64,000 nucleotides of DNA, taken from NCBI RefSeq assembly GCF_016495405.1, contig NZ_CP044522.1:248001-312000 (forward strand). The letters run 5' to 3'. Every line of letters starts with the position of its first letter. The first letter of the stretch is position 1. The position numbers and the translations under genes were made by a program. This DNA comes from Cobetia sp. cqz5-12 (GTDB taxonomy: Bacteria > Pseudomonadota > Gammaproteobacteria > Pseudomonadales > Halomonadaceae). A model generated the notes under the pieces. That model was not told the origin of the DNA, ran no database searches, and worked only from the letters and a program-made list of their open reading frames with translations. This document shows positions 1 to 64,000 of the stretch, piece by piece.

Positions 1-100
1 GCTCTATCTGCTGATGACCTTGACCTCAAGCGCCGCCTTCAGCCGGCTGGAGCGCTACGTGCGCCGCGGCGAACCCGATATTTCAGCCCAGGAGGCGTGA
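1..100 (+). CDS. Amino-acid ABC transporter permease, C-terminal end (partial)
   Basis: Only the last 32 codons and the TGA stop at 98-100 are in the window. They read as a hydrophobic helix followed by a basic cytoplasmic tail (SRLERYVRRG), the usual end of a HisM/GlnP-type inner-membrane permease of a polar amino-acid ABC importer. The next permease starts 1 base after the stop, so the two probably form the heteromeric membrane channel. The identification rests mainly on this neighbour and the tail, so it is moderate. Confidence 0.7.
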   Translation, partial: LYLLMTLTSSAAFSRLERYVRRGEPDISAQEA

Positions 101-101
101 C

Positions 102-851
102 ATGGATTTCAGCTGGTTATCAGATCCCTATTATCAGGAATCGCTGTGGGAGGGGCTGGTCAACACCCTGTATCTGCTGGTCGTGTCGGCGGTACTCGGC
201 TTCACGCTGGCCGTCGGCATGGCGCTGGCGCGCATCAAGGGGCCCAGGCCATTGGCCTGGCTGGCCAGTGGCGTGTCCATCGTGATGCGTGGCACCCCCT
301 TGCTGGTGCAACTGTTCTTCTTCTATTACGGCATCGGCCGCCTGCTGGAAGGGATACCCGGCATTCGCGAAAGCATGTTCTGGGGCGTTCTGCGTGACCC
401 CTTCTTCTACGCCACTTTGACCTTCACCCTGTCGGTAGGCGCCTATACCGGCGAAGTCCTGCGAGGAGCGCTTCTCAGCGTGCCGCCGGGCGAGCGTGAA
501 GCCGGCCGTGCCTTCGGCATGGGGCCGTTCCAGGTCTTCACGCGTCTGTGGCTGCCGCGTGCCATCCAGCTGTGTCTGCCGACCCTGACCGGCGAGATCA
601 TCCTGCTGCTCAAGTCCGTGCCGCTGGTCTCGACGATCGCCATGATGGACCTGCTGCAGGTCGCCAACATCATTCGTGACGAGAACTTCCTCACCTATGA
701 GCCGCTGCTGTTCATCGGTGCCGTCTACCTGCTGCTGACCATCCTGCTGACCCTGTGCCTGCGCCAGGTGGAGCTCAACTTCCCGGGTGTCCGTGCCCAG
801 GCACGCAGTGGTGGACTGCTCTCGCGTCTGCGTCAGCCAAGGCCCGCCTGA
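102..851 (+). CDS. Polar amino-acid ABC transporter permease (HisM/ArtM type)
   Basis: A 249-residue integral membrane subunit of an amino-acid ABC importer, the normal length for the family. It has about five membrane helices and the cytoplasmic EAA loop that docks on the ATPase (GEREAGRAFGMGPFQVF, about residues 128-144). 'MRGTPLLVQLFFFYYG' at about residue 63 is the conserved permease segment of the HisQM/GlnP family. An AGGAGG-like site lies just before the ATG at 102, within the end of the upstream permease gene, so the two are translationally linked. The substrate (arginine, ornithine, histidine or similar) cannot be read from the sequence. The binding protein and ATPase would lie upstream of the window. 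Confidence 0.9.
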   Translation: MDFSWLSDPYYQESLWEGLVNTLYLLVVSAVLGFTLAVGMALARIKGPRPLAWLASGVSIVMRGTPLLVQLFFFYYGIGRLLEGIPGIRESMFWGVLRDPFFYATLTFTLSVGAYTGEVLRGALLSVPPGEREAGRAFGMGPFQVFTRLWLPRAIQLCLPTLTGEIILLLKSVPLVSTIAMMDLLQVANIIRDENFLTYEPLLFIGAVYLLLTILLTLCLRQVELNFPGVRAQARSGGLLSRLRQPRPA

Positions 852-936
852 GACCACTCACCTGGCGGGCATCGCTGATCTCCTGCCAAGTACCCCTCGC
901 ACAGGCTATTCACGTCTTTGCGTCATGGGGCGGTGA

Positions 937-1611
937 TCAAGCCCCGAAACCCGCGATGAAGACGCGCACGCAGCGCCTGACATGGGGGCGGAGTTGTTCG
1001 GAACTTGCGGTGTCGGGTGGGCAGCCGAGCAGGGCGTCGACATGCAGCGGGTTGAGCAGCATGCCGGTAAGCAGGTTGGCTGCGGCCAGTGGTTCCTGGC
1101 CGAGGCCGGTGGACGGCAGGTGGCCCTGGGCGACCTGACGCGACAGATAGCCTGCCAGGCGCTGTCGGGTCAGCTTGGGGCCGTTGTCGAGGAACAGCTT
1201 GCCGAGCTCTGGATTGCGGCCGCTCTCGAAGGCGAGGCCACGGAACAGGCGGATCAGTTCGGGTGCGAGGGCCAGCGCCAGCATCGCCATGCCGAAGTCT
1301 TCCAGCGCTTCCTCGACGCTGCGTGCCTCGTTGGCTTCGTGGTCCATCACCGACCACACCGTCTGCGCTTCCTGCTGCATCACGGCCAGAAACAGGCCGT
1401 CCTTGTTGCCGAAATTACGATACAGCGTTGCCAGCGATCCGCCGGCCTGACGGGCGATCTCATTGATGCTGGTCGCGGCAAAGCCATGTTCGAGGAAATG
1501 TTCGCGCGCGACTTCCAGCTGGCGTTTACGGCGTGCCTCCCCGCGCGGTGAGGCGCGAGTCGCGGTGCTTCCCGAGTCAGGGCCGGTCTCTGATGAGGGT
1601 GAATCAGTCAT
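937..1611 (-). CDS. TetR/AcrR family transcriptional regulator
   Basis: A 224-residue protein with an N-terminal TetR helix-turn-helix (about residues 25-75, containing SINEIARQAGGSLATLYRNF) followed by a helical ligand-binding domain. The open frame extends further upstream, but the ATG at 1611 is preferred because an AGGAC site lies about 8 bases before it and the TetR domain begins at the usual distance. It is divergent from the HlyD-MFS efflux pair. A 7-bp inverted repeat at 1716-1737 between them is the natural operator candidate. The likely role is to repress the pump until an inhibitory compound binds. The ligand is unknown. Confidence 0.92.
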   Translation of the reverse strand: MTDSPSSETGPDSGSTATRASPRGEARRKRQLEVAREHFLEHGFAATSINEIARQAGGSLATLYRNFGNKDGLFLAVMQQEAQTVWSVMDHEANEARSVEEALEDFGMAMLALALAPELIRLFRGLAFESGRNPELGKLFLDNGPKLTRQRLAGYLSRQVAQGHLPSTGLGQEPLAAANLLTGMLLNPLHVDALLGCPPDTASSEQLRPHVRRCVRVFIAGFGA

Positions 1612-1715
1612 GTGAGTGTCCTGTCTGTGATTCGGAAAACCGCCTGAAACAGGCAAGGTTGCGATATTGCGAACGAGAGACGCTGTCTGCCGAAACTGTT
1701 GGGGTTGCCTCAATG

Positions 1716-1737
1716 AAGTGTAGTATTCATTACACTT
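1716..1737. promoter_or_regulatory. Candidate TetR operator (inverted repeat)
   Basis: AAGTGTA (1716-1722) and TACACTT (1731-1737) form a perfect 7-bp inverted repeat around an AT-rich 8-bp centre. It lies between the divergent TetR gene and the efflux genes and is one of few AT-rich spots in this GC-rich stretch. TetR proteins usually bind such palindromes over their own promoter. Binding here is an inference. Confidence 0.6.
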
Positions 1738-1856
1738 TGTGGCGATGCAAGATGACAGCCGCGGCCCGAGCGCTCGCAAGTGCCGTGGCCGCCTCATCCG
1801 CAGCGTCAGACAGATTACACGCCTGTCATCGACAGGCAGCAAGAGAGAGTCGCCGA

Positions 1857-3029
1857 ATGAACAAGGCAGGCAAGGGTGTCGTGGCACTCATCGTGGTGGC
1901 GGGCGTGATCGCTGGCGGAGTGATGGGGGCCGAATGGTGGCAGGTCGGGCGCTTCATGCAGGAAACCGACAACGCCTATGTGCGTACCGACAGCGTCGCG
2001 GTGCGCTCCGAGATCACCGCGCGGGTGACGCGCATGCTGGTGCATGACAACCAGCCGGTGAAGAAGGGGCAGTTGCTGGTGCAGCTGGATGACGAGGATG
2101 CCAGGGCCAATCTGGACCAGGCCAGTGCCGCGCTGGACAACGCGCGTACCGGGGAAGTCCAGGCCGAGCGTCAGCTGGACCTGCAAGACGCGAAGATCGA
2201 CGAGGCCAAGGCCGCGCTGGCCTCGGCCAAGGCTGAACGCGATCAGGCGGCGCTGCATCTCAAGCGCTCCAGAAGTCTGGAGAGCCGCAGCTACGCCTCG
2301 CGTCAGTCCTATGAGGATGATCAGGTCACCCTGCGCACCGCCGAGGCCAAGGTGGCGCAGCAGAACGCGGCACTGGCGTCCGCGCGTCAGCAGCTGGAGG
2401 TCTACAAGGCGCAGCTGGAGTCGGCGCGTGCCCAGGTGGTGTCAGCGGCGGCGGATCTTGCCTACGCGCGCCACCAGTTGGAGAAGACCTCGATCTACGC
2501 GCCTCAGGACGGCGTGGTCGGCAATCGCAGTGTCGAGGTGGGCACCATGGCCAGCGCGTCGCTGACCCTGATGCAGCTGGTGCCGGTGAAAAGTGCCTAT
2601 GTGGTGGCCAACTACAAGGAAACCCAGACCGAGCGCATGCGCGTCGGCCAGCCGGTCAGTCTCGAGGTGGATGCCTACCCGGACATCGAGTTTGAGGGTG
2701 TGGTGGACAGCCTGGCGCCGGCGACTGGTACCGAGTTCAGCCTGCTGCCGACCGACAACGCCACCGGCAACTTCAACAAGATCGTCCAGCGTGTGCCGGT
2801 GCGCATTCGCCTGACCGGCCCTGAGGATGCGTTGCCGCGTCTGCGCGCTGGCCTGTCGGTCATCCCCAGCGTTGATACGCGTGAACTGCCGGACACCGGC
2901 ACCTATGCCGTCGATGCCCTCTCCAGGGAGGCCATCTCTGACGGTGTCATCGCCGACCACGTCATCGCCAACCACGTCATCGCGCCCGTTGCCGCACAGG
3001 TCGCTGGCGCTGATCGCGGAGCGCAGTAA
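1857..3029 (+). CDS. HlyD/EmrA family efflux periplasmic adaptor
   Basis: A 390-residue membrane fusion protein with one N-terminal membrane anchor (about residues 7-28), a biotinyl-lipoyl half (QETDNAYVRTDSVAV), a long alpha-helical coiled-coil hairpin (about 95-215) and a beta-barrel. This is the EmrA layout. It would link the inner-membrane MFS pump encoded 2 bases downstream to an outer-membrane channel. The ATG at 1857 places the anchor at the very N-terminus; the open frame extends upstream through the TetR control region and is not used. Near the C-terminus three 15-bp units (2946-2990) encode VIADH, VIANH and VIAPV, a recent-looking in-frame duplication. Confidence 0.92.
   Translation: MNKAGKGVVALIVVAGVIAGGVMGAEWWQVGRFMQETDNAYVRTDSVAVRSEITARVTRMLVHDNQPVKKGQLLVQLDDEDARANLDQASAALDNARTGEVQAERQLDLQDAKIDEAKAALASAKAERDQAALHLKRSRSLESRSYASRQSYEDDQVTLRTAEAKVAQQNAALASARQQLEVYKAQLESARAQVVSAAADLAYARHQLEKTSIYAPQDGVVGNRSVEVGTMASASLTLMQLVPVKSAYVVANYKETQTERMRVGQPVSLEVDAYPDIEFEGVVDSLAPATGTEFSLLPTDNATGNFNKIVQRVPVRIRLTGPEDALPRLRAGLSVIPSVDTRELPDTGTYAVDALSREAISDGVIADHVIANHVIAPVAAQVAGADRGAQ
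2946..2990 (+). repeat. In-frame 15-bp tandem repeat, 3 units, in the adaptor C-terminus
   Basis: The units GTCATCGCCGACCAC, GTCATCGCCAACCAC and GTCATCGCGCCCGTT encode the pentapeptides VIADH, VIANH and VIAPV about 13 codons before the stop. The period is a multiple of three, so the frame is kept. It lies outside the conserved adaptor fold. Confidence 0.8.
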
Positions 3030-3031
3030 GC

Positions 3032-4606
3032 ATGGCCGAAGCAACGCAGGCACCAGCGGGCACCGCCAGTGACATGCCGACGCGCCGCCAGCAGATCGGC
3101 TTCGTGGCCGCGGTGTTCGGCATGTTCATGGCGATTCTGGATATCCAGATCGTGTCCAGCTCGCTCAATGAGCTGCAGGCGGGCCTGGCCGCCAGCCAGG
3201 ACCAGATCTCCTGGGTGCAGACCAGCTATCTGATCGCCGAGATCGTGATGATTCCGCTGTCCGGCATGCTGGCGCGCATCTTCTCGACGCGGCTGGTGCT
3301 GACCGTCTCGGCGCTTGGCTTCACGCTGGCGAGTCTGGGCTGTGCGCTCTCGACCTCGCTGGAAGCCCTGATCGTGCTGCGTGCGGTCCAGGGCTTCATG
3401 GGCGGGGCGATGATTCCGCTGACCCAGGCGGCCAGTTTCTCGATCTTCCCGCGCCGCATGATGGGCAGCATCCAGGCAGTCATCGGCCTGGTGGCAACCA
3501 TGGCGCCCTCCATCGGGCCCTCCGTCGGCGGCTACATCACCGAATACATGAGCTGGCATTGGCTGTTTCTGGTCAATCTGGTGCCGGGCATCATCGTGGC
3601 GGCGCTGGTGTGGCGCAATCTGGAGATCGACAGCGGCGACCGCGGCCTGCTCAGCCGTCTGGATACGCCGGGACTGGTGCTGATGGCGGTCTTTCTCGGC
3701 AGCCTCGAATTCGTGCTCGAGGAGGGGCCCGGCGATGACTGGTTCGCCAGTTCGCTTATCCTGTTCTGGAGTGTGGTATGTGCCATCGCGGCGGTCGGCT
3801 TCTTCTGGCGCGTGCTGACAACCCCGAATCCCATCGTCGACCTGCGGGTGTTCAAGAACCGCAACTTCGCGCTGGGGGCGATCATCGGCTTCTGGATCGG
3901 CGTGGTGCTCTACGGGCTGGTCTATCTGGTGCCGCTGTTTCTCGGCTCGATTTCCGGCTTCTCCAGCGTGCAGATCGGGCAGGTGATGTTCGTCAGCGGC
4001 GTGGTGATGTTCCTGATGGCGCCGGTGGCGGGCAAGCTTTCCGACCGCATCGACCTGCGCCTGATGCTGTGCATCGGCCTGGTGCTGACCGGTCTCGGCA
4101 CCGGCATGAACGTGCACCTGACCTCGGCCTCGGGCTTCGATGACTTCTTCTGGCCGCAGGTGATCCGCGGCGCGGGCCAGATCATGGTGCTGCTGTCGGT
4201 CTCCCGTCTGGCGATGGGGCGTCTGGCGTCCCACGAGATAGGCAATGGCAGTGGCCTGTTCAACGTGATGCGCAACCTGGGCGGCGCGGTGGGGCTGGCG
4301 CTGATCGATACCATCCGCGAGATGCGTGAGGACTATCACTGGAATCAGATGATCGGGGCCATCGACCAGAGCCGTCAGGTGGTGATCGACCAGCTGGCTA
4401 GCTATCAGTCGACCTTCGCGGGGCTGGCTGATCCGTGGCAGGCCGGCGTGCAGATGATCGCCCAGCGCATCAGTATCCAGGCCGAGGTGCTGGCCTTCGA
4501 CAATATCTTCCTGTGGCTGGGCGCGGTCTATGTGGTGGGCAGTGTCGTGGTGATCGCCTTCCGTCGGCCGGAGAGCGAGGGCAGTAACGAAGGCGGGGCT
4601 CACTAG
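3032..4606 (+). CDS. DHA2 family MFS multidrug efflux transporter (EmrB type)
   Basis: A 524-residue protein predicted to have 14 membrane helices, typical of DHA2 drug:H+ antiporters. The first helix carries 'FMAILDIQIVSSSLNELQ', which matches the family motif D1, and 'LRAVQGFMGGAMIPL' is the motif C-like antiporter region. It begins 2 bases after the adaptor stop, so the two are one operon forming an EmrAB-like pump that would expel hydrophobic toxicants across both membranes. The spacing before the ATG offers only a weak ribosome site, which suggests translational coupling. The operon ends in a strong hairpin at 4643-4678. Confidence 0.93.
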   Translation: MAEATQAPAGTASDMPTRRQQIGFVAAVFGMFMAILDIQIVSSSLNELQAGLAASQDQISWVQTSYLIAEIVMIPLSGMLARIFSTRLVLTVSALGFTLASLGCALSTSLEALIVLRAVQGFMGGAMIPLTQAASFSIFPRRMMGSIQAVIGLVATMAPSIGPSVGGYITEYMSWHWLFLVNLVPGIIVAALVWRNLEIDSGDRGLLSRLDTPGLVLMAVFLGSLEFVLEEGPGDDWFASSLILFWSVVCAIAAVGFFWRVLTTPNPIVDLRVFKNRNFALGAIIGFWIGVVLYGLVYLVPLFLGSISGFSSVQIGQVMFVSGVVMFLMAPVAGKLSDRIDLRLMLCIGLVLTGLGTGMNVHLTSASGFDDFFWPQVIRGAGQIMVLLSVSRLAMGRLASHEIGNGSGLFNVMRNLGGAVGLALIDTIREMREDYHWNQMIGAIDQSRQVVIDQLASYQSTFAGLADPWQAGVQMIAQRISIQAEVLAFDNIFLWLGAVYVVGSVVVIAFRRPESEGSNEGGAH

Positions 4607-4642
4607 CGTGGCGTCCCGTGGCGTCACAGCCGCACCGACCAA

Positions 4643-4678
4643 CGACAAGACCCGCCTTGATGGCGGGTCTTGTCGTTT
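4643..4678. terminator. Bidirectional rho-independent terminator
   Basis: A 14-bp perfect stem (4643-4656 with 4662-4675) with a 5-base loop, followed by TTT. It lies between convergent genes, the MFS pump and ftrD, so it can serve both. Confidence 0.85.
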
Positions 4679-4699
4679 CTGCATGCGGGTGACAGCGTC

Positions 4700-6187
4700 T
4701 CACCAGCCCCAGAACATCAGGTACCAGATGCCCAGCGCGGGCAGGCAGGCCAGCGCGACACTCGCGGTGCCGATCAGCCGTGCGGCGTTGCGCTGCTCGC
4801 TACTGTGCTGCTCGCCACTGTGCTGCTCGCCAGTAATGCGCCAGGCCAGCCGCAGGCCCCATAGGCAGGCCAGCGCCAGCAGGGTGGCGCGCAGATCATT
4901 GGCCCAGGTGAGGTTGATGCCGTCACCACGCAGCAGCGTCATGGTGGTGGCGGAGAGGCCGAGGAACACGCCCAGCCCGCCCAGCGGAATCAGGCTCAGC
5001 GAGAGGTGCCACAGGCGTGACAGCGTCGCCTTGCCACCCATCAGCCAGTTGCCCAGCAGCAGCGGCAGACTGGTGAGCGCGCCCAGCAGACCGCCACCGA
5101 CCACGATCCACAGCGTGATCAGGCTGCCATCGAGCAGATTGAAGACATCGTTGTGCTCGGGATAGTTGGTCAGGATCCAGGTCGGCAGGGTGGTGGTCAG
5201 CGGCCACATCAGATCGTGCTCGATCAGCCAGACCGCCAGCTGCTGCTTGAGGGCGACGAACCACGGGCTGGCGCTCCAGCTGAAGGCGCCGATGGCGATG
5301 CCGAGCAGGCCGAACACCAGCACCGAGTAGTGGGTAAAGCGCACCGGCTGCGGCGGCTCGACCAGCTCCACGCCCGGCGCACGCCACTCCAGCTGCATCG
5401 CGTCCTTGTAGCCGCTGCAGCGTCCGCAGACATGGCAGTCACCGGCACTGTCGAGCTGCTTGAGCGGAATCAGCGGTGCGCAGTCAGGGGCGTGCATGCG
5501 TACGGCGTTGCCCTGACGGACAGCCTGATTGTGGGCGTTCCAGCGCGCCTGGTCGGTACGGAAGTGGGTCGGTGACAGGCGCGCCAGCAGATTGAATACG
5601 CCATTCACCGGACACAGCTGACGGCACCAGACGCGGGTGCCCTTGCCGTAGATCAGTCCGACCACGATCGCGGCCACCGTCGAGCCGCCCAGTACCACCA
5701 GTGCGCCCAGCGGGTACTGATAGACGCTGGCCAGCTGGCCATAGAGCGTGGTGCCGAGGAAGGCCACGAAGGGCCAGCCGCCCCAGCGCATCCAGCCGGG
5801 AATCGGTCGACCGAGGCCGATGCGGCTGGCGGCTTCGGTCAGGGTGCCTTCGGGACAGAAGACACCACACCACACGCGGCCCATCAGCACCATGCTGATC
5901 AGCACGAAGGGCCACCACAGCCCCCAGAACACGAACTCGGCGAACACCGTCAGGTTGGTGAGGATATGCGCCTGGTAATCCGGCAGCGGCAACAGGGCCG
6001 GTACCACCAGCAGAAAGGCATAGATACCGACCACCAGCCATTGCACCAGCTGGATCAGGCCACGCCGCTGCTGCATTGCCTGACCGAAGCGCGCGATGCG
6101 CGTGGCCTGACGGCCAGGCGAGGTGCCGCCATCACTGGCGATGAGGTTGGCGATGTCGCCGTGGGGGCTGGAACCGCAATTGGCCAT
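4700..6187 (-). CDS. ftrD: 4Fe-4S membrane ferredoxin of ferrous iron uptake (FtrD)
   Basis: A 495-residue polytopic membrane protein with cysteine clusters typical of NapH/NosR-like electron carriers: WCGVFCPEGTLTEA, WCRQLCPVNGVFN and CHVCGRCSGYK. It is the last gene of a four-gene unit with P19, cupredoxin and Ftr1 homologues, which matches FtrABCD of Bordetella and Brucella. There FtrD is thought to accept or deliver electrons during Fe(II) oxidation-coupled uptake. An AGGAGAG site precedes the ATG. Near the C-terminus a 15-bp repeat (4793-4837) encodes GEQHS-like units. The exact electron path is inferred. Confidence 0.88.
   Translation of the reverse strand: MANCGSSPHGDIANLIASDGGTSPGRQATRIARFGQAMQQRRGLIQLVQWLVVGIYAFLLVVPALLPLPDYQAHILTNLTVFAEFVFWGLWWPFVLISMVLMGRVWCGVFCPEGTLTEAASRIGLGRPIPGWMRWGGWPFVAFLGTTLYGQLASVYQYPLGALVVLGGSTVAAIVVGLIYGKGTRVWCRQLCPVNGVFNLLARLSPTHFRTDQARWNAHNQAVRQGNAVRMHAPDCAPLIPLKQLDSAGDCHVCGRCSGYKDAMQLEWRAPGVELVEPPQPVRFTHYSVLVFGLLGIAIGAFSWSASPWFVALKQQLAVWLIEHDLMWPLTTTLPTWILTNYPEHNDVFNLLDGSLITLWIVVGGGLLGALTSLPLLLGNWLMGGKATLSRLWHLSLSLIPLGGLGVFLGLSATTMTLLRGDGINLTWANDLRATLLALACLWGLRLAWRITGEQHSGEQHSSEQRNAARLIGTASVALACLPALGIWYLMFWGW
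4793..4837 (-). repeat. In-frame 15-bp tandem repeat, 3 units, inside ftrD 3' end
   Basis: On the plus strand the units are CTGCTCGCTACTGTG, CTGCTCGCCACTGTG and CTGCTCGCCAGTAAT. On the coding strand they give HSGEQ/HSSEQ-type pentapeptides in a loop before the last membrane helix. The frame is preserved. Confidence 0.8.
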
Positions 6188-6228
6188 GGCTGTCGTCTCT
6201 CCTGGCTGGCAGATCGCGTGAACAGGAC

Positions 6229-7089
6229 TCAGCTGCGCGCGCGGGCAGTGAGCTGGCGGCGCTGGTCCACGCGCTCTATCTTGCGCTGACGCTTCATGAG
6301 GCTTGCGACGATGACCCAGTAGCCGAGATAGCCGACCACCATTGTCGTGGCAGGCCAGGCGCGATAGCCGGCGAAGGTCGCCAGCAGTCCGCCGAGGCCG
6401 CTGCCATCATCGAGCAGCCAGCTGGAATCCCAGAGCGGGTCGAGGCCTGCCGGCAGATAGCCGAGGCCGATCAGCTGTTCGAGACCCGACATCAACAGTG
6501 ACGCCGCCAGCAACAACAAAAGGATTTCGGTCACGCGGAAGAACAGCTTCCACGAGAACAGGCGTGAACCGAGCTGCAGCGCCATGAAGGTCGCCACCGC
6601 GAGGGCGAAGCCGAGGCCCGCAGCGAGCGAGAAGCTGGCGATGCCGCCGGATTGCAGGCTGGCGGCGCCCATGCCGTAGAGGAAGACGACGGTTTCCGCG
6701 CCTTCACGCGCCACGGCGATGGCGACCAGTGTCGCCACACCCCAGTAGCTGCCGGAGGAGACGGCGCTGGCCAGGCCGCTCTCCAGCTCTGCCTTGAGCG
6801 TGCGGCCCTTGGTGCGCATCCACAGCACCATCTGGGTGATCAACAGGCAGGCGGTCAGCACCAGTACGGCCTGGAAGACCTCCTGCGCGGTACCGGTCAG
6901 CCAGGTGTTGGCACCCATCAGCGCCGCCCCCATCAGGCCGGCCAGCACCAGGCCGGCGACGACCCCGCCCCACAGGTAGCGCAGGCCCGCGCGGGTGCCG
7001 GACTGCACCAGCCAGGCGTGCATGATGCCGATGACGAGAATGGCTTCGACGCTTTCACGCCAGACGATAAACAGGATCTGATCAAACAT
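6229..7089 (-). CDS. ftrC: FTR1 family iron permease (FtrC)
   Basis: A 286-residue, roughly seven-helix permease of the Ftr1/EfeU family. The two iron-transit REXXE motifs are present: RESVE at residues 11-15 in helix 1 and REGAE at 128-132 in helix 4. It would move iron across the inner membrane after oxidation by the periplasmic partners. It lies between ftrB (77 bases upstream) and ftrD (41 bases downstream), with a GAGAG site before the ATG. The presence of P19 and a ferredoxin rather than EfeO/EfeB makes this FtrABCD, not EfeUOB. Confidence 0.93.
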   Translation of the reverse strand: MFDQILFIVWRESVEAILVIGIMHAWLVQSGTRAGLRYLWGGVVAGLVLAGLMGAALMGANTWLTGTAQEVFQAVLVLTACLLITQMVLWMRTKGRTLKAELESGLASAVSSGSYWGVATLVAIAVAREGAETVVFLYGMGAASLQSGGIASFSLAAGLGFALAVATFMALQLGSRLFSWKLFFRVTEILLLLLAASLLMSGLEQLIGLGYLPAGLDPLWDSSWLLDDGSGLGGLLATFAGYRAWPATTMVVGYLGYWVIVASLMKRQRKIERVDQRRQLTARARS

Positions 7090-7166
7090 GCGGACTCTCT
7101 TCTACTGACGTTCGGTGCGCGCCATCGATGACGAAAAAGGCGTCTTTGGCACAGGTTGTGCCGAGC

Positions 7167-7556
7167 TTATTCGGCGACGACCTTGCCACGCGCATCCGGC
7201 AGGTGGAAATCATCGAAGAAGTCATAGCTTCCCGCGCGCAGCGGATGAATGACGACGAACGACTTCACGCCCGGCGCCAGCACCTTCTCCTTGCGCAGGG
7301 AGTTGCTCTCGAATTCGGCCGGCGTATTGCCCGCGTTATGCAACTGGATGACGAATTTCTCGCCCGCCTTCACCTCAAGGACCTCAGGGATGAGCTTGCC
7401 GTTGTCGAGGGTCAGGTCGTAGGACGGCATGTCGCTGGCGGCCGCCGGCCGAGGCAGCAGGGCCACGAGCAACAGGGCGAGCGCGGGCAGCAGGGCGCTT
7501 GCTCGATGGGGCAGGCGAGAGGGCAAGAGGGAGGGCAAGTGAGAGGTCAGGCGCAT
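7167..7556 (-). CDS. ftrB: Periplasmic cupredoxin-like protein (FtrB)
   Basis: A 129-residue exported protein. The ATG at 7556 is chosen because a GGAG site lies upstream and it gives a signal peptide ending PRPAAA-SD; earlier in-frame ATG codons would bury that signal. The mature domain is a small cupredoxin (KLIPEVLEVKAGEKFVIQLHN) resembling the EfeO N-terminal domain. In Bordetella and Brucella the equivalent FtrB is proposed to oxidise Fe(II) delivered by FtrA. Few of the usual type-1 copper ligands are obvious, so the copper content is uncertain. A 10-bp hairpin at 7650-7686 separates it from ftrA. Confidence 0.85.
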   Translation of the reverse strand: MRLTSHLPSLLPSRLPHRASALLPALALLLVALLPRPAAASDMPSYDLTLDNGKLIPEVLEVKAGEKFVIQLHNAGNTPAEFESNSLRKEKVLAPGVKSFVVIHPLRAGSYDFFDDFHLPDARGKVVAE

Positions 7557-7649
7557 GGGACACTCCGGACGATGAGGAAAAGCGCACACTGACACCAGCA
7601 CAAGGCGCTGGTGGTAGAGCGACCAATGGCCGCGAGTGCAGGTCAGCAC

Positions 7650-7686
7650 AGGCGGCCATCGAAGGAGCAAGCGGCAATGGCCGCCT
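7650..7686 (-). promoter_or_regulatory. Intercistronic hairpin between ftrA and ftrB
   Basis: AGGCGGCCAT (7650-7659) and ATGGCCGCCT (7677-7686) form a perfect 10-bp stem with a 17-base loop and no T-run. It may stabilise the ftrA message or attenuate reading into ftrBCD. This is an inference from position only. Confidence 0.5.
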
Positions 7687-7733
7687 CACGGGATGCAGAT
7701 ATTCAGGGTCATGCAGCAAGGGCAGAGCGGCGC

Positions 7734-8294
7734 TCAGTAGCCGCCTTTCTTGCCGACACCGGCATAGACGAAGTCGTAGTCGGTGGTGATGGTCTGCGGC
7801 CACTCGGCGACGCCGGTTTCCTTGTCGATATGACGCGGCATGTCCGGATGCTGGATCTCGAAGGTCAGGTGGTACTTGCCCGGGCCATCCAGCTTGACGT
7901 TCTTGCCGTAGTGGGTGCCGTCATTGGCGATCATCGGTACCAGCTCGCCTTCGATCGGCGCCTCGCCACCCTGCTTGGTCAGGGTGTAGTGAATGCCGAG
8001 ATAGGGGATCCAGTCGCCCGGCGCGAAGCCGTTGTCGTTTTCCATCAGCGCGTGGATATCGGCTTCCAGGTGGATATCGGCCTGATTGGCAGGCAGCTTG
8101 CCGGCCGGAGCCATCACCACCGGCTGCAGGTAGACCGCAGCGATTTCCATGCCGCCTTCCTTGACCGGCGTGCCGATCGGGTATTCCAGTGCCGAGGCCT
8201 GGCCCGCCACGAACGTTGCCGCCAGGCTCAGGGCGAGCAGGGAAGGCTTGAGCGCGCGGGGCAGAGCAGTGGTGAAGGAGTGACGCTGTGGCAT
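7734..8294 (-). CDS. ftrA: P19-type periplasmic iron-binding protein (FtrA)
   Basis: A 186-residue exported protein of the P19/Tp34 family. After a signal peptide ending in AGQASA, the mature protein begins LEYPIGTPVKEGGMEIAAVY and contains the family segments ADIHLEADIHA and GDWIPYLGIHYTL with the expected metal-binding His and Glu residues. P19 proteins bind Cu/Fe and capture ferrous iron for the Ftr permease. The ATG at 8294 gives the best signal peptide; an ATG at 8330 is possible but sits close to the Fur-like site. This is the first gene of ftrABCD. Confidence 0.88.
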   Translation of the reverse strand: MPQRHSFTTALPRALKPSLLALSLAATFVAGQASALEYPIGTPVKEGGMEIAAVYLQPVVMAPAGKLPANQADIHLEADIHALMENDNGFAPGDWIPYLGIHYTLTKQGGEAPIEGELVPMIANDGTHYGKNVKLDGPGKYHLTFEIQHPDMPRHIDKETGVAEWPQTITTDYDFVYAGVGKKGGY

Positions 8295-8347
8295 CGGGGG
8301 GACTCGCAATGATGGGAAGTGGAGCTTCATTATCCCGATAAGCCTAA

Positions 8348-8362
8348 ATATAACCATTCTCA
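8348..8362 (-). promoter_or_regulatory. Candidate Fur box upstream of ftrABCD
   Basis: On the minus strand the sequence TGAGAATGGTTATAT agrees with the 7-1-7 Fur consensus (TGATAATNATTATCA) at 11 of 14 positions. It is placed 54 bases before the chosen ftrA start. Iron repression by Fur would be expected for this operon. Judged by eye. Confidence 0.55.
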
Positions 8363-8407
8363 TCCCTGCGCCGCTTGCGTTGCTCATCTTGCAACGGGAT
8401 GTTGTAT

Positions 8408-8451
8408 AAGCATGAGCTTCTTCTCAAGTAAGCACGAGCGTCTTCTCAAGT
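8408..8451. repeat. 22-bp direct tandem repeat, 2 units, intergenic
   Basis: Two 22-bp units (8408-8429 and 8430-8451) differ at two positions and begin AAGCATGAGC and AAGCACGAGC. They lie between the divergent ftrA and tmcA genes. No known binding motif was recognised. Confidence 0.8.
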
Positions 8452-8585
8452 AACAGGGGGGAGAGTGACTGACCTGGCGGGGGCGCCGAGCAGATCACGG
8501 TTTTCTTGCAACTGCCTCGCGACTGGCTCACGAATTTCTCGCGCCATCTGGTCGGGTCATCTGGTCTGGCGCGCTGCCATGCGGC

Positions 8586-10928
8586 ATGCTGCGCGACATG
8601 ATGACTCCTCCTACAGATTCCCCTTCTCGCATTGACCTGCCCGGCCTTGAGGCGTGGTGTCGAGCGCTGCATCAACATCTGCTCGCGCGGCATCAGCGTG
8701 CCTGTCTGTGGATCAGTGGCGATGACCCCTCTGGCGCCGCGCAGGCGATCTGTGAGCGTTGGCCGGCGCATGAGCCTGCCCCGTTGTGGCTGGGGACAGG
8801 CGAAGCCTTGTCGACACCGGGCGCGACGCCCATACGTGCGTTGGCGATGGCCAAGGCCGCCACCCAGCTGGGGGGTGAGCAGGCACTGGTCATCTTCGAT
8901 GCGGCGCAGCCGGCGTCTGGCTTCGACCCGGATGCCTTCGGCGCCGTGGCCGGTACCCTGCAGGCGGGTGGCCTGCTGGTACTGATGACGCCTGCCGCCT
9001 GGGCCGCGGCAGACCCTGCGCCAGTACCGGATGGCGATCACGCGCGTCTGGCCCATTGGCCCTTCGAGCGGGAACAGCTGACGGCGCGCTATCTGGCGCG
9101 GCTGGCACGTCGACTGACGTCGCATGCCAGTGTGCTGCACTGGCCGCAGGGCGGACACTTGCCGGCGCCGTCGCTGGATAGCGGCAATCAGGCGGCGCGA
9201 TCAGACGCCATCGCCGACAGCGACTGCCTGACGCAGGACCAGACCGCCAGCGTGGCTGCGCTGGAGGCATTGGCGCCTGCGCGGCCTGTGGTGATCAGTG
9301 CCGATCGCGGGCGTGGCAAGAGTGGCGCGCTGGGCATCGCGGCGGCGCGCTGTCTGGCGGCGGGGGAGGATGTCTGGCTGACGGCGCCACGCCCTGCGGC
9401 GGTCAGCGCGATCTTCGAACGCCTGGCGGCCCTGCTGCCCCGGGGGCAGCGCGAGGGCAATGTCTTTCGCTTGCCGGCTGGGCAGGCGGAGGACGGCACG
9501 GCTTTTGGCAGCGAACTGCGCTTTCTGGCGCCGGATGCCATCGAGGCGGCTCGCCTCGCCTGTCGCGATGCGACGCTGCCGCGGCTGTTCGTCGATGAAG
9601 CCGCCGCCATTCCCACGCCATTGTTGAAAGGTTATCTGACGCATTTTCCGCGCATCGCCTTCGCCACCACCGTGCATGGCTACGAAGGCACCGGGCGCGG
9701 CTTCCAGCTGCGGTTTCGTCATCATCTCGAGCGCCAGTGTCCCGGCTGGCAGGCGCTGGAGATGACGACGCCCGTGCGCTGGGCGCCCGGCGACCCGCTG
9801 GAAGCATTGACCGATGACCTGCTGCTGCTCTCGGCGCAGCCGCCTGAGCTGCCTGAGCCATGCGCGAAGAATGCTCAGCAGTGGTTGGAGGGCTGCGACA
9901 TTGTCGTACTGGAGCGTGATGCATTGGCGCGTGACGAGGCGGCGTTGCGGCAGTTGTTCGGCCTGCTGGTGCAGGCGCATTACCGCACTACACCGGCGGA
10001 CCTGCGCCAGCTGCTCGATACACCGGGGCTCACGTTGATGGCGATTCGTCAGCATGATGCCACGACTGGGCGTGATGCCTGGCTGGGGGTGGTGGCCGCC
10101 GTCGAGGAGGGCGGCTTCCCGACGTCCCTGGCGCATGACATCTGGTGCGGCAAGCGGCGTCCGCGCGGGCACCTGCTGGCACAGTCGCTGGCGGCGCATG
10201 CAGGCCATCAGGGCGCCGCCGAGGCCCGCTGGTGGCGGGTGCTGCGCATCGCGGTGCATCCCGCGCTGTGGCGGCGTGGTCAGGGCGCGCGCTTGCTTCA
10301 GGCGCTCGAGCAGCAGGCGCTGGCGGCAGGCGTCACGCGACTCGGCACCAGCTTCGGGGCCGAGGCCGATCTGGTCGCCTTCTGGCTGGCGCAGGGCTTC
10401 GTGCCACTGCGCATGGGTCTCAAACGCGATGCCGCCAGTGGCGAGCACGCGGTGATGATGGGCAAGGCCATCGGCGAGAGCGGGAGTGGTCAATCAGCGC
10501 CGCGCGGGCAGTTTGCGCAGGATGCCTTGCTCGGTGCACTGCAGCAGGACTTCCAGCGCCTGCTGCCCAGCCTGCTCAAGCATGAGCTGCACGGCTTGCC
10601 GCCCGTCTTGGCCGACAGGCTGCGGCAGCGAGGATGTGAGGCTGGCCTGGCCACGCTGACGCCAGCCGCATGCGCGCAGCGACTGGACTGGTATCGCCGT
10701 GGTGGCGGGGGACTGGCGCTGGTACGGCCGTGGCTCGAGACAGCACTCGAGGCCTGTGAGCCTTCACGACTCGATGAGGCGTCACGTCACGGGCTGGTGC
10801 TGGTGCTAGGCGGACAGGATGCGCCTGCCTTCATCAGCTGGGCCGAGGGGCAGGGCCTCGTGGGCCGCAAGGCGCGCGATCGCTGGTGCCGTGCGGCCGC
10901 TGGGCGCCTGATCGAACAGAGCGAATGA
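8586..10928 (+). CDS. tmcA: tRNA(Met) cytidine acetyltransferase TmcA
   Basis: A 780-residue ATP-dependent enzyme that makes N4-acetylcytidine at the wobble position of elongator tRNA-Met. An N-terminal DUF1726-type region is followed by a helicase-like ATPase domain (Walker A ADRGRGKSG near residue 240; FVDEAAAIP near 335) and a GNAT acetyltransferase domain (RVLRIAVHPALWRRGQGARL near 550). It is longer than E. coli TmcA (about 670), mainly in the N- and C-terminal parts. The ATG at 8586 or one of the next two Met codons could be the start; no clear ribosome site separates them. Confidence 0.93.
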   Translation: MLRDMMTPPTDSPSRIDLPGLEAWCRALHQHLLARHQRACLWISGDDPSGAAQAICERWPAHEPAPLWLGTGEALSTPGATPIRALAMAKAATQLGGEQALVIFDAAQPASGFDPDAFGAVAGTLQAGGLLVLMTPAAWAAADPAPVPDGDHARLAHWPFEREQLTARYLARLARRLTSHASVLHWPQGGHLPAPSLDSGNQAARSDAIADSDCLTQDQTASVAALEALAPARPVVISADRGRGKSGALGIAAARCLAAGEDVWLTAPRPAAVSAIFERLAALLPRGQREGNVFRLPAGQAEDGTAFGSELRFLAPDAIEAARLACRDATLPRLFVDEAAAIPTPLLKGYLTHFPRIAFATTVHGYEGTGRGFQLRFRHHLERQCPGWQALEMTTPVRWAPGDPLEALTDDLLLLSAQPPELPEPCAKNAQQWLEGCDIVVLERDALARDEAALRQLFGLLVQAHYRTTPADLRQLLDTPGLTLMAIRQHDATTGRDAWLGVVAAVEEGGFPTSLAHDIWCGKRRPRGHLLAQSLAAHAGHQGAAEARWWRVLRIAVHPALWRRGQGARLLQALEQQALAAGVTRLGTSFGAEADLVAFWLAQGFVPLRMGLKRDAASGEHAVMMGKAIGESGSGQSAPRGQFAQDALLGALQQDFQRLLPSLLKHELHGLPPVLADRLRQRGCEAGLATLTPAACAQRLDWYRRGGGGLALVRPWLETALEACEPSRLDEASRHGLVLVLGGQDAPAFISWAEGQGLVGRKARDRWCRAAAGRLIEQSE

Positions 10929-10979
10929 CAAGGCCGTCTGACATGAGCATCAGACAAGAGCAGAGCGGCCGGTCGCGGC

Positions 10980-11096
10980 TCAGAGGCCCGGAATTCCGAT
11001 CGGGCCGGGCATGTCAGGAATCGGCGAGCAGCCACTCAGCATCAGCAGGCCGGCAGTGGCGGAGATGGCGGTCAGCAGCAGTAGTCGATGAGACAT
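10980..11096 (-). CDS. Small hypothetical lipoprotein (38 aa)
   Basis: A 38-residue protein with a full lipoprotein signal: MSHRLLLLTAISATA, a hydrophobic core, then the lipobox LSGC with the lipidated Cys at residue 25. Only 14 residues remain after the Cys and they are Pro/Gly-rich (SPIPDMPGPIGIPGL). A GGAG site lies 8-11 bases before the ATG at 11096. It is convergent with tmcA. No family was recognised. The signal and ribosome site make it more likely real than chance. Confidence 0.65.
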   Translation of the reverse strand: MSHRLLLLTAISATAGLLMLSGCSPIPDMPGPIGIPGL

Positions 11097-11258
11097 AAGG
11101 GCTCCGATGAAGGTGGGGAATGGCATGCATCTGTCAGCAGGGTCGTGATTGTCATCCTTGCATATTCGAAGTCGCTGATCGATAGGTGTCGACAACCACT
11201 AGCCACGCCCGTCTGCTGTTCCGTATGCTCGATGGTGACAAGAACAGGAATCTTCGCC

Positions 11259-12725
11259 ATGAATGAGCATATCGATACGTTGGACCCCGCCATCCTCTGG
11301 CGTCATTTCCGCACTCTGTGCAATATCCCGCGCCCGTCCGGGCATGAAGCCGCGCTGGTGGCCTATCTGATCGACTGGGCCGAAGCGCGTGGTCTCGCGC
11401 ATGATCGTGACGCTTTCGGCAACCTGCGCCTGCGCAAGCCCGCCACGCCCGGCCACGAGAGCGCACCGGGCATTGTGCTGCAGGGCCATCTCGACATGGT
11501 CGCCCAGGCGGCCAGCGACAGTGATCACGACTTCACCCGTGATTCCCTCGACACCTATTTGGAAGACGGCTGGCTCAAGGCGCGCGGCACCACTCTGGGG
11601 GCCGACAACGGTCTCGGCGTCGCGGCGGCGCTGGCGGTACTCGAAGACGATAGCCTCGTGCACGGCCCGCTGGAAGCGCTGTTCACCCTCGAGGAGGAAA
11701 CCTCGATGGGCGGCGCGCTGAATCTGGCCGAGAACTGGCTGGAAGGGCGCTACCTGCTCAATCTGGATTCGGAAGACCGCGGGCAGGTCTATATCGGCTG
11801 TGCCGGTGGCGCGGACATCAATGTCGCCCACGAGTTTGCCACCTCTTCTCTGAAGGATGCCGAAGCGGAGCTGGAGCTGACCATCGGTGGCCTGGTCGGC
11901 GGCCATTCCGGGCTCGATATCCATCGTGGGCGCGGCAATGCCAATCGCCTGATGTCACGTGCGCTGGTTGCGCTGGCCGAGTTCAAGCCGCGTCTGGTCA
12001 GCTGGTCTGGCGGTACACTGCGCAATGCCTTGCCGCGTGAGGCCACGGTCGGTGTGGTGATCTATGACGAGCGCGTCGCCGCCGCACGCCAGCGCCTCGA
12101 GGACTTCGAAGCCCAGATTCGCGACGAGCTGCGCGAGACGGACCCGGATGTCTCGCTCAGCGTGACCCGTGGCAATGCCGAGAATGCGCTGTCCGTGGAG
12201 GACACCCAGCGGCTGGTCGCGGTGCTGGATGCCGCGCCCTACGGAGTCGAGCGCATGAGCGCGGCGGTGGAAGGCGTGGTGGAAACCTCCAACAACCTCG
12301 GGGTGGTGCAGCTGCGCGAGGGGCGTTTCCATCTCTGTGCGCTGGTGCGTTCGCTGCGCGATGATGCCGTGACCATGATGGAGCAACGCATCCGTGGGCT
12401 CTTTGCGCTGATCGGCGCGACCACCGTGGCCGAGAATGCCTATCCGGGCTGGCAGCCGGCGCCGGATGCGCAGCTGCTGGCGCGCTTCTGCAGCCTGCAC
12501 GAGCGCGTCACTGGTCGCGCGCCGGAGATCAAGGTCATCCATGCCGGGCTCGAGTGCGGCATTCTGGGGGCCAAGTATCCCCAGCTCGAGATGATCTCCT
12601 TCGGGCCGTTGATTCGCGGCGCCCACTCGCCCAGCGAGCGGGTCGAGGTCGAGTCGGTCGGTGAATTCTGGCAGGTGCTCAAGGGACTGATCACGGAACT
12701 CGCCGAGCCTGCCAAGGCCGCTTGA
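11259..12725 (+). CDS. pepD: Aminoacyl-histidine dipeptidase (peptidase D)
   Basis: A 488-residue M20 family metallopeptidase, matching E. coli PepD (485). It cleaves dipeptides such as beta-Ala-His and other Xaa-His substrates in the cytoplasm. Family motifs are visible: LQGHLDMVAQ (metal His), TTLGADNGLGVAAALAVLED (bridging Asp), TLEEETSMGGAL (catalytic Glu pair) and GGLVGGHSGLDIHRGRGNA. The start at 11259 has AGGA upstream and matches the family N-terminus; an open frame further upstream is not used. A long GC hairpin follows the stop. Confidence 0.95.
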   Translation: MNEHIDTLDPAILWRHFRTLCNIPRPSGHEAALVAYLIDWAEARGLAHDRDAFGNLRLRKPATPGHESAPGIVLQGHLDMVAQAASDSDHDFTRDSLDTYLEDGWLKARGTTLGADNGLGVAAALAVLEDDSLVHGPLEALFTLEEETSMGGALNLAENWLEGRYLLNLDSEDRGQVYIGCAGGADINVAHEFATSSLKDAEAELELTIGGLVGGHSGLDIHRGRGNANRLMSRALVALAEFKPRLVSWSGGTLRNALPREATVGVVIYDERVAAARQRLEDFEAQIRDELRETDPDVSLSVTRGNAENALSVEDTQRLVAVLDAAPYGVERMSAAVEGVVETSNNLGVVQLREGRFHLCALVRSLRDDAVTMMEQRIRGLFALIGATTVAENAYPGWQPAPDAQLLARFCSLHERVTGRAPEIKVIHAGLECGILGAKYPQLEMISFGPLIRGAHSPSERVEVESVGEFWQVLKGLITELAEPAKAA

Positions 12726-12758
12726 GCAACGCTCAGGCAGGACTCGTCACGCAGACGA

Positions 12759-12794
12759 ACGACGCCCCCGCAGGTCAGCCTGCGGGGGCGTCGT
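12759..12794. terminator. Strong GC hairpin, probable terminator of pepD
   Basis: A perfect 16-bp stem (12759-12774 with 12779-12794) with a 4-base loop. There is no T-run, so termination efficiency is uncertain. It lies between convergent genes. Confidence 0.7.
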
Positions 12795-12821
12795 CATGTC
12801 TGGGTGTCGTCATCTCTGGGC
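12790..12821. repeat. 16-bp direct tandem repeat, 2 units, 3' of pepD
   Basis: GTCGTCATGTCTGGGT is followed directly by GTCGTCATCTCTGGGC, so the last bases of the hairpin stem are part of a duplicated unit. Confidence 0.7.
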
Positions 12822-12858
12822 ATCAGGCGCTGGCCTGGCCTGATGAAAGTTCGAGGCT

Positions 12859-13296
12859 TCAGTTGATATTGATGCGGATCGCCGGGATGCCGATGCTCAC
12901 GCCGTCATGGTAGCGGCGGATGCCATGCCGACCGGAGTCATGGTTCTGGTAGTAGTAGGGGCGGTAGCGGTCGTGTTCATGGCGGCCATGCTGATAGACG
13001 CGGCGCTTGGGGGCATGGCGGCGGATATCTTGACGAAAGTGCTGACGAGAATGCTGGCGCGAGTGATGGCGCTCCACGCGCGGCTCGTCGAACATCCTGA
13101 GATGGCGGCGCTTGATCGCCTCGTGGCGACTCTGCGGCGTGCTGTGACGCTCGCTGTGCTGGCCCTGCGCGCGATGGCGATCATCTGCGGCGACCAGCGT
13201 CGGCGTGGCGAGCATCAGCGTCAGTCCCAGCAGCAGGGAGCCCAACAGGGAAGGCAACGGAGAGTGAAGGGCTGTGGTCAAGGTCGAGATATGCAT
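12859..13296 (-). CDS. Exported histidine/arginine-rich hypothetical protein
   Basis: A 145-residue protein with an N-terminal signal peptide (hydrophobic LLGSLLLGLTLMLATPTLVA). The mature part has very low complexity, dominated by His, Arg, Gln and Tyr (for example HHSRQHSRQHFRQD and HGRHEHDRYRPYYYQNHD), and ends in a short hydrophobic strand (VSIGIPAIRININ). A GGGAGA site lies before the ATG. The His density suggests metal or polyanion binding in the periplasm, but that is only inference. No family was recognised. The bases downstream of its stop hold the pepD hairpin. Confidence 0.7.
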   Translation of the reverse strand: MHISTLTTALHSPLPSLLGSLLLGLTLMLATPTLVAADDRHRAQGQHSERHSTPQSRHEAIKRRHLRMFDEPRVERHHSRQHSRQHFRQDIRRHAPKRRVYQHGRHEHDRYRPYYYQNHDSGRHGIRRYHDGVSIGIPAIRININ

Positions 13297-13599
13297 GGGG
13301 CGGTCTCCCGTATGGTCGGTCAGTCACCCAAGAGGATCCTTGTCGTCAGAATATCGTGTCGCGGCGCCTTTTACGAAAGGCGTTCGCTAATGTCCCCATG
13401 AGTCGCTTGGCGTGCTGTTGTGAAGCCGAGTTGTCCAGTTTGCGTTGCCCATGGCGTAAGTGGTTGCTCGCAATGAGGTTATCCGGCGCACGACTGCAGA
13501 GTGGTTCACGATCCTCGGGCGTGAGGGATACAGCCAGTGCTGCGAGGACACTTCACTTCTGCCGCCGAGGCACCGGATTGCGCCCTTTGGGCAACGAAA
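13297..13599. other. Intergenic stretch without a recognised gene
   Basis: Between the start of the His-rich protein and the PfpI terminator. Several short frames exist but none has a ribosome site or a recognisable product. It presumably holds the promoter of the His-rich gene. Confidence 0.5.
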
Positions 13600-13626
13600 A
13601 CGCCCCTGCCGAAGTGGCAGGGGCGT
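13600..13626 (-). terminator. Rho-independent terminator of the PfpI gene
   Basis: An 11-bp perfect stem (ACGCCCCTGCC with its complement at 13616-13626) and a 5-base loop, followed on the minus strand by TTTTC. Confidence 0.85.
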
Positions 13627-13645
13627 CTGTCTGTTCAAGCTTCAG

Positions 13646-13690
13646 AGCTTGCGGCCCTCTAGCTTGCGGCTCTCTGGCTTGCGGCCTCAG
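13646..13690. repeat. 15-bp tandem repeat, 3 units, overlapping the PfpI stop codon
   Basis: The units AGCTTGCGGCCCTCT, AGCTTGCGGCTCTCT and GGCTTGCGGCCTCAG are contiguous. The last unit contains the stop codon of the minus-strand gene (13687-13689). The array lies between the stop and the terminator. Confidence 0.8.
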
Positions 13691-14274
13691 GCGTGCTGAT
13701 GCTGGTGCTTGCCTTCGGCCAGCTCCTCGAGCAGCTTGGCATTGAACGCATCAAGGTCTGCTGGCTTGCGGCTGGTGACCAGCGCGCTGTCACACACCAC
13801 TTCACTGTCCTGCCACTCGGCACCGGCGTTCTTCAGGTCCCGTGCGATGGAGGGGAAGGAGGTCATCTGACGACCTTCGACGACGCCGGCATCGATCAGG
13901 ATCCACGGCGCGTGACAGATGGCGGCCACAGGCTTGTGAGCCTGGAAGAAACTGCGCACGAAGTTCAGTGCGGTCTCGTCTTGGCGCAGGGTGTCCGGAT
14001 TGAACAGGCCACCCGGTAGCACCAGGCCGTGATAGTCGTGTTCGCTGGCATCGTTGAGCGGGGTGTCGACATGATACTTCTCGCCCCAATCGGTTTCGGC
14101 CCAGGCGCGAATGCCGTCTTTCTCCGGCGAGACGATATGTACCTCGACGCCCGCCTCCTGCAGTGCGGCGCGCGGCACCGCGAGCTCGGATTCCTCGAAG
14201 CCATGGGTCGCGAGAATGGCCACGCGCTTACCTTGCAGTTGTTGACGTGTCTGCTGATCGGTCTGCTGTGTCAT
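13687..14274 (-). CDS. DJ-1/PfpI family protein (YhbO/YraA-like)
   Basis: A 195-residue class-I glutamine-amidotransferase-like protein of the PfpI/YhbO group. The nucleophile elbow AICHAPW (Cys at about residue 120) and the family Glu (FEESELAVPRAAL) are present. Members act as stress proteins with deglycase, glyoxalase or protease-like activities on cytoplasmic substrates; which applies here cannot be told. An AAGGAG site precedes the ATG. It is monocistronic with its own terminator. A tandem repeat covers the stop codon. Confidence 0.9.
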   Translation of the reverse strand: MTQQTDQQTRQQLQGKRVAILATHGFEESELAVPRAALQEAGVEVHIVSPEKDGIRAWAETDWGEKYHVDTPLNDASEHDYHGLVLPGGLFNPDTLRQDETALNFVRSFFQAHKPVAAICHAPWILIDAGVVEGRQMTSFPSIARDLKNAGAEWQDSEVVCDSALVTSRKPADLDAFNAKLLEELAEGKHQHQHA

Positions 14275-14487
14275 GCAAATCTCCTTTCCGTGCTTCGGCT
14301 CTTGCGAGCGTGCTGGGCAGAGAAGGGAAAGTTCTGCTCTCGGCGTGCGTCACTCACTGAGGTGAGCGCCCCACGTTGATGCAGGGAGTTCCCGTCCTTT
14401 CGTGCCCTGACACTCAAGACATGGATGCGCGATACTGACTTTCAAGGGGTGACCCCCACTGCGTTTTCACAGGCCATGGAGTGCCCG

Positions 14488-16317
14488 ATGCCGCTGCTTT
14501 CTGAATCTTCCGCCGTGATGTGGTTGCTGGTCGGCGTGCTGTTGATGCTGTCGTTGATCCTGGGGCTGGGCTGGCGGCGAGCCCGCGAGCAGTTTCACGC
14601 TCTCGAAGAGAGCAGTGACGAAACTCGGCAGACGTTGCAGCAGATGCTTGAAGAGGCGCGGGATCTACAGCAACAGGCCGAGCAGCGGACGGCCTTGATC
14701 GAACAACGTGGCGCACTGGATGGGCAGCAGGCGGAGCAGCAGCAACGCTATCTGAGCCAGTCGCTGGAGGAGGCGCGCCAGGCGCGCGATGCGCTGACGG
14801 AGCAGCTCGCCACGCTGCGCGAATCGCTGCAGGGGCGCCTGGATGAACAGTCACGCGCCCTGAGTGAGCAGCAGACGCTGGCGCGCAGCCTGACCCGCCA
14901 GCAGGAAGTGCTGGAGGCGCAGCTGCTGGAGCGCGAGGAGCGTCTCGAGACACTGAGCGAGCGCTACGCCGAGCTGCGCGAGACACATGCCTCGCTGGTG
15001 ACGCGCCAGCGTCAGGAGGCCAGCCATCACGAGCAGCAGCTGGCATTGCTCAACGAGTCGCGCGAGCGCCTGAGTCAGGAATTCGAGCAGCTGGCGGGCA
15101 AGGTGTTCGAGGAGCGCCAGCAGCGCTTCACCGCCGCCAGTGGCGCCCAGCTCGAGCAGTTGCTCAAGCCGTTTCGTGAGCAGGTCGGCGACTTCCGTCA
15201 GCGCCTCGAGCAGCTGCATGGCGAGGAGGTGCGTGAGCGCACCAGCCTCAAGAGTCAGCTCGACCAGCTGGCGGGCCTCAACCGCCAGATCACCGAGGAG
15301 GCGGCCAATCTGTCGCGGGCGCTCAAGGGCGACAGCAAGATGCAGGGCAACTGGGGCGAGATGATTCTGGAGACCGTGCTGGAGCGCTCCGGTCTGCGTG
15401 ATGGCATCGAGTTCAAGCGCGAGGTGTCGTTCACCGGCGAGGGCGGACGCCAGCGTCCGGATGCCATCGTCTACCTGCCCGACAACAAGCATCTGATCAT
15501 CGATGCCAAGGTTTCACTGACCGCCTACACCGAGTACGTCAACGCCGAGGATGACGTGACGCGAGCCCGCGCGCTGCGTGCGCATCTGACCTCGGTGCGT
15601 GGCCATGTCACCGGGCTTGCGCGGCGCAACTATCCCGCCATCGAGGGGCTGGGCTCGCCGGATTTCGTGTTCCTTTTCCTGCCGATGGAGCCGGCCTTCG
15701 CGCTGGCTTTCGAACACGATGACAGCCTGTTCCAGGACGCCTTCACCCAGGGCGTGGTGATGGTGACGCCGACCACCTTGCTGGCCAGTCTGCGCACCGT
15801 GGCGAGTCTGTGGAGTCTGGAACGCCAGAACGACAATGCGCGCGTGATCGGGGAGCGCGCCGGGGCGCTGCTCGACAAGTTCCGCGGCCTCGCCGAATCC
15901 CTCGAGGAGCTGGGTACTCAGCTGGGGCGCACGCGCGAGGCGCATGATACCGCCATGAAGCGGCTGGCCAGCGGGCGCGGCAACCTGATCAGCCGTGCCG
16001 AGGAGCTGCTGGAACTCGGCGCGCGCATGAAGAAGCCATTGCCGGAATCACTGGTGCGCCAGTCGCGCGACACCCTGCATCAGCCCGAGCAGGCGCTGGA
16101 TCAGCCGCCGACATCCGCGCCGTCGGTGCTTGATCGCCAGGCCACATCCGAGCGGCCTGCCGGTGAAGAAGCGGCGGCCAGTGAAGGCCAGGATGGCATC
16201 GGAGCGCCGGACGCCGAGACGCCGGACGCCGAGGCGCTGGATACCGAGGCAGGGCAGGCGCCTGCGTCGCTCTCGCGCTGGGAGCTCATGGAGCGCAAGT
16301 GGCAGGGCGATAGCTGA
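14488..16317 (+). CDS. rmuC: DNA recombination protein RmuC
   Basis: A 609-residue protein: an N-terminal membrane anchor (about residues 11-27), a long Gln/Glu/Arg-rich coiled coil (about 30-235) and the RmuC nuclease-like domain (GNWGEMILETVLERSGL near 290; LIIDAKVSLTAY near 340). RmuC limits inversions at short inverted repeats and acts on replication intermediates. The ATG at 14488 is chosen over one 63 bases upstream because a GGAG site is correctly spaced and the anchor is then N-terminal. The C-terminal tail holds a 15-bp in-frame repeat (16204-16248) encoding PDAE-type units. Confidence 0.92.
   Translation: MPLLSESSAVMWLLVGVLLMLSLILGLGWRRAREQFHALEESSDETRQTLQQMLEEARDLQQQAEQRTALIEQRGALDGQQAEQQQRYLSQSLEEARQARDALTEQLATLRESLQGRLDEQSRALSEQQTLARSLTRQQEVLEAQLLEREERLETLSERYAELRETHASLVTRQRQEASHHEQQLALLNESRERLSQEFEQLAGKVFEERQQRFTAASGAQLEQLLKPFREQVGDFRQRLEQLHGEEVRERTSLKSQLDQLAGLNRQITEEAANLSRALKGDSKMQGNWGEMILETVLERSGLRDGIEFKREVSFTGEGGRQRPDAIVYLPDNKHLIIDAKVSLTAYTEYVNAEDDVTRARALRAHLTSVRGHVTGLARRNYPAIEGLGSPDFVFLFLPMEPAFALAFEHDDSLFQDAFTQGVVMVTPTTLLASLRTVASLWSLERQNDNARVIGERAGALLDKFRGLAESLEELGTQLGRTREAHDTAMKRLASGRGNLISRAEELLELGARMKKPLPESLVRQSRDTLHQPEQALDQPPTSAPSVLDRQATSERPAGEEAAASEGQDGIGAPDAETPDAEALDTEAGQAPASLSRWELMERKWQGDS
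16204..16248 (+). repeat. In-frame 15-bp tandem repeat, 3 units, in the rmuC 3' end
   Basis: The units GCGCCGGACGCCGAG, ACGCCGGACGCCGAG and GCGCTGGATACCGAG encode APDAE, TPDAE and ALDTE in the acidic disordered tail, 22 codons before the stop. Confidence 0.8.
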
Positions 16318-16350
16318 TCGCCCTCATCGCCTGCAGCATTGCAGGCAGTC

Positions 16351-16384
16351 GTTGCGTCTGACGTTGCGACAGACGTTCAGACAG
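16351..16384. repeat. 12-bp tandem repeat, about 2.8 units, 3' of rmuC
   Basis: GTTGCGTCTGAC, then GTTGCGACAGAC, then GTTCAGACAG (partial). It begins 33 bases after the rmuC stop. Confidence 0.6.
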
Positions 16385-16396
16385 CAGATGACAGTC

Positions 16397-16433
16397 AACG
16401 CCAGCGGTCCCTGCATGGGGTCGCTGGCGTTTT
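16397..16433 (+). terminator. Rho-independent terminator of rmuC
   Basis: A 10-bp stem (AACGCCAGCG with CGCTGGCGTT) and a 15-base loop, with T residues continuing to 16433. Confidence 0.75.
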
Positions 16434-16658
16434 CATGGCGAGGTCAACGCAAGCGCGGGGTATCGTTCCCACTTCTGGTGAGGGGAATGAGGGTTGCGCG
16501 ATATGGTCGAGATGCCGGTGAGTCAGGATTTTTCGATTTTTTCTGCATCCATCTTTCCAGGCTCCCCGTAAGTTGGATTGAGCCCGCAGCGCAGGGGCGA
16601 AAGTGATAGATAAATAACGTTTGGCTCATTAAAGAGCATTTTCTCAGGAGATATGCCC

Positions 16659-16955
16659 ATGTCTACCAAGACGAACACGTCCGCCAAGACCGCTTTTGCC
16701 CTGGCCTCCGCATTCGGAACCGCTGTCGCTCTGTCTACCGCTGTCGTCTCGCTTCCGGCTCACGCGGCGGGCATGGAAAAGTGTTACGGCGTGTCGCTGG
16801 CCGGTGAGAATGACTGCGCCGCTGGTCCGGGCACTTCGTGTGCCGGAACCTCGACCGTCGATTATCAGGGCAATGCCTGGAAGCTGGTTCCGGAAGGCAC
16901 CTGCACCTCCATCGAGACGCCGAATGGCACCGGCAGCCTGGAAGAGATCAAGTAA
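16659..16955 (+). CDS. bufA1: Bufferin precursor peptide BufA1 (DUF2282)
   Basis: A 98-residue precursor of the DUF2282/BufA1 family. A signal peptide ends at PAHA-AG (about residue 36). The core has four cysteines at 42, 53, 61 and 82 in the family pattern ([24 protein letters not shown]). In characterised bufferins, BufB/BufC convert core Cys residues to 5-thiooxazoles, and the exported peptide chelates copper. The second ATG (16659) is used because AGGAG (16646-16650) is 8 bases away, whereas the first ATG (16653) is too close. It heads the operon bufA1-bufB-bufC-doxX. Confidence 0.93.
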
Positions 16956-17064
16956 GCATCACGTGTCGGGGCTGGCTCGGACTTTCCCGGGCATCCCCCG
17001 AACTTGACGTCCGGTGGCCTGTCGCCACGCCGCCACCGGACGTTCGCCGCCTCGAGAGGTTTTC

Positions 17065-17991
17065 ATGCACCAGCCATCCCCTTCCCCCGGCAGTCCGGAT
17101 TTCGGTACGGCCTATTCCTCGCTCGACGAGATGGCCGTCGGCATCAGTCTCAAGGCGCAGCATGTGCGTGAGCTGATGTCGTCGCGACCGGCGCTGGGGT
17201 TTCTCGAGATTCATGCCGAGAACTACATGGGCGCCGGCGGGGCACCCCATGCTCGGCTTGATGCGCTGCAGGAGTATCCGCTCTCGATTCATGGTGTCGG
17301 CCTGTCGCTGGCATCGGAGCGCCCGCTGGATGCCACGCATCTGGCGCGCCTCAGAACGCTCTGCGAGCGTCACCCGCCCACCAGCGTGTCAGAACATCTG
17401 GCCTGGGCCGGCCATAGCGGCCACTTCTACAACGACCTGCTGCCGGTACCGCTGACGGACGCGATGCTGGCACGGGTCAGCGATAACCTGATGCAGTTGC
17501 AGGACACCCTGGGCCGTCAGGTATTGATCGAGAATCCCGCCCACTATCTGCGTTTCGATGCACGCGAGCTGGGAGCGGAACTGATTCCCGAGACCCATTT
17601 CCTCACTCGCCTGGTCGAGCGTAGTGGCTGTGGGCTGCTGATCGACGTCAACAATGTCTTCGTCTCGGCGCACAACATCGGGATCGATCCCGCGGCCTGG
17701 CTGGAGTCCATTCCGGCTCACGCCGTCGGGGAGGTCCATCTGGCGGGGCATGGTGAGGACACGCGTGAAGGCCTGTTGATCGACAATCATGGTGCGCCGG
17801 TCTGCGATGAGGTCTGGGCACTGTATGCCGACTTCATCAATCGCATCGGGCCGCGCCCGACGCTGATTGAGTGGGATACCCAGGTGCCGGCGCTGGAGGT
17901 ATTGCTGGGACAGACCGCGCGCGCGCAGACCTTGCTGCACAGCACGCGGGCGCAGCAACTGGCACGCTCCGGCGAGGAGGGCGACCGATGA
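17065..17991 (+). CDS. bufB: MNIO family (DUF692) bufferin maturation enzyme BufB
   Basis: A 308-residue multinuclear non-heme iron-dependent oxidative enzyme (formerly DUF692), a TIM barrel. Family metal-site segments are visible in order: FLEIHAENYMG, LSIHGVGLSL, VSEHLAWAG, VLIENPAHYLR, LIDVNNVFVSAHNIG, EVHLAGHGED and LIEWD. It would oxidise Cys residues of BufA1. The ATG at 17065 has a GAGAGG site and a normal family N-terminus. The start codon of bufC overlaps its stop (ATGA), as expected for a stable BufB-BufC pair. Confidence 0.95.
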   Translation: MHQPSPSPGSPDFGTAYSSLDEMAVGISLKAQHVRELMSSRPALGFLEIHAENYMGAGGAPHARLDALQEYPLSIHGVGLSLASERPLDATHLARLRTLCERHPPTSVSEHLAWAGHSGHFYNDLLPVPLTDAMLARVSDNLMQLQDTLGRQVLIENPAHYLRFDARELGAELIPETHFLTRLVERSGCGLLIDVNNVFVSAHNIGIDPAAWLESIPAHAVGEVHLAGHGEDTREGLLIDNHGAPVCDEVWALYADFINRIGPRPTLIEWDTQVPALEVLLGQTARAQTLLHSTRAQQLARSGEEGDR

Positions 17992-18794
17992 GCTCTCTCG
18001 AGCGGCACGCCAGCGCTGGGCACCAGCCCGACTGGCAGGGCGCCTTCATCGAGGCGCTCACCCAGCCCGACGCTGCGCTGCCCGGTATCGAGGCAGGCCA
18101 TCAGCAGCGCCTCGATGTCTATCGCAACAATGTCTGGGCCAGCTTGATCAGTGCGCTGGAAGAGGCCTATCCGGTGACCCGTCAGGTGGTAGGTGAGCGC
18201 TTCTTTGCGGCCCTGGCCCATGATCATTCCCGTCATCATCTGCCGCGATCACCGCTGATGATGGAGTATGGGGCTGGCCTTGCCGAAACCCTGCACGCGA
18301 CCCTGACCACGCTGGTCGAGACGCGTCAGGTGTTGGCTGCTCAGCTACCGTTCTATGCGGTGGACCTGGCACGCTTCGAGGCCGCTCGTCTGGTGGCCTA
18401 TCACGCGGCGGACGCCGAAGCCCTGGTGCCGACCCGGCTGGCGGGTTTGCCGCCCGAGGCGGTGATGGAGCTCAGGTTCTCGGCGCACCCCGCGGCATGC
18501 CTGCTGCACCTGGAGCATGCGGTGCTCGAGATCTGGCAGCGCCATCAGCATGCAGGCGCGACGCTTGAGGGGCTGGATATCGCGCGGCCCCAGCGGGTGT
18601 TGATCACGCGCCCGGCGCTGGATGTGCAGGTCACGGTGCTGTGCGAGGCCGCTGCCTGTCTGCTTGAGCTGCTGCTGGCGGGGCAGACGCTGGCGGACGC
18701 GGCAGCGCGGCTCGCAGACGCACATCCTGAACAGGAGCTGGGGCCGCTGCTGGCCCCCCTGCTGGCAAGTGGTGTCTTTCGCGCGCCGACCTGA
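17988..18794 (+). CDS. bufC: BufC, DUF2063 partner of the MNIO enzyme
   Basis: A 268-residue protein with the N-terminal DUF2063/HvfC-BufC domain (GIEAGHQQRLDVYRNNVWASLISALEEAYPVT at about residues 26-57, quoted in part: RLDVYRNNVWASLISAL). In bufferin systems this protein binds BufB and presents the precursor. Its ATG at 17988 overlaps the bufB stop by four bases, so translation is coupled. The C-terminal half, with a winged-helix-like end (DAAARLADAHPEQELGPLLAPLLASG), agrees with known BufC layouts. No regulator is encoded beside it. Confidence 0.92.
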   Translation: MSSLERHASAGHQPDWQGAFIEALTQPDAALPGIEAGHQQRLDVYRNNVWASLISALEEAYPVTRQVVGERFFAALAHDHSRHHLPRSPLMMEYGAGLAETLHATLTTLVETRQVLAAQLPFYAVDLARFEAARLVAYHAADAEALVPTRLAGLPPEAVMELRFSAHPAACLLHLEHAVLEIWQRHQHAGATLEGLDIARPQRVLITRPALDVQVTVLCEAAACLLELLLAGQTLADAAARLADAHPEQELGPLLAPLLASGVFRAPT

Positions 18795-18887
18795 TCGTGA
18801 TCGATGGTTTCTTGCTCTGCTCTATCCTGCTCGCTTCTTTTCTGCTCGACCCTTCGCGCCCTGGCGCACCCTTGAGGAGGCCTCATC

Positions 18888-19361
18888 ATGAGCCTTGAAT
18901 CATCAACGACGCCTGCGGTTCGCTCCGGTGTGGCGGGGCAGGTCCTGAAAGTGTTCGTCTGGCTGGAAAATCTGCGCATGGATGCGGTGCTGATCCTGAT
19001 GCGCATCGTGATGGGCGCCGTGTTCTTCATGTCGGCGCAGACCAAGGTCGACGGCTTCTCGATCAAGGACAGCACCTTCTTCCTGTTTGAACACGAATAC
19101 GCCTTGCCACTGGTCTCACCGATACTGGCCGCGTGGCTGGCGACCATCGCCGAGCACCTCTTCCCGCTGATGCTGTGGCTGGGGCTGGGGACGCGCTTCG
19201 CGGCGCTGGGGCTGGCCCTCATGACACTGACCATCCAGTTGTTCGTCTATCCCCACGCCTGGGTGACCCACGGCCTGTGGCTGTCCAGCCTGCTGGTGCT
19301 GGTACTGCAAGGCCCGGGGCGTCTGTCGCTTGATCAGCTGATTCGCTCACGCATCGCCTGA
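18888..19361 (+). CDS. DoxX family membrane protein of the bufferin operon
   Basis: A 157-residue, four-helix membrane protein of the DoxX family ([20 protein letters not shown] in helix 1, followed by [19 protein letters not shown]). DoxX genes are common fourth members of bufferin operons. Their role is unclear; redox or transport support at the inner membrane has been proposed. A very good GAGGAGG site precedes the ATG, 93 bases after bufC, with no terminator between. A perfect 42-bp palindrome closes the operon. Confidence 0.9.
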
Positions 19362-19408
19362 AGTCGTCATCTGATGGTGGCGGCCGGTGAGAGAGGTGTG
19401 AGTCGTAC

Positions 19409-19450
19409 ACAACGCAAGACGGAGACCCCGGGGTCTCCGTCTTGCGTTGT
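19409..19450. terminator. Perfect 42-bp palindrome, bidirectional terminator
   Basis: The two 21-base arms (19409-19429 and 19430-19450) are exact complements with no spacer; the centre is CCCCGGGG. It lies between the convergent DoxX and App1-like genes and can fold identically in both transcripts. Confidence 0.85.
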
Positions 19451-19484
19451 AGTGTCGCTATCTATCCGCTGGCTATCGAGGCGC

Positions 19485-20597
19485 TCAGGCCGGCTCGTCG
19501 GCGAGTTGATGCTCGATCTCGGCACGCACCATCTCGACACTGGCGGCATCGATGTAGCCGTTGGCATGCGCGTGGTGCGCCATGTCGAGGCTATCGGTGC
19601 TCAACAGCATCACGCAGCCGAGAGCGGCCAGCTCCTCGCCGAGCCGGTCCAGTTCGGCCTTGCGCGAGTCCGAATCGCCTATCTGGCGAATGTAGATCGC
19701 GCAGATGCGGCCGGGATAGCGGCGTACGACCTCGGCGTAGACTTCCGGGTCATGCTGGCCGCTGTCGCCGATGAGCAGGAACTGCATCTCGTCATACAGG
19801 CCGAGCATCTTCTCGATCAGCGCCTGCTTGTGGTCTTCGGAGCGTCTGGGCAGCGGGCGTTGCAGCGTCAGGCCCCACTCGCGCAGGAACAGGATCGGCC
19901 CGACCGGAATGCGGTTGTGCTGGAAGAAGACCTCCAGCATCTCGTAGATGCTCCATGGGCCACGCGACACATAGAGCAGCGGGCGCTGCTGCTGGCCGTC
20001 ATCTCCCTCATGCAGTGCCTGATAGAGCGCGGCCACGCCGGGAAAGGCGGTGCGGCGCTCGGCGGACTCGATGAACAGGCGATAAAGCATCTTGAGCTTG
20101 TTGGCGACACCGGTGTACATCACGGTGTCGTCGATATCGCTGATCACCCCGAGGCGCGTGCTGATGGGCGGCAGATAGACCTGTGCCTCGCCCTCCACCA
20201 GGGGCTGCTTCGGCGGACACGCGGTGATGCGGGCGGTATGCCACTGGCCCTGATGCTCCAGCGGCTCGACCAACGGCAGATGCACGCTGAAGTAGCCATC
20301 GCGGTCGGTGATGGCGGTGGTGCGATTGTCTCCCAGCGCGACCTCTACCTCGACGCCGCTCTTGCCCCAGCGCAGCATGCGGCGACCGACATCCATCAGG
20401 TCGCGTCCGGCACCGGGAGCCAGCTGGCTACGTGAGCCGGGCTGGCGGAAGATGCGCCCCATCAGAAAGGCTTCGCTGTGCGAGCCATAGCCACGGTAGG
20501 CGTGAATGACGTAGCCATCCTTGCCCTGGGCGTGGCGCATGGGCTTGGCAGCCACATGCAGCAGCTTGCGTAGCAGACGTGTCAGCGGCAGTGACAT
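19485..20597 (-). CDS. App1-like phosphatidate phosphatase domain protein (DUF2183)
   Basis: A 370-residue protein of the App1/DUF2183 group, related to HAD phosphatases. It has GVISDIDDTVMYTGV (DxDxT-type active site), LYVSRGPWSIYEM and FLLIGDSGQHDPEVY, the characteristic motif set. Family members dephosphorylate phosphatidate or related lipids; bacterial substrates are poorly known. The ATG at 20597 has a textbook AGGAGG site, whereas the longer open frame upstream does not. No signal peptide is evident, so it is probably cytoplasmic or membrane-peripheral. It is monocistronic between terminators. Confidence 0.88.
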   Translation of the reverse strand: MSLPLTRLLRKLLHVAAKPMRHAQGKDGYVIHAYRGYGSHSEAFLMGRIFRQPGSRSQLAPGAGRDLMDVGRRMLRWGKSGVEVEVALGDNRTTAITDRDGYFSVHLPLVEPLEHQGQWHTARITACPPKQPLVEGEAQVYLPPISTRLGVISDIDDTVMYTGVANKLKMLYRLFIESAERRTAFPGVAALYQALHEGDDGQQQRPLLYVSRGPWSIYEMLEVFFQHNRIPVGPILFLREWGLTLQRPLPRRSEDHKQALIEKMLGLYDEMQFLLIGDSGQHDPEVYAEVVRRYPGRICAIYIRQIGDSDSRKAELDRLGEELAALGCVMLLSTDSLDMAHHAHANGYIDAASVEMVRAEIEHQLADEPA

Positions 20598-20643
20598 GCA
20601 ACCCTCCTGGTCGGTATTTGGCGGGCCTTCATGGCCACATGAC

Positions 20644-20690
20644 AACGCCGCCTTTCGAGTCCCGCGTGTGCAGGGTCGAAAGGCGGCGTT
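20644..20690 (-). terminator. Hairpin 3' of dps
   Basis: A 15-bp perfect stem (20644-20658 with 20676-20690) with a 17-base loop, located after the dps stop on the minus strand. There is only a weak T-run (GTTGTC). Confidence 0.65.
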
Positions 20691-20799
20691 CACACTGCGC
20701 GAATGCCTCGCGGCCCAGTGTCAGTCAAGTACAGCGTCAGGCAGGAGCCGCATCAGAGATCCGCGCTGTCATGCCTTGGCACTGCACTGGCTTGAGCGC

Positions 20800-21279
20800 T
20801 TACTCGCCCAGGTAGGCGGACAGCATCCACACGGTCTTTTCCTGCTCGCGGATGTAGTCACCGACCAGTGAGGCGGTACCTTCATCATCGGCGTCAGACG
20901 CGACGGACATGATTTCGCGCTGCAGTTCGATCAGGGACTTGTAACCGGTCAGCAGACCCTTGATGCAAGCCGTGCCGTCGCTGACGTGGGTGTCTTCCTT
21001 GATGGTGGCGACACGCGCGTAGTCACTGTAGGCGTGCAGCGGCTCGTGACCCAGGGTCAGGATACGCTCGGCGATCTCGTCGACCTTGGTCAGCAGGTCG
21101 GTGTAGGTTTCCTCGAACTTCACGTGCAGCTCGAAGAACTGGTTGCCCTTCACGTTCCAGTGGTAGCCACGGGCATTCATGTAGAAGGTCTGGTAGTTGG
21201 CCAGCAGGATGTTGAGGTGCTCGGCCAGCTGAGTGGCGCTGGCAGTGTGCAGGCCGATGGCATTGGTATCGTTGGACAT
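20800..21279 (-). CDS. dps: Dps family DNA-binding/ferritin-like protein
   Basis: A 159-residue mini-ferritin that stores iron oxidised with H2O2 and protects DNA. The inter-subunit ferroxidase segment is present (YHWNVKGNQFFELHVKFEE at about residues 39-57, with DEIAERI following). The family length and the YLGE end are normal. An AGGAGAG site precedes the ATG at 21279. The gene has its own hairpin. With bfr, bfd and ftr in the same window, it adds to a strong iron-handling theme, although no shared operon exists. Confidence 0.94.
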   Translation of the reverse strand: MSNDTNAIGLHTASATQLAEHLNILLANYQTFYMNARGYHWNVKGNQFFELHVKFEETYTDLLTKVDEIAERILTLGHEPLHAYSDYARVATIKEDTHVSDGTACIKGLLTGYKSLIELQREIMSVASDADDEGTASLVGDYIREQEKTVWMLSAYLGE

Positions 21280-21643
21280 GAAGACTCTCCTGAAAAATGT
21301 GAAGTGAACGGCATTGTGGGGAAAGTGGAGATGCAGGTGGCGAGCCGCGCTGCCAGTATGCCACCAGTGTAGAGGCTGGGCGGGATGCAGGGTAACGAAT
21401 TCACTGTATCACCCTCATCGGCCACCCCTATCGTCGCCGGCGCACCACCCTCAAGCCGTAGATGAATGCCTGACAAGAGATGTGGTGCGCGCATGCGGTT
21501 TTCAAGGTCGCACACGGATATTGCAGCCAATGTCGTCGGCTTGGACATTCTGATTTCGGCCACATACGCAAAGGCCCCGCACGGGGCGGGGCCTTTGCGA
21601 CAGCCATGTCATCAGCTGTCATCACTTCTGCAACGCTCAGGCG
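21280..21643. other. dps-betT intergenic region
   Basis: It contains the betT terminator (21567-21599) and the dps promoter region. No further gene or known operator was recognised. Confidence 0.5.
21567..21599 (-). terminator. Terminator of betT
   Basis: A 14-bp perfect stem (CGCAAAGGCCCCGC with 21586-21599) and a 5-base loop, just after the betT stop on the minus strand. Confidence 0.75.
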
Positions 21644-23641
21644 TCAGTTGCGCGCCATGTGCAGGAAGTGCATGTGCTTCTCGTACTGGTCCAGCACGTC
21701 GCCGATCACCTGCTCCTTGGTGTAACCCATGACGTCATAGGTCTGGCCACCCTCACGCAGGAAGACCTCGGCGCGGTATTGGCGTTCCACGTCGCTGGTG
21801 CCCTTGCGCTTGACGTTGCGCAGCGCGAAGGCCGGTGCTGCGTATTCACGCACCCGCACACCGTAGACGAAGTCGACTTCCTCGCCGTGGCTGACCTGCA
21901 GATAACTGCGGTCTTCCTCGTCATTGACGCGAGTATCCAGGCCCTGGGCCTCGAATTCCTTCGCGACATCCGCCAGTGCCGGCGTGACGGTGTTGATCAG
22001 GTACTGCTCGACGTTCTTCTGGCGCGGCGTCTCGACCAGGGTCTGGACGCGCTTCTGCCAGCTGCGTGCGCCGCCGGCAGTGTGGCCCGGCGTGTTGCTC
22101 AGGTGCTGCATGGAGCGTTGCTTGACGCCCTCGAGACGCAGTGCCTTGAGCAGGCCATAGCAGACGAACATCAGGATGATCGCGAACGGCAGGGCAGAGG
22201 CCAGCGAGGCGGTCTGCAGCGCGCCCAGGCCACCCGCCATCAGCAGCGCCACGGCGACGAAACCTTCGGAGAAGGCCCAGAAGACACGCTGCCAGACCGG
22301 AGATTCGTCACCTTCCTTGGAGGTCAGCATGTCGATGACCAGCGAGCCGGAATCCGAGGAGGTGACGAAGAAGGTCACCACCAGCACGGTGGCCAGCATG
22401 GAGGTGATGCTGCCGAACGGGAACAGCTCCAGGAACTTGAACAGTGCCACGGACGCATCGGCGGAGACCGCTTCCGCCAGGTTGCCTGCGGTATCGGTCA
22501 GCAGCATGTGCAGGGCGCTGTCGCCGAAGAAGGTCAGCCACAGGAAGGTGAAGCCCATCGGTACGAACAGCACGCCGTAGACGAATTCACGGATGGTGCG
22601 ACCACGCGAGACACGCGCGATGAACATGCCCACGAACGGGGACCACGCGATCCACCAGCCCCAGTAGAACAGGGTCCAGCCACCCAGCCATTTGGACGGG
22701 CCATCTTCCGGGATGTAAGCGAACATGTTGAAGGTCTTGTCGACCACTTCGCTGAGGTAGCCACCGATGTTCTGGATCAGCGTCTGCAGCAGGAAGATGG
22801 TCGGACCCACGCACAGCACGAACAGCATCAGCGCCAGTGCCAGGCCAAGGTTCAGCTCGGAGAGACGACGGATGCCGCCATCCAGACCCATGACCACGGA
22901 GACGGTCGCCAGACAGGTGATGATGGCGATCAGGATGATCTGGGTGGTCAGATCGTTGTCGATATCGAACAGATAATGCAGACCGGAGCTGACCTGCAGC
23001 ACGCCAAGACCCAGTGAGGTCGCGACCCCGAACATGGTGCCGAAGACGGCGAAGATATCCACGGCATGGCCGATCGGGCCATGGATGCGCTTGCCGATCA
23101 GCGGATACAGCGCGGAGCTGATGCGCAGCGGCAGGTTGTGGCGGAAGCTGAAGTAGGCCAGCGCCAGCGCCACGACGGCATAGACGCCCCAGGCGTGGAT
23201 GCCCCAGTGGAAGAAAGTGGTCTTCATGGCCTCACGGGCGGCCTCGACGGTGCCGGCATCGCCGACCGGAGGCGCAGTGAAGTGGAAGACAGGCTCGGCA
23301 ACGCCATAGAACATCAGGCCGATGCCCATGCCCGCGGAGAACAGCATCGCGAACCAGGAGCCGTAGCTGAAGTCCGGCTCGGAATGGTCTGGCCCCAGCT
23401 TGATGTCGCCATAGCGCGAGAAGGCGAGACCCAGCGTGAAGATCACGAACAGGCCCATGGCCAGCAGGTAGAACCAGCCGACGGTGTCGATGATCCAGGT
23501 CTGGACATGACCGAAGGCGGTCTGTGCGGTTTCCGGCATGGCGACCGTAAAGATCACGAACGCCAGAATCACGACGGCGGAGCCGAAGAAGACTGGCGGA
23601 TTGATCTTGGCGACCGTGGGCTGGTCGGCATTTTCTGACAT
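21644..23641 (-). CDS. betT: BCCT family choline/betaine transporter BetT
   Basis: A 665-residue secondary transporter with 12 membrane helices and a long cytoplasmic C-terminal domain (about residues 510-665), the BetT architecture in which the tail senses osmotic stress. The BCCT signature with the Trp-rich helix is present (FYWGWWIAWSPFVGMFIARV) along with GMGIGLMFYGVAEP near residue 104. It imports choline (or betaine) with H+ or Na+ for osmoprotection, as expected in a marine halophile. No betBA genes are adjacent. A GGGAGAG site precedes the ATG. Confidence 0.93.
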   Translation of the reverse strand: MSENADQPTVAKINPPVFFGSAVVILAFVIFTVAMPETAQTAFGHVQTWIIDTVGWFYLLAMGLFVIFTLGLAFSRYGDIKLGPDHSEPDFSYGSWFAMLFSAGMGIGLMFYGVAEPVFHFTAPPVGDAGTVEAAREAMKTTFFHWGIHAWGVYAVVALALAYFSFRHNLPLRISSALYPLIGKRIHGPIGHAVDIFAVFGTMFGVATSLGLGVLQVSSGLHYLFDIDNDLTTQIILIAIITCLATVSVVMGLDGGIRRLSELNLGLALALMLFVLCVGPTIFLLQTLIQNIGGYLSEVVDKTFNMFAYIPEDGPSKWLGGWTLFYWGWWIAWSPFVGMFIARVSRGRTIREFVYGVLFVPMGFTFLWLTFFGDSALHMLLTDTAGNLAEAVSADASVALFKFLELFPFGSITSMLATVLVVTFFVTSSDSGSLVIDMLTSKEGDESPVWQRVFWAFSEGFVAVALLMAGGLGALQTASLASALPFAIILMFVCYGLLKALRLEGVKQRSMQHLSNTPGHTAGGARSWQKRVQTLVETPRQKNVEQYLINTVTPALADVAKEFEAQGLDTRVNDEEDRSYLQVSHGEEVDFVYGVRVREYAAPAFALRNVKRKGTSDVERQYRAEVFLREGGQTYDVMGYTKEQVIGDVLDQYEKHMHFLHMARN

Positions 23642-24053
23642 AAATTTCTCTCCCTGATTGCCTATTCGTCGATAATGGTAACTTATTGAACCTGTAGCGT
23701 CGTGAGTTGTCCGCGCGATATCGTTTCCATATGTAACCAGTGTTGCGCGCGCTGAGGGGCGATTTGCGCACCGAACGAGTGGTACCGGCAGTGCTGGCGT
23801 TGCGTGATCGTCGTGTGAAATGGCAATGCCAGTGCGGCCTTGTCATGCATTGTCGGGTGCTGGATACGGTAGGCGCTGGCATGGCTGGAGGCTAAGATGA
23901 GGTTTCCTGCATCCAGGGTATCCCGCTGTCTTGATACCATAATTATGCAGAAACCCTACAAGACTTATGTGTCAGTCTAGTGCCTCTGGCGTGTCTCATG
24001 GTGTGAAAATCATGATGTCGCGCCGGCTCAAGTGGCTGACCGGAGACGTTCGC
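23642..24053. other. Divergent intergenic region betT / lipoprotein
   Basis: It presumably holds the divergent promoters of betT and the lipoprotein pair. AT-rich patches occur at about 23650-23690 and 23930-23965. No palindromic operator or RNA gene was recognised. Confidence 0.45.
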
Positions 24054-24677
24054 ATGCTCCATCGACTTTCCGAATTTCCCGCGCGGCCGGACCTGGCTGA
24101 CACGTCAGCGCGCTCGCGACTGCCGCGCATGACATTGCTCGCAGTGGGGCTGGTGCTGCTGAGCGGTTGCTCGGCCCTGTCCGGCAAGGACCCGCTGGCC
24201 GCCAATGACAGCGCTGGCCTGCCCGAGGCCTGCATCTTCCCGCGTGAGGGCGATGCCAATCAGTGGTTGCGTGCTGCGGCGCAGGTCGTGGAGGCCCGTG
24301 GCTACAAGATCCGCGAGAGCGAGCAGGCGCTGGGCGTGGTGACGGGTGAGCGCAAGGTGGACCAGCCTGGCCTGGGCGCGATTGACGGGCCCTTCGGCTC
24401 GCGCATCGGCTTTTCGGTGGGCTACGGCGTCGCGGCGGGCAACGATTTCGGCGTGGGCGTCGGCAACGACACCTTCCGCGATGACCCGATCAGCTTCGAG
24501 CGCATCTCGCTGGTCGCGCCGGATGAGCGCGTGCGCGTGATCCGCGACGAGCAGGTCATCAACCAGGGTGGCTACGTCATCGATGCCCGCCCTCACAATG
24601 ACAGCGACAGCTGCCGCCAGATCGAGCGTCAGCTGCAGGCCGTGCTGGCGGGTCGTGATCCACGGGAGGTTCGCTGA
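24054..24677 (+). CDS. Hypothetical lipoprotein, first of a pair
   Basis: A 207-residue predicted lipoprotein. The hydrophobic stretch MTLLAVGLVLLSGC ends in a lipobox (Cys at residue 39 from the chosen start). The ATG at 24054 has GGAG upstream; an ATG at 24129 would give a shorter, more typical signal and is a real alternative. The mature domain has a Gly-rich central part (GFSVGYGVAAGNDFGVGVGN) and resembles surface-exposed or outer-membrane-anchored beta proteins only in general terms. No family was recognised. Its stop overlaps the start of the next lipoprotein by one base. Confidence 0.75.
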   Translation: MLHRLSEFPARPDLADTSARSRLPRMTLLAVGLVLLSGCSALSGKDPLAANDSAGLPEACIFPREGDANQWLRAAAQVVEARGYKIRESEQALGVVTGERKVDQPGLGAIDGPFGSRIGFSVGYGVAAGNDFGVGVGNDTFRDDPISFERISLVAPDERVRVIRDEQVINQGGYVIDARPHNDSDSCRQIERQLQAVLAGRDPREVR

Positions 24678-25114
24678 TGAACATGCGCAAGGCATCTCCA
24701 CGCTCGCTGTGGCAACGCCTGGGGCTCGCGACGCTGCTCGCCGGCCTGCTGGTGCTGGGGGGCTGCATAAATCAGCCGACCCATGCGCCGGATTCACGCA
24801 CCGCGGTGATCGCCCCCAACAGCGGCACTCTGACCTCCCGGCAGGTCTTCGTCACCCTGCTGACGACCCTGGCGGAGCGTGGCTTCATCATCGAGCGCGC
24901 AGACCCGGACCTCGAACGCCTGGATGCCAGCTACGCTGCCCGGCCGCCGCTGGCACTGGAAGCCTGGGTGAGCGAGGTCAACGGCCAGATTCGTCTCAGC
25001 GTGACAGGTGACAGCAATGGTGCCGATATCGCGCCGGGTCGCCTCGACAACCTGCTGGTGGAAGTCGCCGTGGCCCTGGATGCGCGCACCGTGCCGGTGA
25101 TCGGCGCGCCGTGA
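24677..25114 (+). CDS. Hypothetical lipoprotein, second of a pair
   Basis: A 145-residue lipoprotein with a clear signal (LGLATLLAGLLVLGGC, lipidated Cys at residue 30). The mature domain (SRQVFVTLLTTLAERGFIIERADPDLERLD) resembles the same kind of alpha-beta fold as the C-terminal part of its upstream neighbour, in which an N-terminal helix is followed by 'GFIIERAD' or 'GYKIRESE'. The two may be paralogues, but similarity is weak by eye. Start and upstream stop overlap (TGATG), so the pair is co-translated. The function is unknown. Confidence 0.75.
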   Translation: MNMRKASPRSLWQRLGLATLLAGLLVLGGCINQPTHAPDSRTAVIAPNSGTLTSRQVFVTLLTTLAERGFIIERADPDLERLDASYAARPPLALEAWVSEVNGQIRLSVTGDSNGADIAPGRLDNLLVEVAVALDARTVPVIGAP

Positions 25115-25238
25115 CTGTCACCTGCATGGCAACTCCACGAGGCGGCCCTCAGCGTCGCCTCTCTGGCCTTGCCCGCCACTTCGCCGGCGGGCAGTACCGA
25201 AGCCCGGGCGAGCCCGCGCTAGCGCGGTGTGATAGCCC

Positions 25239-27365
25239 ATGACGCTGAGTGCGCTGCGCCGTCGGCGTCTGGCCTGGCTGGCACTCACGGCCAGCCTGCT
25301 GGCCGGGCTGATGGCCTTGTTTGCCCTCTGGCACTGGGAGCTGGCGCGCGGCGAGCGTGATGCCCGCCAGCACGCCGCGACTCGCCTGAATTTCTACGCC
25401 AGCACGCTGAATGCTGAATTGTCGCGCTTCCAATGGCTGCCGGAATTGCTGGCGCGTCAGGCCCGTGTGCGCATCGCCCTCGGCGAGCAAGGCACCTCGA
25501 CTGCGGCAACGGCGCCTGTTATGCCCTCAGATCAGCCCGATGCCGCCAGTGCCGCCGCTCCCCTCGGTTCGAGCAGTGACCTCAATCAGCATCTGCGGCG
25601 AGTCGCGAGTGCCTCCGGCGCGGCGGCTATCTTCCTGACCGATCGCGACGGCATGACCGTGGCTGCGAGCAACTTCGATCAGCCAGACAGCTTCGTCGGC
25701 TATCGCTATGACTACCGCCCCTACTTCATCGATGCCCTGGCGCGCGGACGCGGCGAGTTCTTCGCCGTCGGCAATACCACCGGGCGCCCGGGCTACTTCG
25801 TCTCGGCGCCGGTGCTGGGGGCCGAGGGGCAGCCGCTGGGCGTCATGGTGGTCAAGGTCTCGCTGGAAGCGCTGGAAGATACCTGGCGCCAGGCGGGAGA
25901 AACGGTGCTGCTCGCCGATGCCAATCGCATCGTGCTGCTGGCCTCGCGGCGTAACTGGAAGTATCGCGCGCTGGAGGCGATCGAACCTCAGGCACTGGAC
26001 AGCATTCGGGCACAGCAGCAGTTTCGCGGGGCGCCGCTGACACCGCTGTCGCGGGAGCTGGAGGACGGCAGCCTGGTGCTGGGCGACCACCACGAACTGG
26101 CGGCGTCGGAGATCGTGCGGTTGCCGACGGCAGCGATGGGCCAGCGTTATCTGGATGAGTCGCTGGCCAGCGGACCGCTAGGCTGGCAGCTGCATTTTCT
26201 GATGCCGTTGCGGCCACTCTATATCCAGGCGCGCAATGTGGTGCTGGTCGGCCTCGCCGTGATCCTGGGGCTGGCGATGATGGCGTTGTGGATGCGCGAA
26301 CGTCAGGCACGCCTGGGACTGATTCGGCGTGAAGCGGTGATGATGCGCGAGATCAACGAGCGCCTCGAGGAGCGTGTCGCCCAGCGCTCGCGCGAACTCG
26401 AGGCCACGCGTGACGAGCTGGTGCAGGCCGGCAAGCTGGCCGCGCTGGGCACCATGGCGGCCGGTATCGCCCATGAGCTCAATCAGCCGCTGGTCGGCAT
26501 TCGCACCTACGCCGCCAGCGGCGGCAAGCTGCTGGCGCGGGGAGTCGCCTCCGCCGCTACGCGCCCCGAGTTGACCGCGCGTGCCGCAGAGTCCGCCGCC
26601 AGCAACTTCACGCGTATCAGTGAGCTGTCCGAGCGCCTGGCCGACATGATCCGTCAGCTGCGGGTCTTCGTGCGTCCGGCCAGTCAGCAGGCGCCCGTCG
26701 CCCTGGCGCTGGCACCGCGCATCGACTTCGCGCTGGAGCTGCTCGCCGAGCGAATCACCGCCCTCGACCTGACGGTGGAGCAGGGCGGGCTGCCCCGGGA
26801 CATCATCGTGATGGGCGAACAGGTGCGTCTCGAGCAGTTGCTGACCAACCTGATCCGCAATGCACTCGATGCGCTGGAAGGGGAGCAGAAAGCGCAGCAG
26901 GCCGATCAACAGACCGGTCAGCAGAGCGATGCGCCGGACGACGAGCGCGCGGCCCCGCGATTGCGCCTCAGCTGGCAGGCCTGGCCGGCAGTGACCAGTC
27001 TTGAGGGACAGCCGGGCGGATGTCTGCGCATCGAGGACAATGGCCCCGGCATCGACCCTGCGCTGCGTGCCACGCTGTTCGACCCTTTCACCACCACACG
27101 CGAGGTCGGCGAGGGCATGGGGATGGGGTTGTTTCTGAGTTATGGCCTGGCGCGCGACCTCGGTGGCCAGCTGCGTCTGGCCGATGGCGCTTCAGTGTCT
27201 GAACCGGCTGAGGGCTCCTCGCTGACTGAGGGCGCTGCACTGGCTGAGGGCGCTGCGCTGGGCGGCGCCTGCTTCGAATTGTGGCTACGCACGCCGGCGC
27301 CGGAGGCAACGCATGCAGCCGACGGCACCGAACAACAAGGCAGCGGGCAGCAATCCGTGACATGA
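25239..27365 (+). CDS. DctB-like membrane sensor histidine kinase
   Basis: A 708-residue kinase. Two membrane helices (about residues 10-31 and 328-350) flank a periplasmic double-PAS/Cache sensor of the DctB type (DSFVGYRYDYRPYFIDAL; GRPGYFVSAPVLG). Then come the dimerisation and phospho-acceptor helix (GIAHELNQPLVGIR, His412) and an ATPase domain with N, G1 and G2 boxes (LIRNALDALEG, IEDNGPGIDP, GEGMGMGLFLS). Within the ATPase domain, three 18-bp repeats (27207-27260) add EGxxL units. DctB kinases sense C4-dicarboxylates. A TAXI-TRAP importer lies 4.6 kb downstream, but the signal here is unproven. Confidence 0.88.
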   Translation: MTLSALRRRRLAWLALTASLLAGLMALFALWHWELARGERDARQHAATRLNFYASTLNAELSRFQWLPELLARQARVRIALGEQGTSTAATAPVMPSDQPDAASAAAPLGSSSDLNQHLRRVASASGAAAIFLTDRDGMTVAASNFDQPDSFVGYRYDYRPYFIDALARGRGEFFAVGNTTGRPGYFVSAPVLGAEGQPLGVMVVKVSLEALEDTWRQAGETVLLADANRIVLLASRRNWKYRALEAIEPQALDSIRAQQQFRGAPLTPLSRELEDGSLVLGDHHELAASEIVRLPTAAMGQRYLDESLASGPLGWQLHFLMPLRPLYIQARNVVLVGLAVILGLAMMALWMRERQARLGLIRREAVMMREINERLEERVAQRSRELEATRDELVQAGKLAALGTMAAGIAHELNQPLVGIRTYAASGGKLLARGVASAATRPELTARAAESAASNFTRISELSERLADMIRQLRVFVRPASQQAPVALALAPRIDFALELLAERITALDLTVEQGGLPRDIIVMGEQVRLEQLLTNLIRNALDALEGEQKAQQADQQTGQQSDAPDDERAAPRLRLSWQAWPAVTSLEGQPGGCLRIEDNGPGIDPALRATLFDPFTTTREVGEGMGMGLFLSYGLARDLGGQLRLADGASVSEPAEGSSLTEGAALAEGAALGGACFELWLRTPAPEATHAADGTEQQGSGQQSVT
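27207..27260 (+). repeat. In-frame 18-bp tandem repeat, 3 units, in the kinase ATPase domain
   Basis: Units start GCTGAGGGC, ACTGAGGGC and GCTGAGGGC and encode AEGSSL, TEGAAL and AEGAAL. They sit between the G2 box and the final beta strand (GGACFELWL), where kinases normally have a short loop. Confidence 0.85.
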
Positions 27366-27401
27366 CGGGGTATACGCACGAATGACAGGCTATACGCACG
27401 A
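27362..27401 (+). repeat. 20-bp tandem duplication of the regulator start region
   Basis: The unit beginning ATGACGGGGTATACGCACGA (27362-27381) is repeated as 27382-27401 with two substitutions. The first copy overlaps the kinase stop (ATGA). The second copy carries the start of the regulator. Confidence 0.9.
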
Positions 27402-28911
27402 CAGCGATGGCTTCGAGGGCGCAGAGGAGTTTGCCGCCACGGGCCTGGACCCGGCAGAGCTGCGCCTGCAGCAGGACAGCGATCTGACCCGCGAGGCCCC
27501 GGTATGGCTGGTGGATGACGACCCGGCAGTGCGCGAATCCCTCGCCCAATGGCTGGAGCTGGCCGAGATCCACCTGCGCTGCTTCTCGCGCGCCGAGGCC
27601 TTGCTGGAAGCCCTGGCCGCCGCCGAGCCGGTCAGCGTGGTGATCAGCGATATCCGCATGCCGGGCATGGATGGGCTGACGCTGCTGGCGCAGCTCGCGC
27701 TGCAGGCACCGGAGCTGCCGGTGCTGATGATGACCGGTCACGGCGATGTCGCCACGGCCGTTGCCGCGATGCAGGGCGGCGCGCGCGATTTCATCGAGAA
27801 GCCGTTTGACCCCGAAGCACTGGAGCTGAAGCTGCGTCAGGCGCTGGCGGGGCGGCGTCTGAGCGATGAAAACCAACGCCTGCGCCGGCGCTTGAGCGTG
27901 CGCGGCCTCAGTGGTCTGCTGCGGGGTGAGAGCCGTCAGATTCGCCAGCTGCGTGAGCGACTGCTTGAATTGCGCGGGCACCCGGCGCGGGTCTGGATCA
28001 GCGGCGAGGCGGGCAGCGGACGCAGCACTCTGGCGCTGGCACTGGCCGAGCATGCGCCGTCTGCTGACGCGCCGCCCTCATCTACCGCCATGCCGACGGC
28101 GGCGACGGTCTTGCTGGCACGCGTGGAATGCGCGCCCCTGTCGCAAGCCAGGGCAGAGGGCGCGGATGCACTGGCGAGAGCGATCGAGGATGCGCTCGCG
28201 GCATGTCCTGCGGCCAATACCTTGCTACTGCATGAGGTGGACCACCTGAGTGGCGCGCAATGGCAGTGGCTGGAAGGCTGGATCGCCGCGCGTGAGGAGG
28301 GTGCCCGCCAGGCACCGCGGCTGGTGTGCAGTGCGCTGTGCAGCGTGGGCGACGTGATGGCGAGCGGGCCGCTGACTCGCACCCTCGGGCATGCACTGGC
28401 CGAGATCGAACTGACGACCCCCGCTCTGCGCGAGCGGCGCGAGGACATCCCGTTGCTGATGGCGCATTTCAGCCGTCAGGCCGCCGAGGTGCATGAGGTG
28501 GAGGCGCAACCCTTCGGCCGCGGTGAGCTGGCCGCGTTGATGGCGGCGGACTGGCCGGGCAACCTGTGGCAGCTGCGTCAGGCCGCCAGTCGCCGTGTGG
28601 TGCTGGGAGAATTGCCCGCGGTGCAACGGTCATCAGTGCCGGGTAGCGCCTCATCGGAGGAGGAGGCTTGCGAGGCCGCCAGTGGTGCGAGCGACGAGGC
28701 GCTGGCGAGCAGCGAGGAGCATGGGCTGGCGGCACAGGTGGCGATGTTCGAGTCGACCTTGATTCGCGCCGCCTTGACTCGCGCACGCGGCAACATCGCT
28801 CAGGTGCTGGAGGAACTGGCATTGCCGCGGCGTACGCTCAATCTCAAGATGCACAAATACGGGCTGCGCCGAGAAGACTTTCGCCATGGCCATGATGATT
28901 CGGCGAACTGA
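27382..28911 (+). CDS. DctD/NtrC-like response regulator with degenerate AAA+ domain
   Basis: A 509-residue regulator: receiver domain (DDD at 45-47, phospho-acceptor Asp90 in VVISDIRMPGMDG, Lys140), an AAA+ domain (about 175-400) and a Fis-type helix-turn-helix (ARGNIAQVLEELALPRRTL). The AAA+ domain is altered. Walker A is GEAGSGRS with Lys replaced by Arg214, the Walker B core is LLLHEV instead of LFLDEI, and the sigma54-contacting GAFTGA loop is absent. RERREDIPLL and WPGNLWQL remain. It therefore probably does not activate sigma54 like true DctD. It is coupled to the kinase through a duplicated start. Confidence 0.88.
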   Translation: MTGYTHDSDGFEGAEEFAATGLDPAELRLQQDSDLTREAPVWLVDDDPAVRESLAQWLELAEIHLRCFSRAEALLEALAAAEPVSVVISDIRMPGMDGLTLLAQLALQAPELPVLMMTGHGDVATAVAAMQGGARDFIEKPFDPEALELKLRQALAGRRLSDENQRLRRRLSVRGLSGLLRGESRQIRQLRERLLELRGHPARVWISGEAGSGRSTLALALAEHAPSADAPPSSTAMPTAATVLLARVECAPLSQARAEGADALARAIEDALAACPAANTLLLHEVDHLSGAQWQWLEGWIAAREEGARQAPRLVCSALCSVGDVMASGPLTRTLGHALAEIELTTPALRERREDIPLLMAHFSRQAAEVHEVEAQPFGRGELAALMAADWPGNLWQLRQAASRRVVLGELPAVQRSSVPGSASSEEEACEAASGASDEALASSEEHGLAAQVAMFESTLIRAALTRARGNIAQVLEELALPRRTLNLKMHKYGLRREDFRHGHDDSAN

Positions 28912-29033
28912 CCGTCATCAAAGCCTGTCGAAAGTATCCTTGGACTGCGTCGGGATGCCTCCCGTTTTGTTATGAAGTAACATCCTGCCGACCCCTTCCT
29001 GTCGTCCCCGTGACGTTCTGCCGGAGTTTCTCG

Positions 29034-29795
29034 ATGTCTGTTGCTGTTCATCGCCTGGTGGCGGCGCTGTCGTCCGCGCTGGCGCGTTTCCCGTCTCGTC
29101 ATGGCCTGCGCCCTGCAGCCTGGCTGACGCCGCTACTGATGCTGGGCACCCTGGTGGCCAGTCAGCCTGCCGCAGCCCACCCGCATGGCTGGGTCGACCT
29201 GCGGGTGACGCTGCGCCTCGATGACCAGGGGCGGGCCGTCGCGATGCGTCAGTATTGGCTGCTTGACCCCTTCTACAGTCTGACGCTGCGTCAGGAGCTG
29301 GCCGCGCTTGAGGACGATACCAGCATGGAGCAGCGCCTCGATGTGCTGGGCAGCGAGATTCTGGCCAATCTGTCGCAGTTCGATTACTACACCCATGTCA
29401 CGCTGGACGGCGAACCCGTGGCGCTTGGCAAGGCGACGCGCCAGACCACCTGGCTCAAGGGTGAGCGTGTCGCCTTCCAGATGGAGCTGCCGCTGGCCGA
29501 GCCGGTCGCGATGGCTGGCCATACCCTCAGTTATCGCATCTATGACCCCACCTATTACATCGAGATTCTGCATGACCCGGACGCCATCGCCGTGCAGCAA
29601 GGGCTGGTGGTGAGCGGGCTGGAAGGGCAGGACTCGGCGCTCAGCTGCACGCCGGGCATCACGCCGGCCGACCCGGACCCGTCCAAGGTCGCCGAGGCCT
29701 CGATGCTGGATATCAACGCCACCGCACCGATGGATCTCGGCCAGTACTTCGCCGAGGTCGGCAGTGTCAGCTGTGAGGTGGCTGATGAGCAGTGA
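29034..29795 (+). CDS. DUF1007 family exported protein
   Basis: A 253-residue protein of the DUF1007 family with a signal peptide or anchor ending near ASQPAAA and a mature N-terminus HPHGWVDL. That HPH segment, together with later acidic residues, is the family hallmark and a likely metal ligand. These proteins are almost always encoded beside NicO-type nickel/cobalt transporters, as here, where the next gene overlaps its end. The role is probably periplasmic metal binding for that transporter (inference). The ATG at 29034 has GGAG upstream. Confidence 0.88.
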   Translation: MSVAVHRLVAALSSALARFPSRHGLRPAAWLTPLLMLGTLVASQPAAAHPHGWVDLRVTLRLDDQGRAVAMRQYWLLDPFYSLTLRQELAALEDDTSMEQRLDVLGSEILANLSQFDYYTHVTLDGEPVALGKATRQTTWLKGERVAFQMELPLAEPVAMAGHTLSYRIYDPTYYIEILHDPDAIAVQQGLVVSGLEGQDSALSCTPGITPADPDPSKVAEASMLDINATAPMDLGQYFAEVGSVSCEVADEQ

Positions 29796-31017
29796 ACCGA
29801 AGGACACCAGCGGGCTTGGCGATATCAAGAGCCTCAAGGGCATGCGTGATGGACTGTTGAAGCCGGCCTCGTCGCGGGGGCGGCGTCTGGCTGGCTGGAT
29901 GGCGGTCGGCTGCGGGCTGCTCGTGCTGGGCATTGCGCTCTGGCCGAGCCTGGTGCAGGGCTGGGGCGAGGCGCTGGGCTGGATCTTCGCCGAGCAATCG
30001 CGTTTCCAGCGCTCGCTGGGACGCGCCATGAATGGGCTTGCCGCGCATCCCGGCACGCCCTGGGCGCTGATCGGGCTGTCCTTCGCCTATGGCGTGCTGC
30101 ATGCCGCGGGCCCCGGCCATGGCAAGGTCGTCATCAGTACGCTGCTGGTCAGTCAGCCCATCGTTCGGCGCCGTGCGCTGTGGCTGTCGTTGCTGGCGGC
30201 CTTGCTGCAGGGCGTCAGTGCGCTGGTGCTGGTCGGCCTCGGGGCGGGGCTGCTCGACTGGGCGGGGCGCGATGTGCTCGGACAGGTCGAGAAGGTCACC
30301 CTGCTCAGTCATCTCGGGGTACTGGTGCTGGGGCTGTTGCTGCTGTGGCGCGCCGCGCGCGCGTTATGGCGTGTTGTCAGGGCACAACCTGTCTCAAGCG
30401 CGGGAGTGCCGCCGGCGCCAGCGATGCAGGGGCTGGCGTTCGAGCCGTCGCCTGGCCACGTCCACTCACATTCTCACTCTCACGGCCATGCTCATTCACA
30501 CGGGCATGGCTGTGGTTGCGGCCATGCGCATGGCGTGACGGCGGAGCAGGCCAGTGGCGACTGGCGCACCATGGGCATGGCGGTGCTGGCGATCGGCCTG
30601 CGGCCGTGTTCCGGCGCGATTCTGGTCTTGCTGGCCGCGCTGGCGCTGAACATGGTCGGCAGCGGGGTACTGGCGGTGCTGGCAATGTCATTGGGCACCG
30701 CGCTGACGGTGGGTAGCGTGGCGATGGCCACCTTGATCATGAAGGCCAGCGGACGCCTGGCAGCGGCTGGCTCGCGCCTGGGTGGGACGCACTCGGGCGG
30801 CCGCGCACGTCGTCAGTGGCCGTGGACGGCGCTGGTTGGTCTGCTCGGCGGCATCATCATCACGGTCTTTGGCGCCTTGCTGGTCGCCAGTAGTCTCAAG
30901 GCGCTGGACTCTCCCACCGGTCGCGGTGCTTCGCCGTTTGATCGCTCGGCGCCCGGCACCACCCTCCAGAGCCCGCTGGGCCCGAGGACGTCAGGGCAGA
31001 GCTCAGGCGACAAGTGA
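29785..31017 (+). CDS. NicO/RcnA-type nickel/cobalt transporter
   Basis: A 410-residue membrane protein of the NicO family with about seven helices. The family signatures are seen: YGVLHAAGPGHGKVVIST (about residues 102-119) and GLRPCSGAILVLLAAL. A cytosolic or periplasmic loop is extremely His-rich (HSHSHSHGHAHSHGHG), typical of metal-binding loops in RcnA-like exporters. Substrates are likely Ni(II), Co(II) or Zn(II), and direction is probably export. It starts at 29785 (GAGGTG site) inside the DUF1007 gene. The stop lies within a 17-bp tandem repeat. A strong bidirectional terminator follows. Confidence 0.9.
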   Translation: MSSEPKDTSGLGDIKSLKGMRDGLLKPASSRGRRLAGWMAVGCGLLVLGIALWPSLVQGWGEALGWIFAEQSRFQRSLGRAMNGLAAHPGTPWALIGLSFAYGVLHAAGPGHGKVVISTLLVSQPIVRRRALWLSLLAALLQGVSALVLVGLGAGLLDWAGRDVLGQVEKVTLLSHLGVLVLGLLLLWRAARALWRVVRAQPVSSAGVPPAPAMQGLAFEPSPGHVHSHSHSHGHAHSHGHGCGCGHAHGVTAEQASGDWRTMGMAVLAIGLRPCSGAILVLLAALALNMVGSGVLAVLAMSLGTALTVGSVAMATLIMKASGRLAAAGSRLGGTHSGGRARRQWPWTALVGLLGGIIITVFGALLVASSLKALDSPTGRGASPFDRSAPGTTLQSPLGPRTSGQSSGDK

Positions 31018-31039
31018 GATCCGGCGACGAGTGAGGTCT
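31006..31039. repeat. 17-bp tandem repeat, 2 units, overlapping the NicO stop codon
   Basis: GGCGACAAGTGAGATCC (31006-31022) is followed by GGCGACGAGTGAGGTCT (31023-31039). The TGA stop (31015-31017) is in the first unit. Confidence 0.75.
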
Positions 31040-31078
31040 GCGGCGCCAAAACAGGCGTGCTGCTGACTACCTGCAAGA

Positions 31079-31113
31079 TACGAAAACGGGGCCCATCGGG
31101 CCCCGTTTTCGTA
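31079..31113. terminator. Bidirectional rho-independent terminator
   Basis: A perfect 16-bp stem (31079-31094 with 31098-31113) with a 3-base loop; TTTTC lies in the descending arm in both directions. It serves NicO (+) and the HIT gene (-). Confidence 0.88.
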
Positions 31114-31118
31114 GATGT

Positions 31119-31161
31119 GAGAGCGTAGATGGCAGTGTCTGCGAGAGCGTAGATGTCAGTG
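31119..31161. repeat. 19-bp direct repeat with 24-bp period, 3' of the HIT gene
   Basis: GAGAGCGTAGATGGCAGTG (31119-31137) recurs as 31143-31161 with one change, separated by TCTGC. It lies between the terminator and the HIT stop codon. Confidence 0.75.
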
Positions 31162-31179
31162 AAAACGCAGGTGACGGCG

Positions 31180-31608
31180 TCAGTAGGAATAGCTCGGCAG
31201 CTCGGCGATCTTCATGCGCAGAGTGTCGATGAGCACCGTCAGTGTCTCGTTGTCGTGGGGCTCGGCCGTGCCGACTCCCCACACCGGCCCCGGCCAGGCT
31301 TCATCATCGCTGCGGCGGGCGATCACGTGCATGTGCAGCTGCGGCACCATGTTGCCCAGCGCGCCGATATTGAGCTTCTCGCCGCCGCTCACCGTCATCA
31401 GCAGCTCGCCCAGTTGGGTGGTTTCCTGCCACAGCTGCTGCTGGGCGCTGCTGTCCAGCTCATAGATCTCGCGGATGGCATCGCGGCGCGGAATCAGTAC
31501 CAGCCACGGATAGCGCGCATCGTTCATCAGGCGCACGGTGCACAGCGGCAGGTCGGCCACGAAGTGGGTGTCGGCATCCAGCTGCGGGTGAAGGCTGAAG
31601 GGGGTCAT
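31180..31608 (-). CDS. HIT domain protein
   Basis: A 142-residue histidine-triad-superfamily protein. The signature is VPQLHMHVIARR, in which the first His of the HxHxH triad is replaced by Gln, as in a well-known subgroup with the following DEAWPGPVWG segment. HIT proteins hydrolyse or transfer nucleotidyl groups. The AGGAGAG site selects the ATG at 31608. The gene stands alone, divergent from the TRAP operon. Substrate unknown. Confidence 0.88.
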   Translation of the reverse strand: MTPFSLHPQLDADTHFVADLPLCTVRLMNDARYPWLVLIPRRDAIREIYELDSSAQQQLWQETTQLGELLMTVSGGEKLNIGALGNMVPQLHMHVIARRSDDEAWPGPVWGVGTAEPHDNETLTVLIDTLRMKIAELPSYSY

Positions 31609-32012
31609 CGTCTCTCCTTGATCGGATGGAGCAGGGCGGGCGTGTGTCGAGGGCAAAGGGTAACCCGAATCGTGACGGACTCCCTGACTTGAACGCTCGC
31701 GAATGCCCTCAGTGTGACCAGATCGGCAGAATCCTGCCACTTTGCGGATTGCCCGTGCGCGCTCTGGAAGCTGCGCAATGCCCCCATCGCCAAATACCGC
31801 GCCGCGCGGACAGTTGCTAACCTTCTACCTACGCTGAAGCCAAGGCTCGCAACGAACGCCCCACGCAAAAGAGGGCTACCTTGCGCATTGTCGGTCGCGA
31901 CATGGCCAGCATCGCCCAGGGCCAGAGCCTGCTCAGCCGCAATGTCCGTCTGCCTAACCACATTACAAGAACGCTCAACCTGCGCCCGGCAGGTTCGCCA
32001 AGGAGTTACTCC
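31609..32012. other. Divergent intergenic region HIT / TAXI-TRAP
   Basis: It holds the promoters of the HIT gene and the TRAP transporter. A short frame at 31626-31820 has no ribosome site and no recognisable product. No clear operator was seen. Confidence 0.45.
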
Positions 32013-33020
32013 ATGCAAAAGCGCCAGTTCCTCAAGGCCGGTCTCGGTCTCGCCATCGCAGCCTCTCTTGGTCTCAGTGCCGTGGCTCAGGCGGAAGGCA
32101 AGTACATCATGGGTACCGCTACCACCGGTGGCACCTTCTACCCGGTCGGCGTGGCACTCTCCACGCTGATCAAGGTCAAGCTCGAGCCGACCGCCGGCAT
32201 CTCCGTGTCCGCGATCTCTTCTGCCGGTTCCGGTGAGAATCTCAAGCTGATGGAAGAGGACCAGGCCCAGTTCGGCATCATCCAGGGCCTGTACGGTGCC
32301 TGGGCATGGAATGGCACTCCACCGGTCAACAAGGCGCACAAGAACCTGCGCAGCATCTCGATGCTGTGGCAGAACGTCGAGCACTTCGTGGCCCGCAACG
32401 ATGAGGTCAAGACCGGCACCATCGAGGACATGACCAACTTCTACGGCAAGAGCTTCTCCATCGGCAAGAAGAATTCCGGCACCGAAGGCTCGGGTCGCTT
32501 CATCCTCGAGCAGCTGGGCATCGATGCCGACAAGATGGATCTGGCCTACATGGGCTATGGCCCGAGCGCCGACGCGATGCAGAACGGCAACATCGACGGC
32601 ATGAACATCCCGGCAGGCGCACCGGCCTCCGCCGTGACGCGCGCCTACGCCAACCTGGGCGGCGAGATCACCACGCTGGACTTCACCGACGAGCAGCTGG
32701 CCAAGGTCAACTCCCAGTTCGAGCTGTGGACCCCGTATGAAATCGCCGCTGGCACCTACCCGGGTCAGGACAAGGCGATCAACACCATCGCCCAGCCGAA
32801 CATCCTGGTGGTGCGTGACGACGTCTCCGAAGAAGACGTCTACCAGATCACCAAGACCATGTACGAGAACCTGCCGTTCCTGAACAACATCCACCCGGCT
32901 ACCAAGGCCATGGCGCTCGACAAGGCCATCGCGGGCCTGCCGCTGCCGCTGCACCCGGGTGCCGCACGTTATTTCAAGGAGCAGGGCATCGAGATTCCGG
33001 CGCGCCTGATCGCCGAGTGA
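32013..33020 (+). CDS. TAXI family TRAP transporter solute-binding protein
   Basis: A 335-residue periplasmic binding protein with a signal peptide (FLKAGLGLAIAASLGLSAVAQA). The family motif TGGTFYPVGVALSTLIK follows the mature N-terminus, and GTEGSGRF is characteristic of TAXI receptors. Related proteins bind glutamate, 2-oxoglutarate or other carboxylates. An AAGGAG site precedes the ATG at 32013; earlier in-frame Met codons have none. It is transcribed with the fused TRAP permease 254 bases downstream, from which it is separated by a hairpin at 33038-33079. Confidence 0.93.
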   Translation: MQKRQFLKAGLGLAIAASLGLSAVAQAEGKYIMGTATTGGTFYPVGVALSTLIKVKLEPTAGISVSAISSAGSGENLKLMEEDQAQFGIIQGLYGAWAWNGTPPVNKAHKNLRSISMLWQNVEHFVARNDEVKTGTIEDMTNFYGKSFSIGKKNSGTEGSGRFILEQLGIDADKMDLAYMGYGPSADAMQNGNIDGMNIPAGAPASAVTRAYANLGGEITTLDFTDEQLAKVNSQFELWTPYEIAAGTYPGQDKAINTIAQPNILVVRDDVSEEDVYQITKTMYENLPFLNNIHPATKAMALDKAIAGLPLPLHPGAARYFKEQGIEIPARLIAE

Positions 33021-33037
33021 TTCACGCCTGATGTTCC

Positions 33038-33079
33038 CGCTGCCCTTATCGCTCGCCTCTGGCGGCGGTGAGGGCAGCG
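33038..33079 (+). promoter_or_regulatory. Intercistronic hairpin in the TRAP operon
   Basis: CGCTGCCC (33038-33045) pairs with GGGCAGCG (33072-33079); there is further imperfect pairing inside the loop. It may give excess of the binding protein over permease by attenuation or message stability (inference). Confidence 0.5.
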
Positions 33080-33274
33080 CAGTTTCCCAGACCAATAAAC
33101 CACTGCCGGTCCGGCGCCTTGTCACTGCCCCGTGCGGGCAAGGTGAGGCGCAGGCCAGAGCAGTGCCCACGAATGATTGCTGTAGAAGCCCGTATTCTCC
33201 TCGCAAGCCCGGGCGCATGGTGACGCAAGTCGCCGCTGCGCCATCGCTGTCTGATTCCGTCTTGAGGCAACGCC

Positions 33275-35455
33275 ATGCATGATTCCCGCTCGCCAGAGCC
33301 CTCTCGTCCCACTGATAGCGAAGCGCAGGAGCCGGATCTCTCCGGTGTGCGCGACGAATCCGCCGAAGCTGCGCCGTGGCGCATGGAGCTGCCCTGGTTG
33401 GGGCGTGCCGTCTTCGTGATTTCCATCGTCATCTGTCTGGCGCACCTGTACTTCAACACCGTCTCGACCCTGTCGGAGCTGTGGGTGAGCGCCTTGCACT
33501 ACGGCCTGTTCGGTCTGCTGTGTGCGCTGACCATTCCGATGCTGACGCCGGCCAGTGATGGTGCCAAGCGCTGGGTTTTGGGCGTGGATGTCTTGCTGGG
33601 GCTGGCGGCACTGGGTTGCGGCCTCTACCTGATCGGCTTCGAGGATGCGCTCTATGACCGTGGCGTGGTGTTCTCCACCGCGGACTGGGTGGTCTCCATC
33701 GTCGCGGTCGGTCTGATCCTCGAGTTCGCGCGTCGCACCACTGGCTGGTTCATCCCGGTGCTGTGTCTGATCGCGCTGACCTACGTGGCCTGGTGGGGCA
33801 AGTATGTCGGCGGCGTGTTCAACTTCCCGGGCCTGACCTGGGAGACGGTGCTGTTCAGAAGCTTCATCGGCGGTGAGGGGATGCTGGGCTCCATCGCGCG
33901 CATTTCCTGGTCCTACGTATTCATGTTCATCCTGTTCGGGGCCTTTCTGGTCAAGTCCGGTGCGGGTGACTTCATCATCGATCTGGCGCGCTGCGCGGCG
34001 GGACGCTTCAAGGGTGGTCCGGGCTTCGTGGCCGTGTTCGCCTCCGGCCTGATGGGCTCGGTGTCCGGCTCGAGTGTCGCCAACACCGTCTCCACCGGCG
34101 TGATCACGATTCCGCTGATGCGCCGTGCCGGCTTCCCGGCGCGCTTCGCGGCAGGCGTCGAGGCCGCCGCCTCGACCGGTGGCCAGCTGATGCCGCCGGT
34201 GATGGGCGCAGGTGCCTTCATCATGGCGTCCTACACCCAGGTGCCGTACCTGACCATCGTCGGCGTGGCCGCCTTGCCGGCGCTGCTCTACTTCCTGTCG
34301 GTCGCCATGTTCGTGCGTATCGAAGCCAAGCGCTCCGACGCCACGGCGCTGGATGACCCGCAGGGCCCGCGCCTCAAGGACGTGCTCAAGGATGGCTGGC
34401 ACTATCTGGCACCGCTGTTCGTGCTGGTCGGTGCACTGATCTACGGCTTCACGCCGACCTACGCCGCTGGCATCGCGATCCTGTCCGTCATCGCGGCCTC
34501 GTGGCTGTCGAAGAATCCTATGAAGCTCGGCGACATCCTCGAGGCGATGCTGGCCGGGGTGCGCAACATGACCACCACGGCGATCCTGCTGATCACCGTC
34601 GGCCTGATCGTCAACGTCGTCTCCACCACCGGTATCGGCAACACCTTCTCGCTGATGATCACCGACTGGGCCGGTGGCAGCCTGCTGATCACCATCATCC
34701 TGATCGCGCTGGCCTCGTTGATTCTGGGCATGGGCCTGCCGGTGACGGCGTCCTATATCGTGCTGGGCACGCTGTCCGCCCCGGCGCTCTACAACCTGAT
34801 CGCCCATTCCCAGCTGGTGGATCTGCTGGCGGCGGGCAACCTGCCGGAGCAGGCCAAGGCCATCTTCATGCTGGCCGCACCGGACAAGCTGGACCTGCTG
34901 GGCGCGCCGATGAGCATGGACGCCGCCCGCGAACTGCTGGCGCTGGTGCCGGATACCTTCCAGAGCCAGCTGTATGAGCAGGCGCTGTCGCCGCACGTGC
35001 TGACCATGGCACTGGTGAGTGCCCACATGATCATCTTCTGGCTGTCCCAGGATTCCAACGTCACCCCGCCGGTCTGCCTGACCGCCTTCGCGGCAGCCGC
35101 GATCGCCCGCACACCGCCGATGAAGACTGGCCTGATGGCGTGGAAGATCGCCAAGGGCCTCTACATCGTGCCGCTGCTGTTCGCCTGGAGCCCGCTGATC
35201 TCCGGTGACATCGGCGAGATGCTGACGGTGTTCGTGTTCGCGCTGTTCGGGATCTACGCCATCGTCGCGGGCCTGGAAGGCTACCTGGAGCACGAGCTGC
35301 CCTGGTGGCTGCGTCTGGCGATGTTCCCGCTGGGTGCGCTGATGCTGTGGCCGCATGGTCAGCTGACCTACGACCTCGCGGGTCTGGTCATCTTCGTGGG
35401 CGTGCTGGCCTACAGCGTGCGTCAGAGTGGCCGGCAGCAAGCGCTGGCGCACTGA
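33275..35455 (+). CDS. TRAP transporter fused 4TM/12TM permease (TAXI type)
   Basis: A 726-residue fused TRAP permease: small DctQ-like four-helix part (about residues 45-170), then a large DctM-like domain. Conserved DctM segments are visible (SGSSVANTVSTGVITIPLMRR, quoted in part: SVANTVSTGVITIPLM; GGQLMPPVMGAGAFIMASY; LGMGLPVTASYIVLGTL). It drives Na+-coupled uptake of a carboxylate delivered by the TAXI protein. The GAGG site precedes the ATG at 33275. An acidic N-terminal extension of about 40 residues is cytoplasmic and unconserved in appearance. Confidence 0.93.
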   Translation: MHDSRSPEPSRPTDSEAQEPDLSGVRDESAEAAPWRMELPWLGRAVFVISIVICLAHLYFNTVSTLSELWVSALHYGLFGLLCALTIPMLTPASDGAKRWVLGVDVLLGLAALGCGLYLIGFEDALYDRGVVFSTADWVVSIVAVGLILEFARRTTGWFIPVLCLIALTYVAWWGKYVGGVFNFPGLTWETVLFRSFIGGEGMLGSIARISWSYVFMFILFGAFLVKSGAGDFIIDLARCAAGRFKGGPGFVAVFASGLMGSVSGSSVANTVSTGVITIPLMRRAGFPARFAAGVEAAASTGGQLMPPVMGAGAFIMASYTQVPYLTIVGVAALPALLYFLSVAMFVRIEAKRSDATALDDPQGPRLKDVLKDGWHYLAPLFVLVGALIYGFTPTYAAGIAILSVIAASWLSKNPMKLGDILEAMLAGVRNMTTTAILLITVGLIVNVVSTTGIGNTFSLMITDWAGGSLLITIILIALASLILGMGLPVTASYIVLGTLSAPALYNLIAHSQLVDLLAAGNLPEQAKAIFMLAAPDKLDLLGAPMSMDAARELLALVPDTFQSQLYEQALSPHVLTMALVSAHMIIFWLSQDSNVTPPVCLTAFAAAAIARTPPMKTGLMAWKIAKGLYIVPLLFAWSPLISGDIGEMLTVFVFALFGIYAIVAGLEGYLEHELPWWLRLAMFPLGALMLWPHGQLTYDLAGLVIFVGVLAYSVRQSGRQQALAH

Positions 35456-35534
35456 GCCCGGCGTGTCGGATGAGCGCCAGACGCGTCAGCCGATGTGGCT
35501 GAAGCAGGCGTGACGTGACGCGATATGCTATGAA

Positions 35535-35592
35535 CGATGCCCGGCATCACTTGCCCCCGCTCAGTCATGCGAGGGTGGTGTGTCGGGCATCG
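35535..35592 (+). promoter_or_regulatory. Structured inverted repeat between TRAP and TauE genes
   Basis: CGATGCCCG (35535-35543) pairs with CGGGCATCG (35584-35592). Inner segments CATCAC and GTGGTG can extend the stem. There is no T-run. It could be a weak terminator of the TRAP operon or a leader structure of the next gene. Confidence 0.4.
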
Positions 35593-35659
35593 CGCGCTCT
35601 GGGGCATGTCTGCCTAGGGCGTCTTCACTCAACAGGATGGCGGGACAAGGAATGTCGGC

Positions 35660-36439
35660 ATGATGTCGGATGTTGCAGGGCTGACCAGCGGCCTTGATCT
35701 GATCAGCGTAGTGGCGCTGATCACACTGGGTGGCGTGGCCGGTTTCATCAATGTGTTGTCGGCGGGTGGCTCGATGCTGACGCTGCCATTGCTGATGTTT
35801 CTCGGCCTGCCGGCGGCCCAGGCCAATGCCACCAACCGCGTGGCGATCGCGCTGCAGAGTGCGACCGCGACCAGCACCTTCCTCAAGGCGGGCGCTCACA
35901 ACATGGGGGTGGCCTGGCGGCTGGCCGTACCCGCCGTGGCAGGCGCCATGCTGGGCGCCTGGCTGGCGACCCGCATCAGTGCCGAGGCCTTCGAGAGCGT
36001 CCTGATCGTGGTGATGGTGGTGTGCTCGATCATGATGCTGCTGCCGACGCCGCGCATCGACACCCGTGAACTGACGCCGGAGCGCATCACGCCCGTGGTG
36101 TTGCTGGCGATGTTCGGCATCGGCATCTATGGTGGCTTCATCCAGGTCGGTGTCGGCGTGCTGTTCATCGTGGTGCTCTACCGGCTGCTCAAGATCGACC
36201 TGACCCAGGTCAACGTCTTCAAGGTCTTCATCGTGTTGATGTATACCCTGCCGGCGCTGGCGGTGTTCGTGTTCGATGGTCAGGTGCGCTGGGCCTACGG
36301 GCTGGTACTGGCGGTCGGCAACATGAGCGGCGCCTTCCTCGGCGCGCGGGTCAACATGAGTCCCGCGGGCGCGCGGTGGGTCAAGTGGCTGACGGTCGCG
36401 GTCATCTTCATCATCGTGCTCAAGCTGGCGCTGACCTGA
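35660..36439 (+). CDS. TauE/SafE family sulfite/organosulfonate exporter
   Basis: A 259-residue membrane protein with about eight helices, the usual size for TauE/SafE (DUF81). The two family repeats each begin with a conserved stretch: GGVAGFINVLSAGGSMLTLP and GIGIYGGFIQVGVGVLFIV. Members export sulfite, sulfoacetate or other small anions; the substrate here is unknown. An AAGGAA site precedes ATGATG, so the start could also be 3 bases later. The stop codon is inside an 11-bp tandem repeat. Confidence 0.88.
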   Translation: MMSDVAGLTSGLDLISVVALITLGGVAGFINVLSAGGSMLTLPLLMFLGLPAAQANATNRVAIALQSATATSTFLKAGAHNMGVAWRLAVPAVAGAMLGAWLATRISAEAFESVLIVVMVVCSIMMLLPTPRIDTRELTPERITPVVLLAMFGIGIYGGFIQVGVGVLFIVVLYRLLKIDLTQVNVFKVFIVLMYTLPALAVFVFDGQVRWAYGLVLAVGNMSGAFLGARVNMSPAGARWVKWLTVAVIFIIVLKLALT

Positions 36440-36463
36440 TACTGGCCTGATGCTGACCTTATG
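36431..36463. repeat. 11-bp tandem repeat, 3 units, overlapping the TauE stop codon
   Basis: CTGACCTGATA, CTGGCCTGATG and CTGACCTTATG are contiguous. The TGA stop (36437-36439) lies within the first unit. Confidence 0.75.
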
Positions 36464-36606
36464 TTAGACACGGAGTAAGCTCGCGGTAATCTGAACGGAA
36501 TGCCAGCCTGTCCTGTCGACACACCGGCATGCCGCTCACCCCTATTCATGATGGCGCCGAGCCCGGCTATGGCGTCTCTTTCTTCATCGTTCAGGAGTCT
36601 TTCCTC

Positions 36607-37602
36607 ATGCAAGCCATGGTCATCGAGCAGTACGGCGGTCCCGAAGTGTTCGTCGAGCGCGAACTGGAGACCCCGACACCGGCGCGGGGGCAGGTGCGTA
36701 TCAAGGTGACGGCTTCCAGCATCAATCCCATCGAGACCAAGCTGCGCAGCGGGCTGGTCAAGTCGCACCCTGAATTCCCGGCCATTCTCAATGGCGATGT
36801 CTCCGGGGTGATCGATGCCGTCGGCGAAGGCGTGACGGACTTTTCCGTCGGGGATGAAGTGCTGGGGTGTGCCGGTGGCGTCAAGGGCTGGCAGGGCGCT
36901 CTGGCGGACTACATGATCGCCGACACCCGGGTGATCGTGAAGCGCCCGAGCCTGGCGGCGCTGACGCTGGAAGAGTGTGCGGCCTTGCCGCTGGTGTTCC
37001 TGACGGCCTGGACGGCGCTGGTATCGCGCGGTCAGATCAAGGAAGGTGAGCACGTGCTGATCCACGCTGGTACCGGCGGCGTCGGCCACGTTGCGGTACA
37101 GATCGCCAAGTATCTCGGCGCGCATGTCACCACCACCGTGTCCAGCGAAGCCAAGGCGGATCTGGCACGCCAGCTGGGCGCCGACGAGATCATCAACTAC
37201 CGCGAGGAAGCGGTCGCAGACTACGTGACGCGCCTGACCTCCGGGCGTGGTTTCGATCTGGTCTTCGACACCGTCGGTGGCGACAATCTGGATCGCTCCA
37301 TCGAGGCCACCGCGACCTCCGGCCGTCTGTGCTCGATCAATACCCGCTCGACCCACGACCTGACCCAGCTGCACGCCAAGAACCTGTCGCTGCACGTCAT
37401 CTTCCGCTCGGTACCGCTGCTGACCGGTATCGGCATGGACGACCAGCCGGAGCTGCTCAATGCCTTGAGCGAAATGCTGGAGGCCGGTGCGGTACGTCCG
37501 CTGCTCGACGAGCACCAGTTCAGCTTCCGTGACGTCGCCAAGGCGCATGAGCTGCTGGAGTCCGGCGAGGCGCTGGGCAAGGTTCTGCTGGTAAATCGCT
37601 GA
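36607..37602 (+). CDS. MDR family NAD(P)H-dependent oxidoreductase (quinone reductase-like)
   Basis: A 331-residue medium-chain dehydrogenase/reductase. The nucleotide-binding motif is HAGTGGVGHVAVQIAKYLGA (about residues 154-173). The Cys/His zinc-ligand set of classical alcohol dehydrogenases is absent, so it is closer to zinc-free quinone oxidoreductases. The N-terminal half (ITASSINPIETKLRSG-like) agrees. Reduction of quinones or reactive enals in the cytoplasm is likely, with substrate unknown. The ATG at 36607 follows AGGAG at a slightly long distance. Confidence 0.88.
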   Translation: MQAMVIEQYGGPEVFVERELETPTPARGQVRIKVTASSINPIETKLRSGLVKSHPEFPAILNGDVSGVIDAVGEGVTDFSVGDEVLGCAGGVKGWQGALADYMIADTRVIVKRPSLAALTLEECAALPLVFLTAWTALVSRGQIKEGEHVLIHAGTGGVGHVAVQIAKYLGAHVTTTVSSEAKADLARQLGADEIINYREEAVADYVTRLTSGRGFDLVFDTVGGDNLDRSIEATATSGRLCSINTRSTHDLTQLHAKNLSLHVIFRSVPLLTGIGMDDQPELLNALSEMLEAGAVRPLLDEHQFSFRDVAKAHELLESGEALGKVLLVNR

Positions 37603-37615
37603 GTGTTGGCACCTT

Positions 37616-37648
37616 CGGCCAATGAGGGTGTCTTATCGTCATTGGCCG
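37616..37648 (+). terminator. Hairpin between the MDR and first entericidin gene
   Basis: CGGCCAATGA (37616-37625) and TCATTGGCCG (37639-37648) form a perfect 10-bp stem with a 13-base loop and only TT after it. It may be a weak terminator, or part of the entericidin leader since the next start is at 37668. Confidence 0.5.
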
Positions 37649-37667
37649 TTGATCAGGAAGAGAAGTG

Positions 37668-37799
37668 ATGAGAATGACGCGTTTGATGGTGGCTGCCCTG
37701 TTGGTGGCCTGTGTGAGTCTGGCCGGCTGCAATACCGTGGCCGGTTTCGGCAAGGACCTGGAGCATCTGGGCGGTTCGATCGACAACGCCGCCAGCTGA
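37668..37799 (+). CDS. Entericidin A/B family lipoprotein, copy 1
   Basis: A 43-residue lipoprotein with signal VAALLVACVSLAGC (lipidated Cys21) and the family core CNTVAGFGKDLEHLGGSI, closely like E. coli EcnA. Entericidins are small cell-envelope lipoproteins, described as a toxin/antidote pair and induced in stationary phase by RpoS in enterobacteria. An AGGAAGAGAAG site precedes the ATG. It is first of three tandem paralogues, all exactly 43 codons. Whether one acts as toxin and another as antidote cannot be told. Confidence 0.9.
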   Translation: MRMTRLMVAALLVACVSLAGCNTVAGFGKDLEHLGGSIDNAAS

Positions 37800-37822
37800 T
37801 TGCCTGAAAGAGAGGAATGCCC

Positions 37823-37954
37823 ATGCGACGATTCATGATGATGACTGGCACCGCGCTGCTGTTCGGCCTGCTGTTGGGTGGCTGCAATACCGTGGAAGGT
37901 TTCGGGGAAGATCTCGAACACCTTGGGGGTTCCATCGAGGAATCGGCCAGTTGA
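37823..37954 (+). CDS. Entericidin A/B family lipoprotein, copy 2
   Basis: 43 residues; signal GTALLFGLLLGGC (Cys21) and core CNTVEGFGEDLEHLGGSI, nearly identical to copy 1 after the Cys but with a diverged signal peptide and a more acidic tail (EESAS). GAGG lies 7 bases before the ATG at 37823; an in-frame ATG at 37817 is too close to the ribosome site. It follows copy 1 by 23 bases, so they are co-transcribed. A short hairpin (GGTGAG/CTCACC, 37977-38004) comes after it. Confidence 0.9.
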   Translation: MRRFMMMTGTALLFGLLLGGCNTVEGFGEDLEHLGGSIEESAS

Positions 37955-38105
37955 TGGCATTGTCCATGACATGGGCGGTGAGTGAACAAAACATGAATCT
38001 CACCCCTTGAAAGCTCATGGGGCGGCCCAAGGTATGAGGGTAGGGACGCAGGAACTGGCGTCTTCATGAGATTTCCCGATATTCACTACCGCAAGGAGCA
38101 TGACC

Positions 38106-38237
38106 ATGTCCCGCACCATTGCACTCATCTTCGCCTCTTTCTTCACTCTGGCCGCGCTTTCCGGCTGCAACACCGTTGACGGTGCCGGCCAGGATGTCGA
38201 GCATGCTGGCGAAGCTGTCCAGGACGCCGCGCAATAA
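38106..38237 (+). CDS. Entericidin A/B family lipoprotein, copy 3
   Basis: 43 residues; signal ASFFTLAALSGC (Cys21) and core CNTVDGAGQDVEHAGEAV. It is more diverged than copies 1 and 2: the FGxDLEHLG segment becomes AGQDVEHAG, like EcnB-type sequences. An AAGGAGC site precedes the ATG. The 151-base gap after copy 2 may contain its own promoter, so it could be regulated apart from the first two. A terminator at 38265-38292 ends the cluster. Confidence 0.88.
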   Translation: MSRTIALIFASFFTLAALSGCNTVDGAGQDVEHAGEAVQDAAQ

Positions 38238-38264
38238 GCGACGCCCCGGATAGTGGTGATATCC

Positions 38265-38292
38265 AACGCCCGGCCATCGCGCCGGGCGTTTT
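38265..38292 (+). terminator. Terminator of the entericidin cluster
   Basis: A 10-bp stem (AACGCCCGGC with GCCGGGCGTT), a 6-base loop, and TTTTC at the end. Confidence 0.85.
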
Positions 38293-38419
38293 CGTGTCTG
38301 ATCGCCAGACATGCAGGCGTGCTGACTGACGGGCCGCCTTGCGTCATCATGCGGCTGACGGCATGCGCCCCCAGCGTGCGTCACTCGTCACTCCTGCCAC
38401 CGCGAGCCAAGGACCCGAC

Positions 38420-39307
38420 ATGGATCATCGACAGTTGAGTTTTCTGGTCGCGCTGGCCAGTGAGCGCCATTTCGGTCGCGCCGCACGGGTCTGTCATGTC
38501 ACCCAGCCGACGCTGTCGGCGCGCCTCAAGCAGCTCGAGGAGGAGCTGGGCACGGCGCTGATACTGCGCGGTCATCGCTTCGAGGGCTTCACGCCGGAAG
38601 GGGAGCGCGTGCTGACCCACGCACGGCGCATTCTCGCCGAGCTGGATGAGCTGAAGGGCGACCTGTCGCCGGACGCGGTGCTGACCGGGCGACTGTCACT
38701 GGGCGTGGTGCCGTCGGCGCTGGCGGCGGTCGGCGAGTTTCTGCCGCGGCTGCGCGAGGCCTTTCCGCAGCTCTCGCTACGCCTGCGCGAGCTGTCGACC
38801 TCATCGCTGGCCCAGGGGCTCGAGGATGGCGAGCTGGATCTCGCGGTCGGCTACCCTGCGGCGCCGGCCATGAGCGGCTTCGCCTGTCGGCCGCTCTATC
38901 AGGAGCATTCGGCACTGATTGCCAGTGAGGCGCATTTCTCACTGCCCGACGCGCCGCAGTGGGAGTGCCTGCGTGACTATCCGCTGGTGTTGCTGACGCC
39001 GGAGATGCAGCAGCGGCGACGCCTCAATCAGCAGTTCGAGCTGCTGGGCCTGCAGCCTTCGCCCTTGTTGGAAGCCAATTCGATTTCCGGCCTCGGCGTG
39101 ATGCTGGAGGCTGGTCTGGGGGTCAGCGTGCTGGCGGAGAACCTGGCCGATTCGCGACTTGGTGAGGGGCTGGTCGCGCGTCGACTGCCCGGCGAGGGCG
39201 AAACGGTCGGGCTGTTGTGGCGCAGTGGCCAGCAGCGCAGCCGACGCCTGAATGCCGTGCTGGAGCTGCTGCGTTCGCTGCCTCACTCGGCGGGTGTGGC
39301 CGATTGA
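38420..39307 (+). CDS. LysR family transcriptional regulator
   Basis: A 295-residue LysR-type regulator. The N-terminal winged helix-turn-helix is clear (HFGRAARVCHVTQPTLSARL at about residues 18-37), followed by the linker helix and a periplasmic-binding-protein-like effector domain. An AAGGA site precedes the ATG at 38420. It lies upstream of, and convergent with, trhO, and the fdhD-ydeP genes follow; a target among them is possible but unproven. No adjacent divergent gene identifies its regulon. Confidence 0.92.
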   Translation: MDHRQLSFLVALASERHFGRAARVCHVTQPTLSARLKQLEEELGTALILRGHRFEGFTPEGERVLTHARRILAELDELKGDLSPDAVLTGRLSLGVVPSALAAVGEFLPRLREAFPQLSLRLRELSTSSLAQGLEDGELDLAVGYPAAPAMSGFACRPLYQEHSALIASEAHFSLPDAPQWECLRDYPLVLLTPEMQQRRRLNQQFELLGLQPSPLLEANSISGLGVMLEAGLGVSVLAENLADSRLGEGLVARRLPGEGETVGLLWRSGQQRSRRLNAVLELLRSLPHSAGVAD

Positions 39308-39323
39308 GCGAGCCTGCAACGCA

Positions 39324-39349
39324 GAACACCCCGTCGAGACGGGGTGTTC
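39324..39349. terminator. Bidirectional terminator between LysR and trhO
   Basis: GAACACCCCGT (39324-39334) pairs with ACGGGGTGTTC (39339-39349), loop CGAG. It lies between convergent genes. Confidence 0.75.
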
Positions 39350-39376
39350 GGGTAGCGAAAGCGACGTTGGCTGCTA

Positions 39377-40483
39377 TCAGCTCTTCTTGCTGGGCTTCTT
39401 GCTGGCCTCCAGCGCGGCACGACGGGCGGCTTCACGCTGCTGCTGCTTGGCATCGCGCCGTGCCTGCATCTGGGCGACGGCATCCATGCCTAGGTGAGCT
39501 TCGCCACGTTCTCTGGCGAGGCGAATCTGGTTCTCGCGCTCGGCGAAACGCGCCTTCTGGGCGTCGCTCAGCTTGTCGTAGCAACGCGGGCAGCTGACGC
39601 CTTTCTGGTAGCGCTCGCTCTGCTTGTCTTCCTCGGTGATCGGCAGGCGGCAGGCATGGCACTGGTCGTACTGGCCGGGACGCAGCTGGTGGTCGACGGT
39701 GACGCGCTCATCGAACACGAAGCACTCGCCCTGCCACAGCGTCTCTTCCTCGGGCACCTCTTCCAGATACTTCAGGATGCCGCCCTTGAGGTGATAGACC
39801 TCATCGAAGCCCTGCTCCTTGAGATAGGCCGTGGACTTCTCGCAGCGGATGCCACCGGTGCAGAACATCGCCACCTTGCGGTGCTGTGTCGGGTCCAGCT
39901 CACGCGAGACGTAGTCCGGGAAATCACGGAAGGCAGTGGTGTTCGGGTTGACGGCACCGGCGAAGGTCCCCACTTCCACTTCATAGTCATTGCGCGTGTC
40001 GATCAGCAGCACCTCAGGATCGGAGATCAGCGCATTCCAGTCCTTCGGCTCCACATAGGTCCCGACGGTGTGACGCGGGTCGATGCCCTCGACGCCCATG
40101 GTGACGATCTCGCGCTTGAGCTTGACCTTGGCGCGCAGGAAGGGCGCCTGCTCGGCCAGTGACTGCTTGGTGTCGAGCTCGGCCAGACGCGGGTCGCTGG
40201 TCAGCCAGGCGAGCAGCGCATCGATGCCGGCGCGTGAGCCGGACACGGTGCCGTTGATGCCTTCGCGGGCCAGCAGCAGGGTGCCGCGGATGGCGTGCTC
40301 GTTCATCACCGCCAGCAGCGGGTCGCGCAGCGCCTCGAAGTCTTCGAGGGTGACGAACTTGTAGAGCGCGCAGACCACATGCTGCGGGGCCAGCGGGCTG
40401 GGGCGGGCGGAGGCAGACGTGCTGGTCAGCTGCGGGGCGCTGGCCTGATCAGGCGCGGCGGTCAGGTCGGGAGTGTCGGTCAT
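39377..40483 (-). CDS. trhO: tRNA uridine(34) hydroxylase TrhO (rhodanese family)
   Basis: A 368-residue protein of the YceA/TrhO family, which carries out oxygen-dependent 5-hydroxylation of wobble uridine in tRNA. It has an N-terminal acylphosphatase-like domain ([16 protein letters not shown]), a rhodanese domain with the catalytic Cys ([12 protein letters not shown], Cys208 and Cys214) and a C-terminal Cys-rich segment ([17 protein letters not shown]) that may bind zinc. The tail is a basic, Ala/Lys-rich extension. The N-terminus has about 30 extra low-complexity residues. AGGA precedes the ATG. Confidence 0.94.
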
Positions 40484-40812
40484 GCGAAGGTCCTCATGCG
40501 GGCCGGAACGTAAATCCGGAGCAGGATGATCGAGAGATGAGAGTGGCCGGCGGATATCGCGACAGCAGGGGCACCCTCAAGGGTCGGCGACGCATTTTAC
40601 GCGACTCGCGCGCGAATTTCTCGCCCGCCGCGATGGCCCGCATGGCTGTCACCGGCAGGACGTCACCTTCATTGATGGTGTCTATCAATTGGCGGCTCGG
40701 CTCAATTGGTCGCCCTCATGGCATGGCGGTAGGATGTTCCCATATTGCGCAGACGTCGGGTGAGGAGTGCGCGCACCATTCTCGCCACGCACCTGCGCCA
40801 CGGAGAGCCGTA
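40484..40812. other. Divergent intergenic region trhO / fdhD
   Basis: It holds both promoters. TCAATTGG occurs twice in direct orientation (40685-40692 and 40702-40709, 17 bases apart), and each contains the palindrome CAATTG. This could be a regulator site for fdhD-ydeP, but no protein can be assigned. Confidence 0.4.
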
Positions 40813-41604
40813 ATGAAAGATTCGCTCTATCAACAAGCGCCAGGCGCTGCAAGCTACACGGATGCCCGCGATGTGCCGCTGCGCGAGCTGGATGGCCCAT
40901 CGGAGCTACCGGTGAGCCTTGCGCTCAATGACACCGCGATGGGCACCTTGCTGGCCAGTCCAGAGGCCCTTGAGCCGCTGGCGCTGGGGCATGCCTTCAC
41001 GGCAGGCTGGATCACGCGGCGTGACGAGGTCTCGGCGATCCATCTCTCGCGGCTGCGTCATGGACTGGCGGTGCGTCTTGAGGTCAGTGACTCGCTGGCG
41101 CGCAAGGCCGAGCGCCATCAGCGGCGTGAGAGCAGTGTCTCGAGTTGTGGCGCCTGTGGCGTGCAGGACGAAGCGGAGCTGATGGCGGGACTCATGCGTC
41201 TGCCGCCACGGGCAGCGCTGGCGCCCGATGCACTGATGCGTGGATTGGAGCGCCTGGAGCGCGCCACGCGCCGCGGCATGCATCTGGCGCTGGGGCTGGA
41301 CGGCGAAGGCGGTCTGATCTCGCAGGGCGCCGACATCGGTCGCCACAATGCGCTGGATCGGGTGATCGGCATGAGCCTCGACAGCGGTGTGTGGCCCGAG
41401 GCGTTGCTGGTGTCGAGCCGCTGCAGCCTGGAGCTGGTGCAGAAGACCATCCGTGCGCGCATTCCGACCCTGATCACCCTCGCGGTGCCCTCGCGACTCG
41501 CCGTCGAGATCGCGCGTGCCTGCGACCTCAATCTGATCTGTGCCCACCGCGGGCGTCGACTCGAACTGCTCAGCGGTCGCGCTGATCGCCCCCGTTTATC
41601 CTAG
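40813..41604 (+). CDS. fdhD: Formate dehydrogenase accessory sulfurtransferase FdhD
   Basis: A 263-residue FdhD protein. The sulfur-relay motif CGACG (Cys112 and Cys115, in SSVSSCGACGV) is present, as is the molybdopterin-guanine-dinucleotide-binding segment (GADIGRHNALDRVIG). FdhD passes sulfur from IscS to the bis-MGD cofactor of formate dehydrogenase-type enzymes. The next gene, 31 bases on, encodes a YdeP-type molybdoenzyme that would be its client. The ATG at 40813 has GGAG upstream; a longer frame begins in the promoter region and is rejected. Confidence 0.93.
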   Translation: MKDSLYQQAPGAASYTDARDVPLRELDGPSELPVSLALNDTAMGTLLASPEALEPLALGHAFTAGWITRRDEVSAIHLSRLRHGLAVRLEVSDSLARKAERHQRRESSVSSCGACGVQDEAELMAGLMRLPPRAALAPDALMRGLERLERATRRGMHLALGLDGEGGLISQGADIGRHNALDRVIGMSLDSGVWPEALLVSSRCSLELVQKTIRARIPTLITLAVPSRLAVEIARACDLNLICAHRGRRLELLSGRADRPRLS

Positions 41605-41635
41605 CTCCTGTTTCTCCTGGCCACTGGATCCTGAC

Positions 41636-44023
41636 ATGACCGACATTGCTGCCCCCGAGATCGAGACGCCTGCGTCTGCCCATCTGCCCCGCGAGGATGC
41701 GCAACAGACGCGTCATCCGCGCATTGCCGCCTATTCCGGGCCGGCAGGCGGCTGGGGCGCGCTCAAGAGTGTCGGTCAGCATGTCAGTCACTCCAGGGCG
41801 CCGTGGAAGAGCGTGCGCTCTCTGCTCAAGGCCAATCAGGACAAGGGCTTCGACTGCCCCGGCTGTGCCTGGGGAGACCCGGAACACGGCTCCTCCTTCG
41901 AATTCTGCGAGAACGGCGCCAAGGCAGTAGCCTGGGAAGTGACCGCCAAGCGTGTCACGCCACGCTTCTTCGCTCAGCACACCGTCACGGAGCTGCTGGG
42001 CTGGGACGACTTCATGCTCGAGGATCAGGGCCGTCTGACCGAGCCGATGCGCTACGACGCGGCCAGTGATCGCTATACGCCGATCAGCTGGGACGCGGCC
42101 TTCGAGCTTGTCGCCGAGCATCTCAGCGCGCTGACGTCGCCGGATGAGGCGCTGTTCTATACCTCGGGGCGTGCCAGCAACGAGGCGGCCTATCTCTACC
42201 AGCTGTTCGTGCGTCTGTTCGGCACCAACAACTTCCCCGACTGCTCCAACATGTGTCACGAGGCCAGCGGCGTCGGCATGAAGGCGAGTCTCGGCGTCGG
42301 CAAGGGCACGGTGCTGCTGGAGGACTTCGAGCACGCCGATGCCATCTTCGTGTTCGGTCAGAACCCCGGCACCAATCACCCGCGCATGCTGGGCGATCTG
42401 CGGCGTGCCTCACGGCGTGGCGCGCGCATCGTCAGCTTCAATCCGCTGCGTGAGCGGGGGCTGGAGCGCTTCGCCGACCCGCAGTCGCCGCTGGAGATGA
42501 TGACCCTGTCCAGCCAGCCCATCAGTCATCGCTATTACCAGCCGCGCATGGGCGGCGACATGGCGGCGGTGCGTGGCATGGCCAAGGCGCTGTTCGCGAT
42601 GGAGGCACGCGGCGAATTCACGCGCGCCGCCAGCTTCATCGAGGCGCATACCCGGGGCGTCGAGGCCTGGCAGGCGCTGGTCGAGGCGACCGAGTGGGCA
42701 ACCCTCGAGGACCAGTCCGGCCTGACACGCGCTCAGCTCGAGGAGGTGGCGACCATCTTCGCGGGCGCCGACAATGTCATTTGCACCTGGGCGATGGGCA
42801 TCACCCAGCATCTGCATGCCGTCGAGAGTGTGCGTGAGATCGTCAATCTGCTGTTGCTCGGCGGGCACTTCGGCCGTCCCGGTGCCGGGGCCTGTCCGGT
42901 GCGTGGCCATTCCAATGTCCAGGGCGATCGCACCATGGGCATCGACGAGAAGGCGCCCGCCTGGCTGATCGATGCGCTGGAAGCGCGCTACGGCGTCAGC
43001 ATGCCGCGTACGCCGGGCTACAACACCGTGGAGAGTCTGGCGGCGCTGGAGCAGGGCAAGGCGAAGACCTTCATCGCGCTGGGCGGCAACTTCACGCGTG
43101 CCACGCCGGACAGCGAGCGGACCGAGGCCGCGATGCGCAACCTCGAGCTCAACGTCCAGATCAGCACCAAGCTCAATCGCAGTCATCTGGTGATGGGCAA
43201 GCAGACCGATGCGCTGATTCTGCCGTGTCTCGGTCGCAGCGAGATCGATCGCTCCTCGCAGGTGGCTTCCCAGCACATCAGCGTCGAGGACTCGATGTCG
43301 ATGGTGCACTCCAGCGCCGGCATCAAGGTGCCGGCCAGCCCTGAGTTGCGCTCCGAGCCCGGCATCATCGCGGCGATCGCGCGTGCCACTCTGGCGCGCG
43401 TGCTGCCGGCGCGAGGGGGCAGTGATCCGGTCGATTGGCAGGCCCTGAGTGAGAACTATGATCTGATCCGTGACGAGATCGCGGCGGTCATTCCCGGCTT
43501 CGCGGACTTCAATGCGCGGCTGGCACACAAGCGCGGCTTCCACCTCGCCAATCCGGTGCGCGAGCTTGCCTTCCCGACCTCCAGCGGCCTGGCCGAGTTC
43601 TCGCACATGCCACTGCCGGAGTCGGTGATGCATCAACAGTTGGCACGGCGTGACGGCTGGCTGACGCTGCAGACCATGCGCAGTCACGATCAGTACAACA
43701 CCACCGTCTACGGCTACAACGACCGCTATCGTGGCGTGTCCGGTCAGCGGCGGGTGATCTTCATCAATGGCGAAGACCTGGCGCGGCTGGGGCTGGCTGA
43801 CGGTGATTGGGTCGACATGCTCGGTGAGCCGCGCCCGGACGGCAGCGAGCGGCGTGCGCCGCAGTTCCGTCTGGTCGAGTACGACATCCCGGCCGGTTGC
43901 ATCGGGGCCTACTATCCGGAAACCAACGTGCTGGTCGCATTGGAAAGCCACGGCGCTGATACCGGCACGCCATCCTCCAAGTCGGTGCCCGTGCGTCTGG
44001 AGCGCAGTTCACGCATCGCCTGA
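41636..44023 (+). CDS. FdhF/YdeP family molybdopterin oxidoreductase
   Basis: A 795-residue bis-MGD-dependent oxidoreductase. The N-terminal Cys motif is reduced to DCPGCAWGDP (Cys74 and Cys77) rather than the full CX2CX3CX~27C of formate dehydrogenases, as in the YdeP group. The substrate-side segment NMCHEASGVGMKASLG has Cys where FdhF has selenocysteine-region residues. The C-terminal molydop-binding domain is present (HDQYNTTVYGYNDRYRGVSG). YdeP is linked to acid resistance in E. coli; its reaction is unknown. It follows fdhD and ends in a GC hairpin at 44063-44098. Confidence 0.9.
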   Translation: MTDIAAPEIETPASAHLPREDAQQTRHPRIAAYSGPAGGWGALKSVGQHVSHSRAPWKSVRSLLKANQDKGFDCPGCAWGDPEHGSSFEFCENGAKAVAWEVTAKRVTPRFFAQHTVTELLGWDDFMLEDQGRLTEPMRYDAASDRYTPISWDAAFELVAEHLSALTSPDEALFYTSGRASNEAAYLYQLFVRLFGTNNFPDCSNMCHEASGVGMKASLGVGKGTVLLEDFEHADAIFVFGQNPGTNHPRMLGDLRRASRRGARIVSFNPLRERGLERFADPQSPLEMMTLSSQPISHRYYQPRMGGDMAAVRGMAKALFAMEARGEFTRAASFIEAHTRGVEAWQALVEATEWATLEDQSGLTRAQLEEVATIFAGADNVICTWAMGITQHLHAVESVREIVNLLLLGGHFGRPGAGACPVRGHSNVQGDRTMGIDEKAPAWLIDALEARYGVSMPRTPGYNTVESLAALEQGKAKTFIALGGNFTRATPDSERTEAAMRNLELNVQISTKLNRSHLVMGKQTDALILPCLGRSEIDRSSQVASQHISVEDSMSMVHSSAGIKVPASPELRSEPGIIAAIARATLARVLPARGGSDPVDWQALSENYDLIRDEIAAVIPGFADFNARLAHKRGFHLANPVRELAFPTSSGLAEFSHMPLPESVMHQQLARRDGWLTLQTMRSHDQYNTTVYGYNDRYRGVSGQRRVIFINGEDLARLGLADGDWVDMLGEPRPDGSERRAPQFRLVEYDIPAGCIGAYYPETNVLVALESHGADTGTPSSKSVPVRLERSSRIA

Positions 44024-44062
44024 CGGCGCGAGATGCCAGCAGCAGGGTGCATGCATCACCTC

Positions 44063-44098
44063 ACTGCCGCGGGGCGAGGAGACTCGTCGCGCGGCAGT
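44063..44098 (+). terminator. Hairpin 3' of the YdeP gene
   Basis: ACTGCCGCG (44063-44071) pairs with CGCGGCAGT (44090-44098), with an inner CGAG/CTCG stem. There is no T-run. Confidence 0.6.
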
Positions 44099-44197
44099 CG
44101 TGTGTCTAGAATATTCCCGTGTGCCGAGCCCGCTTCGCTCGGCGCACGTCTTTTCCGTCCTCAGTGCTGCCTCAACCACCGTTCAAGAGAGTGATCC

Positions 44198-44638
44198 ATG
44201 CAATATCTGCACACCATGCTGCGTATCCGTGATGTCGACGCTTCACTGCATTTCTTCCGTGACCTGCTCTGCATGGTCGAGATCTCGCGCAAGGATTCCG
44301 AGAAGGGTCGCTTCACGCTGATCTTCCTGGCAGCGCCGCAGGATGCCGAACGTGCCCGTGAGATGCAGGCGCCGATGCTGGAACTGACCCATAACTGGGA
44401 CCCGGAAGAATACGAGGGTGGGCGCAACTTCGGTCATCTGGCCTATCGCGTCGAGGATATCTACGCCACCTGTCAGCATCTGATGGACAACGGCGTGACC
44501 ATCAACCGTCCGCCGCGTGACGGCCACATGGCGTTCGTGAAGAGCCCGGATGGGATCTCGCTGGAGCTGCTGCAGGCCGGTGACGCCCTTGCGCCGCAGG
44601 AACCCTGGGCCTCCATGAGCAACACGGGCAGCTGGTAA
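44198..44638 (+). CDS. gloA: Lactoylglutathione lyase (glyoxalase I)
   Basis: A 146-residue VOC-fold enzyme that isomerises the methylglyoxal-glutathione hemithioacetal. The four metal ligands are at the expected places: His5 (LHTMLRI), Glu62 (LELTHN), His80 (FGHLAYRV) and Glu123 (SLELLQ). The length is slightly above E. coli GloA (135) owing to a short C-terminal tail (APQEPWASMSNTGSW). It is probably Ni-dependent, as in short bacterial forms. It is monocistronic. Confidence 0.95.
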   Translation: MQYLHTMLRIRDVDASLHFFRDLLCMVEISRKDSEKGRFTLIFLAAPQDAERAREMQAPMLELTHNWDPEEYEGGRNFGHLAYRVEDIYATCQHLMDNGVTINRPPRDGHMAFVKSPDGISLELLQAGDALAPQEPWASMSNTGSW

Positions 44639-44724
44639 GCAAGCAACGCCGCATGTTGACGTGCCCGTAAGCGTCGCATCCAGGCAACGCAATAGCCGAA
44701 TTATGACTGGTGCATCGCCCAGCA

Positions 44725-44755
44725 GGGCTTATGATGTAATGAAGTTCATAAGCCC
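44725..44755. promoter_or_regulatory. Inverted repeat after gloA
   Basis: GGGCTTATG (44725-44733) and CATAAGCCC (44747-44755) are perfect 9-bp arms around 13 AT-rich bases. It may terminate gloA or act as an operator for the diguanylate cyclase gene. Confidence 0.5.
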
Positions 44756-44801
44756 CGTAGCATGATGTGCGACATGTCGTGCTCGGCCTTTGTGAGGTGT
44801 C

Positions 44802-44856
44802 ATCGCGGCAGGCAGGTATACCTTCTACCTTTCTCTCGCTGCCCGCCTGCCGCGAT
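44802..44856 (+). promoter_or_regulatory. 12-bp inverted repeat in the diguanylate cyclase leader
   Basis: ATCGCGGCAGGC (44802-44813) pairs with GCCTGCCGCGAT (44845-44856); the loop itself starts with the palindrome AGGTATACCT (44814-44823). It ends 67 bases before the cyclase start. It could be a structured 5' leader or an attenuator. Confidence 0.5.
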
Positions 44857-44923
44857 GTTGCACCTCCTGGAGTCGCGTGAGGGATCGCCACGCGGACACT
44901 GCCTAGCTGGCAAGGACTGCCTG

Positions 44924-46150
44924 ATGCCGAGAGTCGTAAGCGCCTGGCTACGTCATGAACCACGATTGCTCGCCGTTGAGCATCGTCGTTTCTACCATGC
45001 CTATCTTTGGGTCTATCTGATGCTGATGGGCCTCTTCGTGGTGTGGGTTCCCTTCTTCACTCTCTTCAACGAGCCGCGGCTGGCATTCGTCAGCGGCATC
45101 ATGGCGCTCGTGTCCGTGCTGGGCGTAATGCTGCACCGGGCGCACCAGTTGACGCTGGGCCTGGCCCTGATGATGAGCGCCTTGACGCTGCTGGCCTGGC
45201 TCTCGGTTTTCTGTTTCGGGCTCTCGGCGGGCTATGAGTACTATTTCTTCATCGTGATGGCCGGTATCCACCTGGCCCCGCTGGCGGCGCGAGTTCGAGT
45301 GGTGACGACACTGATGCTGTTCATGGCGGCTGTCTCGGCACTGATGGTCTCGCCAGTCCTGCATGAGGGTGGCGTCCTGTCGGCCTGGGTGCTGCAGTCT
45401 GCCAACCTCTTCGCGGTCTTCCTGATGATGGTCACCTTCCTGTGGCGCATGCTGGCGCTGACCGAACACTTCGAGCGTCAGTACCTGAAGGATGCCAGTC
45501 GTGATGAGTTGACCGAATTGCTCAATCGCCGTCAGATATTGCGCCACGCCGAGGACTGGTGGCGTGACGGAGTGCCCTGTGCGGTCTTGATGCTGGATGC
45601 GGACAACTTCAAGCGCGTCAATGACCTGCATGGCCATGCCGTCGGGGATGAAGTGCTGCGCCATCTGGGCCGTCTGCTGACGGCTACGCTGCGTCAGGGC
45701 GATCGCGCCGGACGTGTCGGTGGCGAGGAGTTCCTGGTGCTGCTGCCGCGTATCGGGCGTACCGAGGCCATCTCCGTGGCAGGACGCATGCGCTCCCTGC
45801 TGGCCAAGTCTCCTCCGGTATTCGCCGGCACGCCAGTGCCGGTCACGGTTTCCATCGGCATTGCCATCAGTCATGAGGTCGATTCGCTGGATCAGCTGAT
45901 GCAGCTGGCCGACAGGCGGCTGTATCACGCCAAGCACAATGGGCGTGATCAGGTGGTGGCCGGTGGGGAACACGAGATGACAGGCTTCGCTACGGCCGAT
46001 ATCAGCCCTCCGCCCCCCGGCAATGACGGCGGCGGACTTGGCAAGCCAGAGGCCGTGGAGGAGGGCACTCGTGACAAGGAGGATGACCGCCAGGAAAAGC
46101 GGCATCACAAGGACTCCCCCCCTTTCTCACGGACGCCCCTCGTCGGCTGA
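44924..46150 (+). CDS. Membrane diguanylate cyclase (GGDEF)
   Basis: A 408-residue protein with about six membrane helices (residues 25-190) and a C-terminal GGDEF domain. The active site is GGEEF (266-270) and the product-inhibition I-site RQGD lies five residues before it, so it should make cyclic di-GMP and be feedback-inhibited. An AAGGA site selects the ATG at 44924. The membrane part has no recognised sensor family. A low-complexity tail (residues about 355-408) follows the domain. A 14-bp tandem repeat begins two bases after the stop. Two hairpins lie upstream. Confidence 0.92.
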   Translation: MPRVVSAWLRHEPRLLAVEHRRFYHAYLWVYLMLMGLFVVWVPFFTLFNEPRLAFVSGIMALVSVLGVMLHRAHQLTLGLALMMSALTLLAWLSVFCFGLSAGYEYYFFIVMAGIHLAPLAARVRVVTTLMLFMAAVSALMVSPVLHEGGVLSAWVLQSANLFAVFLMMVTFLWRMLALTEHFERQYLKDASRDELTELLNRRQILRHAEDWWRDGVPCAVLMLDADNFKRVNDLHGHAVGDEVLRHLGRLLTATLRQGDRAGRVGGEEFLVLLPRIGRTEAISVAGRMRSLLAKSPPVFAGTPVPVTVSIGIAISHEVDSLDQLMQLADRRLYHAKHNGRDQVVAGGEHEMTGFATADISPPPPGNDGGGLGKPEAVEEGTRDKEDDRQEKRHHKDSPPFSRTPLVG

Positions 46151-46152
46151 CA

Positions 46153-46194
46153 TGAGTTCAGGTTCTTGAGTTCAGAATCTTGAGTGCAGGTTCA
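46153..46194. repeat. 14-bp tandem repeat, 3 units, directly after the GGDEF stop
   Basis: TGAGTTCAGGTTCT, TGAGTTCAGAATCT and TGAGTGCAGGTTCA are contiguous, between the stop of the cyclase (46150) and the stop of the convergent PAP2 gene (46206). Confidence 0.85.
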
Positions 46195-46205
46195 CGAAAG
46201 CTGCT

Positions 46206-46907
46206 TCAGGCGTGCGGCTTGAATCGAGTCAGCGCGTTTTCCATGCCACGGGCAACGGTTGTCGCCAGGGGCGTGCACAGCACCCAGGGCAACGCGATCA
46301 GTGCAATGCTGAGCGAGCCCAGATAGACGTCGCTGAACCAGTGGGCACCGACCATGATGCGTGGTGCGCTCAGCAGTACCACGAATGCCAGACTCCACAG
46401 CGCGATGCGTCGTGGTGCGAAGGCCAGCATGAAACTGGCGAAGACCATCAGCATCAAGCCATGATCCCCCGGGAAGCTGTTCGAGGCCGAATCCTTGGTC
46501 TTGAAGGACACCAGTTCGGAGAGATGCTGAGCGTGCTGGAAGACACGAGTCGGACTGGCATGGCCGTAGCTGATGGCACGCAGTACGAACAGCGAAATGA
46601 TCCCTGCGGTCAGCAGCATGGTGATGCCAAGGCTGGTCCAGTGTCGGTAACGATCGGGACGAGGATCCTCAAGCATCGCCCAGCAGAACAGGGCTCCCAT
46701 CAGCCCGAATGCCGCCGCATCGAAAAAGCGGGTATTGAGCAGCCCCAGCAGGGTATCCCAATGCGGATTGAGCGGAGAGATGAGGTGGTTGAAGGCCCAG
46801 AATACCCGGCCGTCCAGATCGGGCCAGAAATCCAGTGCAGGTACCCACCAGCTGATCAGCAAGGCAAATCCTGCGGCATTGAGAGTCAGTAGTCGTCTGG
46901 ACAGCAT
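46206..46907 (-). CDS. PAP2 family membrane phosphatase
   Basis: A 233-residue membrane protein with six helices. The three PAP2 acid-phosphatase motifs are present in variant form: KTKDSASNSFPGDHG (motifs 1-2, with SFPGDH) and SAPRIMVGAHWFSDV (motif 3, with the catalytic His). Similar proteins dephosphorylate undecaprenyl pyrophosphate or transfer phosphate to lipid A (LpxT type). The substrate here is unknown. A GGGAGGG site precedes the ATG. Confidence 0.88.
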   Translation of the reverse strand: MLSRRLLTLNAAGFALLISWWVPALDFWPDLDGRVFWAFNHLISPLNPHWDTLLGLLNTRFFDAAAFGLMGALFCWAMLEDPRPDRYRHWTSLGITMLLTAGIISLFVLRAISYGHASPTRVFQHAQHLSELVSFKTKDSASNSFPGDHGLMLMVFASFMLAFAPRRIALWSLAFVVLLSAPRIMVGAHWFSDVYLGSLSIALIALPWVLCTPLATTVARGMENALTRFKPHA

Positions 46908-47221
46908 CTCTGTCCCTCCCGGTGCAGATGGTGCGAGGTGTCATCAAGAATCAGCAATCCAGCCATATCGCTTGCTGGACGACGTATGGTAATTTGTCAG
47001 ATCTTTCAGAAACACTGTTTTTGAACTCTCCTTCCAGAGATGCATCGTTGCGTCAGACGCGATCTGACAAGCGCTTCTGTCATGACTACAACACCCGCTG
47101 CACAGCCGCTCTGCGCGACAGAGAACGATGCATGCGCGTGGGGGTCGCGACAGGCGTTATCCATCCGTATCGTTCCATCATGGCCTGGCATCGGGACAGG
47201 CTCACCACGAGGGGGCTCTTC
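46908..47221. other. Divergent intergenic region PAP2 / META lipoprotein
   Basis: It presumably holds two promoters. GTCAGA (47052-47057) and TCTGAC (47063-47068) form a short inverted repeat, and a related GTCAGATC occurs near 46996. This may be a regulator site, but no family can be named. Confidence 0.4.
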
Positions 47222-47740
47222 ATGAGCATCAACTTGCGTCGTCCATCACTTGCCACTTCGCTGGCGATTGCCGCTTCTCTATTGGCCGGATGTGCCGCCA
47301 GCCATCCCGGCATGAGTACGTCCGGCACCCGGGGCGGGAATGACGGCATGGCAGCTGCTCCGGCGCTGGTCGGTACCACCTGGAGCTTCTCGAAGACCGA
47401 GGACGGCGAGGCCCCCAATTTCCTGTTGCAGGCCCCGACCCCCGAGCAGCTGGCGGACGAGGAGGATGACCGTCTGCGCCTGGTGGGCAGCAACGGCTGC
47501 AATCGTCTGATGGGGCCGGTGGTGCTGGATGAATCTCGCCAGTCGCTGGATATCGGTCCGCTGGCCTCGACCATGAAGATGTGTCCCAACCCCGAGCAGT
47601 CCAACGCCTTCAACCGCATGCTGGAAGAGGTGGCCAGCTATCAGGTCGTCGGCAGTGGCGAGAGTGCTCGGCTGCGCGTAATGGATGACACCGGCTATCT
47701 GCTGGCCACCTTCCTGCCGTTGGAAGACGTCGCCGAGTAA
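47222..47740 (+). CDS. META domain lipoprotein (HslJ-like)
   Basis: A 172-residue lipoprotein: signal SLAIAASLLAGC (Cys about residue 21), a short Gly/Ser linker and a META domain (LVGTTWSF; LVGSNGCNRLMGPVVL; STMKMCPNPEQSNAFNRML), the motif set of HslJ. HslJ-type proteins are outer-membrane or periplasmic proteins linked to heat and novobiocin tolerance in E. coli. The ATG at 47222 has GAGGGG upstream, and the long open frame before it lacks a lipoprotein signal. It ends before a bidirectional terminator shared with valS. Confidence 0.88.
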   Translation: MSINLRRPSLATSLAIAASLLAGCAASHPGMSTSGTRGGNDGMAAAPALVGTTWSFSKTEDGEAPNFLLQAPTPEQLADEEDDRLRLVGSNGCNRLMGPVVLDESRQSLDIGPLASTMKMCPNPEQSNAFNRMLEEVASYQVVGSGESARLRVMDDTGYLLATFLPLEDVAE

Positions 47741-47790
47741 CGCGTTCGATACGCTGGTAGAGGTGATCCGCGAGCGGGCTGCCAGAAACG

Positions 47791-47828
47791 AGAAAGCCCC
47801 CTGCACCGTTCGGTGCAGAGGGCTTTTG
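47791..47828. terminator. Bidirectional terminator between META lipoprotein and valS
   Basis: AAAGCCC-CTGCACCG pairs with CGGTGCAG-GGGCTTTT with one mismatch; a TTTT end on the plus strand and TTTC on the minus strand. Confidence 0.85.
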
Positions 47829-47851
47829 CTTGCGTAGAGAGCGAGCGTGAC

Positions 47852-50695
47852 TTACAGCGCTTCGATCTTGGCGCGCTGACTTTCCAGCAGTGCAAGCTCC
47901 GCCTGGGCATCGGCCAGCTTGGCGCGCTCCTTCTCGACCACATCGGCCGGTGCGCGACCGACGAACTTCTCGTTGCCGAGCTTGTTCTCGAGACCGGTGA
48001 TGACCTTCTGCTGCTTCTCGTGTTCCTTGTCGATGCGCTTGAGCTCGGCATCCTTGTCGATCAGGCCTGCCATCGGCACCAGCACTTCCAGCTCACCGAC
48101 GCGCTGGATGGCGGACATCGGTGCTTCATCGCCCGCCGCCAGGAAGGTGATGCTTTCCAGACGTGCCAGCTTGGAGAGGAACAGACGGTTGGCTTCCAGA
48201 CGCTCGGCATCGCCAGCCGCGCCATGCTGCAGGAAGACTTCCAGCGGCTTGCCCGGGGACAGGTTGAGCTCGTTGCGGATATTGCGCACCGCGATGATGA
48301 TGCCCTTGAGCCACTCGATGTCACGGATGGCCTGCTCATCGATACGCTCGGCATCGGCCTGCGGCCACGCCTGGCTCATGATGCTCTCGCCTTCCACCGG
48401 CTTGCCGGCGTGAGGCGCGATGCGCTGCCAGATCTCCTCGGAGATGAACGGCATCATCGGGTGAATCAGGCGCAGGATGGTCTCGAGGGCGCGCACCAGG
48501 GTGCGACGCGTGCCGCGCTTGGCTTCGATGCTGGCGTTGTCGTCCCACAGAACCGGCTTGGACAGCTCCAGATACCAGTCGCAGTACTCGTTCCAGATGA
48601 ACTCGTAGAGCGCCTGGGAGGCGTGGTCGAAGCGGAACTCTTCCAGCGCGCGGGTGACCTGCTGCTCGGTCTGCTGCAGGCGCGCGATGATCCAGCGATC
48701 GGCCAGCGACAGTTCGACGGCTTCGCCGTTGACGCCGCAATCCTGGTCTTCGGCATTCATCAGCACGTAGCGCGCCGCATTCCACAGCTTGTTGCAGAAG
48801 TTGCGATAGCCATCAAGACGGCCCATGTCGAACTTCACGTCACGCCCGGTGGAAGCCAGTGACAGCAGGGTGTAGCGCAGCGCATCGGTACCGTGCGGCT
48901 CGATGCCCTCCGGGAACTCGTTGCGCGTAGCCTTGGCGATGGCCTTGGCCTTCTTGGGCTGCATCATGTTGCCGGTACGCTTCTCGACCAGCTCATCCAG
49001 ACCGATGCCATCGATCAGGTCGATGGGATCGAGCACGTTGCCCTTGGACTTGGACATCTTCTGGCCGAGGCTGTCGCGCACCAGACCATGCACGTAGACC
49101 TTGCGGAACGGCACTTCACCCTTGAACTTCAGGGTGAACATGATCATCCGCGCCACCCAGAAGAAGATGATGTCGAAGCCGGTAACCAGCACGTCGGTGG
49201 AGTGGAAGGTCTTGAGCTCTTCCGTGTCCGCCGGCCAGCCGAGGGTGCCGAAGGTCCACAGCGCGGAGCTGAACCAGGTGTCGAGGACGTCTTCGTCCTG
49301 ACGCAGTTCGACGTCGGCACCCAGGTGGTTCTCGGCGCGGACTTCTTCCTCGTTGCGGCCGACATAGACGTTGCCGTCGTTGTCATACCAGGCCGGAATG
49401 CGGTGGCCCCACCACAGCTGACGCGAGATGCACCAGTCCTGCAGGTCACGCATCCACGCGAAGTACATGTTCTCGTAGTTCTTGGGCACGAACTCGATGT
49501 CGCCGTTCTCGACCGCTTCGATGGCCGGCCGCGCCAGCTCCTCGACGGCCACGAACCACTGGTCCGTCAGCAGCGGCTCGATGACATCGCCGGAGCGGTC
49601 ACCGTGCGGCAGGGTATTGTTGACGGCCTCGACCTGCTCCAGCAGGCCCAGCGCGTCCATGTCGGCGACCAGCTTCTCGCGCGCGACGAAGCGATCCAGA
49701 CCGGCGTAGGCGGCCGGCAGGCTGGCATCTTCCTCGGGCTGCGGACGGCCCTGCAGATCATAGATCTCGGCGCGCTCCAGAATGGTGGCATCCTGGCTCA
49801 TCACGTTGATCAGCAGATGGCCCTGACGCTTGCCGACTTCGTAGTCATTGAAGTCGTGGGCCGGGGTGATCTTGACGCAACCGGAGCCCTTTTCCATGTC
49901 GGCGTGTTCATCGGCGACGATGGGGATGCGACGGCCGACCAGCGGCAGTTCGATGAACTTGCCGACCAGGCTTGCGTAGCGCTCATCCTTGGGATTGACG
50001 GCCACGCCGGTGTCACCCAGCAGGGTTTCCGGGCGCGTGGTGGCGACGACGACGTAGTCCTTGCCATCGGCGGTCTTGACGCCATCGGCCAGCGGATAAC
50101 GGAAGTGCCAGAAGCTGCCTTGCTGCTCGCGGTTCTCGACTTCAAGATCGGAGATCGCGGTGTGCAGGGTCGGGTCCCAGTTGACCAGACGCTTGCCGCG
50201 ATAGATGAGGTCTTCCTTGTGCAGACGCACGAAGACTTCCTGAACGGCCTTGTAGAAACCGTCATCCATGGTGAAGCGCTCGCGCTTCCAGTCGATGCTA
50301 GTACCCATGCGACGCAGCTGGCGGGTGATGTTGCCGCCGGACTCTTCCTTCCACTCCCAGATCTTGTCGGTGAAGGCTTCGCGGCCGAGATCATGGCGGG
50401 TCTTGCCTTCTTCGGCGGCGACCTTGCGCTCGACCAGCATCTGGGTGGCGATACCGGCGTGGTCGGTGCCTACCTGCCACAGGGTATTGCGACCCTGCAT
50501 GCGGCGCCAGCGTACCAGGGTGTCCATGATGGAATCCTGGAAGGCGTGGCCCATGTGCAGGGAGCCGGTGACGTTGGGCGGCGGGATGACCAGTGAGAAG
50601 CTCTCGCCCTGGCCTGACGGCGCAAAGCGATTCTCGGATTCCCAGCGCTCGTACCAGCGCGTCTCGATGGCGTTCGGTTGGTAGGTCTTGTCCAT
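47852..50695 (-). CDS. valS: Valine--tRNA ligase
   Basis: A 947-residue class I aminoacyl-tRNA synthetase, matching E. coli ValS (951). HIGH-type motif [14 protein letters not shown] and [12 protein letters not shown] are present, with the editing domain between, an anticodon-binding domain and the C-terminal coiled coil ([20 protein letters not shown]). The start [11 protein letters not shown] matches the family; the upstream ribosome site is weak. In E. coli the order is pepA-holC-valS; here a kinase gene on the other strand separates valS from holC. Confidence 0.97.
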
Positions 50696-50959
50696 GGGTC
50701 TGCAAATGATCCGGTTGGGCGGGACGTCCCGCGCCGGCTCAGTGAGCGGGGCAGCGCAGGCAGAAAATGGGCTCGATTATAGCGCTGCTGATGACGGGCG
50801 TCATTCGGTCTTGCCAGTGTCGATCAGTGAGGTGCTGGTGAGAGGAGAGACACAAAGCAGGCAACATCCACGCATTGATGCCGTATCCTGTCGCAACCAC
50901 AAGACGCCGAGGCTCGTCGCCTCGCATACTTTCCATTCCTTCACGCTCGCGGAGCCGCA

Positions 50960-53914
50960 ATGTCCCAGCCTCGCCCCACGGACAGCGCCCCTCGTCCGAC
51001 TCGTCGTTGGGTCTGGCATGAACTGTTGCGTCATGCGCTGGTGCCATTGCTGGTGCTCGAGGTGGCGCTGCTGGGCTGCTATCTGGTGTTGCATTGGCTG
51101 GTCTCCGGGCAGCAGGACTCCACGCGCAGTGAGCTGGTGAATACCCAGCTTGAGCAGCTGACCCATTACGAGGCAGAGCACATCAGCCTGCTGGCGGACG
51201 ACTGGCGCAGCGATGCCCGCCAGCTGGCGCGCAGCACGCTGCGTCACATGGACACCCCCGTGACGGCCCGCCAACGCGAGCAGGAGCTGAAGCGTCACAT
51301 GAGTGCGGGCGACGGCACCCTGTACGTCGCCGAGGACGATGGTGGCGCCGGCTCCTATTACTCCTCGCTGGTGCCCAGCTATCTGCAGGACCACGACAAG
51401 GTGGTACGTCTCTCGGCCATGGATGCCCAGATGTCGGACATGCTCGCCACGCAACCCGAGCTGCGTCAGATCTGGTTCTCCGGCTACGACGGCTATTTCC
51501 GCATGCTGCCATGGACCGATACCCGCAACATCTTCACGCCCGGCGTCGACCTCACCAGCTACGGCTTCTACTACCTGGCGGATGACCGCAACAACCCGAG
51601 CCGTGGCGCTGTCATCACGCCGCCCTACCAGGACCCGGTCGGCAGCGGCTGGCTGGTCTCGACGCTGATGCCGGTCCATCGCGGCGACTTCCTCGAAGGC
51701 GTGGTCGGGATCGACGTCACCCTCGATGCCCTGGTCGAGCGGCTCGAGAATGCCGAGCTACCCTGGGGCGCCTACCTGATTCTGGTGAGTGACGATGTCG
51801 TCATGGCCATGCCGAGTGTCGGCGAGCAGGATTTCGGCCCCCAGCCCGACCCTGAGGTCGTGCCGATGCCGCTGCTGCACGATCGCTTCCTCGATACGGC
51901 GCATGATATCGAGAACTCCCCTGCCATGGCGCATCTGCTGCGCAGTATCTCGGATGAGGCGCAGGGCGTGCGCAGCGTTTCCTTGCTCGCCGGTGAGCGT
52001 CTGGTCGGCTGGCAATCGGTGCCGGGCACCGACTGGCGGTTGCTGGCGGTGGTGGATGCGCAGCAGGTGAGCAGCGGCATCGATATCTGGAATGAGCGCT
52101 TCAATCAGTTGGGCTACGTGATGCTGGTGGGGCTGATCCTGTTCTTCTTCACCCTGCTGGTGGTGATGCGTTGGCGGGCCGAGGCCATGGCGGCCACCCT
52201 GTCCGAATCACTGGCACGCCTCAGCGACATGGCGCTGCGCATCGGTCGCGGCCAGCCCGTGGTACGCGAGCGCTTCCAGCTGCAGGAGCTGGACCAGGCC
52301 GGTGAGGCGCTGCGCGAAGCGGCTCAGCGCCGTGACCAGATCGAGCTTGAACGCGCCGAAGGTGCGCGGCACGTCGAGATGGTGATGGCGGCCTCCGGCG
52401 ATGCCACCTGGCGCTATGACTTCGATCAGGACGATCTCTACCTGCACGAGAATTTCTTCCTGATGCTGGGGCTGCCGGTCCGCGCCAGCATGCATCTGGC
52501 GGACCTTGACGCCATGACGCACCCGGAAGACCTCGTCGGTCTGCTCGAGGCGCGCTGGCGGGTCATGCATGGTGAGAGCTGGGCCGAGGCGCGCGACGTG
52601 CGTTATCGGCATGCGCGCGGTCATTGGGTCTGGGTGCAGATTCGCGGCCAGATCACCCGGCGTGATCATGAGGGGCGGCCACAGCGCGCCACCGGGCTTG
52701 CGCTGGATATCCAGCGCCACAAGCAGTCACTCAAGCTGCTGGAGGCGGCCCGCGACAGTGCCACCGAGGCCAGCCAGTCCAAGTCGCGTTTCTTCTCGAG
52801 TTTCAGTCACGAGATTCGCACCCCGCTCAACGCCATCATGGGCTTCACGGATCTGCTCTGCGAGGAAGCCGACCTGACCCGCGAGCAGCGCCGCTACGTG
52901 GACGAGGCCAGTCATGCGGCGGCGCAGCTGTCGGCATTGATCGAGGACGTGCTGCAGATGTCGAGTCTGGAGGCCGGTGACCTGCCACTGGATTGCCAGC
53001 CCCTTTCGGTGGGCCAGAAGCTGATCCGCTTGGCCGGGCAATATCAGCCGCGACTGGAGAGCGCCAACCTGACGTTATCGCTGTCACTGGAAGGCGCGTC
53101 ACTGTGGCTGAATGCCGACCAGCGTCGCCTGGATCAGATTCTCGGCAACCTGATGGGCAATGCCATCAAGTACAACCGCGAGGGGGGCTGGATTCGTCTG
53201 GCCATCGGCCAGGAGCACAATGCCAGCGGAGTGGAGATGGGCTGGGTGGAAATCACCGACGGCGGCTTCGGCTTTGATTCCGCGCAGGCGGTCCAGCTGT
53301 TCCAGCCGTTCTCGCGTCTGGGGCGTGAAGATTCAGGCATCGAGGGCACCGGGCTCGGGCTGGCGCTGTCGCGGGAACTCGCCCGCCGGATGGGAGGGGA
53401 CATCACGGCACGGGGCGAGCTGGGCGAGGGCGCCAGCTTCCGGGTCTGGTTGCCGCTGGCGGATGTCAGCGCCCATGAGCGCGTCGTCCAGGCGGCGTGG
53501 TCGGCGGACAAGGTGCTGCCGGTGCCCTGTCGCTGGCTGGTGATCAGCACGCGGGCGCAGGACCGTCTGCGCCTCGAGGTGATCGGCAGTCATGTCGCCA
53601 ATCTGGAGATCATCATCGCCAGCAGTGCCGCCCAGGCATTGCGTCTGGTGCGTGATGTCAGCCCGTGCCTGGTCATCTTCGGTGATGTGCCGGACATGAA
53701 CGTGGCGGCACTGTTTGCCGAGATCCAGCGCATGCCACGTGAACTGCCGTTATGGGCAGTGCGACTCGGTGAGCGTGACGCCAGCGAGACCGCAGGCGGC
53801 TTGCCCGAGGCCTTCTTCGACAGCGGCGAGAGTCCGCCCTGCATGGCCGATATCGAGCGCTGGATGACGCATCTGATGGTCAACTTCCAGCGTGCCTGCG
53901 ATACGGACCAGTGA
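50960..53914 (+). CDS. Large membrane sensor histidine kinase with degenerate receiver
   Basis: A 984-residue kinase. Two membrane helices (about 27-50 and 388-410) enclose a periplasmic double-Cache sensor (WFSGYDGYFRMLPWTD; VVGIDVTLDALVERLE). A HAMP-like linker and a PAS fold follow. Then come HisKA (FSHEIRTPLNAIMGF, His617) and the ATPase domain (LMGNAIKYNREGG, GTGLGLALS). The last ~120 residues resemble a receiver but lack the normal acidic pocket; Asp909 in VIFGDVP may be the only remaining acceptor site. No response regulator is adjacent, so it is an orphan. GGAG precedes the ATG. Confidence 0.9.
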   Translation: MSQPRPTDSAPRPTRRWVWHELLRHALVPLLVLEVALLGCYLVLHWLVSGQQDSTRSELVNTQLEQLTHYEAEHISLLADDWRSDARQLARSTLRHMDTPVTARQREQELKRHMSAGDGTLYVAEDDGGAGSYYSSLVPSYLQDHDKVVRLSAMDAQMSDMLATQPELRQIWFSGYDGYFRMLPWTDTRNIFTPGVDLTSYGFYYLADDRNNPSRGAVITPPYQDPVGSGWLVSTLMPVHRGDFLEGVVGIDVTLDALVERLENAELPWGAYLILVSDDVVMAMPSVGEQDFGPQPDPEVVPMPLLHDRFLDTAHDIENSPAMAHLLRSISDEAQGVRSVSLLAGERLVGWQSVPGTDWRLLAVVDAQQVSSGIDIWNERFNQLGYVMLVGLILFFFTLLVVMRWRAEAMAATLSESLARLSDMALRIGRGQPVVRERFQLQELDQAGEALREAAQRRDQIELERAEGARHVEMVMAASGDATWRYDFDQDDLYLHENFFLMLGLPVRASMHLADLDAMTHPEDLVGLLEARWRVMHGESWAEARDVRYRHARGHWVWVQIRGQITRRDHEGRPQRATGLALDIQRHKQSLKLLEAARDSATEASQSKSRFFSSFSHEIRTPLNAIMGFTDLLCEEADLTREQRRYVDEASHAAAQLSALIEDVLQMSSLEAGDLPLDCQPLSVGQKLIRLAGQYQPRLESANLTLSLSLEGASLWLNADQRRLDQILGNLMGNAIKYNREGGWIRLAIGQEHNASGVEMGWVEITDGGFGFDSAQAVQLFQPFSRLGREDSGIEGTGLGLALSRELARRMGGDITARGELGEGASFRVWLPLADVSAHERVVQAAWSADKVLPVPCRWLVISTRAQDRLRLEVIGSHVANLEIIIASSAAQALRLVRDVSPCLVIFGDVPDMNVAALFAEIQRMPRELPLWAVRLGERDASETAGGLPEAFFDSGESPPCMADIERWMTHLMVNFQRACDTDQ

Positions 53915-53929
53915 CGCAGGGCGTATCGC

Positions 53930-54400
53930 TCAGCTGACGCCCTTGAGCTGATGCGAGCGCACGGCATAGCCGCGCGACTTGTAGGTGCGCCAGCATTCAC
54001 GTTTGGTCACCAGCACATCCTGATGCTGATTGATGATCTCGGCGACGCGCTCGAAGCGCGAGAACCATTCGGGAATCTCGGGGTGCAGGTTGAGCAGCGC
54101 CTCGATGCCCGGTGCCGGGGCGTCCTGCCAGCCGATGGTGACCGGCGGGCGCGGCACGTCATCGGCGTGTTCGGCCTCGCGGGCGGCCATGTCGAGATCG
54201 ATATCCAGCGCATGGGGCACGAAGCTTTCCGGGCGGAACTGCCACAGATGCTCATCGAACTGACGCGCCATCGCCTCGTCCTCGACATGCACATGCAGGC
54301 GAAAGCCCTTGGCGTGGATGGTCTCGGCCAGGCGGCAGGCGAATTCCAGCCGGGCTTCCAGCGTGGTGTCGGGCAGGATGTAGAAGTCGATCTGGGTCAT
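53930..54400 (-). CDS. holC: DNA polymerase III subunit chi
   Basis: A 156-residue HolC protein (MTQIDFYILPDTTLEARLEF at the N-terminus and ARQFDEHLWQFRPESFVPHA in the middle are typical). Chi links the clamp-loader psi subunit to SSB on lagging-strand DNA. The ATG at 54400 gives the family N-terminus; the frame further upstream is not used. It lies in the conserved pepA-holC-valS neighbourhood, but ilvE separates it from pepA and the kinase gene separates it from valS. Confidence 0.93.
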   Translation of the reverse strand: MTQIDFYILPDTTLEARLEFACRLAETIHAKGFRLHVHVEDEAMARQFDEHLWQFRPESFVPHALDIDLDMAAREAEHADDVPRPPVTIGWQDAPAPGIEALLNLHPEIPEWFSRFERVAEIINQHQDVLVTKRECWRTYKSRGYAVRSHQLKGVS

Positions 54401-54514
54401 GGGCACCGCTCGGGCAAGGAATTCTCGAGCGCTCAGGATACCGCACTCGCCGCGTGGCTTCGATGCAGCCTGCCTCCCGTGACATCTTTCCGCAGTCAGA
54501 TATCCGCGCGCCAG

Positions 54515-54557
54515 AAACCCAAAGGCCCGCCTCAAGAGAGGCGGGCCTTTGGGTTTT
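54515..54557. terminator. Terminator of ilvE (bidirectional structure)
   Basis: A perfect 19-bp stem (54515-54533 with 54538-54556), 4-base loop AAGA, and a T-run at each end of the structure (TTTT on plus, TTTC on minus). Confidence 0.88.
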
Positions 54558-54604
54558 CGATCAGCCCTCGAGCCCCGGGGGCAGGCTCGAGGGCGTGTTT
54601 CAGA

Positions 54605-54674
54605 GCACTTATGTCAGAGCACTCATGTCAAAGCACTTATGTCAAAGCACTCATGTCAGTGCACTCATGCCAGA
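54605..54674. repeat. 14-bp tandem repeat, 5 units, overlapping the ilvE stop codon
   Basis: Unit starts at 54605, 54619, 54633, 54647 and 54661. The consensus is GCACTYATGTCARA. The ilvE stop (54665-54667, minus strand) lies in the fifth unit. The copies alternate between CTTATG and CTCATG. Confidence 0.9.
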
Positions 54675-55759
54675 CGCGTCATCCAGCCACGCGTGTCTTC
54701 GGCGCGACCGTATTGCAGGTCCAGCAGCTGGCTGCGCAGACGCATGGCGACATCGCCGGCATTGGCGGTCAGGTCGAGGCGACCGTCTTCGCTGACCAGC
54801 TCGCCCACCGGGGTGATGACGGCGGCGGTGCCACAGGCGAACACCTCGGTGATCTCGCCGGAGGCGATGCCTTCACGCCACTCATCGATGCTGATCGGGC
54901 GCTCTTCCGGCGTCAGGCCCAGATCGGTCGCCATGGTCAGGATGGAGTCACGGGTGACACCTTCCAGAATGGTGCCGGTCAGGCGCGGCGTGACCAGACG
55001 GCCGTCCTTGAAGACGAAGAACAGGTTCATGCCGCCCAGTTCCTCGACCCACTTGTTCTCGGCGGCGTCCAGGAACACGACCTGGTCACAGCTATTGGCG
55101 GAGGCTTCGCTCTGTGCCGCCAGCGAGCCCGCGTAGTTGCCGCCGCACTTGGCGAAACCGGTACCGCCGGCGGCCGCACGGTTGTAGTGCGAGGATAGCC
55201 AGATGGATACCGGCTTGATGCCGCCCTTGAAGTAGGCCGCCACCGGTGAGGCGATCACGTAGTAATCGACTTCACGCGACGGACGCACGCCGAGGAAGGC
55301 TTCGCTGGCGATCATGAACGGACGCAGATAGAGACTGCATTCGTCACTGACGCTGGCCGGGGTCGGTACCCAGGCGCTGTCCTGTGCGAGCAGGGCCTTG
55401 AGCGAGCCGACGAAGTCCTCGTCGGACAGCTCCGGCAGTGCCAGACGACGGGCGGAGTTGCGGAAACGTGCGGCGTTCTTCTCGGGGCGGAAGGTCCACA
55501 CCGAGCCGTCTTCATGACGATAGGCCTTGATGCCTTCGAAGATTTCCTGGGCGTAGTGCAGTACCGAGGCGGCGGGGTCGAGGCTCAGCGGGCCGTAGGG
55601 GCGGACTTCATGGCCGTGCCAGCCGCCGTCGGCGGTCCAGCGTACATGGGCCATGTGATCGCTGAAGTGACGGCCGAAGCCGGGATTGGCCAGAATGGTG
55701 TCACGAACGGCAGCATCCGCCGGTTGCGTGGACGCGCGGACGTCGAAGCCTTTGGTCAC
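54665..55759 (-). CDS. ilvE: Branched-chain amino acid aminotransferase
   Basis: A 364-residue class IV aminotransferase, the longer form (E. coli IlvE is 309). PLP-binding Lys lies in GFAKCGGNYAGS; EELGGMNLFFVF and GTAAVITPVG are family segments. It transaminates Val, Leu and Ile. The start is GTG at 55759, with GGAG eight bases upstream and the family N-terminus directly after. It sits between pepA and holC, an insertion in the usual order. Five 14-bp repeats lie over and after the stop. Confidence 0.94.
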   Translation of the reverse strand: MTKGFDVRASTQPADAAVRDTILANPGFGRHFSDHMAHVRWTADGGWHGHEVRPYGPLSLDPAASVLHYAQEIFEGIKAYRHEDGSVWTFRPEKNAARFRNSARRLALPELSDEDFVGSLKALLAQDSAWVPTPASVSDECSLYLRPFMIASEAFLGVRPSREVDYYVIASPVAAYFKGGIKPVSIWLSSHYNRAAAGGTGFAKCGGNYAGSLAAQSEASANSCDQVVFLDAAENKWVEELGGMNLFFVFKDGRLVTPRLTGTILEGVTRDSILTMATDLGLTPEERPISIDEWREGIASGEITEVFACGTAAVITPVGELVSEDGRLDLTANAGDVAMRLRSQLLDLQYGRAEDTRGWMTRLA

Positions 55760-55904
55760 GTGGGTGTCTCCGTAGCAGCGAGACCCCCGACGCGGAACGC
55801 CGGGGGTCGAATCATTTTTATAGGACCTCTCGGGTCAGCGGTGCCGAGTGGCGTGCCGACCCGCGTGTCTCAACGCTAGCACGCCATCGAGAGCATGCGA
55901 AGCC

Positions 55905-57425
55905 TCAGACGGTCTCTTCCTGTGGGGCGCTGAGTTCCGCTTCGCGATCCAGCAGGTATTGGGTCAGCAGGCCCACCGGGCGGCCGCTGGCGCCTTTCTG
56001 CTTGCCGGACATCCAGGCGGTGCCGGCGATGTCCAGATGTGCCCACGGGAAGGTGTCCGCGAAGCGGGACAGGAAGCAACCTGCGGTGATCATGCCGGCT
56101 TCCCGGCCGCCGATGTTGGCGATGTCGGCGAAGTTGGAATCCAGCTGTGCCTGATACTCGTCCCACAGCGGCATGTGCCAGGCGCGGTCCCAGGCTTCTT
56201 CGCCGGCGTCGAGCAGGTCGAGTGCCAGGTCATCGTCGTTGGAGATCAGGCCGGTGGCGTGATTGCCCAGCGCGATGACGCAGGCGCCGGTCAGGGTGGC
56301 GATGTCGACGACGCTGGCCGGCTCGAAGCGCTCGGCGTAGGTCAGCGCATCACACAGCACCAGACGGCCTTCGGCGTCGGTATTGAGGACTTCGACGGTA
56401 AGGCCCTTCAGGGTCTTGATGATGTCGCCCGGCTTGGTGGCGCGGCCGTCCGGCATGTTCTCGGCGCTGGCTACGATGGCCACCACGTTGAGCTTCGGCT
56501 TGAGTTCCAGCACGGTGCGCATGGTACCGAACACGCTGGCCGCGCCGCCCATGTCGTACTTCATCTCGTCCATGCCGGCGCCCGGCTTGAGCGAGATGCC
56601 GCCGGTATCGAAGGTGATGCCCTTGCCGACCAGCACGTGCGGAGCTTCGTTCTCGTCTTCCGCGCCGCGGTATTCCATCACGATCAGGCGGCTCGGCTCT
56701 TCACTGCCGCGGCCGACCGACAGCAGGGACAGGGCGCCGAGCTCCTCGAGCTCTTCCTCGCCGAGCACGGTCACTTTCAGGGCGCCATCCGAGGCGGCAC
56801 CCAGTTGCTCGGCACGCTCGCCCAGGTAGCGCGGCGTGCAGATGTTGCCCGGCAGATTGCCCAGCGTGCGCGCTTCATTGACGCCCATGCCGATGGCAGC
56901 ACCGACGCGCAGGCCGGCTTCCAGTTCGGCCTGGCGCTGCTTGTCGGCACTAACCACGCTCAGGCGGGTCAGAGAGACGGGCTCGCCTGGCTTGCTCTTC
57001 ATCTCGGTGAAGCGATAGGCGGTACGCAGCGCGCTCTCGGCGATCATGCGCGCCATCCAGTCAGCCTCACGCAGCTCGAGATTCAGTTCGAGGCCAGCGA
57101 AGGCCGCATCTTCGATGGGCAGCTTGAGCAGGGCGGTCATGGCGGCGTCGAGACCACGCTTGTAACGGCTTTCGTCGAGCTTTTCCTCACTGCCGAAACC
57201 GGCCAGCAGCAGGCGCTGAGCGCCGAGGCCCGGAGCGAAGGGCACCAGCAGGGTATTGCCGAGCTCGGGCTTGAAGTCGCCGCGCTCGATCAGCTGGGAA
57301 ATCAGCTTCTCGCTGGCATCGTCGAGTCGTGCCGCAGCACCGGTGAGGTCGCCCTCGATGACAGGTACCACGATGCAGGCGGTTTCAAGCTGGGCCGGAT
57401 TGGCAGTGACTACAGGAAATTCCAT
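55905..57425 (-). CDS. pepA: Leucyl aminopeptidase (cytosol aminopeptidase PepA)
   Basis: A 506-residue M17 metallopeptidase with the signature NTDAEGRL and two-metal-site residues GKGITFDTGGISLKPG and YDMGGAASVFG. It removes N-terminal residues from peptides; PepA also acts as a DNA-binding protein in E. coli. GGAG selects the ATG at 57425. It is divergent from lptF-lptG, an arrangement widely conserved in gammaproteobacteria. It is slightly longer than normal owing to the C-terminal tail. Confidence 0.97.
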   Translation of the reverse strand: MEFPVVTANPAQLETACIVVPVIEGDLTGAAARLDDASEKLISQLIERGDFKPELGNTLLVPFAPGLGAQRLLLAGFGSEEKLDESRYKRGLDAAMTALLKLPIEDAAFAGLELNLELREADWMARMIAESALRTAYRFTEMKSKPGEPVSLTRLSVVSADKQRQAELEAGLRVGAAIGMGVNEARTLGNLPGNICTPRYLGERAEQLGAASDGALKVTVLGEEELEELGALSLLSVGRGSEEPSRLIVMEYRGAEDENEAPHVLVGKGITFDTGGISLKPGAGMDEMKYDMGGAASVFGTMRTVLELKPKLNVVAIVASAENMPDGRATKPGDIIKTLKGLTVEVLNTDAEGRLVLCDALTYAERFEPASVVDIATLTGACVIALGNHATGLISNDDDLALDLLDAGEEAWDRAWHMPLWDEYQAQLDSNFADIANIGGREAGMITAGCFLSRFADTFPWAHLDIAGTAWMSGKQKGASGRPVGLLTQYLLDREAELSAPQEETV

Positions 57426-57837
57426 GGCAACTCCACGCGCGCGAGTGAGGGTACGAAGATGAACAGTACAAGGATGAAGGATGTCGTCAGGCCAGGCGTG
57501 CCCGGCTCGCGGCGACATCGGGGTCATGGTCTGGATGGGGGCGCAGACCGCTCATGACAAGCTGAGCTGGCATGCACGAGTGAGGGCAGTCCATCATGTC
57601 AGGCTGTCCACGTGCAATGCCTGGAGCCGCGACAAGGCAGCATCCTTTCTGGATAATGCTGCTGCATGAGGGGGAGCCGCTCCCGTCCAGTCTTCAGACC
57701 CGTGCCGCCAGTGTACGCAAAGGCTGCGCGCCATGCATGAGGGGGATGATGCCTTCATGTGATCACGACCATTCCTCCACCGGCTATCATCGATCTGGTC
57801 AACACGCTCGCTTGCGAGCGGGAAACAGGAGTTCCAC
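57426..57837. other. Divergent intergenic region pepA / lptF
   Basis: It presumably holds the two promoters. No gene or known operator was recognised. Short palindromic stretches (CGCTTGCGAGCG near 57808) lie just before the lptF ribosome site. Confidence 0.45.
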
Positions 57838-58932
57838 TTGATCATCTTCCGCTACCTGACACGCGAGATACTCACCACCATGGCCGCCGTGGCCGGGGTG
57901 CTGATGCTTGTCATCATGGGCAGCCGATTCATCCGCTATTTCAGTGATGCGGCGGAGGGGGATTTCCCGGCGTCGATTCTCGGCAGCCTGATGCTCTATC
58001 ACCTGCCGGGGTTCTTCGAACTGCTGCTGCCGCTGTCCTTCTTCCTCGCCGTGTTGCTGGCCTTCGGTCAGCTGTACATGAACAGCGAGATCACCGTGCT
58101 GGTCGCCTGTGGCGTCGGCCCGGAGCGCCTGCTGCGTGTCACCCTGCTGCCGGCGCTGTTGATCACGGCGCTGGTCGCGGCCTGCAGTCTCTATCTGACG
58201 CCTGCCGGCGCGCTCAAGAATGAGCTGTTGCTCGAGCAGCAGAAACAGAAGACCGACTTCTCGATTCTGGGCTCGGGACGCTTCCAGGAAATCGGCAATC
58301 GCACCGTCTATGCCGAGAGCATGAGCGATGACAACAGCGAGCTGGAAAACGTCTTCATCGCCGAGGCAGGTGACAGCAATGCTACCAGCACGCCCGACAG
58401 CGAGCCGAGCCAATCGGTGGTACGCGCCGAGCGTGCCTTCCAGGAAGTCAGTCCCGAGACCGGCAGTCGCTATCTGGTGTTGAGCGACGGCACGCGCTAC
58501 GGGGTGGAACCGGGCAAGGCGATCGCCCAGCGGCTGGGCTTTGATCGCTACGGCGTGCGCATCACCGAGGGCCAGGACGCCGCGGCCCTCAAGGAGGACA
58601 TCGAGCTTGCGACCACGGCGCAGCTCTTGGCTTCCGATCTCCCGGAGGCCGAGGCCCAGCTGCAGTGGCGCATCTCGCTGCCGTTGATGGTGCCGATCCT
58701 GATGCTGATCGGCCTGCCGCTGGCACGCGTCAATCCGCGTCAGGGGCGTTTTGCACGTCTGCTGCCGGCCATCTTCGTGCACATCACCTATCTCAGTCTG
58801 TTGATCGCGGCGCAGAATGCCGTCGCATCCGAGAAGTACCCGGCCGCCATCGGCCTGTGGCCCATTCACGGCGTCTATCTGGCGCTCGGCATCTGGCTGA
58901 GCTGGCGCGACAACCGCGGAGGTGGCCGCTGA
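57838..58932 (+). CDS. lptF: LPS export ABC transporter permease LptF
   Basis: A 364-residue permease of the LptB2FG complex that extracts LPS from the inner membrane. It has three N-terminal helices, a periplasmic beta-jellyroll (about 130-255) and three C-terminal helices; the N-terminus IIFRYLTREIL matches the family. The start is TTG at 57838, with AGGAG seven bases upstream; no ATG or GTG is better placed. lptG overlaps the stop by one base. Confidence 0.93.
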   Translation: MIIFRYLTREILTTMAAVAGVLMLVIMGSRFIRYFSDAAEGDFPASILGSLMLYHLPGFFELLLPLSFFLAVLLAFGQLYMNSEITVLVACGVGPERLLRVTLLPALLITALVAACSLYLTPAGALKNELLLEQQKQKTDFSILGSGRFQEIGNRTVYAESMSDDNSELENVFIAEAGDSNATSTPDSEPSQSVVRAERAFQEVSPETGSRYLVLSDGTRYGVEPGKAIAQRLGFDRYGVRITEGQDAAALKEDIELATTAQLLASDLPEAEAQLQWRISLPLMVPILMLIGLPLARVNPRQGRFARLLPAIFVHITYLSLLIAAQNAVASEKYPAAIGLWPIHGVYLALGIWLSWRDNRGGGR

Positions 58933-60014
58933 TGCTGCTTGATCGTCTCGACCGTTACATCGCCCGCAATGTGCTGGTGGCCATGCTGGTGGTGCAGGTA
59001 CTGATTCTCGGGCTCGACCTGATGATCACCTACATCAATGATCTGGGGGATGTGAAAGGCGACTACGGCGCCTTTGAAGTGCTCCTCTATCTGTTGATGC
59101 GTCTGCCGTCGCGCTTCTATGAATTCGTGCCGGTCGGCGTACTGCTGGGGGCTCTGATCGGGCTGGGCAGCATGGCCTCGAGCAATGAGCTGACCATCAT
59201 GCGCGCCGCCGGTCGTTCACTGACGCGCATTCTGTGGGGCGTGATGAAGCCGCTGGGGCTGGTCATCGCCATCACCATGGCGGTCGGTGAATACGTCGCC
59301 CCCGTCACCGAACTGCAGGCCGACGCCTGGCGCGCCGAGAAGCAGCAGGGCGCAGGCGCCGTCTATGCCGAGGGTGGCGGCTGGCAGCGCGAGGGCAACG
59401 ACTACTACCGCTTCGGCTCGATTCGCAGCGATGATGTAGTGCTCAACGTGACCCGCTATCGCTTCGATGACGAGCGCCATCTGACCCAGGCGCTCTACGC
59501 CAGGCGCGCCGTCTGGCAGGACGATGGCTGGACGCTGGAAGCAGTGCAGACCACCACCTTCGAGTCTCAGGATGGTGAGCCGAGCGCCACCACGGTGGCT
59601 CAGCAGGAGACCCGCGAGTGGGACACCCAGCTGACGCCGGACCTGCTCAAGCTGGTCATCAGCGACCCCAAGCAGCAGTCAGCCTCCGACCTGTGGCGCT
59701 ATTCCCGCTACCTGCAGGACCAGGGCCTGTCGGCCAATCAGCCGCTGCTCTACTTCTGGCAGAAGATTCTGCAGCCGCTGACACTAGCAGCGCTGGTGCT
59801 GGTGGCCGCCTCCTTCGTGTTCGGGCCATTGCGCACGGTGGCGGCGGGGACACGGGTCTTCTACGGCATCGTGGTCGGCCTGCTGTTCAAGTATCTGCAG
59901 GACCTGCTTGCCCCGGCCTCGGTGGTGTTCGGCTTCGCGCCCATCTGGGCGGTGCTGGCACCGATGCTGGCCTGTTACGTGATTGGCCTGCTGCTGATCC
60001 GGCGCAGTGGCTAA
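58932..60014 (+). CDS. lptG: LPS export ABC transporter permease LptG
   Basis: A 360-residue partner of LptF in the LptB2FG complex. The N-terminus MLLDRLDRYIARNVL is the usual LptG start and its ATG at 58932 shares a base with the lptF stop (TGATG). It has six helices with a central periplasmic domain (RYRFDDERHLTQALYARRA). The frame also extends upstream inside lptF, which is not used. An RDD gene overlaps its end by 8 bases, so three membrane proteins are co-translated. Confidence 0.93.
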   Translation: MLLDRLDRYIARNVLVAMLVVQVLILGLDLMITYINDLGDVKGDYGAFEVLLYLLMRLPSRFYEFVPVGVLLGALIGLGSMASSNELTIMRAAGRSLTRILWGVMKPLGLVIAITMAVGEYVAPVTELQADAWRAEKQQGAGAVYAEGGGWQREGNDYYRFGSIRSDDVVLNVTRYRFDDERHLTQALYARRAVWQDDGWTLEAVQTTTFESQDGEPSATTVAQQETREWDTQLTPDLLKLVISDPKQQSASDLWRYSRYLQDQGLSANQPLLYFWQKILQPLTLAALVLVAASFVFGPLRTVAAGTRVFYGIVVGLLFKYLQDLLAPASVVFGFAPIWAVLAPMLACYVIGLLLIRRSG

Positions 60015-60471
60015 GGGCGCTCTGCACTCTCGCCGCCATCTCGACTCGCAGGGAGCACGCCCTGCGGGCCTGATGCGGCGTCTGGGCGGCGTGGTCTATG
60101 ACGCCTTCCTCGTGATGGCGTTGTTGATCGTGCTGGGCTTCATCGGGGTTGCCGTCAATGGCGGTGAGGCCAACCAGTCACCGCTGTTCCGCAGTCTGTT
60201 GCTGGTGGCGATGTTCGCCTTCTTCGGCGGCTGCTGGAGCCGCAGTGGCATGACACTGGGCATGCAGGCTTGGCGACTGCGCATCGAGACACCGCAGGGT
60301 CATGTCCCGACGCTGCAGCAGTGCCTGATACGCTTCGTGGTTGCCGGGCTGTCACTGGGCGCCTGCGGGCTGGGGTACGTCTGGCAGCTGTGGGACCCTG
60401 AGCAGCGCAGCTGGCAGGACATCGCCTCCGGCACCCGCGTGGTGGTGGTGCCCAAGCCGCGGCGCGAGTGA
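60007..60471 (+). CDS. RDD family membrane protein
   Basis: A 154-residue membrane protein of the RDD family: GLMRRLGGVVYDAFLV (the Arg-Asp motif at about residues 22-34, here R..D) and GMTLGMQAWRLRIE, then a last helix. RDD proteins are poorly understood; some act as Na+/H+ antiporters. The start is GTG at 60007, inside lptG; an ATG at 60073 is the alternative and would still keep the RDD domain. Placement after lptFG is seen in other gammaproteobacteria and suggests envelope function (inference). Confidence 0.85.
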   Translation: MAKGALHSRRHLDSQGARPAGLMRRLGGVVYDAFLVMALLIVLGFIGVAVNGGEANQSPLFRSLLLVAMFAFFGGCWSRSGMTLGMQAWRLRIETPQGHVPTLQQCLIRFVVAGLSLGACGLGYVWQLWDPEQRSWQDIASGTRVVVVPKPRRE

Positions 60472-60533
60472 GGCACCAATAGAGAGCCTCTGGCGCGTGC
60501 GCCGTGCCTGAACGCAGTGAGCCCCTCCAGAAG

Positions 60534-60597
60534 TCATCTCAGCCAGACCTGATCTCACCCAGCAGTGACCTCAACCAGACGTGATCTCAACCAGTTA
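60534..60597. repeat. 16-bp tandem repeat, 4 units, 3' of the RDD gene
   Basis: Four 16-base units (60534, 60550, 60566 and 60582) share the core TGATCTCAACCAG with changes. It ends at the base of the next terminator. It is intergenic between convergent genes. Confidence 0.85.
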
Positions 60598-60633
60598 AAA
60601 AACGCCCCGCCAGTCATCGACTGGCGGGGCGTT
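60592..60633. terminator. Rho-independent terminator between RDD and 60660 gene
   Basis: A perfect 14-bp stem (60601-60614 with 60620-60633) with a 5-base loop. The minus strand has a run of six T's after it, so it mainly serves the gene at 60660-61484; the plus strand has GTTGTGTTTT. Confidence 0.88.
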
Positions 60634-60659
60634 GTGTTTTCCGCGAGTGCAGGGGGTGA

Positions 60660-61484
60660 TCAGACCCCCAGCAGGCCATCCAGACGCGTGATGATGCGCT
60701 CCACGCTGGCGCGTGACACCACCAGGCTGTCTTCCTGCGCCGCCGTCTCGGGCAGCTCGCGCGGCAGGTCGATCACCGCGGTGCCCATGCCTTCCAGGCG
60801 CACGCCTTCACGGTAGCGCACGAAGGACAGCTGACCGATCGGACGCTGGCCATCGTGATCGAGGCGCGCCAGACGCGTGAAGGCGCTGACGGTATCGAGC
60901 ACCGGCGCGCTGGTCAGCGGCAGGTGCGTCAGGCGCCATGCCAGCCAGCCATCGATGTCGACGGCTTCGTCGCGCAGGGTGGCGAACCAGTGGCGCGCCT
61001 GATCCAGGCGGTAGCGAGCGCGGCCCTGCTTGTCGAGCCAAAGCACGTCGGCGCTGGCCTGACGCGGGCTTTCCAGCTCGCCCGGCAGGTACAGCCAGGA
61101 TTCGGTCAGGCGCTGCAGGGCGCCCGGCAGCGGCTCATCCAGGGTGCGCTCGTTCAGGGAGTCCAGCGCCGCGCTCAGGTCGCCCTGTTCCGCGCTCTCG
61201 CCGGTGTTGGAGTAACCGACGTTGTAGCGCCAGACACGATCGGAAATTTCCTGGGTGACCACGTGATCGTGGGGCAGAGCGATATGGCTCATCAGTTCAC
61301 GCGCGTTGCAATGCTCATCCACCAGGCCTTCACGGCGGGCTTCACGATAGAGATTGCGCAACAGCGGGGTCAGCGGCAGGCGGTGATGGTCACCGAAGCA
61401 GCTGCCGGCGTCGCGGACGGCATCCAGATCAAGTGGCAGGTGGGACGTGGCGTGATGATCGGCGGTGGCGAGTTGTACTGACAT
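60660..61484 (-). CDS. Hypothetical protein, 274 aa, unrecognised
   Basis: A 274-residue soluble protein with no signal peptide or membrane helix. It has several His residues early (DHHATSH, CFGDHHRL), a helical N-terminal half (LLRNLYREARREGLVDEHCNA) and a more mixed C-terminal half that ends in VERIITRLDGLLGV. AAGGAGC selects the ATG at 61484. A 31-codon Met-rich ORF lies 71 bases upstream on the same strand, and the iron genes bfd and bfr lie on the other side. No family could be named. Confidence 0.75.
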   Translation of the reverse strand: MSVQLATADHHATSHLPLDLDAVRDAGSCFGDHHRLPLTPLLRNLYREARREGLVDEHCNARELMSHIALPHDHVVTQEISDRVWRYNVGYSNTGESAEQGDLSAALDSLNERTLDEPLPGALQRLTESWLYLPGELESPRQASADVLWLDKQGRARYRLDQARHWFATLRDEAVDIDGWLAWRLTHLPLTSAPVLDTVSAFTRLARLDHDGQRPIGQLSFVRYREGVRLEGMGTAVIDLPRELPETAAQEDSLVVSRASVERIITRLDGLLGV

Positions 61485-61555
61485 GATATCGGGCTCCTTG
61501 CGGATTGGCGTTCGGAAATCGGCAGATAGGGCAACAGCAGACGGATTCAGGCCGG

Positions 61556-61651
61556 TCACGGCTTCAGCATGGCGCCCATCATCGGCATGCCGATGCGGGT
61601 CATGGCCATGAGGAGGCGGAGCGACGGAATCTCTTGCAGTGTCCTGTTCAT
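61556..61651 (-). CDS. Putative Met-rich micro-protein (31 aa)
   Basis: A 31-codon frame with AGGAAAG seven bases before the ATG at 61651. The product begins MNRTLQEIPSLRLLMAMTRI and continues with GMPMMGAMLKP; 8 of 31 residues are Met. It lies 71 bases upstream of, and on the same strand as, the 274-residue unknown gene, so it is probably the first cistron. It could be a small membrane-associated or metal-binding peptide, or a leader peptide. No homologue was recognised. The good ribosome site argues that it is translated. Confidence 0.5.
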   Translation of the reverse strand: MNRTLQEIPSLRLLMAMTRIGMPMMGAMLKP

Positions 61652-62101
61652 GTTCTTTCCTGATTGCCTGGCGGGGCGTGGCAGTCATTTGCCTTGATCG
61701 TGACGCGGTGCTTCTCGTGAGCGAGGAGCTGGGCTGCGTTCGAGTGACCCGCCTGAGTGATCGGCTAGCGAAGACTCATTATGTTTTGGTGCGATTGTTT
61801 TTCGAATTGCATAAAAAATCGTTATACATACTAGCGGCCTCGTGTGAAATCGCAACCCTACCTTTCTGTCATCCACGGGCCATCATTCTTTATACGGCGC
61901 TGGCTTTGCCCACGGCAATCGCTTTGTGAGGCTGATGTGGCCTGCTTGAGACATCGTGTGTTCCGCAATCGGAAACCGGCCAGAAATCGCCTCGCTAAGT
62001 AGTTGATATAAGGTGTGAATGAGAATTTTTTGCAGTCAGGTGTTGCGCATGTTTCTGCGAATCATTTACATTTGTCTCACTTGGAGTGAGCGAGGTGAGC
62101 C
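61652..62101. other. AT-rich divergent intergenic region before bfd
   Basis: This is the most AT-rich non-coding stretch of the window (about 61780-61830 and 61990-62080). CGATT (61792) and AATCG (61817-61821) with flanking T- and A-runs form an imperfect inverted repeat. A candidate Fur box lies at 62020-62034. It likely holds promoters for the Met-rich ORF/unknown gene and for bfd. Confidence 0.55.
62020..62034 (+). promoter_or_regulatory. Candidate Fur box upstream of bfd
   Basis: TGAGAATTTTTTGCA agrees with the 7-1-7 Fur consensus at about 10 of 14 positions, 68 bases before the bfd start. bfd genes are typically repressed by Fur. Judged by eye. Confidence 0.5.
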
Positions 62102-62305
62102 ATGTACGTCTGCCTGTGCAAAGGTGTGTCAGACCACAAGATCCGCGAAGTCGTGGAACAGGGAGCGCGCAGCTTCCGCGAAGTCCGTGAGCAGACCGGA
62201 TGCGCGACCCAGTGCGGCAAATGTGCCTGCATGGCCAAGACCATCACTCGCGAAGCGGTCGCGCGTGAAATGATGCCGGCAGAGGATCTCGCCTACGCGG
62301 TGTAA
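62102..62305 (+). CDS. bfd: Bacterioferritin-associated ferredoxin
   Basis: A 67-residue [2Fe-2S] ferredoxin of the Bfd family. Cluster ligands are at the expected places: Cys4, Cys6, Cys38 and Cys41 (MYVCLCKG, TQCGKC). Bfd donates electrons to bacterioferritin so that stored iron is released as Fe(II). bfr follows on the same strand, but a terminator lies between the two, so each has its own promoter. GAGGTGAGCC precedes the ATG. Confidence 0.95.
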   Translation: MYVCLCKGVSDHKIREVVEQGARSFREVREQTGCATQCGKCACMAKTITREAVAREMMPAEDLAYAV

Positions 62306-62332
62306 CGCAGGCTCGAGCCGAGGCTCGCCTGC

Positions 62333-62356
62333 CGGCGACTGACACTTCAGTCGCCG
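62333..62356 (+). terminator. First hairpin after bfd
   Basis: CGGCGACTGA (62333-62342) pairs perfectly with TCAGTCGCCG (62347-62356), loop CACT, without a T-run. It may be an RNA-processing barrier or accessory terminator. Confidence 0.55.
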
Positions 62357-62413
62357 CGCTGCCCTGCTGCGTGATCCTTTCTCGCCGAATCCCGGCAAGT
62401 GCTCGCTTGCCTG

Positions 62414-62454
62414 ACGCCCGCCACCCGGTCTCAAGACCGGGTGGCGGGCGTTTT
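62414..62454 (+). terminator. Rho-independent terminator of bfd
   Basis: A perfect 17-bp stem (62414-62430 with 62435-62451), loop TCAA, followed by TTTTC. Confidence 0.88.
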
Positions 62455-62701
62455 CGTGTGCGCGCCAGGCAATCCGGTGTCGGTCGCTACATGACAACGC
62501 GGATACCAATCTTTCCCATTTGCGCCTAAAAGTCGATAACTTGTTGGTATGTCTCGAAAAATTCATGTTTTTGCGCCATACTTGCCGCACCTGATCGATA
62601 GGGCGTGCCTGACGCGCCCGCGCTGTGGCTGATGCATGCCGTCATCAGGCGCAGCAGACAACCTGACGCAGCAGCAACCCTGACAAGAGAGGAATGGCGA
62701 C

Positions 62702-63181
62702 ATGAAAGGCGATCCCAAGATCATCGAGCATCTCAACACCATACTGGCCAACGAACTGGTCGCCATCAATCAGTACTTCCTGCATGCGCGCATGTACAAG
62801 GACTGGGGCCTCAAGCGCCTGGCCAAGTGGGAATACGACGAGTCCATCGAAGAGATGCGTCACGCTGACACCCTGATCGAGCGCATCCTGTTCATGGAAG
62901 GTCTGCCCAACCTGCAGGACCTCGGCAAGCTGCGCATCGGCGAGAACACCAAGGAAATGCTCGAGTGCGATCTGGCGCTGGAGCACCAGGCACATGGTGA
63001 TCTGAAGGAAGCGATCGCCTATGCCGAGCAGGTCCGCGATTACACTTCACGTGATCTGTTCCGCAAGATCCTCGACGACGAGGAAGAGCATATCGATCAC
63101 CTGGAGACCGAGCTGGGTCTGATCGAGAAGGTCGGTATCGAGCTCTACCTGCAGAAGCAGATCCACCACGAGATCGACTGA
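62702..63181 (+). CDS. bfr: Bacterioferritin
   Basis: A 159-residue haem-containing ferritin subunit. The di-iron ligands Glu18, Glu51, His54, Glu94, Glu127 and His130 and the haem ligand Met52 are all at canonical positions, so it is a catalytically competent Bfr. Twenty-four subunits store ferric iron in the cytoplasm. AGAGAGGA precedes the ATG. A terminator shared with purK follows. Confidence 0.97.
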
Positions 63182-63214
63182 TTCCGTGGCGGCTCGCTGA
63201 GCCGTACAGAAACG

Positions 63215-63251
63215 AAAACGCCCCCGCTGCCGATGGCAGCGAGGGCGTTTT
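63215..63251. terminator. Bidirectional terminator between bfr and purK
   Basis: A 17-bp stem (63215-63231 with 63235-63251) with one C/A mismatch; A- and T-runs at its base work in both directions. Confidence 0.85.
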
Positions 63252-63274
63252 GTCTCCAGTGGCGCAGAACCGGC

Positions 63275-64000
63275 TTACTTGCCCAGTTCGTTGACCAGCA
63301 GTGCTTCGACAGCCGCGATGCGTGCGTCGAGGCTCGCCTTGTCGGCGGCCAGCACCGTGATATGGCCGATCTTGCGGCCCGCACGCGGCGCCTTGCCGTA
63401 GTCGTGCAGACGGGCGCCCGGGATGGCGAGCACGGCGTCACGTTCCGGCATGCGGCCGATGATGTTGAGCATCGCGCAGGGCGTGAGCAGTGCGGTCTCG
63501 CCCAGCGGCATGCCGGCCACGGCACGCAGGTGATTCTCGAACTGGCTGGTGACGGCGCCTTCGATGCTCCAGTGGCCCGAGTTGTGCACACGCGGTGCGA
63601 TCTCGTTGGCCAGCAGGCGCTCGCTGCCATCGGCGTCCTTGACGACGAAGAATTCGAAGGCCATCACGCCGACATAGTCGAGCTCGTGCATCACCTTGAA
63701 GGCAGCCGCCTCGGCTTCGGCCTGCAGGCCGTGGGACTCGAGTGGGGTGGAGCAGTGCAGGATGCCGCTGCGATGTTCATTGCGCGACAGCGGCCAGGCG
63801 CGTGTCTCGCCATCACGACCACGTACCGCGATCACCGAGACTTCGTGATCGAAGGCGATGAAGCCTTCCAGGATCAGCGGCACGCTGCCGAGTTCAGCGA
63901 AGGTGTCGGCGACGTCTGCCATCTCGCGCAGTACCTTCTGGCCCTTGCCGTCATAGCCCAGCGTGCGTGTCTTGAGCACGGCGGGCAGACCGATGGTCGC
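63275..64000 (-). CDS. purK: N5-carboxyaminoimidazole ribonucleotide synthase, C-terminal part
   Basis: Partial gene: the coding frame continues past the window edge, so the N-terminus is missing. The visible 241 residues hold the ATP-grasp region of PurK (LKTRTLGYDGKGQKVL; EGFIAFDHEVSVIAVRG; NEIAPRVHNSGHWSIEGAVTSQFENHLRA, quoted in part: NEIAPRVHNSGHWSIEG). PurK uses ATP and bicarbonate to carboxylate AIR in purine synthesis. purE is expected upstream, outside the window. The C-terminus (ALLVNELGK) is complete. Confidence 0.95.
   Translation of the reverse strand, partial: ATIGLPAVLKTRTLGYDGKGQKVLREMADVADTFAELGSVPLILEGFIAFDHEVSVIAVRGRDGETRAWPLSRNEHRSGILHCSTPLESHGLQAEAEAAAFKVMHELDYVGVMAFEFFVVKDADGSERLLANEIAPRVHNSGHWSIEGAVTSQFENHLRAVAGMPLGETALLTPCAMLNIIGRMPERDAVLAIPGARLHDYGKAPRAGRKIGHITVLAADKASLDARIAAVEALLVNELGK

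Follow-up and report, generated by a model that had tools for sequence, protein, structure and literature searches.

A complete Buf1-type bufferin operon in Cobetia with a conserved ECF-type promoter, probably read in trans by a SigK/RskA-type sigma factor

Bufferin clusters are widespread, and some of them, like that of Cobetia, have no adjoining regulator gene. In the bufferin model as described in PMC12452194, BufB and BufC turn the central cysteines of the precursor into thiooxazoles, the first and last cysteines form a disulphide, and the exported peptide binds copper. Related peptides are reported to lose 4 H for every cysteine modified and to absorb near 305 nm (PMC12538549, PMC13097082). 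The Caulobacter cluster CC3254-CC3257 (Buf1) is described with a four-cysteine DUF2282 precursor and with the same four genes in the same order as the locus analysed here (PMC12452194, PMC3511200). Operons of the same kind, gigPABT of Cupriavidus metallidurans and the GIG operon of Legionella, are described as copper/gold-induced (PMC10304878, PMC5413113). For a cluster that lacks a neighbouring regulator gene, a promoter that can be read from the DNA and assigned to a distantly encoded sigma factor would be a direct handle on when the cluster is used.

The operon of Cobetia sp. cqz5-12 was analysed in a window, by which we mean the whole 64-kb stretch of DNA under study, and comprises the following genes.

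16659..16955, + strand: bufA1, DUF2282 precursor, 98 aa, with cysteines 42, 53, 61 and 82
17065..17991, + strand: bufB, multinuclear non-haem iron enzyme (MNIO), 308 aa; NF050167, PF05114
17988..18794, + strand: bufC, DUF2063 partner protein, 268 aa; PF09836
18888..19361, + strand: doxX, DoxX-family membrane protein, 157 aa; PF07681

An earlier note made from the letters alone had described a complete, coupled bufA1-bufB-bufC-doxX operon, and this is confirmed by the coordinates, by the ATGA overlap of bufB and bufC (17988-17991) and by the Pfam matches of all four products: BufA1 to DUF2282 (PF10048) at 91.4 bits (cut-off 22.4), BufB to MbnB_TglH_ChrH (PF05114) at 317.9 bits (cut-off 25), BufC to DUF2063 (PF09836) at 85.3 bits (cut-off 27.2) and the DoxX protein to DoxX (PF07681) at 56.9 bits (cut-off 23.6). 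BufB also matches the NCBIfam model NF050167 (MNIO_BufB) at 346.7, above the cut-off of 310, and its relatives of known structure, judged by sequence, are 3bww and MbnB. The NCBIfam models HvfC on BufC and HvfX on the doxX product match below cut-off; for the RRE part of BufC the only match is that of NF050145, at 52.7 and thus below its cut-off of 142. The DUF2282, MNIO_BufB, DUF2063 and DoxX assignments, together with the same cluster in relatives, bear out the proposed bufferin identity, of the Buf1 type.

The four-cysteine precursor also holds, as each of Cys 42, 53, 61 and 82 is C in 108/108 aligned BufA1 sequences, the rows having been picked by BLAST similarity to BufA1 of Cobetia sp. 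cqz5-12. What needs amending in the earlier picture is the fate of these residues: all four are conserved, but the published model modifies only the central cysteines and places the outer two in the disulphide (PMC12452194). The N-terminus of BufA1 looks Sec-like by eye, with a hydrophobic stretch ending LPAHA-A. The alternative bufA1 ATG at 16653 reads GTG or GTA in the five other Cobetia (from the alignment); because it is unconserved and too near the ribosome-binding site, 16659 is the better start.

In all six Cobetia genomes (6/6) the operon lies between rmuC and app1-dps with identical gene order. A DUF2282 gene is present in 19/151 sampled genomes of the family, and all four buf genes are found in 19/19 family regions, which come from the 18 other DUF2282-positive genomes. 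Of the 80 top-ranking BufB loci in other genomes, some of them cut by contig ends, 68 have all four genes by tblastn. The operon is thus an ordinary representative of a widespread type; the locus is a regular, complete Buf1 bufferin cluster of known type, and the operon itself is nothing new. What is added here is a promoter that can be tested and a named candidate for the sigma factor that would act on it in trans. Two side observations concern other bufferin-type genes. Genome G078 (L129, L130) carries three DUF2282 genes, two of them in tandem, and the TGCATCC motif discussed below precedes only the first copy of the tandem pair. Just past the window end, at ~315.6-317.9 kb of the contig (G000:C1; L172:2646-4892, strand -), lies a second bufferin-type operon with MNIO and DUF2063 genes and a six-cysteine precursor that looks Buf2-like by eye; no TGCATCC-N16-CGTA was found ahead of this Buf2-type operon.

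The stretches outside the coding sequences contain the promoter and several potential hairpins.

16397..16433, no strand assigned: strong hairpin at the rmuC 3' end, between rmuC and the bufferin operon (folding)
16544..16550, + strand: -35-like element TGCATCC of an ECF-type promoter, exact in 6/6 Cobetia
16567..16572, + strand: -10-like element CGTAAG, 16 bases past the -35 element, exact in 6/6 Cobetia
16578..16629, + strand: conserved leader in which TTGAGCC and GGCTCAT are able to pair (alignment, single-sequence folds)
17006..17043, + strand: intercistronic hairpin between bufA1 and bufB (folding)
19409..19450, no strand assigned: long hairpin at the operon end, between doxX and the convergent APP1-like gene (folding)

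In the upstream alignment, TGCATCC-N16-CGTA (16544-16570) is exact in front of bufA1 in 6/6 Cobetia, and the spacers between the boxes have as few as 7/16 bases alike. The earlier note had left the control of the operon open, which is too strong in view of this conserved ECF-type promoter and of a SigK/RskA-type ECF factor as candidate reader. Its observation that no ECF gene adjoins the operon is correct: no sigma factor gene was found within the 64-kb window, and the nearest Sigma70_r2 match lies ~196 kb past the window end. The genome has eight Sigma70_r2 matches, and the whole-genome search for an ECF sigma/anti-sigma pair, which had been proposed as a check, gave two ECF/RskA_C pairs and no NrsF match.

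The bufA1 promoter pattern recurs elsewhere in the genome. TGCATCC-N16-CGTA has 12 matches, and the pattern read backwards has one. When spacers of 8-26 were allowed, 26 matches were obtained, 12 at spacer 16 and 14 over the 18 other spacers, an excess at spacer 16 with a binomial P of ~2e-9, where the 12 matches include the bufA1 site from which the pattern was drawn. Counts per Cobetia genome range from 8 to 12. With orthology taken from blastp of the first ORF behind each site, and Pfam families scanned on one member each, sites precede a SelR (MsrB-like) gene, a VTT/pyridine-nucleotide-disulphide oxidoreductase fusion gene and an ABC ATPase gene, each in 6/6 Cobetia; at these three the boxes are unchanged and the spacers are as low as 4-7/16 alike. 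Sites before a DUF3047 gene (6/6) and a MoxR gene (5/6) have nearly unchanged spacers and provide weaker support because the spacer is conserved along with the boxes. The site of a glycosyltransferase (GT2) gene is exact in 5/6 Cobetia and has one mismatch in the sixth, and those of a metallo-beta-lactamase-fold protein and of a DUF417 protein occur in 2/6 each, the Pfam scan of the DUF417 ORF in this genome (L237) having started from mid-frame. Among the remaining sites, L235 precedes a gene named LpxC-like by eye, L236 a 141-aa ORF with no Pfam match, and L238 has no called gene within 330 bases. Judged from sequence, this set of sites has the appearance of an ECF regulon, and the presence in it of an MsrB-like enzyme, which has an export-signal-like start, and of a disulphide oxidoreductase would fit a response to envelope oxidation.

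The candidate reader of the promoter is one of the two ECF/RskA_C pairs, encoded on the same contig at the following positions.

G000:C1:3774845-3775399: ECFb, SigK-like sigma factor
G000:C1:3775378-3776088: RskAb, membrane anti-sigma factor (RskA_C), its gene overlapping the ECFb gene

ECFb lies 3.5 Mb from the buf operon along the contig; should the chromosome be circular, the distance is ~0.7 Mb. Behind each of the ECFa and ECFb genes lies an RskA_C gene, and both pairs are present in 6/6 Cobetia; the other ECF genes of the genome are one RpoE-like and one FecI-like, as labelled by eye. In a tree of 92 RskA-linked ECFs from the family, 43 group with ECFb and 49 are others. The exact motif was found at 9/43 loci of the ECFb clade vs 0/49 loci of the other RskA-type ECFs, a comparison among phylogenetically non-independent genomes with a Fisher P of 0.0006, or 0.003 without genus g8, whose two loci were first noticed through the motif. 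The nine positives are 2/2 g8 and 7/7 g10 loci, where the motif lies beside the ECF gene, divergent from it, and precedes a fasciclin-type gene (Pfam on one). The positives are thus confined to two genera, and 34/43 ECFb-clade loci are without the exact motif; tolerating one mismatch gives 12/43 vs 2/49. The mean number of motifs is 4.3 in the 43 ECFb-clade genomes (3.4 without Cobetia) and 0.9 in the 108 others, which include 13 with unclassified RskA (of 82 RskA genomes). Within g10, genomes with an ECFb-clade gene have 1-3 motifs vs 0-2 in those without. In genus g5, bufA1 is preceded by the exact motif in 4/5 genomes and by a form with a single mismatch in the remaining one. The RskA-linked ECFs found there belong to the ECFb clade and have identities of 51-54% with ECFb and 32-38% with ECFa; in one g5 genome with the bufA1 motif (G067), RskA gave no match. 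In Cobetia, the exact motif was not found at the promoter of either ECFb or ECFa, as might mark autoregulation. A looser block, TTGCAYYCC...CGTGA, is conserved ahead of ECFb; since its spacing differs, it was not counted as the motif. Taken together, the bufA1 promoter is probably read by ECFb, a SigK/RskA-type factor encoded in trans.

ECFb has two cysteines, C129 and C179, conserved in 43/43 and 42/43 of the clade and also in 49/49 of the other RskA-type ECFs. They are separated by 50 residues, the same distance as the SigK cysteines at positions 133 and 183 (PMC7509140), and a redox signal for ECFb is plausible because of this spacing. As a separate observation, residue 52 of ECFb (L169:2846-3400) is Cys in 43/43 members of the ECFb clade vs 0/49 other RskA-type ECFs, and it may serve as a further ligand for a metal or in redox chemistry. 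RskA is present in 18/19 bufA1 genomes vs 64/132 others (Fisher P 0.0001, kinship ignored); we give this co-occurrence little weight because kinship is ignored and because the classified RskA-linked ECFs of genera g20 and g11 fall outside the ECFb clade.

These observations suggest an account, which we consider likely as a whole, in which a Buf1 copper-buffering operon is wired in trans into an ECFb envelope-stress regulon. The membrane protein RskAb would hold ECFb until envelope stress releases it, and the freed ECFb would induce bufferin together with the MsrB-like (SelR) protein, the VTT/disulphide oxidoreductase fusion and others, the buf operon being transcribed from the ECF-type promoter at 16544-16572. 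By homology, BufB and BufC would convert Cys53 and Cys61 of BufA1 to thiooxazoles in the cytoplasm, the peptide would be exported by Sec with a Cys42-Cys82 disulphide, and the modified BufA1 would bind excess periplasmic copper, with DoxX as an accessory.

Other accounts of the control have to be set against this one. The reader of the promoter might be the second SigK-like pair, ECFa/RskAa (G000:C1 ~2.863 Mb), which is likewise present in 6/6 Cobetia. ECFa shares 35% identity with ECFb over 170 residues, and it shares the cysteine pair; ECFa-like loci are, however, among the 49 that lack the exact motif, and the g5 factors are nearer to ECFb, so that we regard a role of ECFa here as quite improbable. 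Control by the sigma-F/NrsF system, with sigma and anti-sigma factors encoded away from the operon, has a precedent in Caulobacter, where sigma-F is described as governing DUF2282-DUF692-DUF2063-DoxX operons (PMC3511200), but NrsF gave 0 matches in the genome, with a positive Caulobacter control, and no GTAACC-N16-CGAA was found between rmuC and bufA1 within two mismatches; we rejected this candidate on the missing NrsF match and the missing promoter and hold it to be extremely improbable.

The operon could instead be under a copper sensor, a housekeeping promoter or the leader RNA, with TGCATCC-N16-CGTA as a side matter. The strong conservation of the bufA1 leader, which may fold, would agree with this, as would the Legionella equivalent, for which a response to copper and gold and an influence of RpoS are described (PMC5413113). 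On the other hand, the scan, which covered promoters only, found no sigma-70-like promoter on the + strand at 16300-19500, and the block of ECF type is both conserved and, genome-wide, enriched at exactly one spacer. We consider this explanation unlikely.

In the leader, the TTGAGCC/GGCTCAT fold is predicted in 3/6 of the nearly identical Cobetia leaders and other folds in the rest; a leader hairpin is possible and might be a riboswitch, although the Cobetia folds disagree. Conservation of the leader extends well past the promoter, and the region around the ribosome-binding site may be able to pair in alternative ways. The hairpins at the rmuC end and the doxX end bound the unit, but both are missing from the output of the terminator scan; the one at the rmuC end presumably acts as a terminator. 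A strong intercistronic stem, GACGTCCGGTGG/CCACCGGACGTC or a form close to it, is present in 6/6 Cobetia, one of them with a paired (compensating) change, and hairpins between bufA1 and bufB also occur in the three g20 loci examined, with sequences unlike those of Cobetia and with the segment ends set from BLAST hits. We infer that this hairpin may let the precursor outnumber its enzyme.

The promoter in front of bufA1 differs in related genera. In g20 and g11, TGCATCC-N16-CGTA precedes bufA1 in 0/8 regions, and TGTAAG-N16-CGAC lies upstream in 4/8 (L117, L118, L119, L123), a pattern chosen by eye, its count then being made in the few promoters from which it had been drawn. It occurs in 8/344 loci, all of them bufA1 loci of four genomes, each appearing twice in overlapping loci. 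In three g20 regions, an ECF without detectable similarity to ECFb is encoded downstream of doxX (Pfam on one). Different sigma factors thus seem to read the operon in related genera. A wider reading, which we offer tentatively and hold at slightly less than an even chance, is that bufferin in Cobetia and g5 belongs to a trans-encoded SigK/RskA-type envelope redox regulon with methionine repair and that at 4/8 loci of g20 and g11 the operon is under another promoter class, the bufferin module being a portable effector that changes its ECF master between genera and serves a general periplasmic oxidation response, not copper alone.

The fasciclin-type neighbour gene at the g8 and g10 loci of the ECFb clade is a likeness to the SigK-RskA system of M. 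tuberculosis. MPT70 and MPT83 are fasciclin proteins. The M. tuberculosis system also resembles ECFb in pairing an ECF factor with RskA and in having two cysteines 50 residues apart, and no bufferin operon is named as its target in the sections of PMC7509140 drawn on here. In that system oxidation is described as stabilising SigK-RskA and reduction as freeing SigK (PMC7509140), a redox direction that does not simply fit a methionine-repair regulon. Among the matches listed from the open-access literature, we found no report of bufferin, DUF2282 or DUF692 wired to an RskA-type ECF. The Caulobacter Buf1 operon is described as under ECF sigma control through an N16-spaced promoter, as is proposed here for Cobetia; its promoter, GTAACC-N16-CGAA, is read by sigma-F with a negative regulator, whereas TGCATCC-N16-CGTA in Cobetia, where NrsF was not found, likely belongs to the SigK/RskA type (PMC3511200). 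In Cupriavidus the ECF gene rpoQ adjoins the operon, unlike in Cobetia, where no ECF gene is near (PMC10304878). In Haemophilus influenzae, a single ECF factor, RpoE2, is described as governing msrAB and a DoxX operon with COG3220 and DUF2063 genes, a pairing of methionine repair with an MNIO operon that is the same as in the Cobetia motif set; the H. influenzae factor is linked to ECF group 13 and has an anti-sigma factor of 67 aa, whereas that proposed for Cobetia is a SigK-type ECF with a membrane RskA (PMC7907618). The Cobetia promoter set would tie copper buffering to oxidised-protein repair, two functions known to be paired in Haemophilus, where the ECF factor is unrelated.
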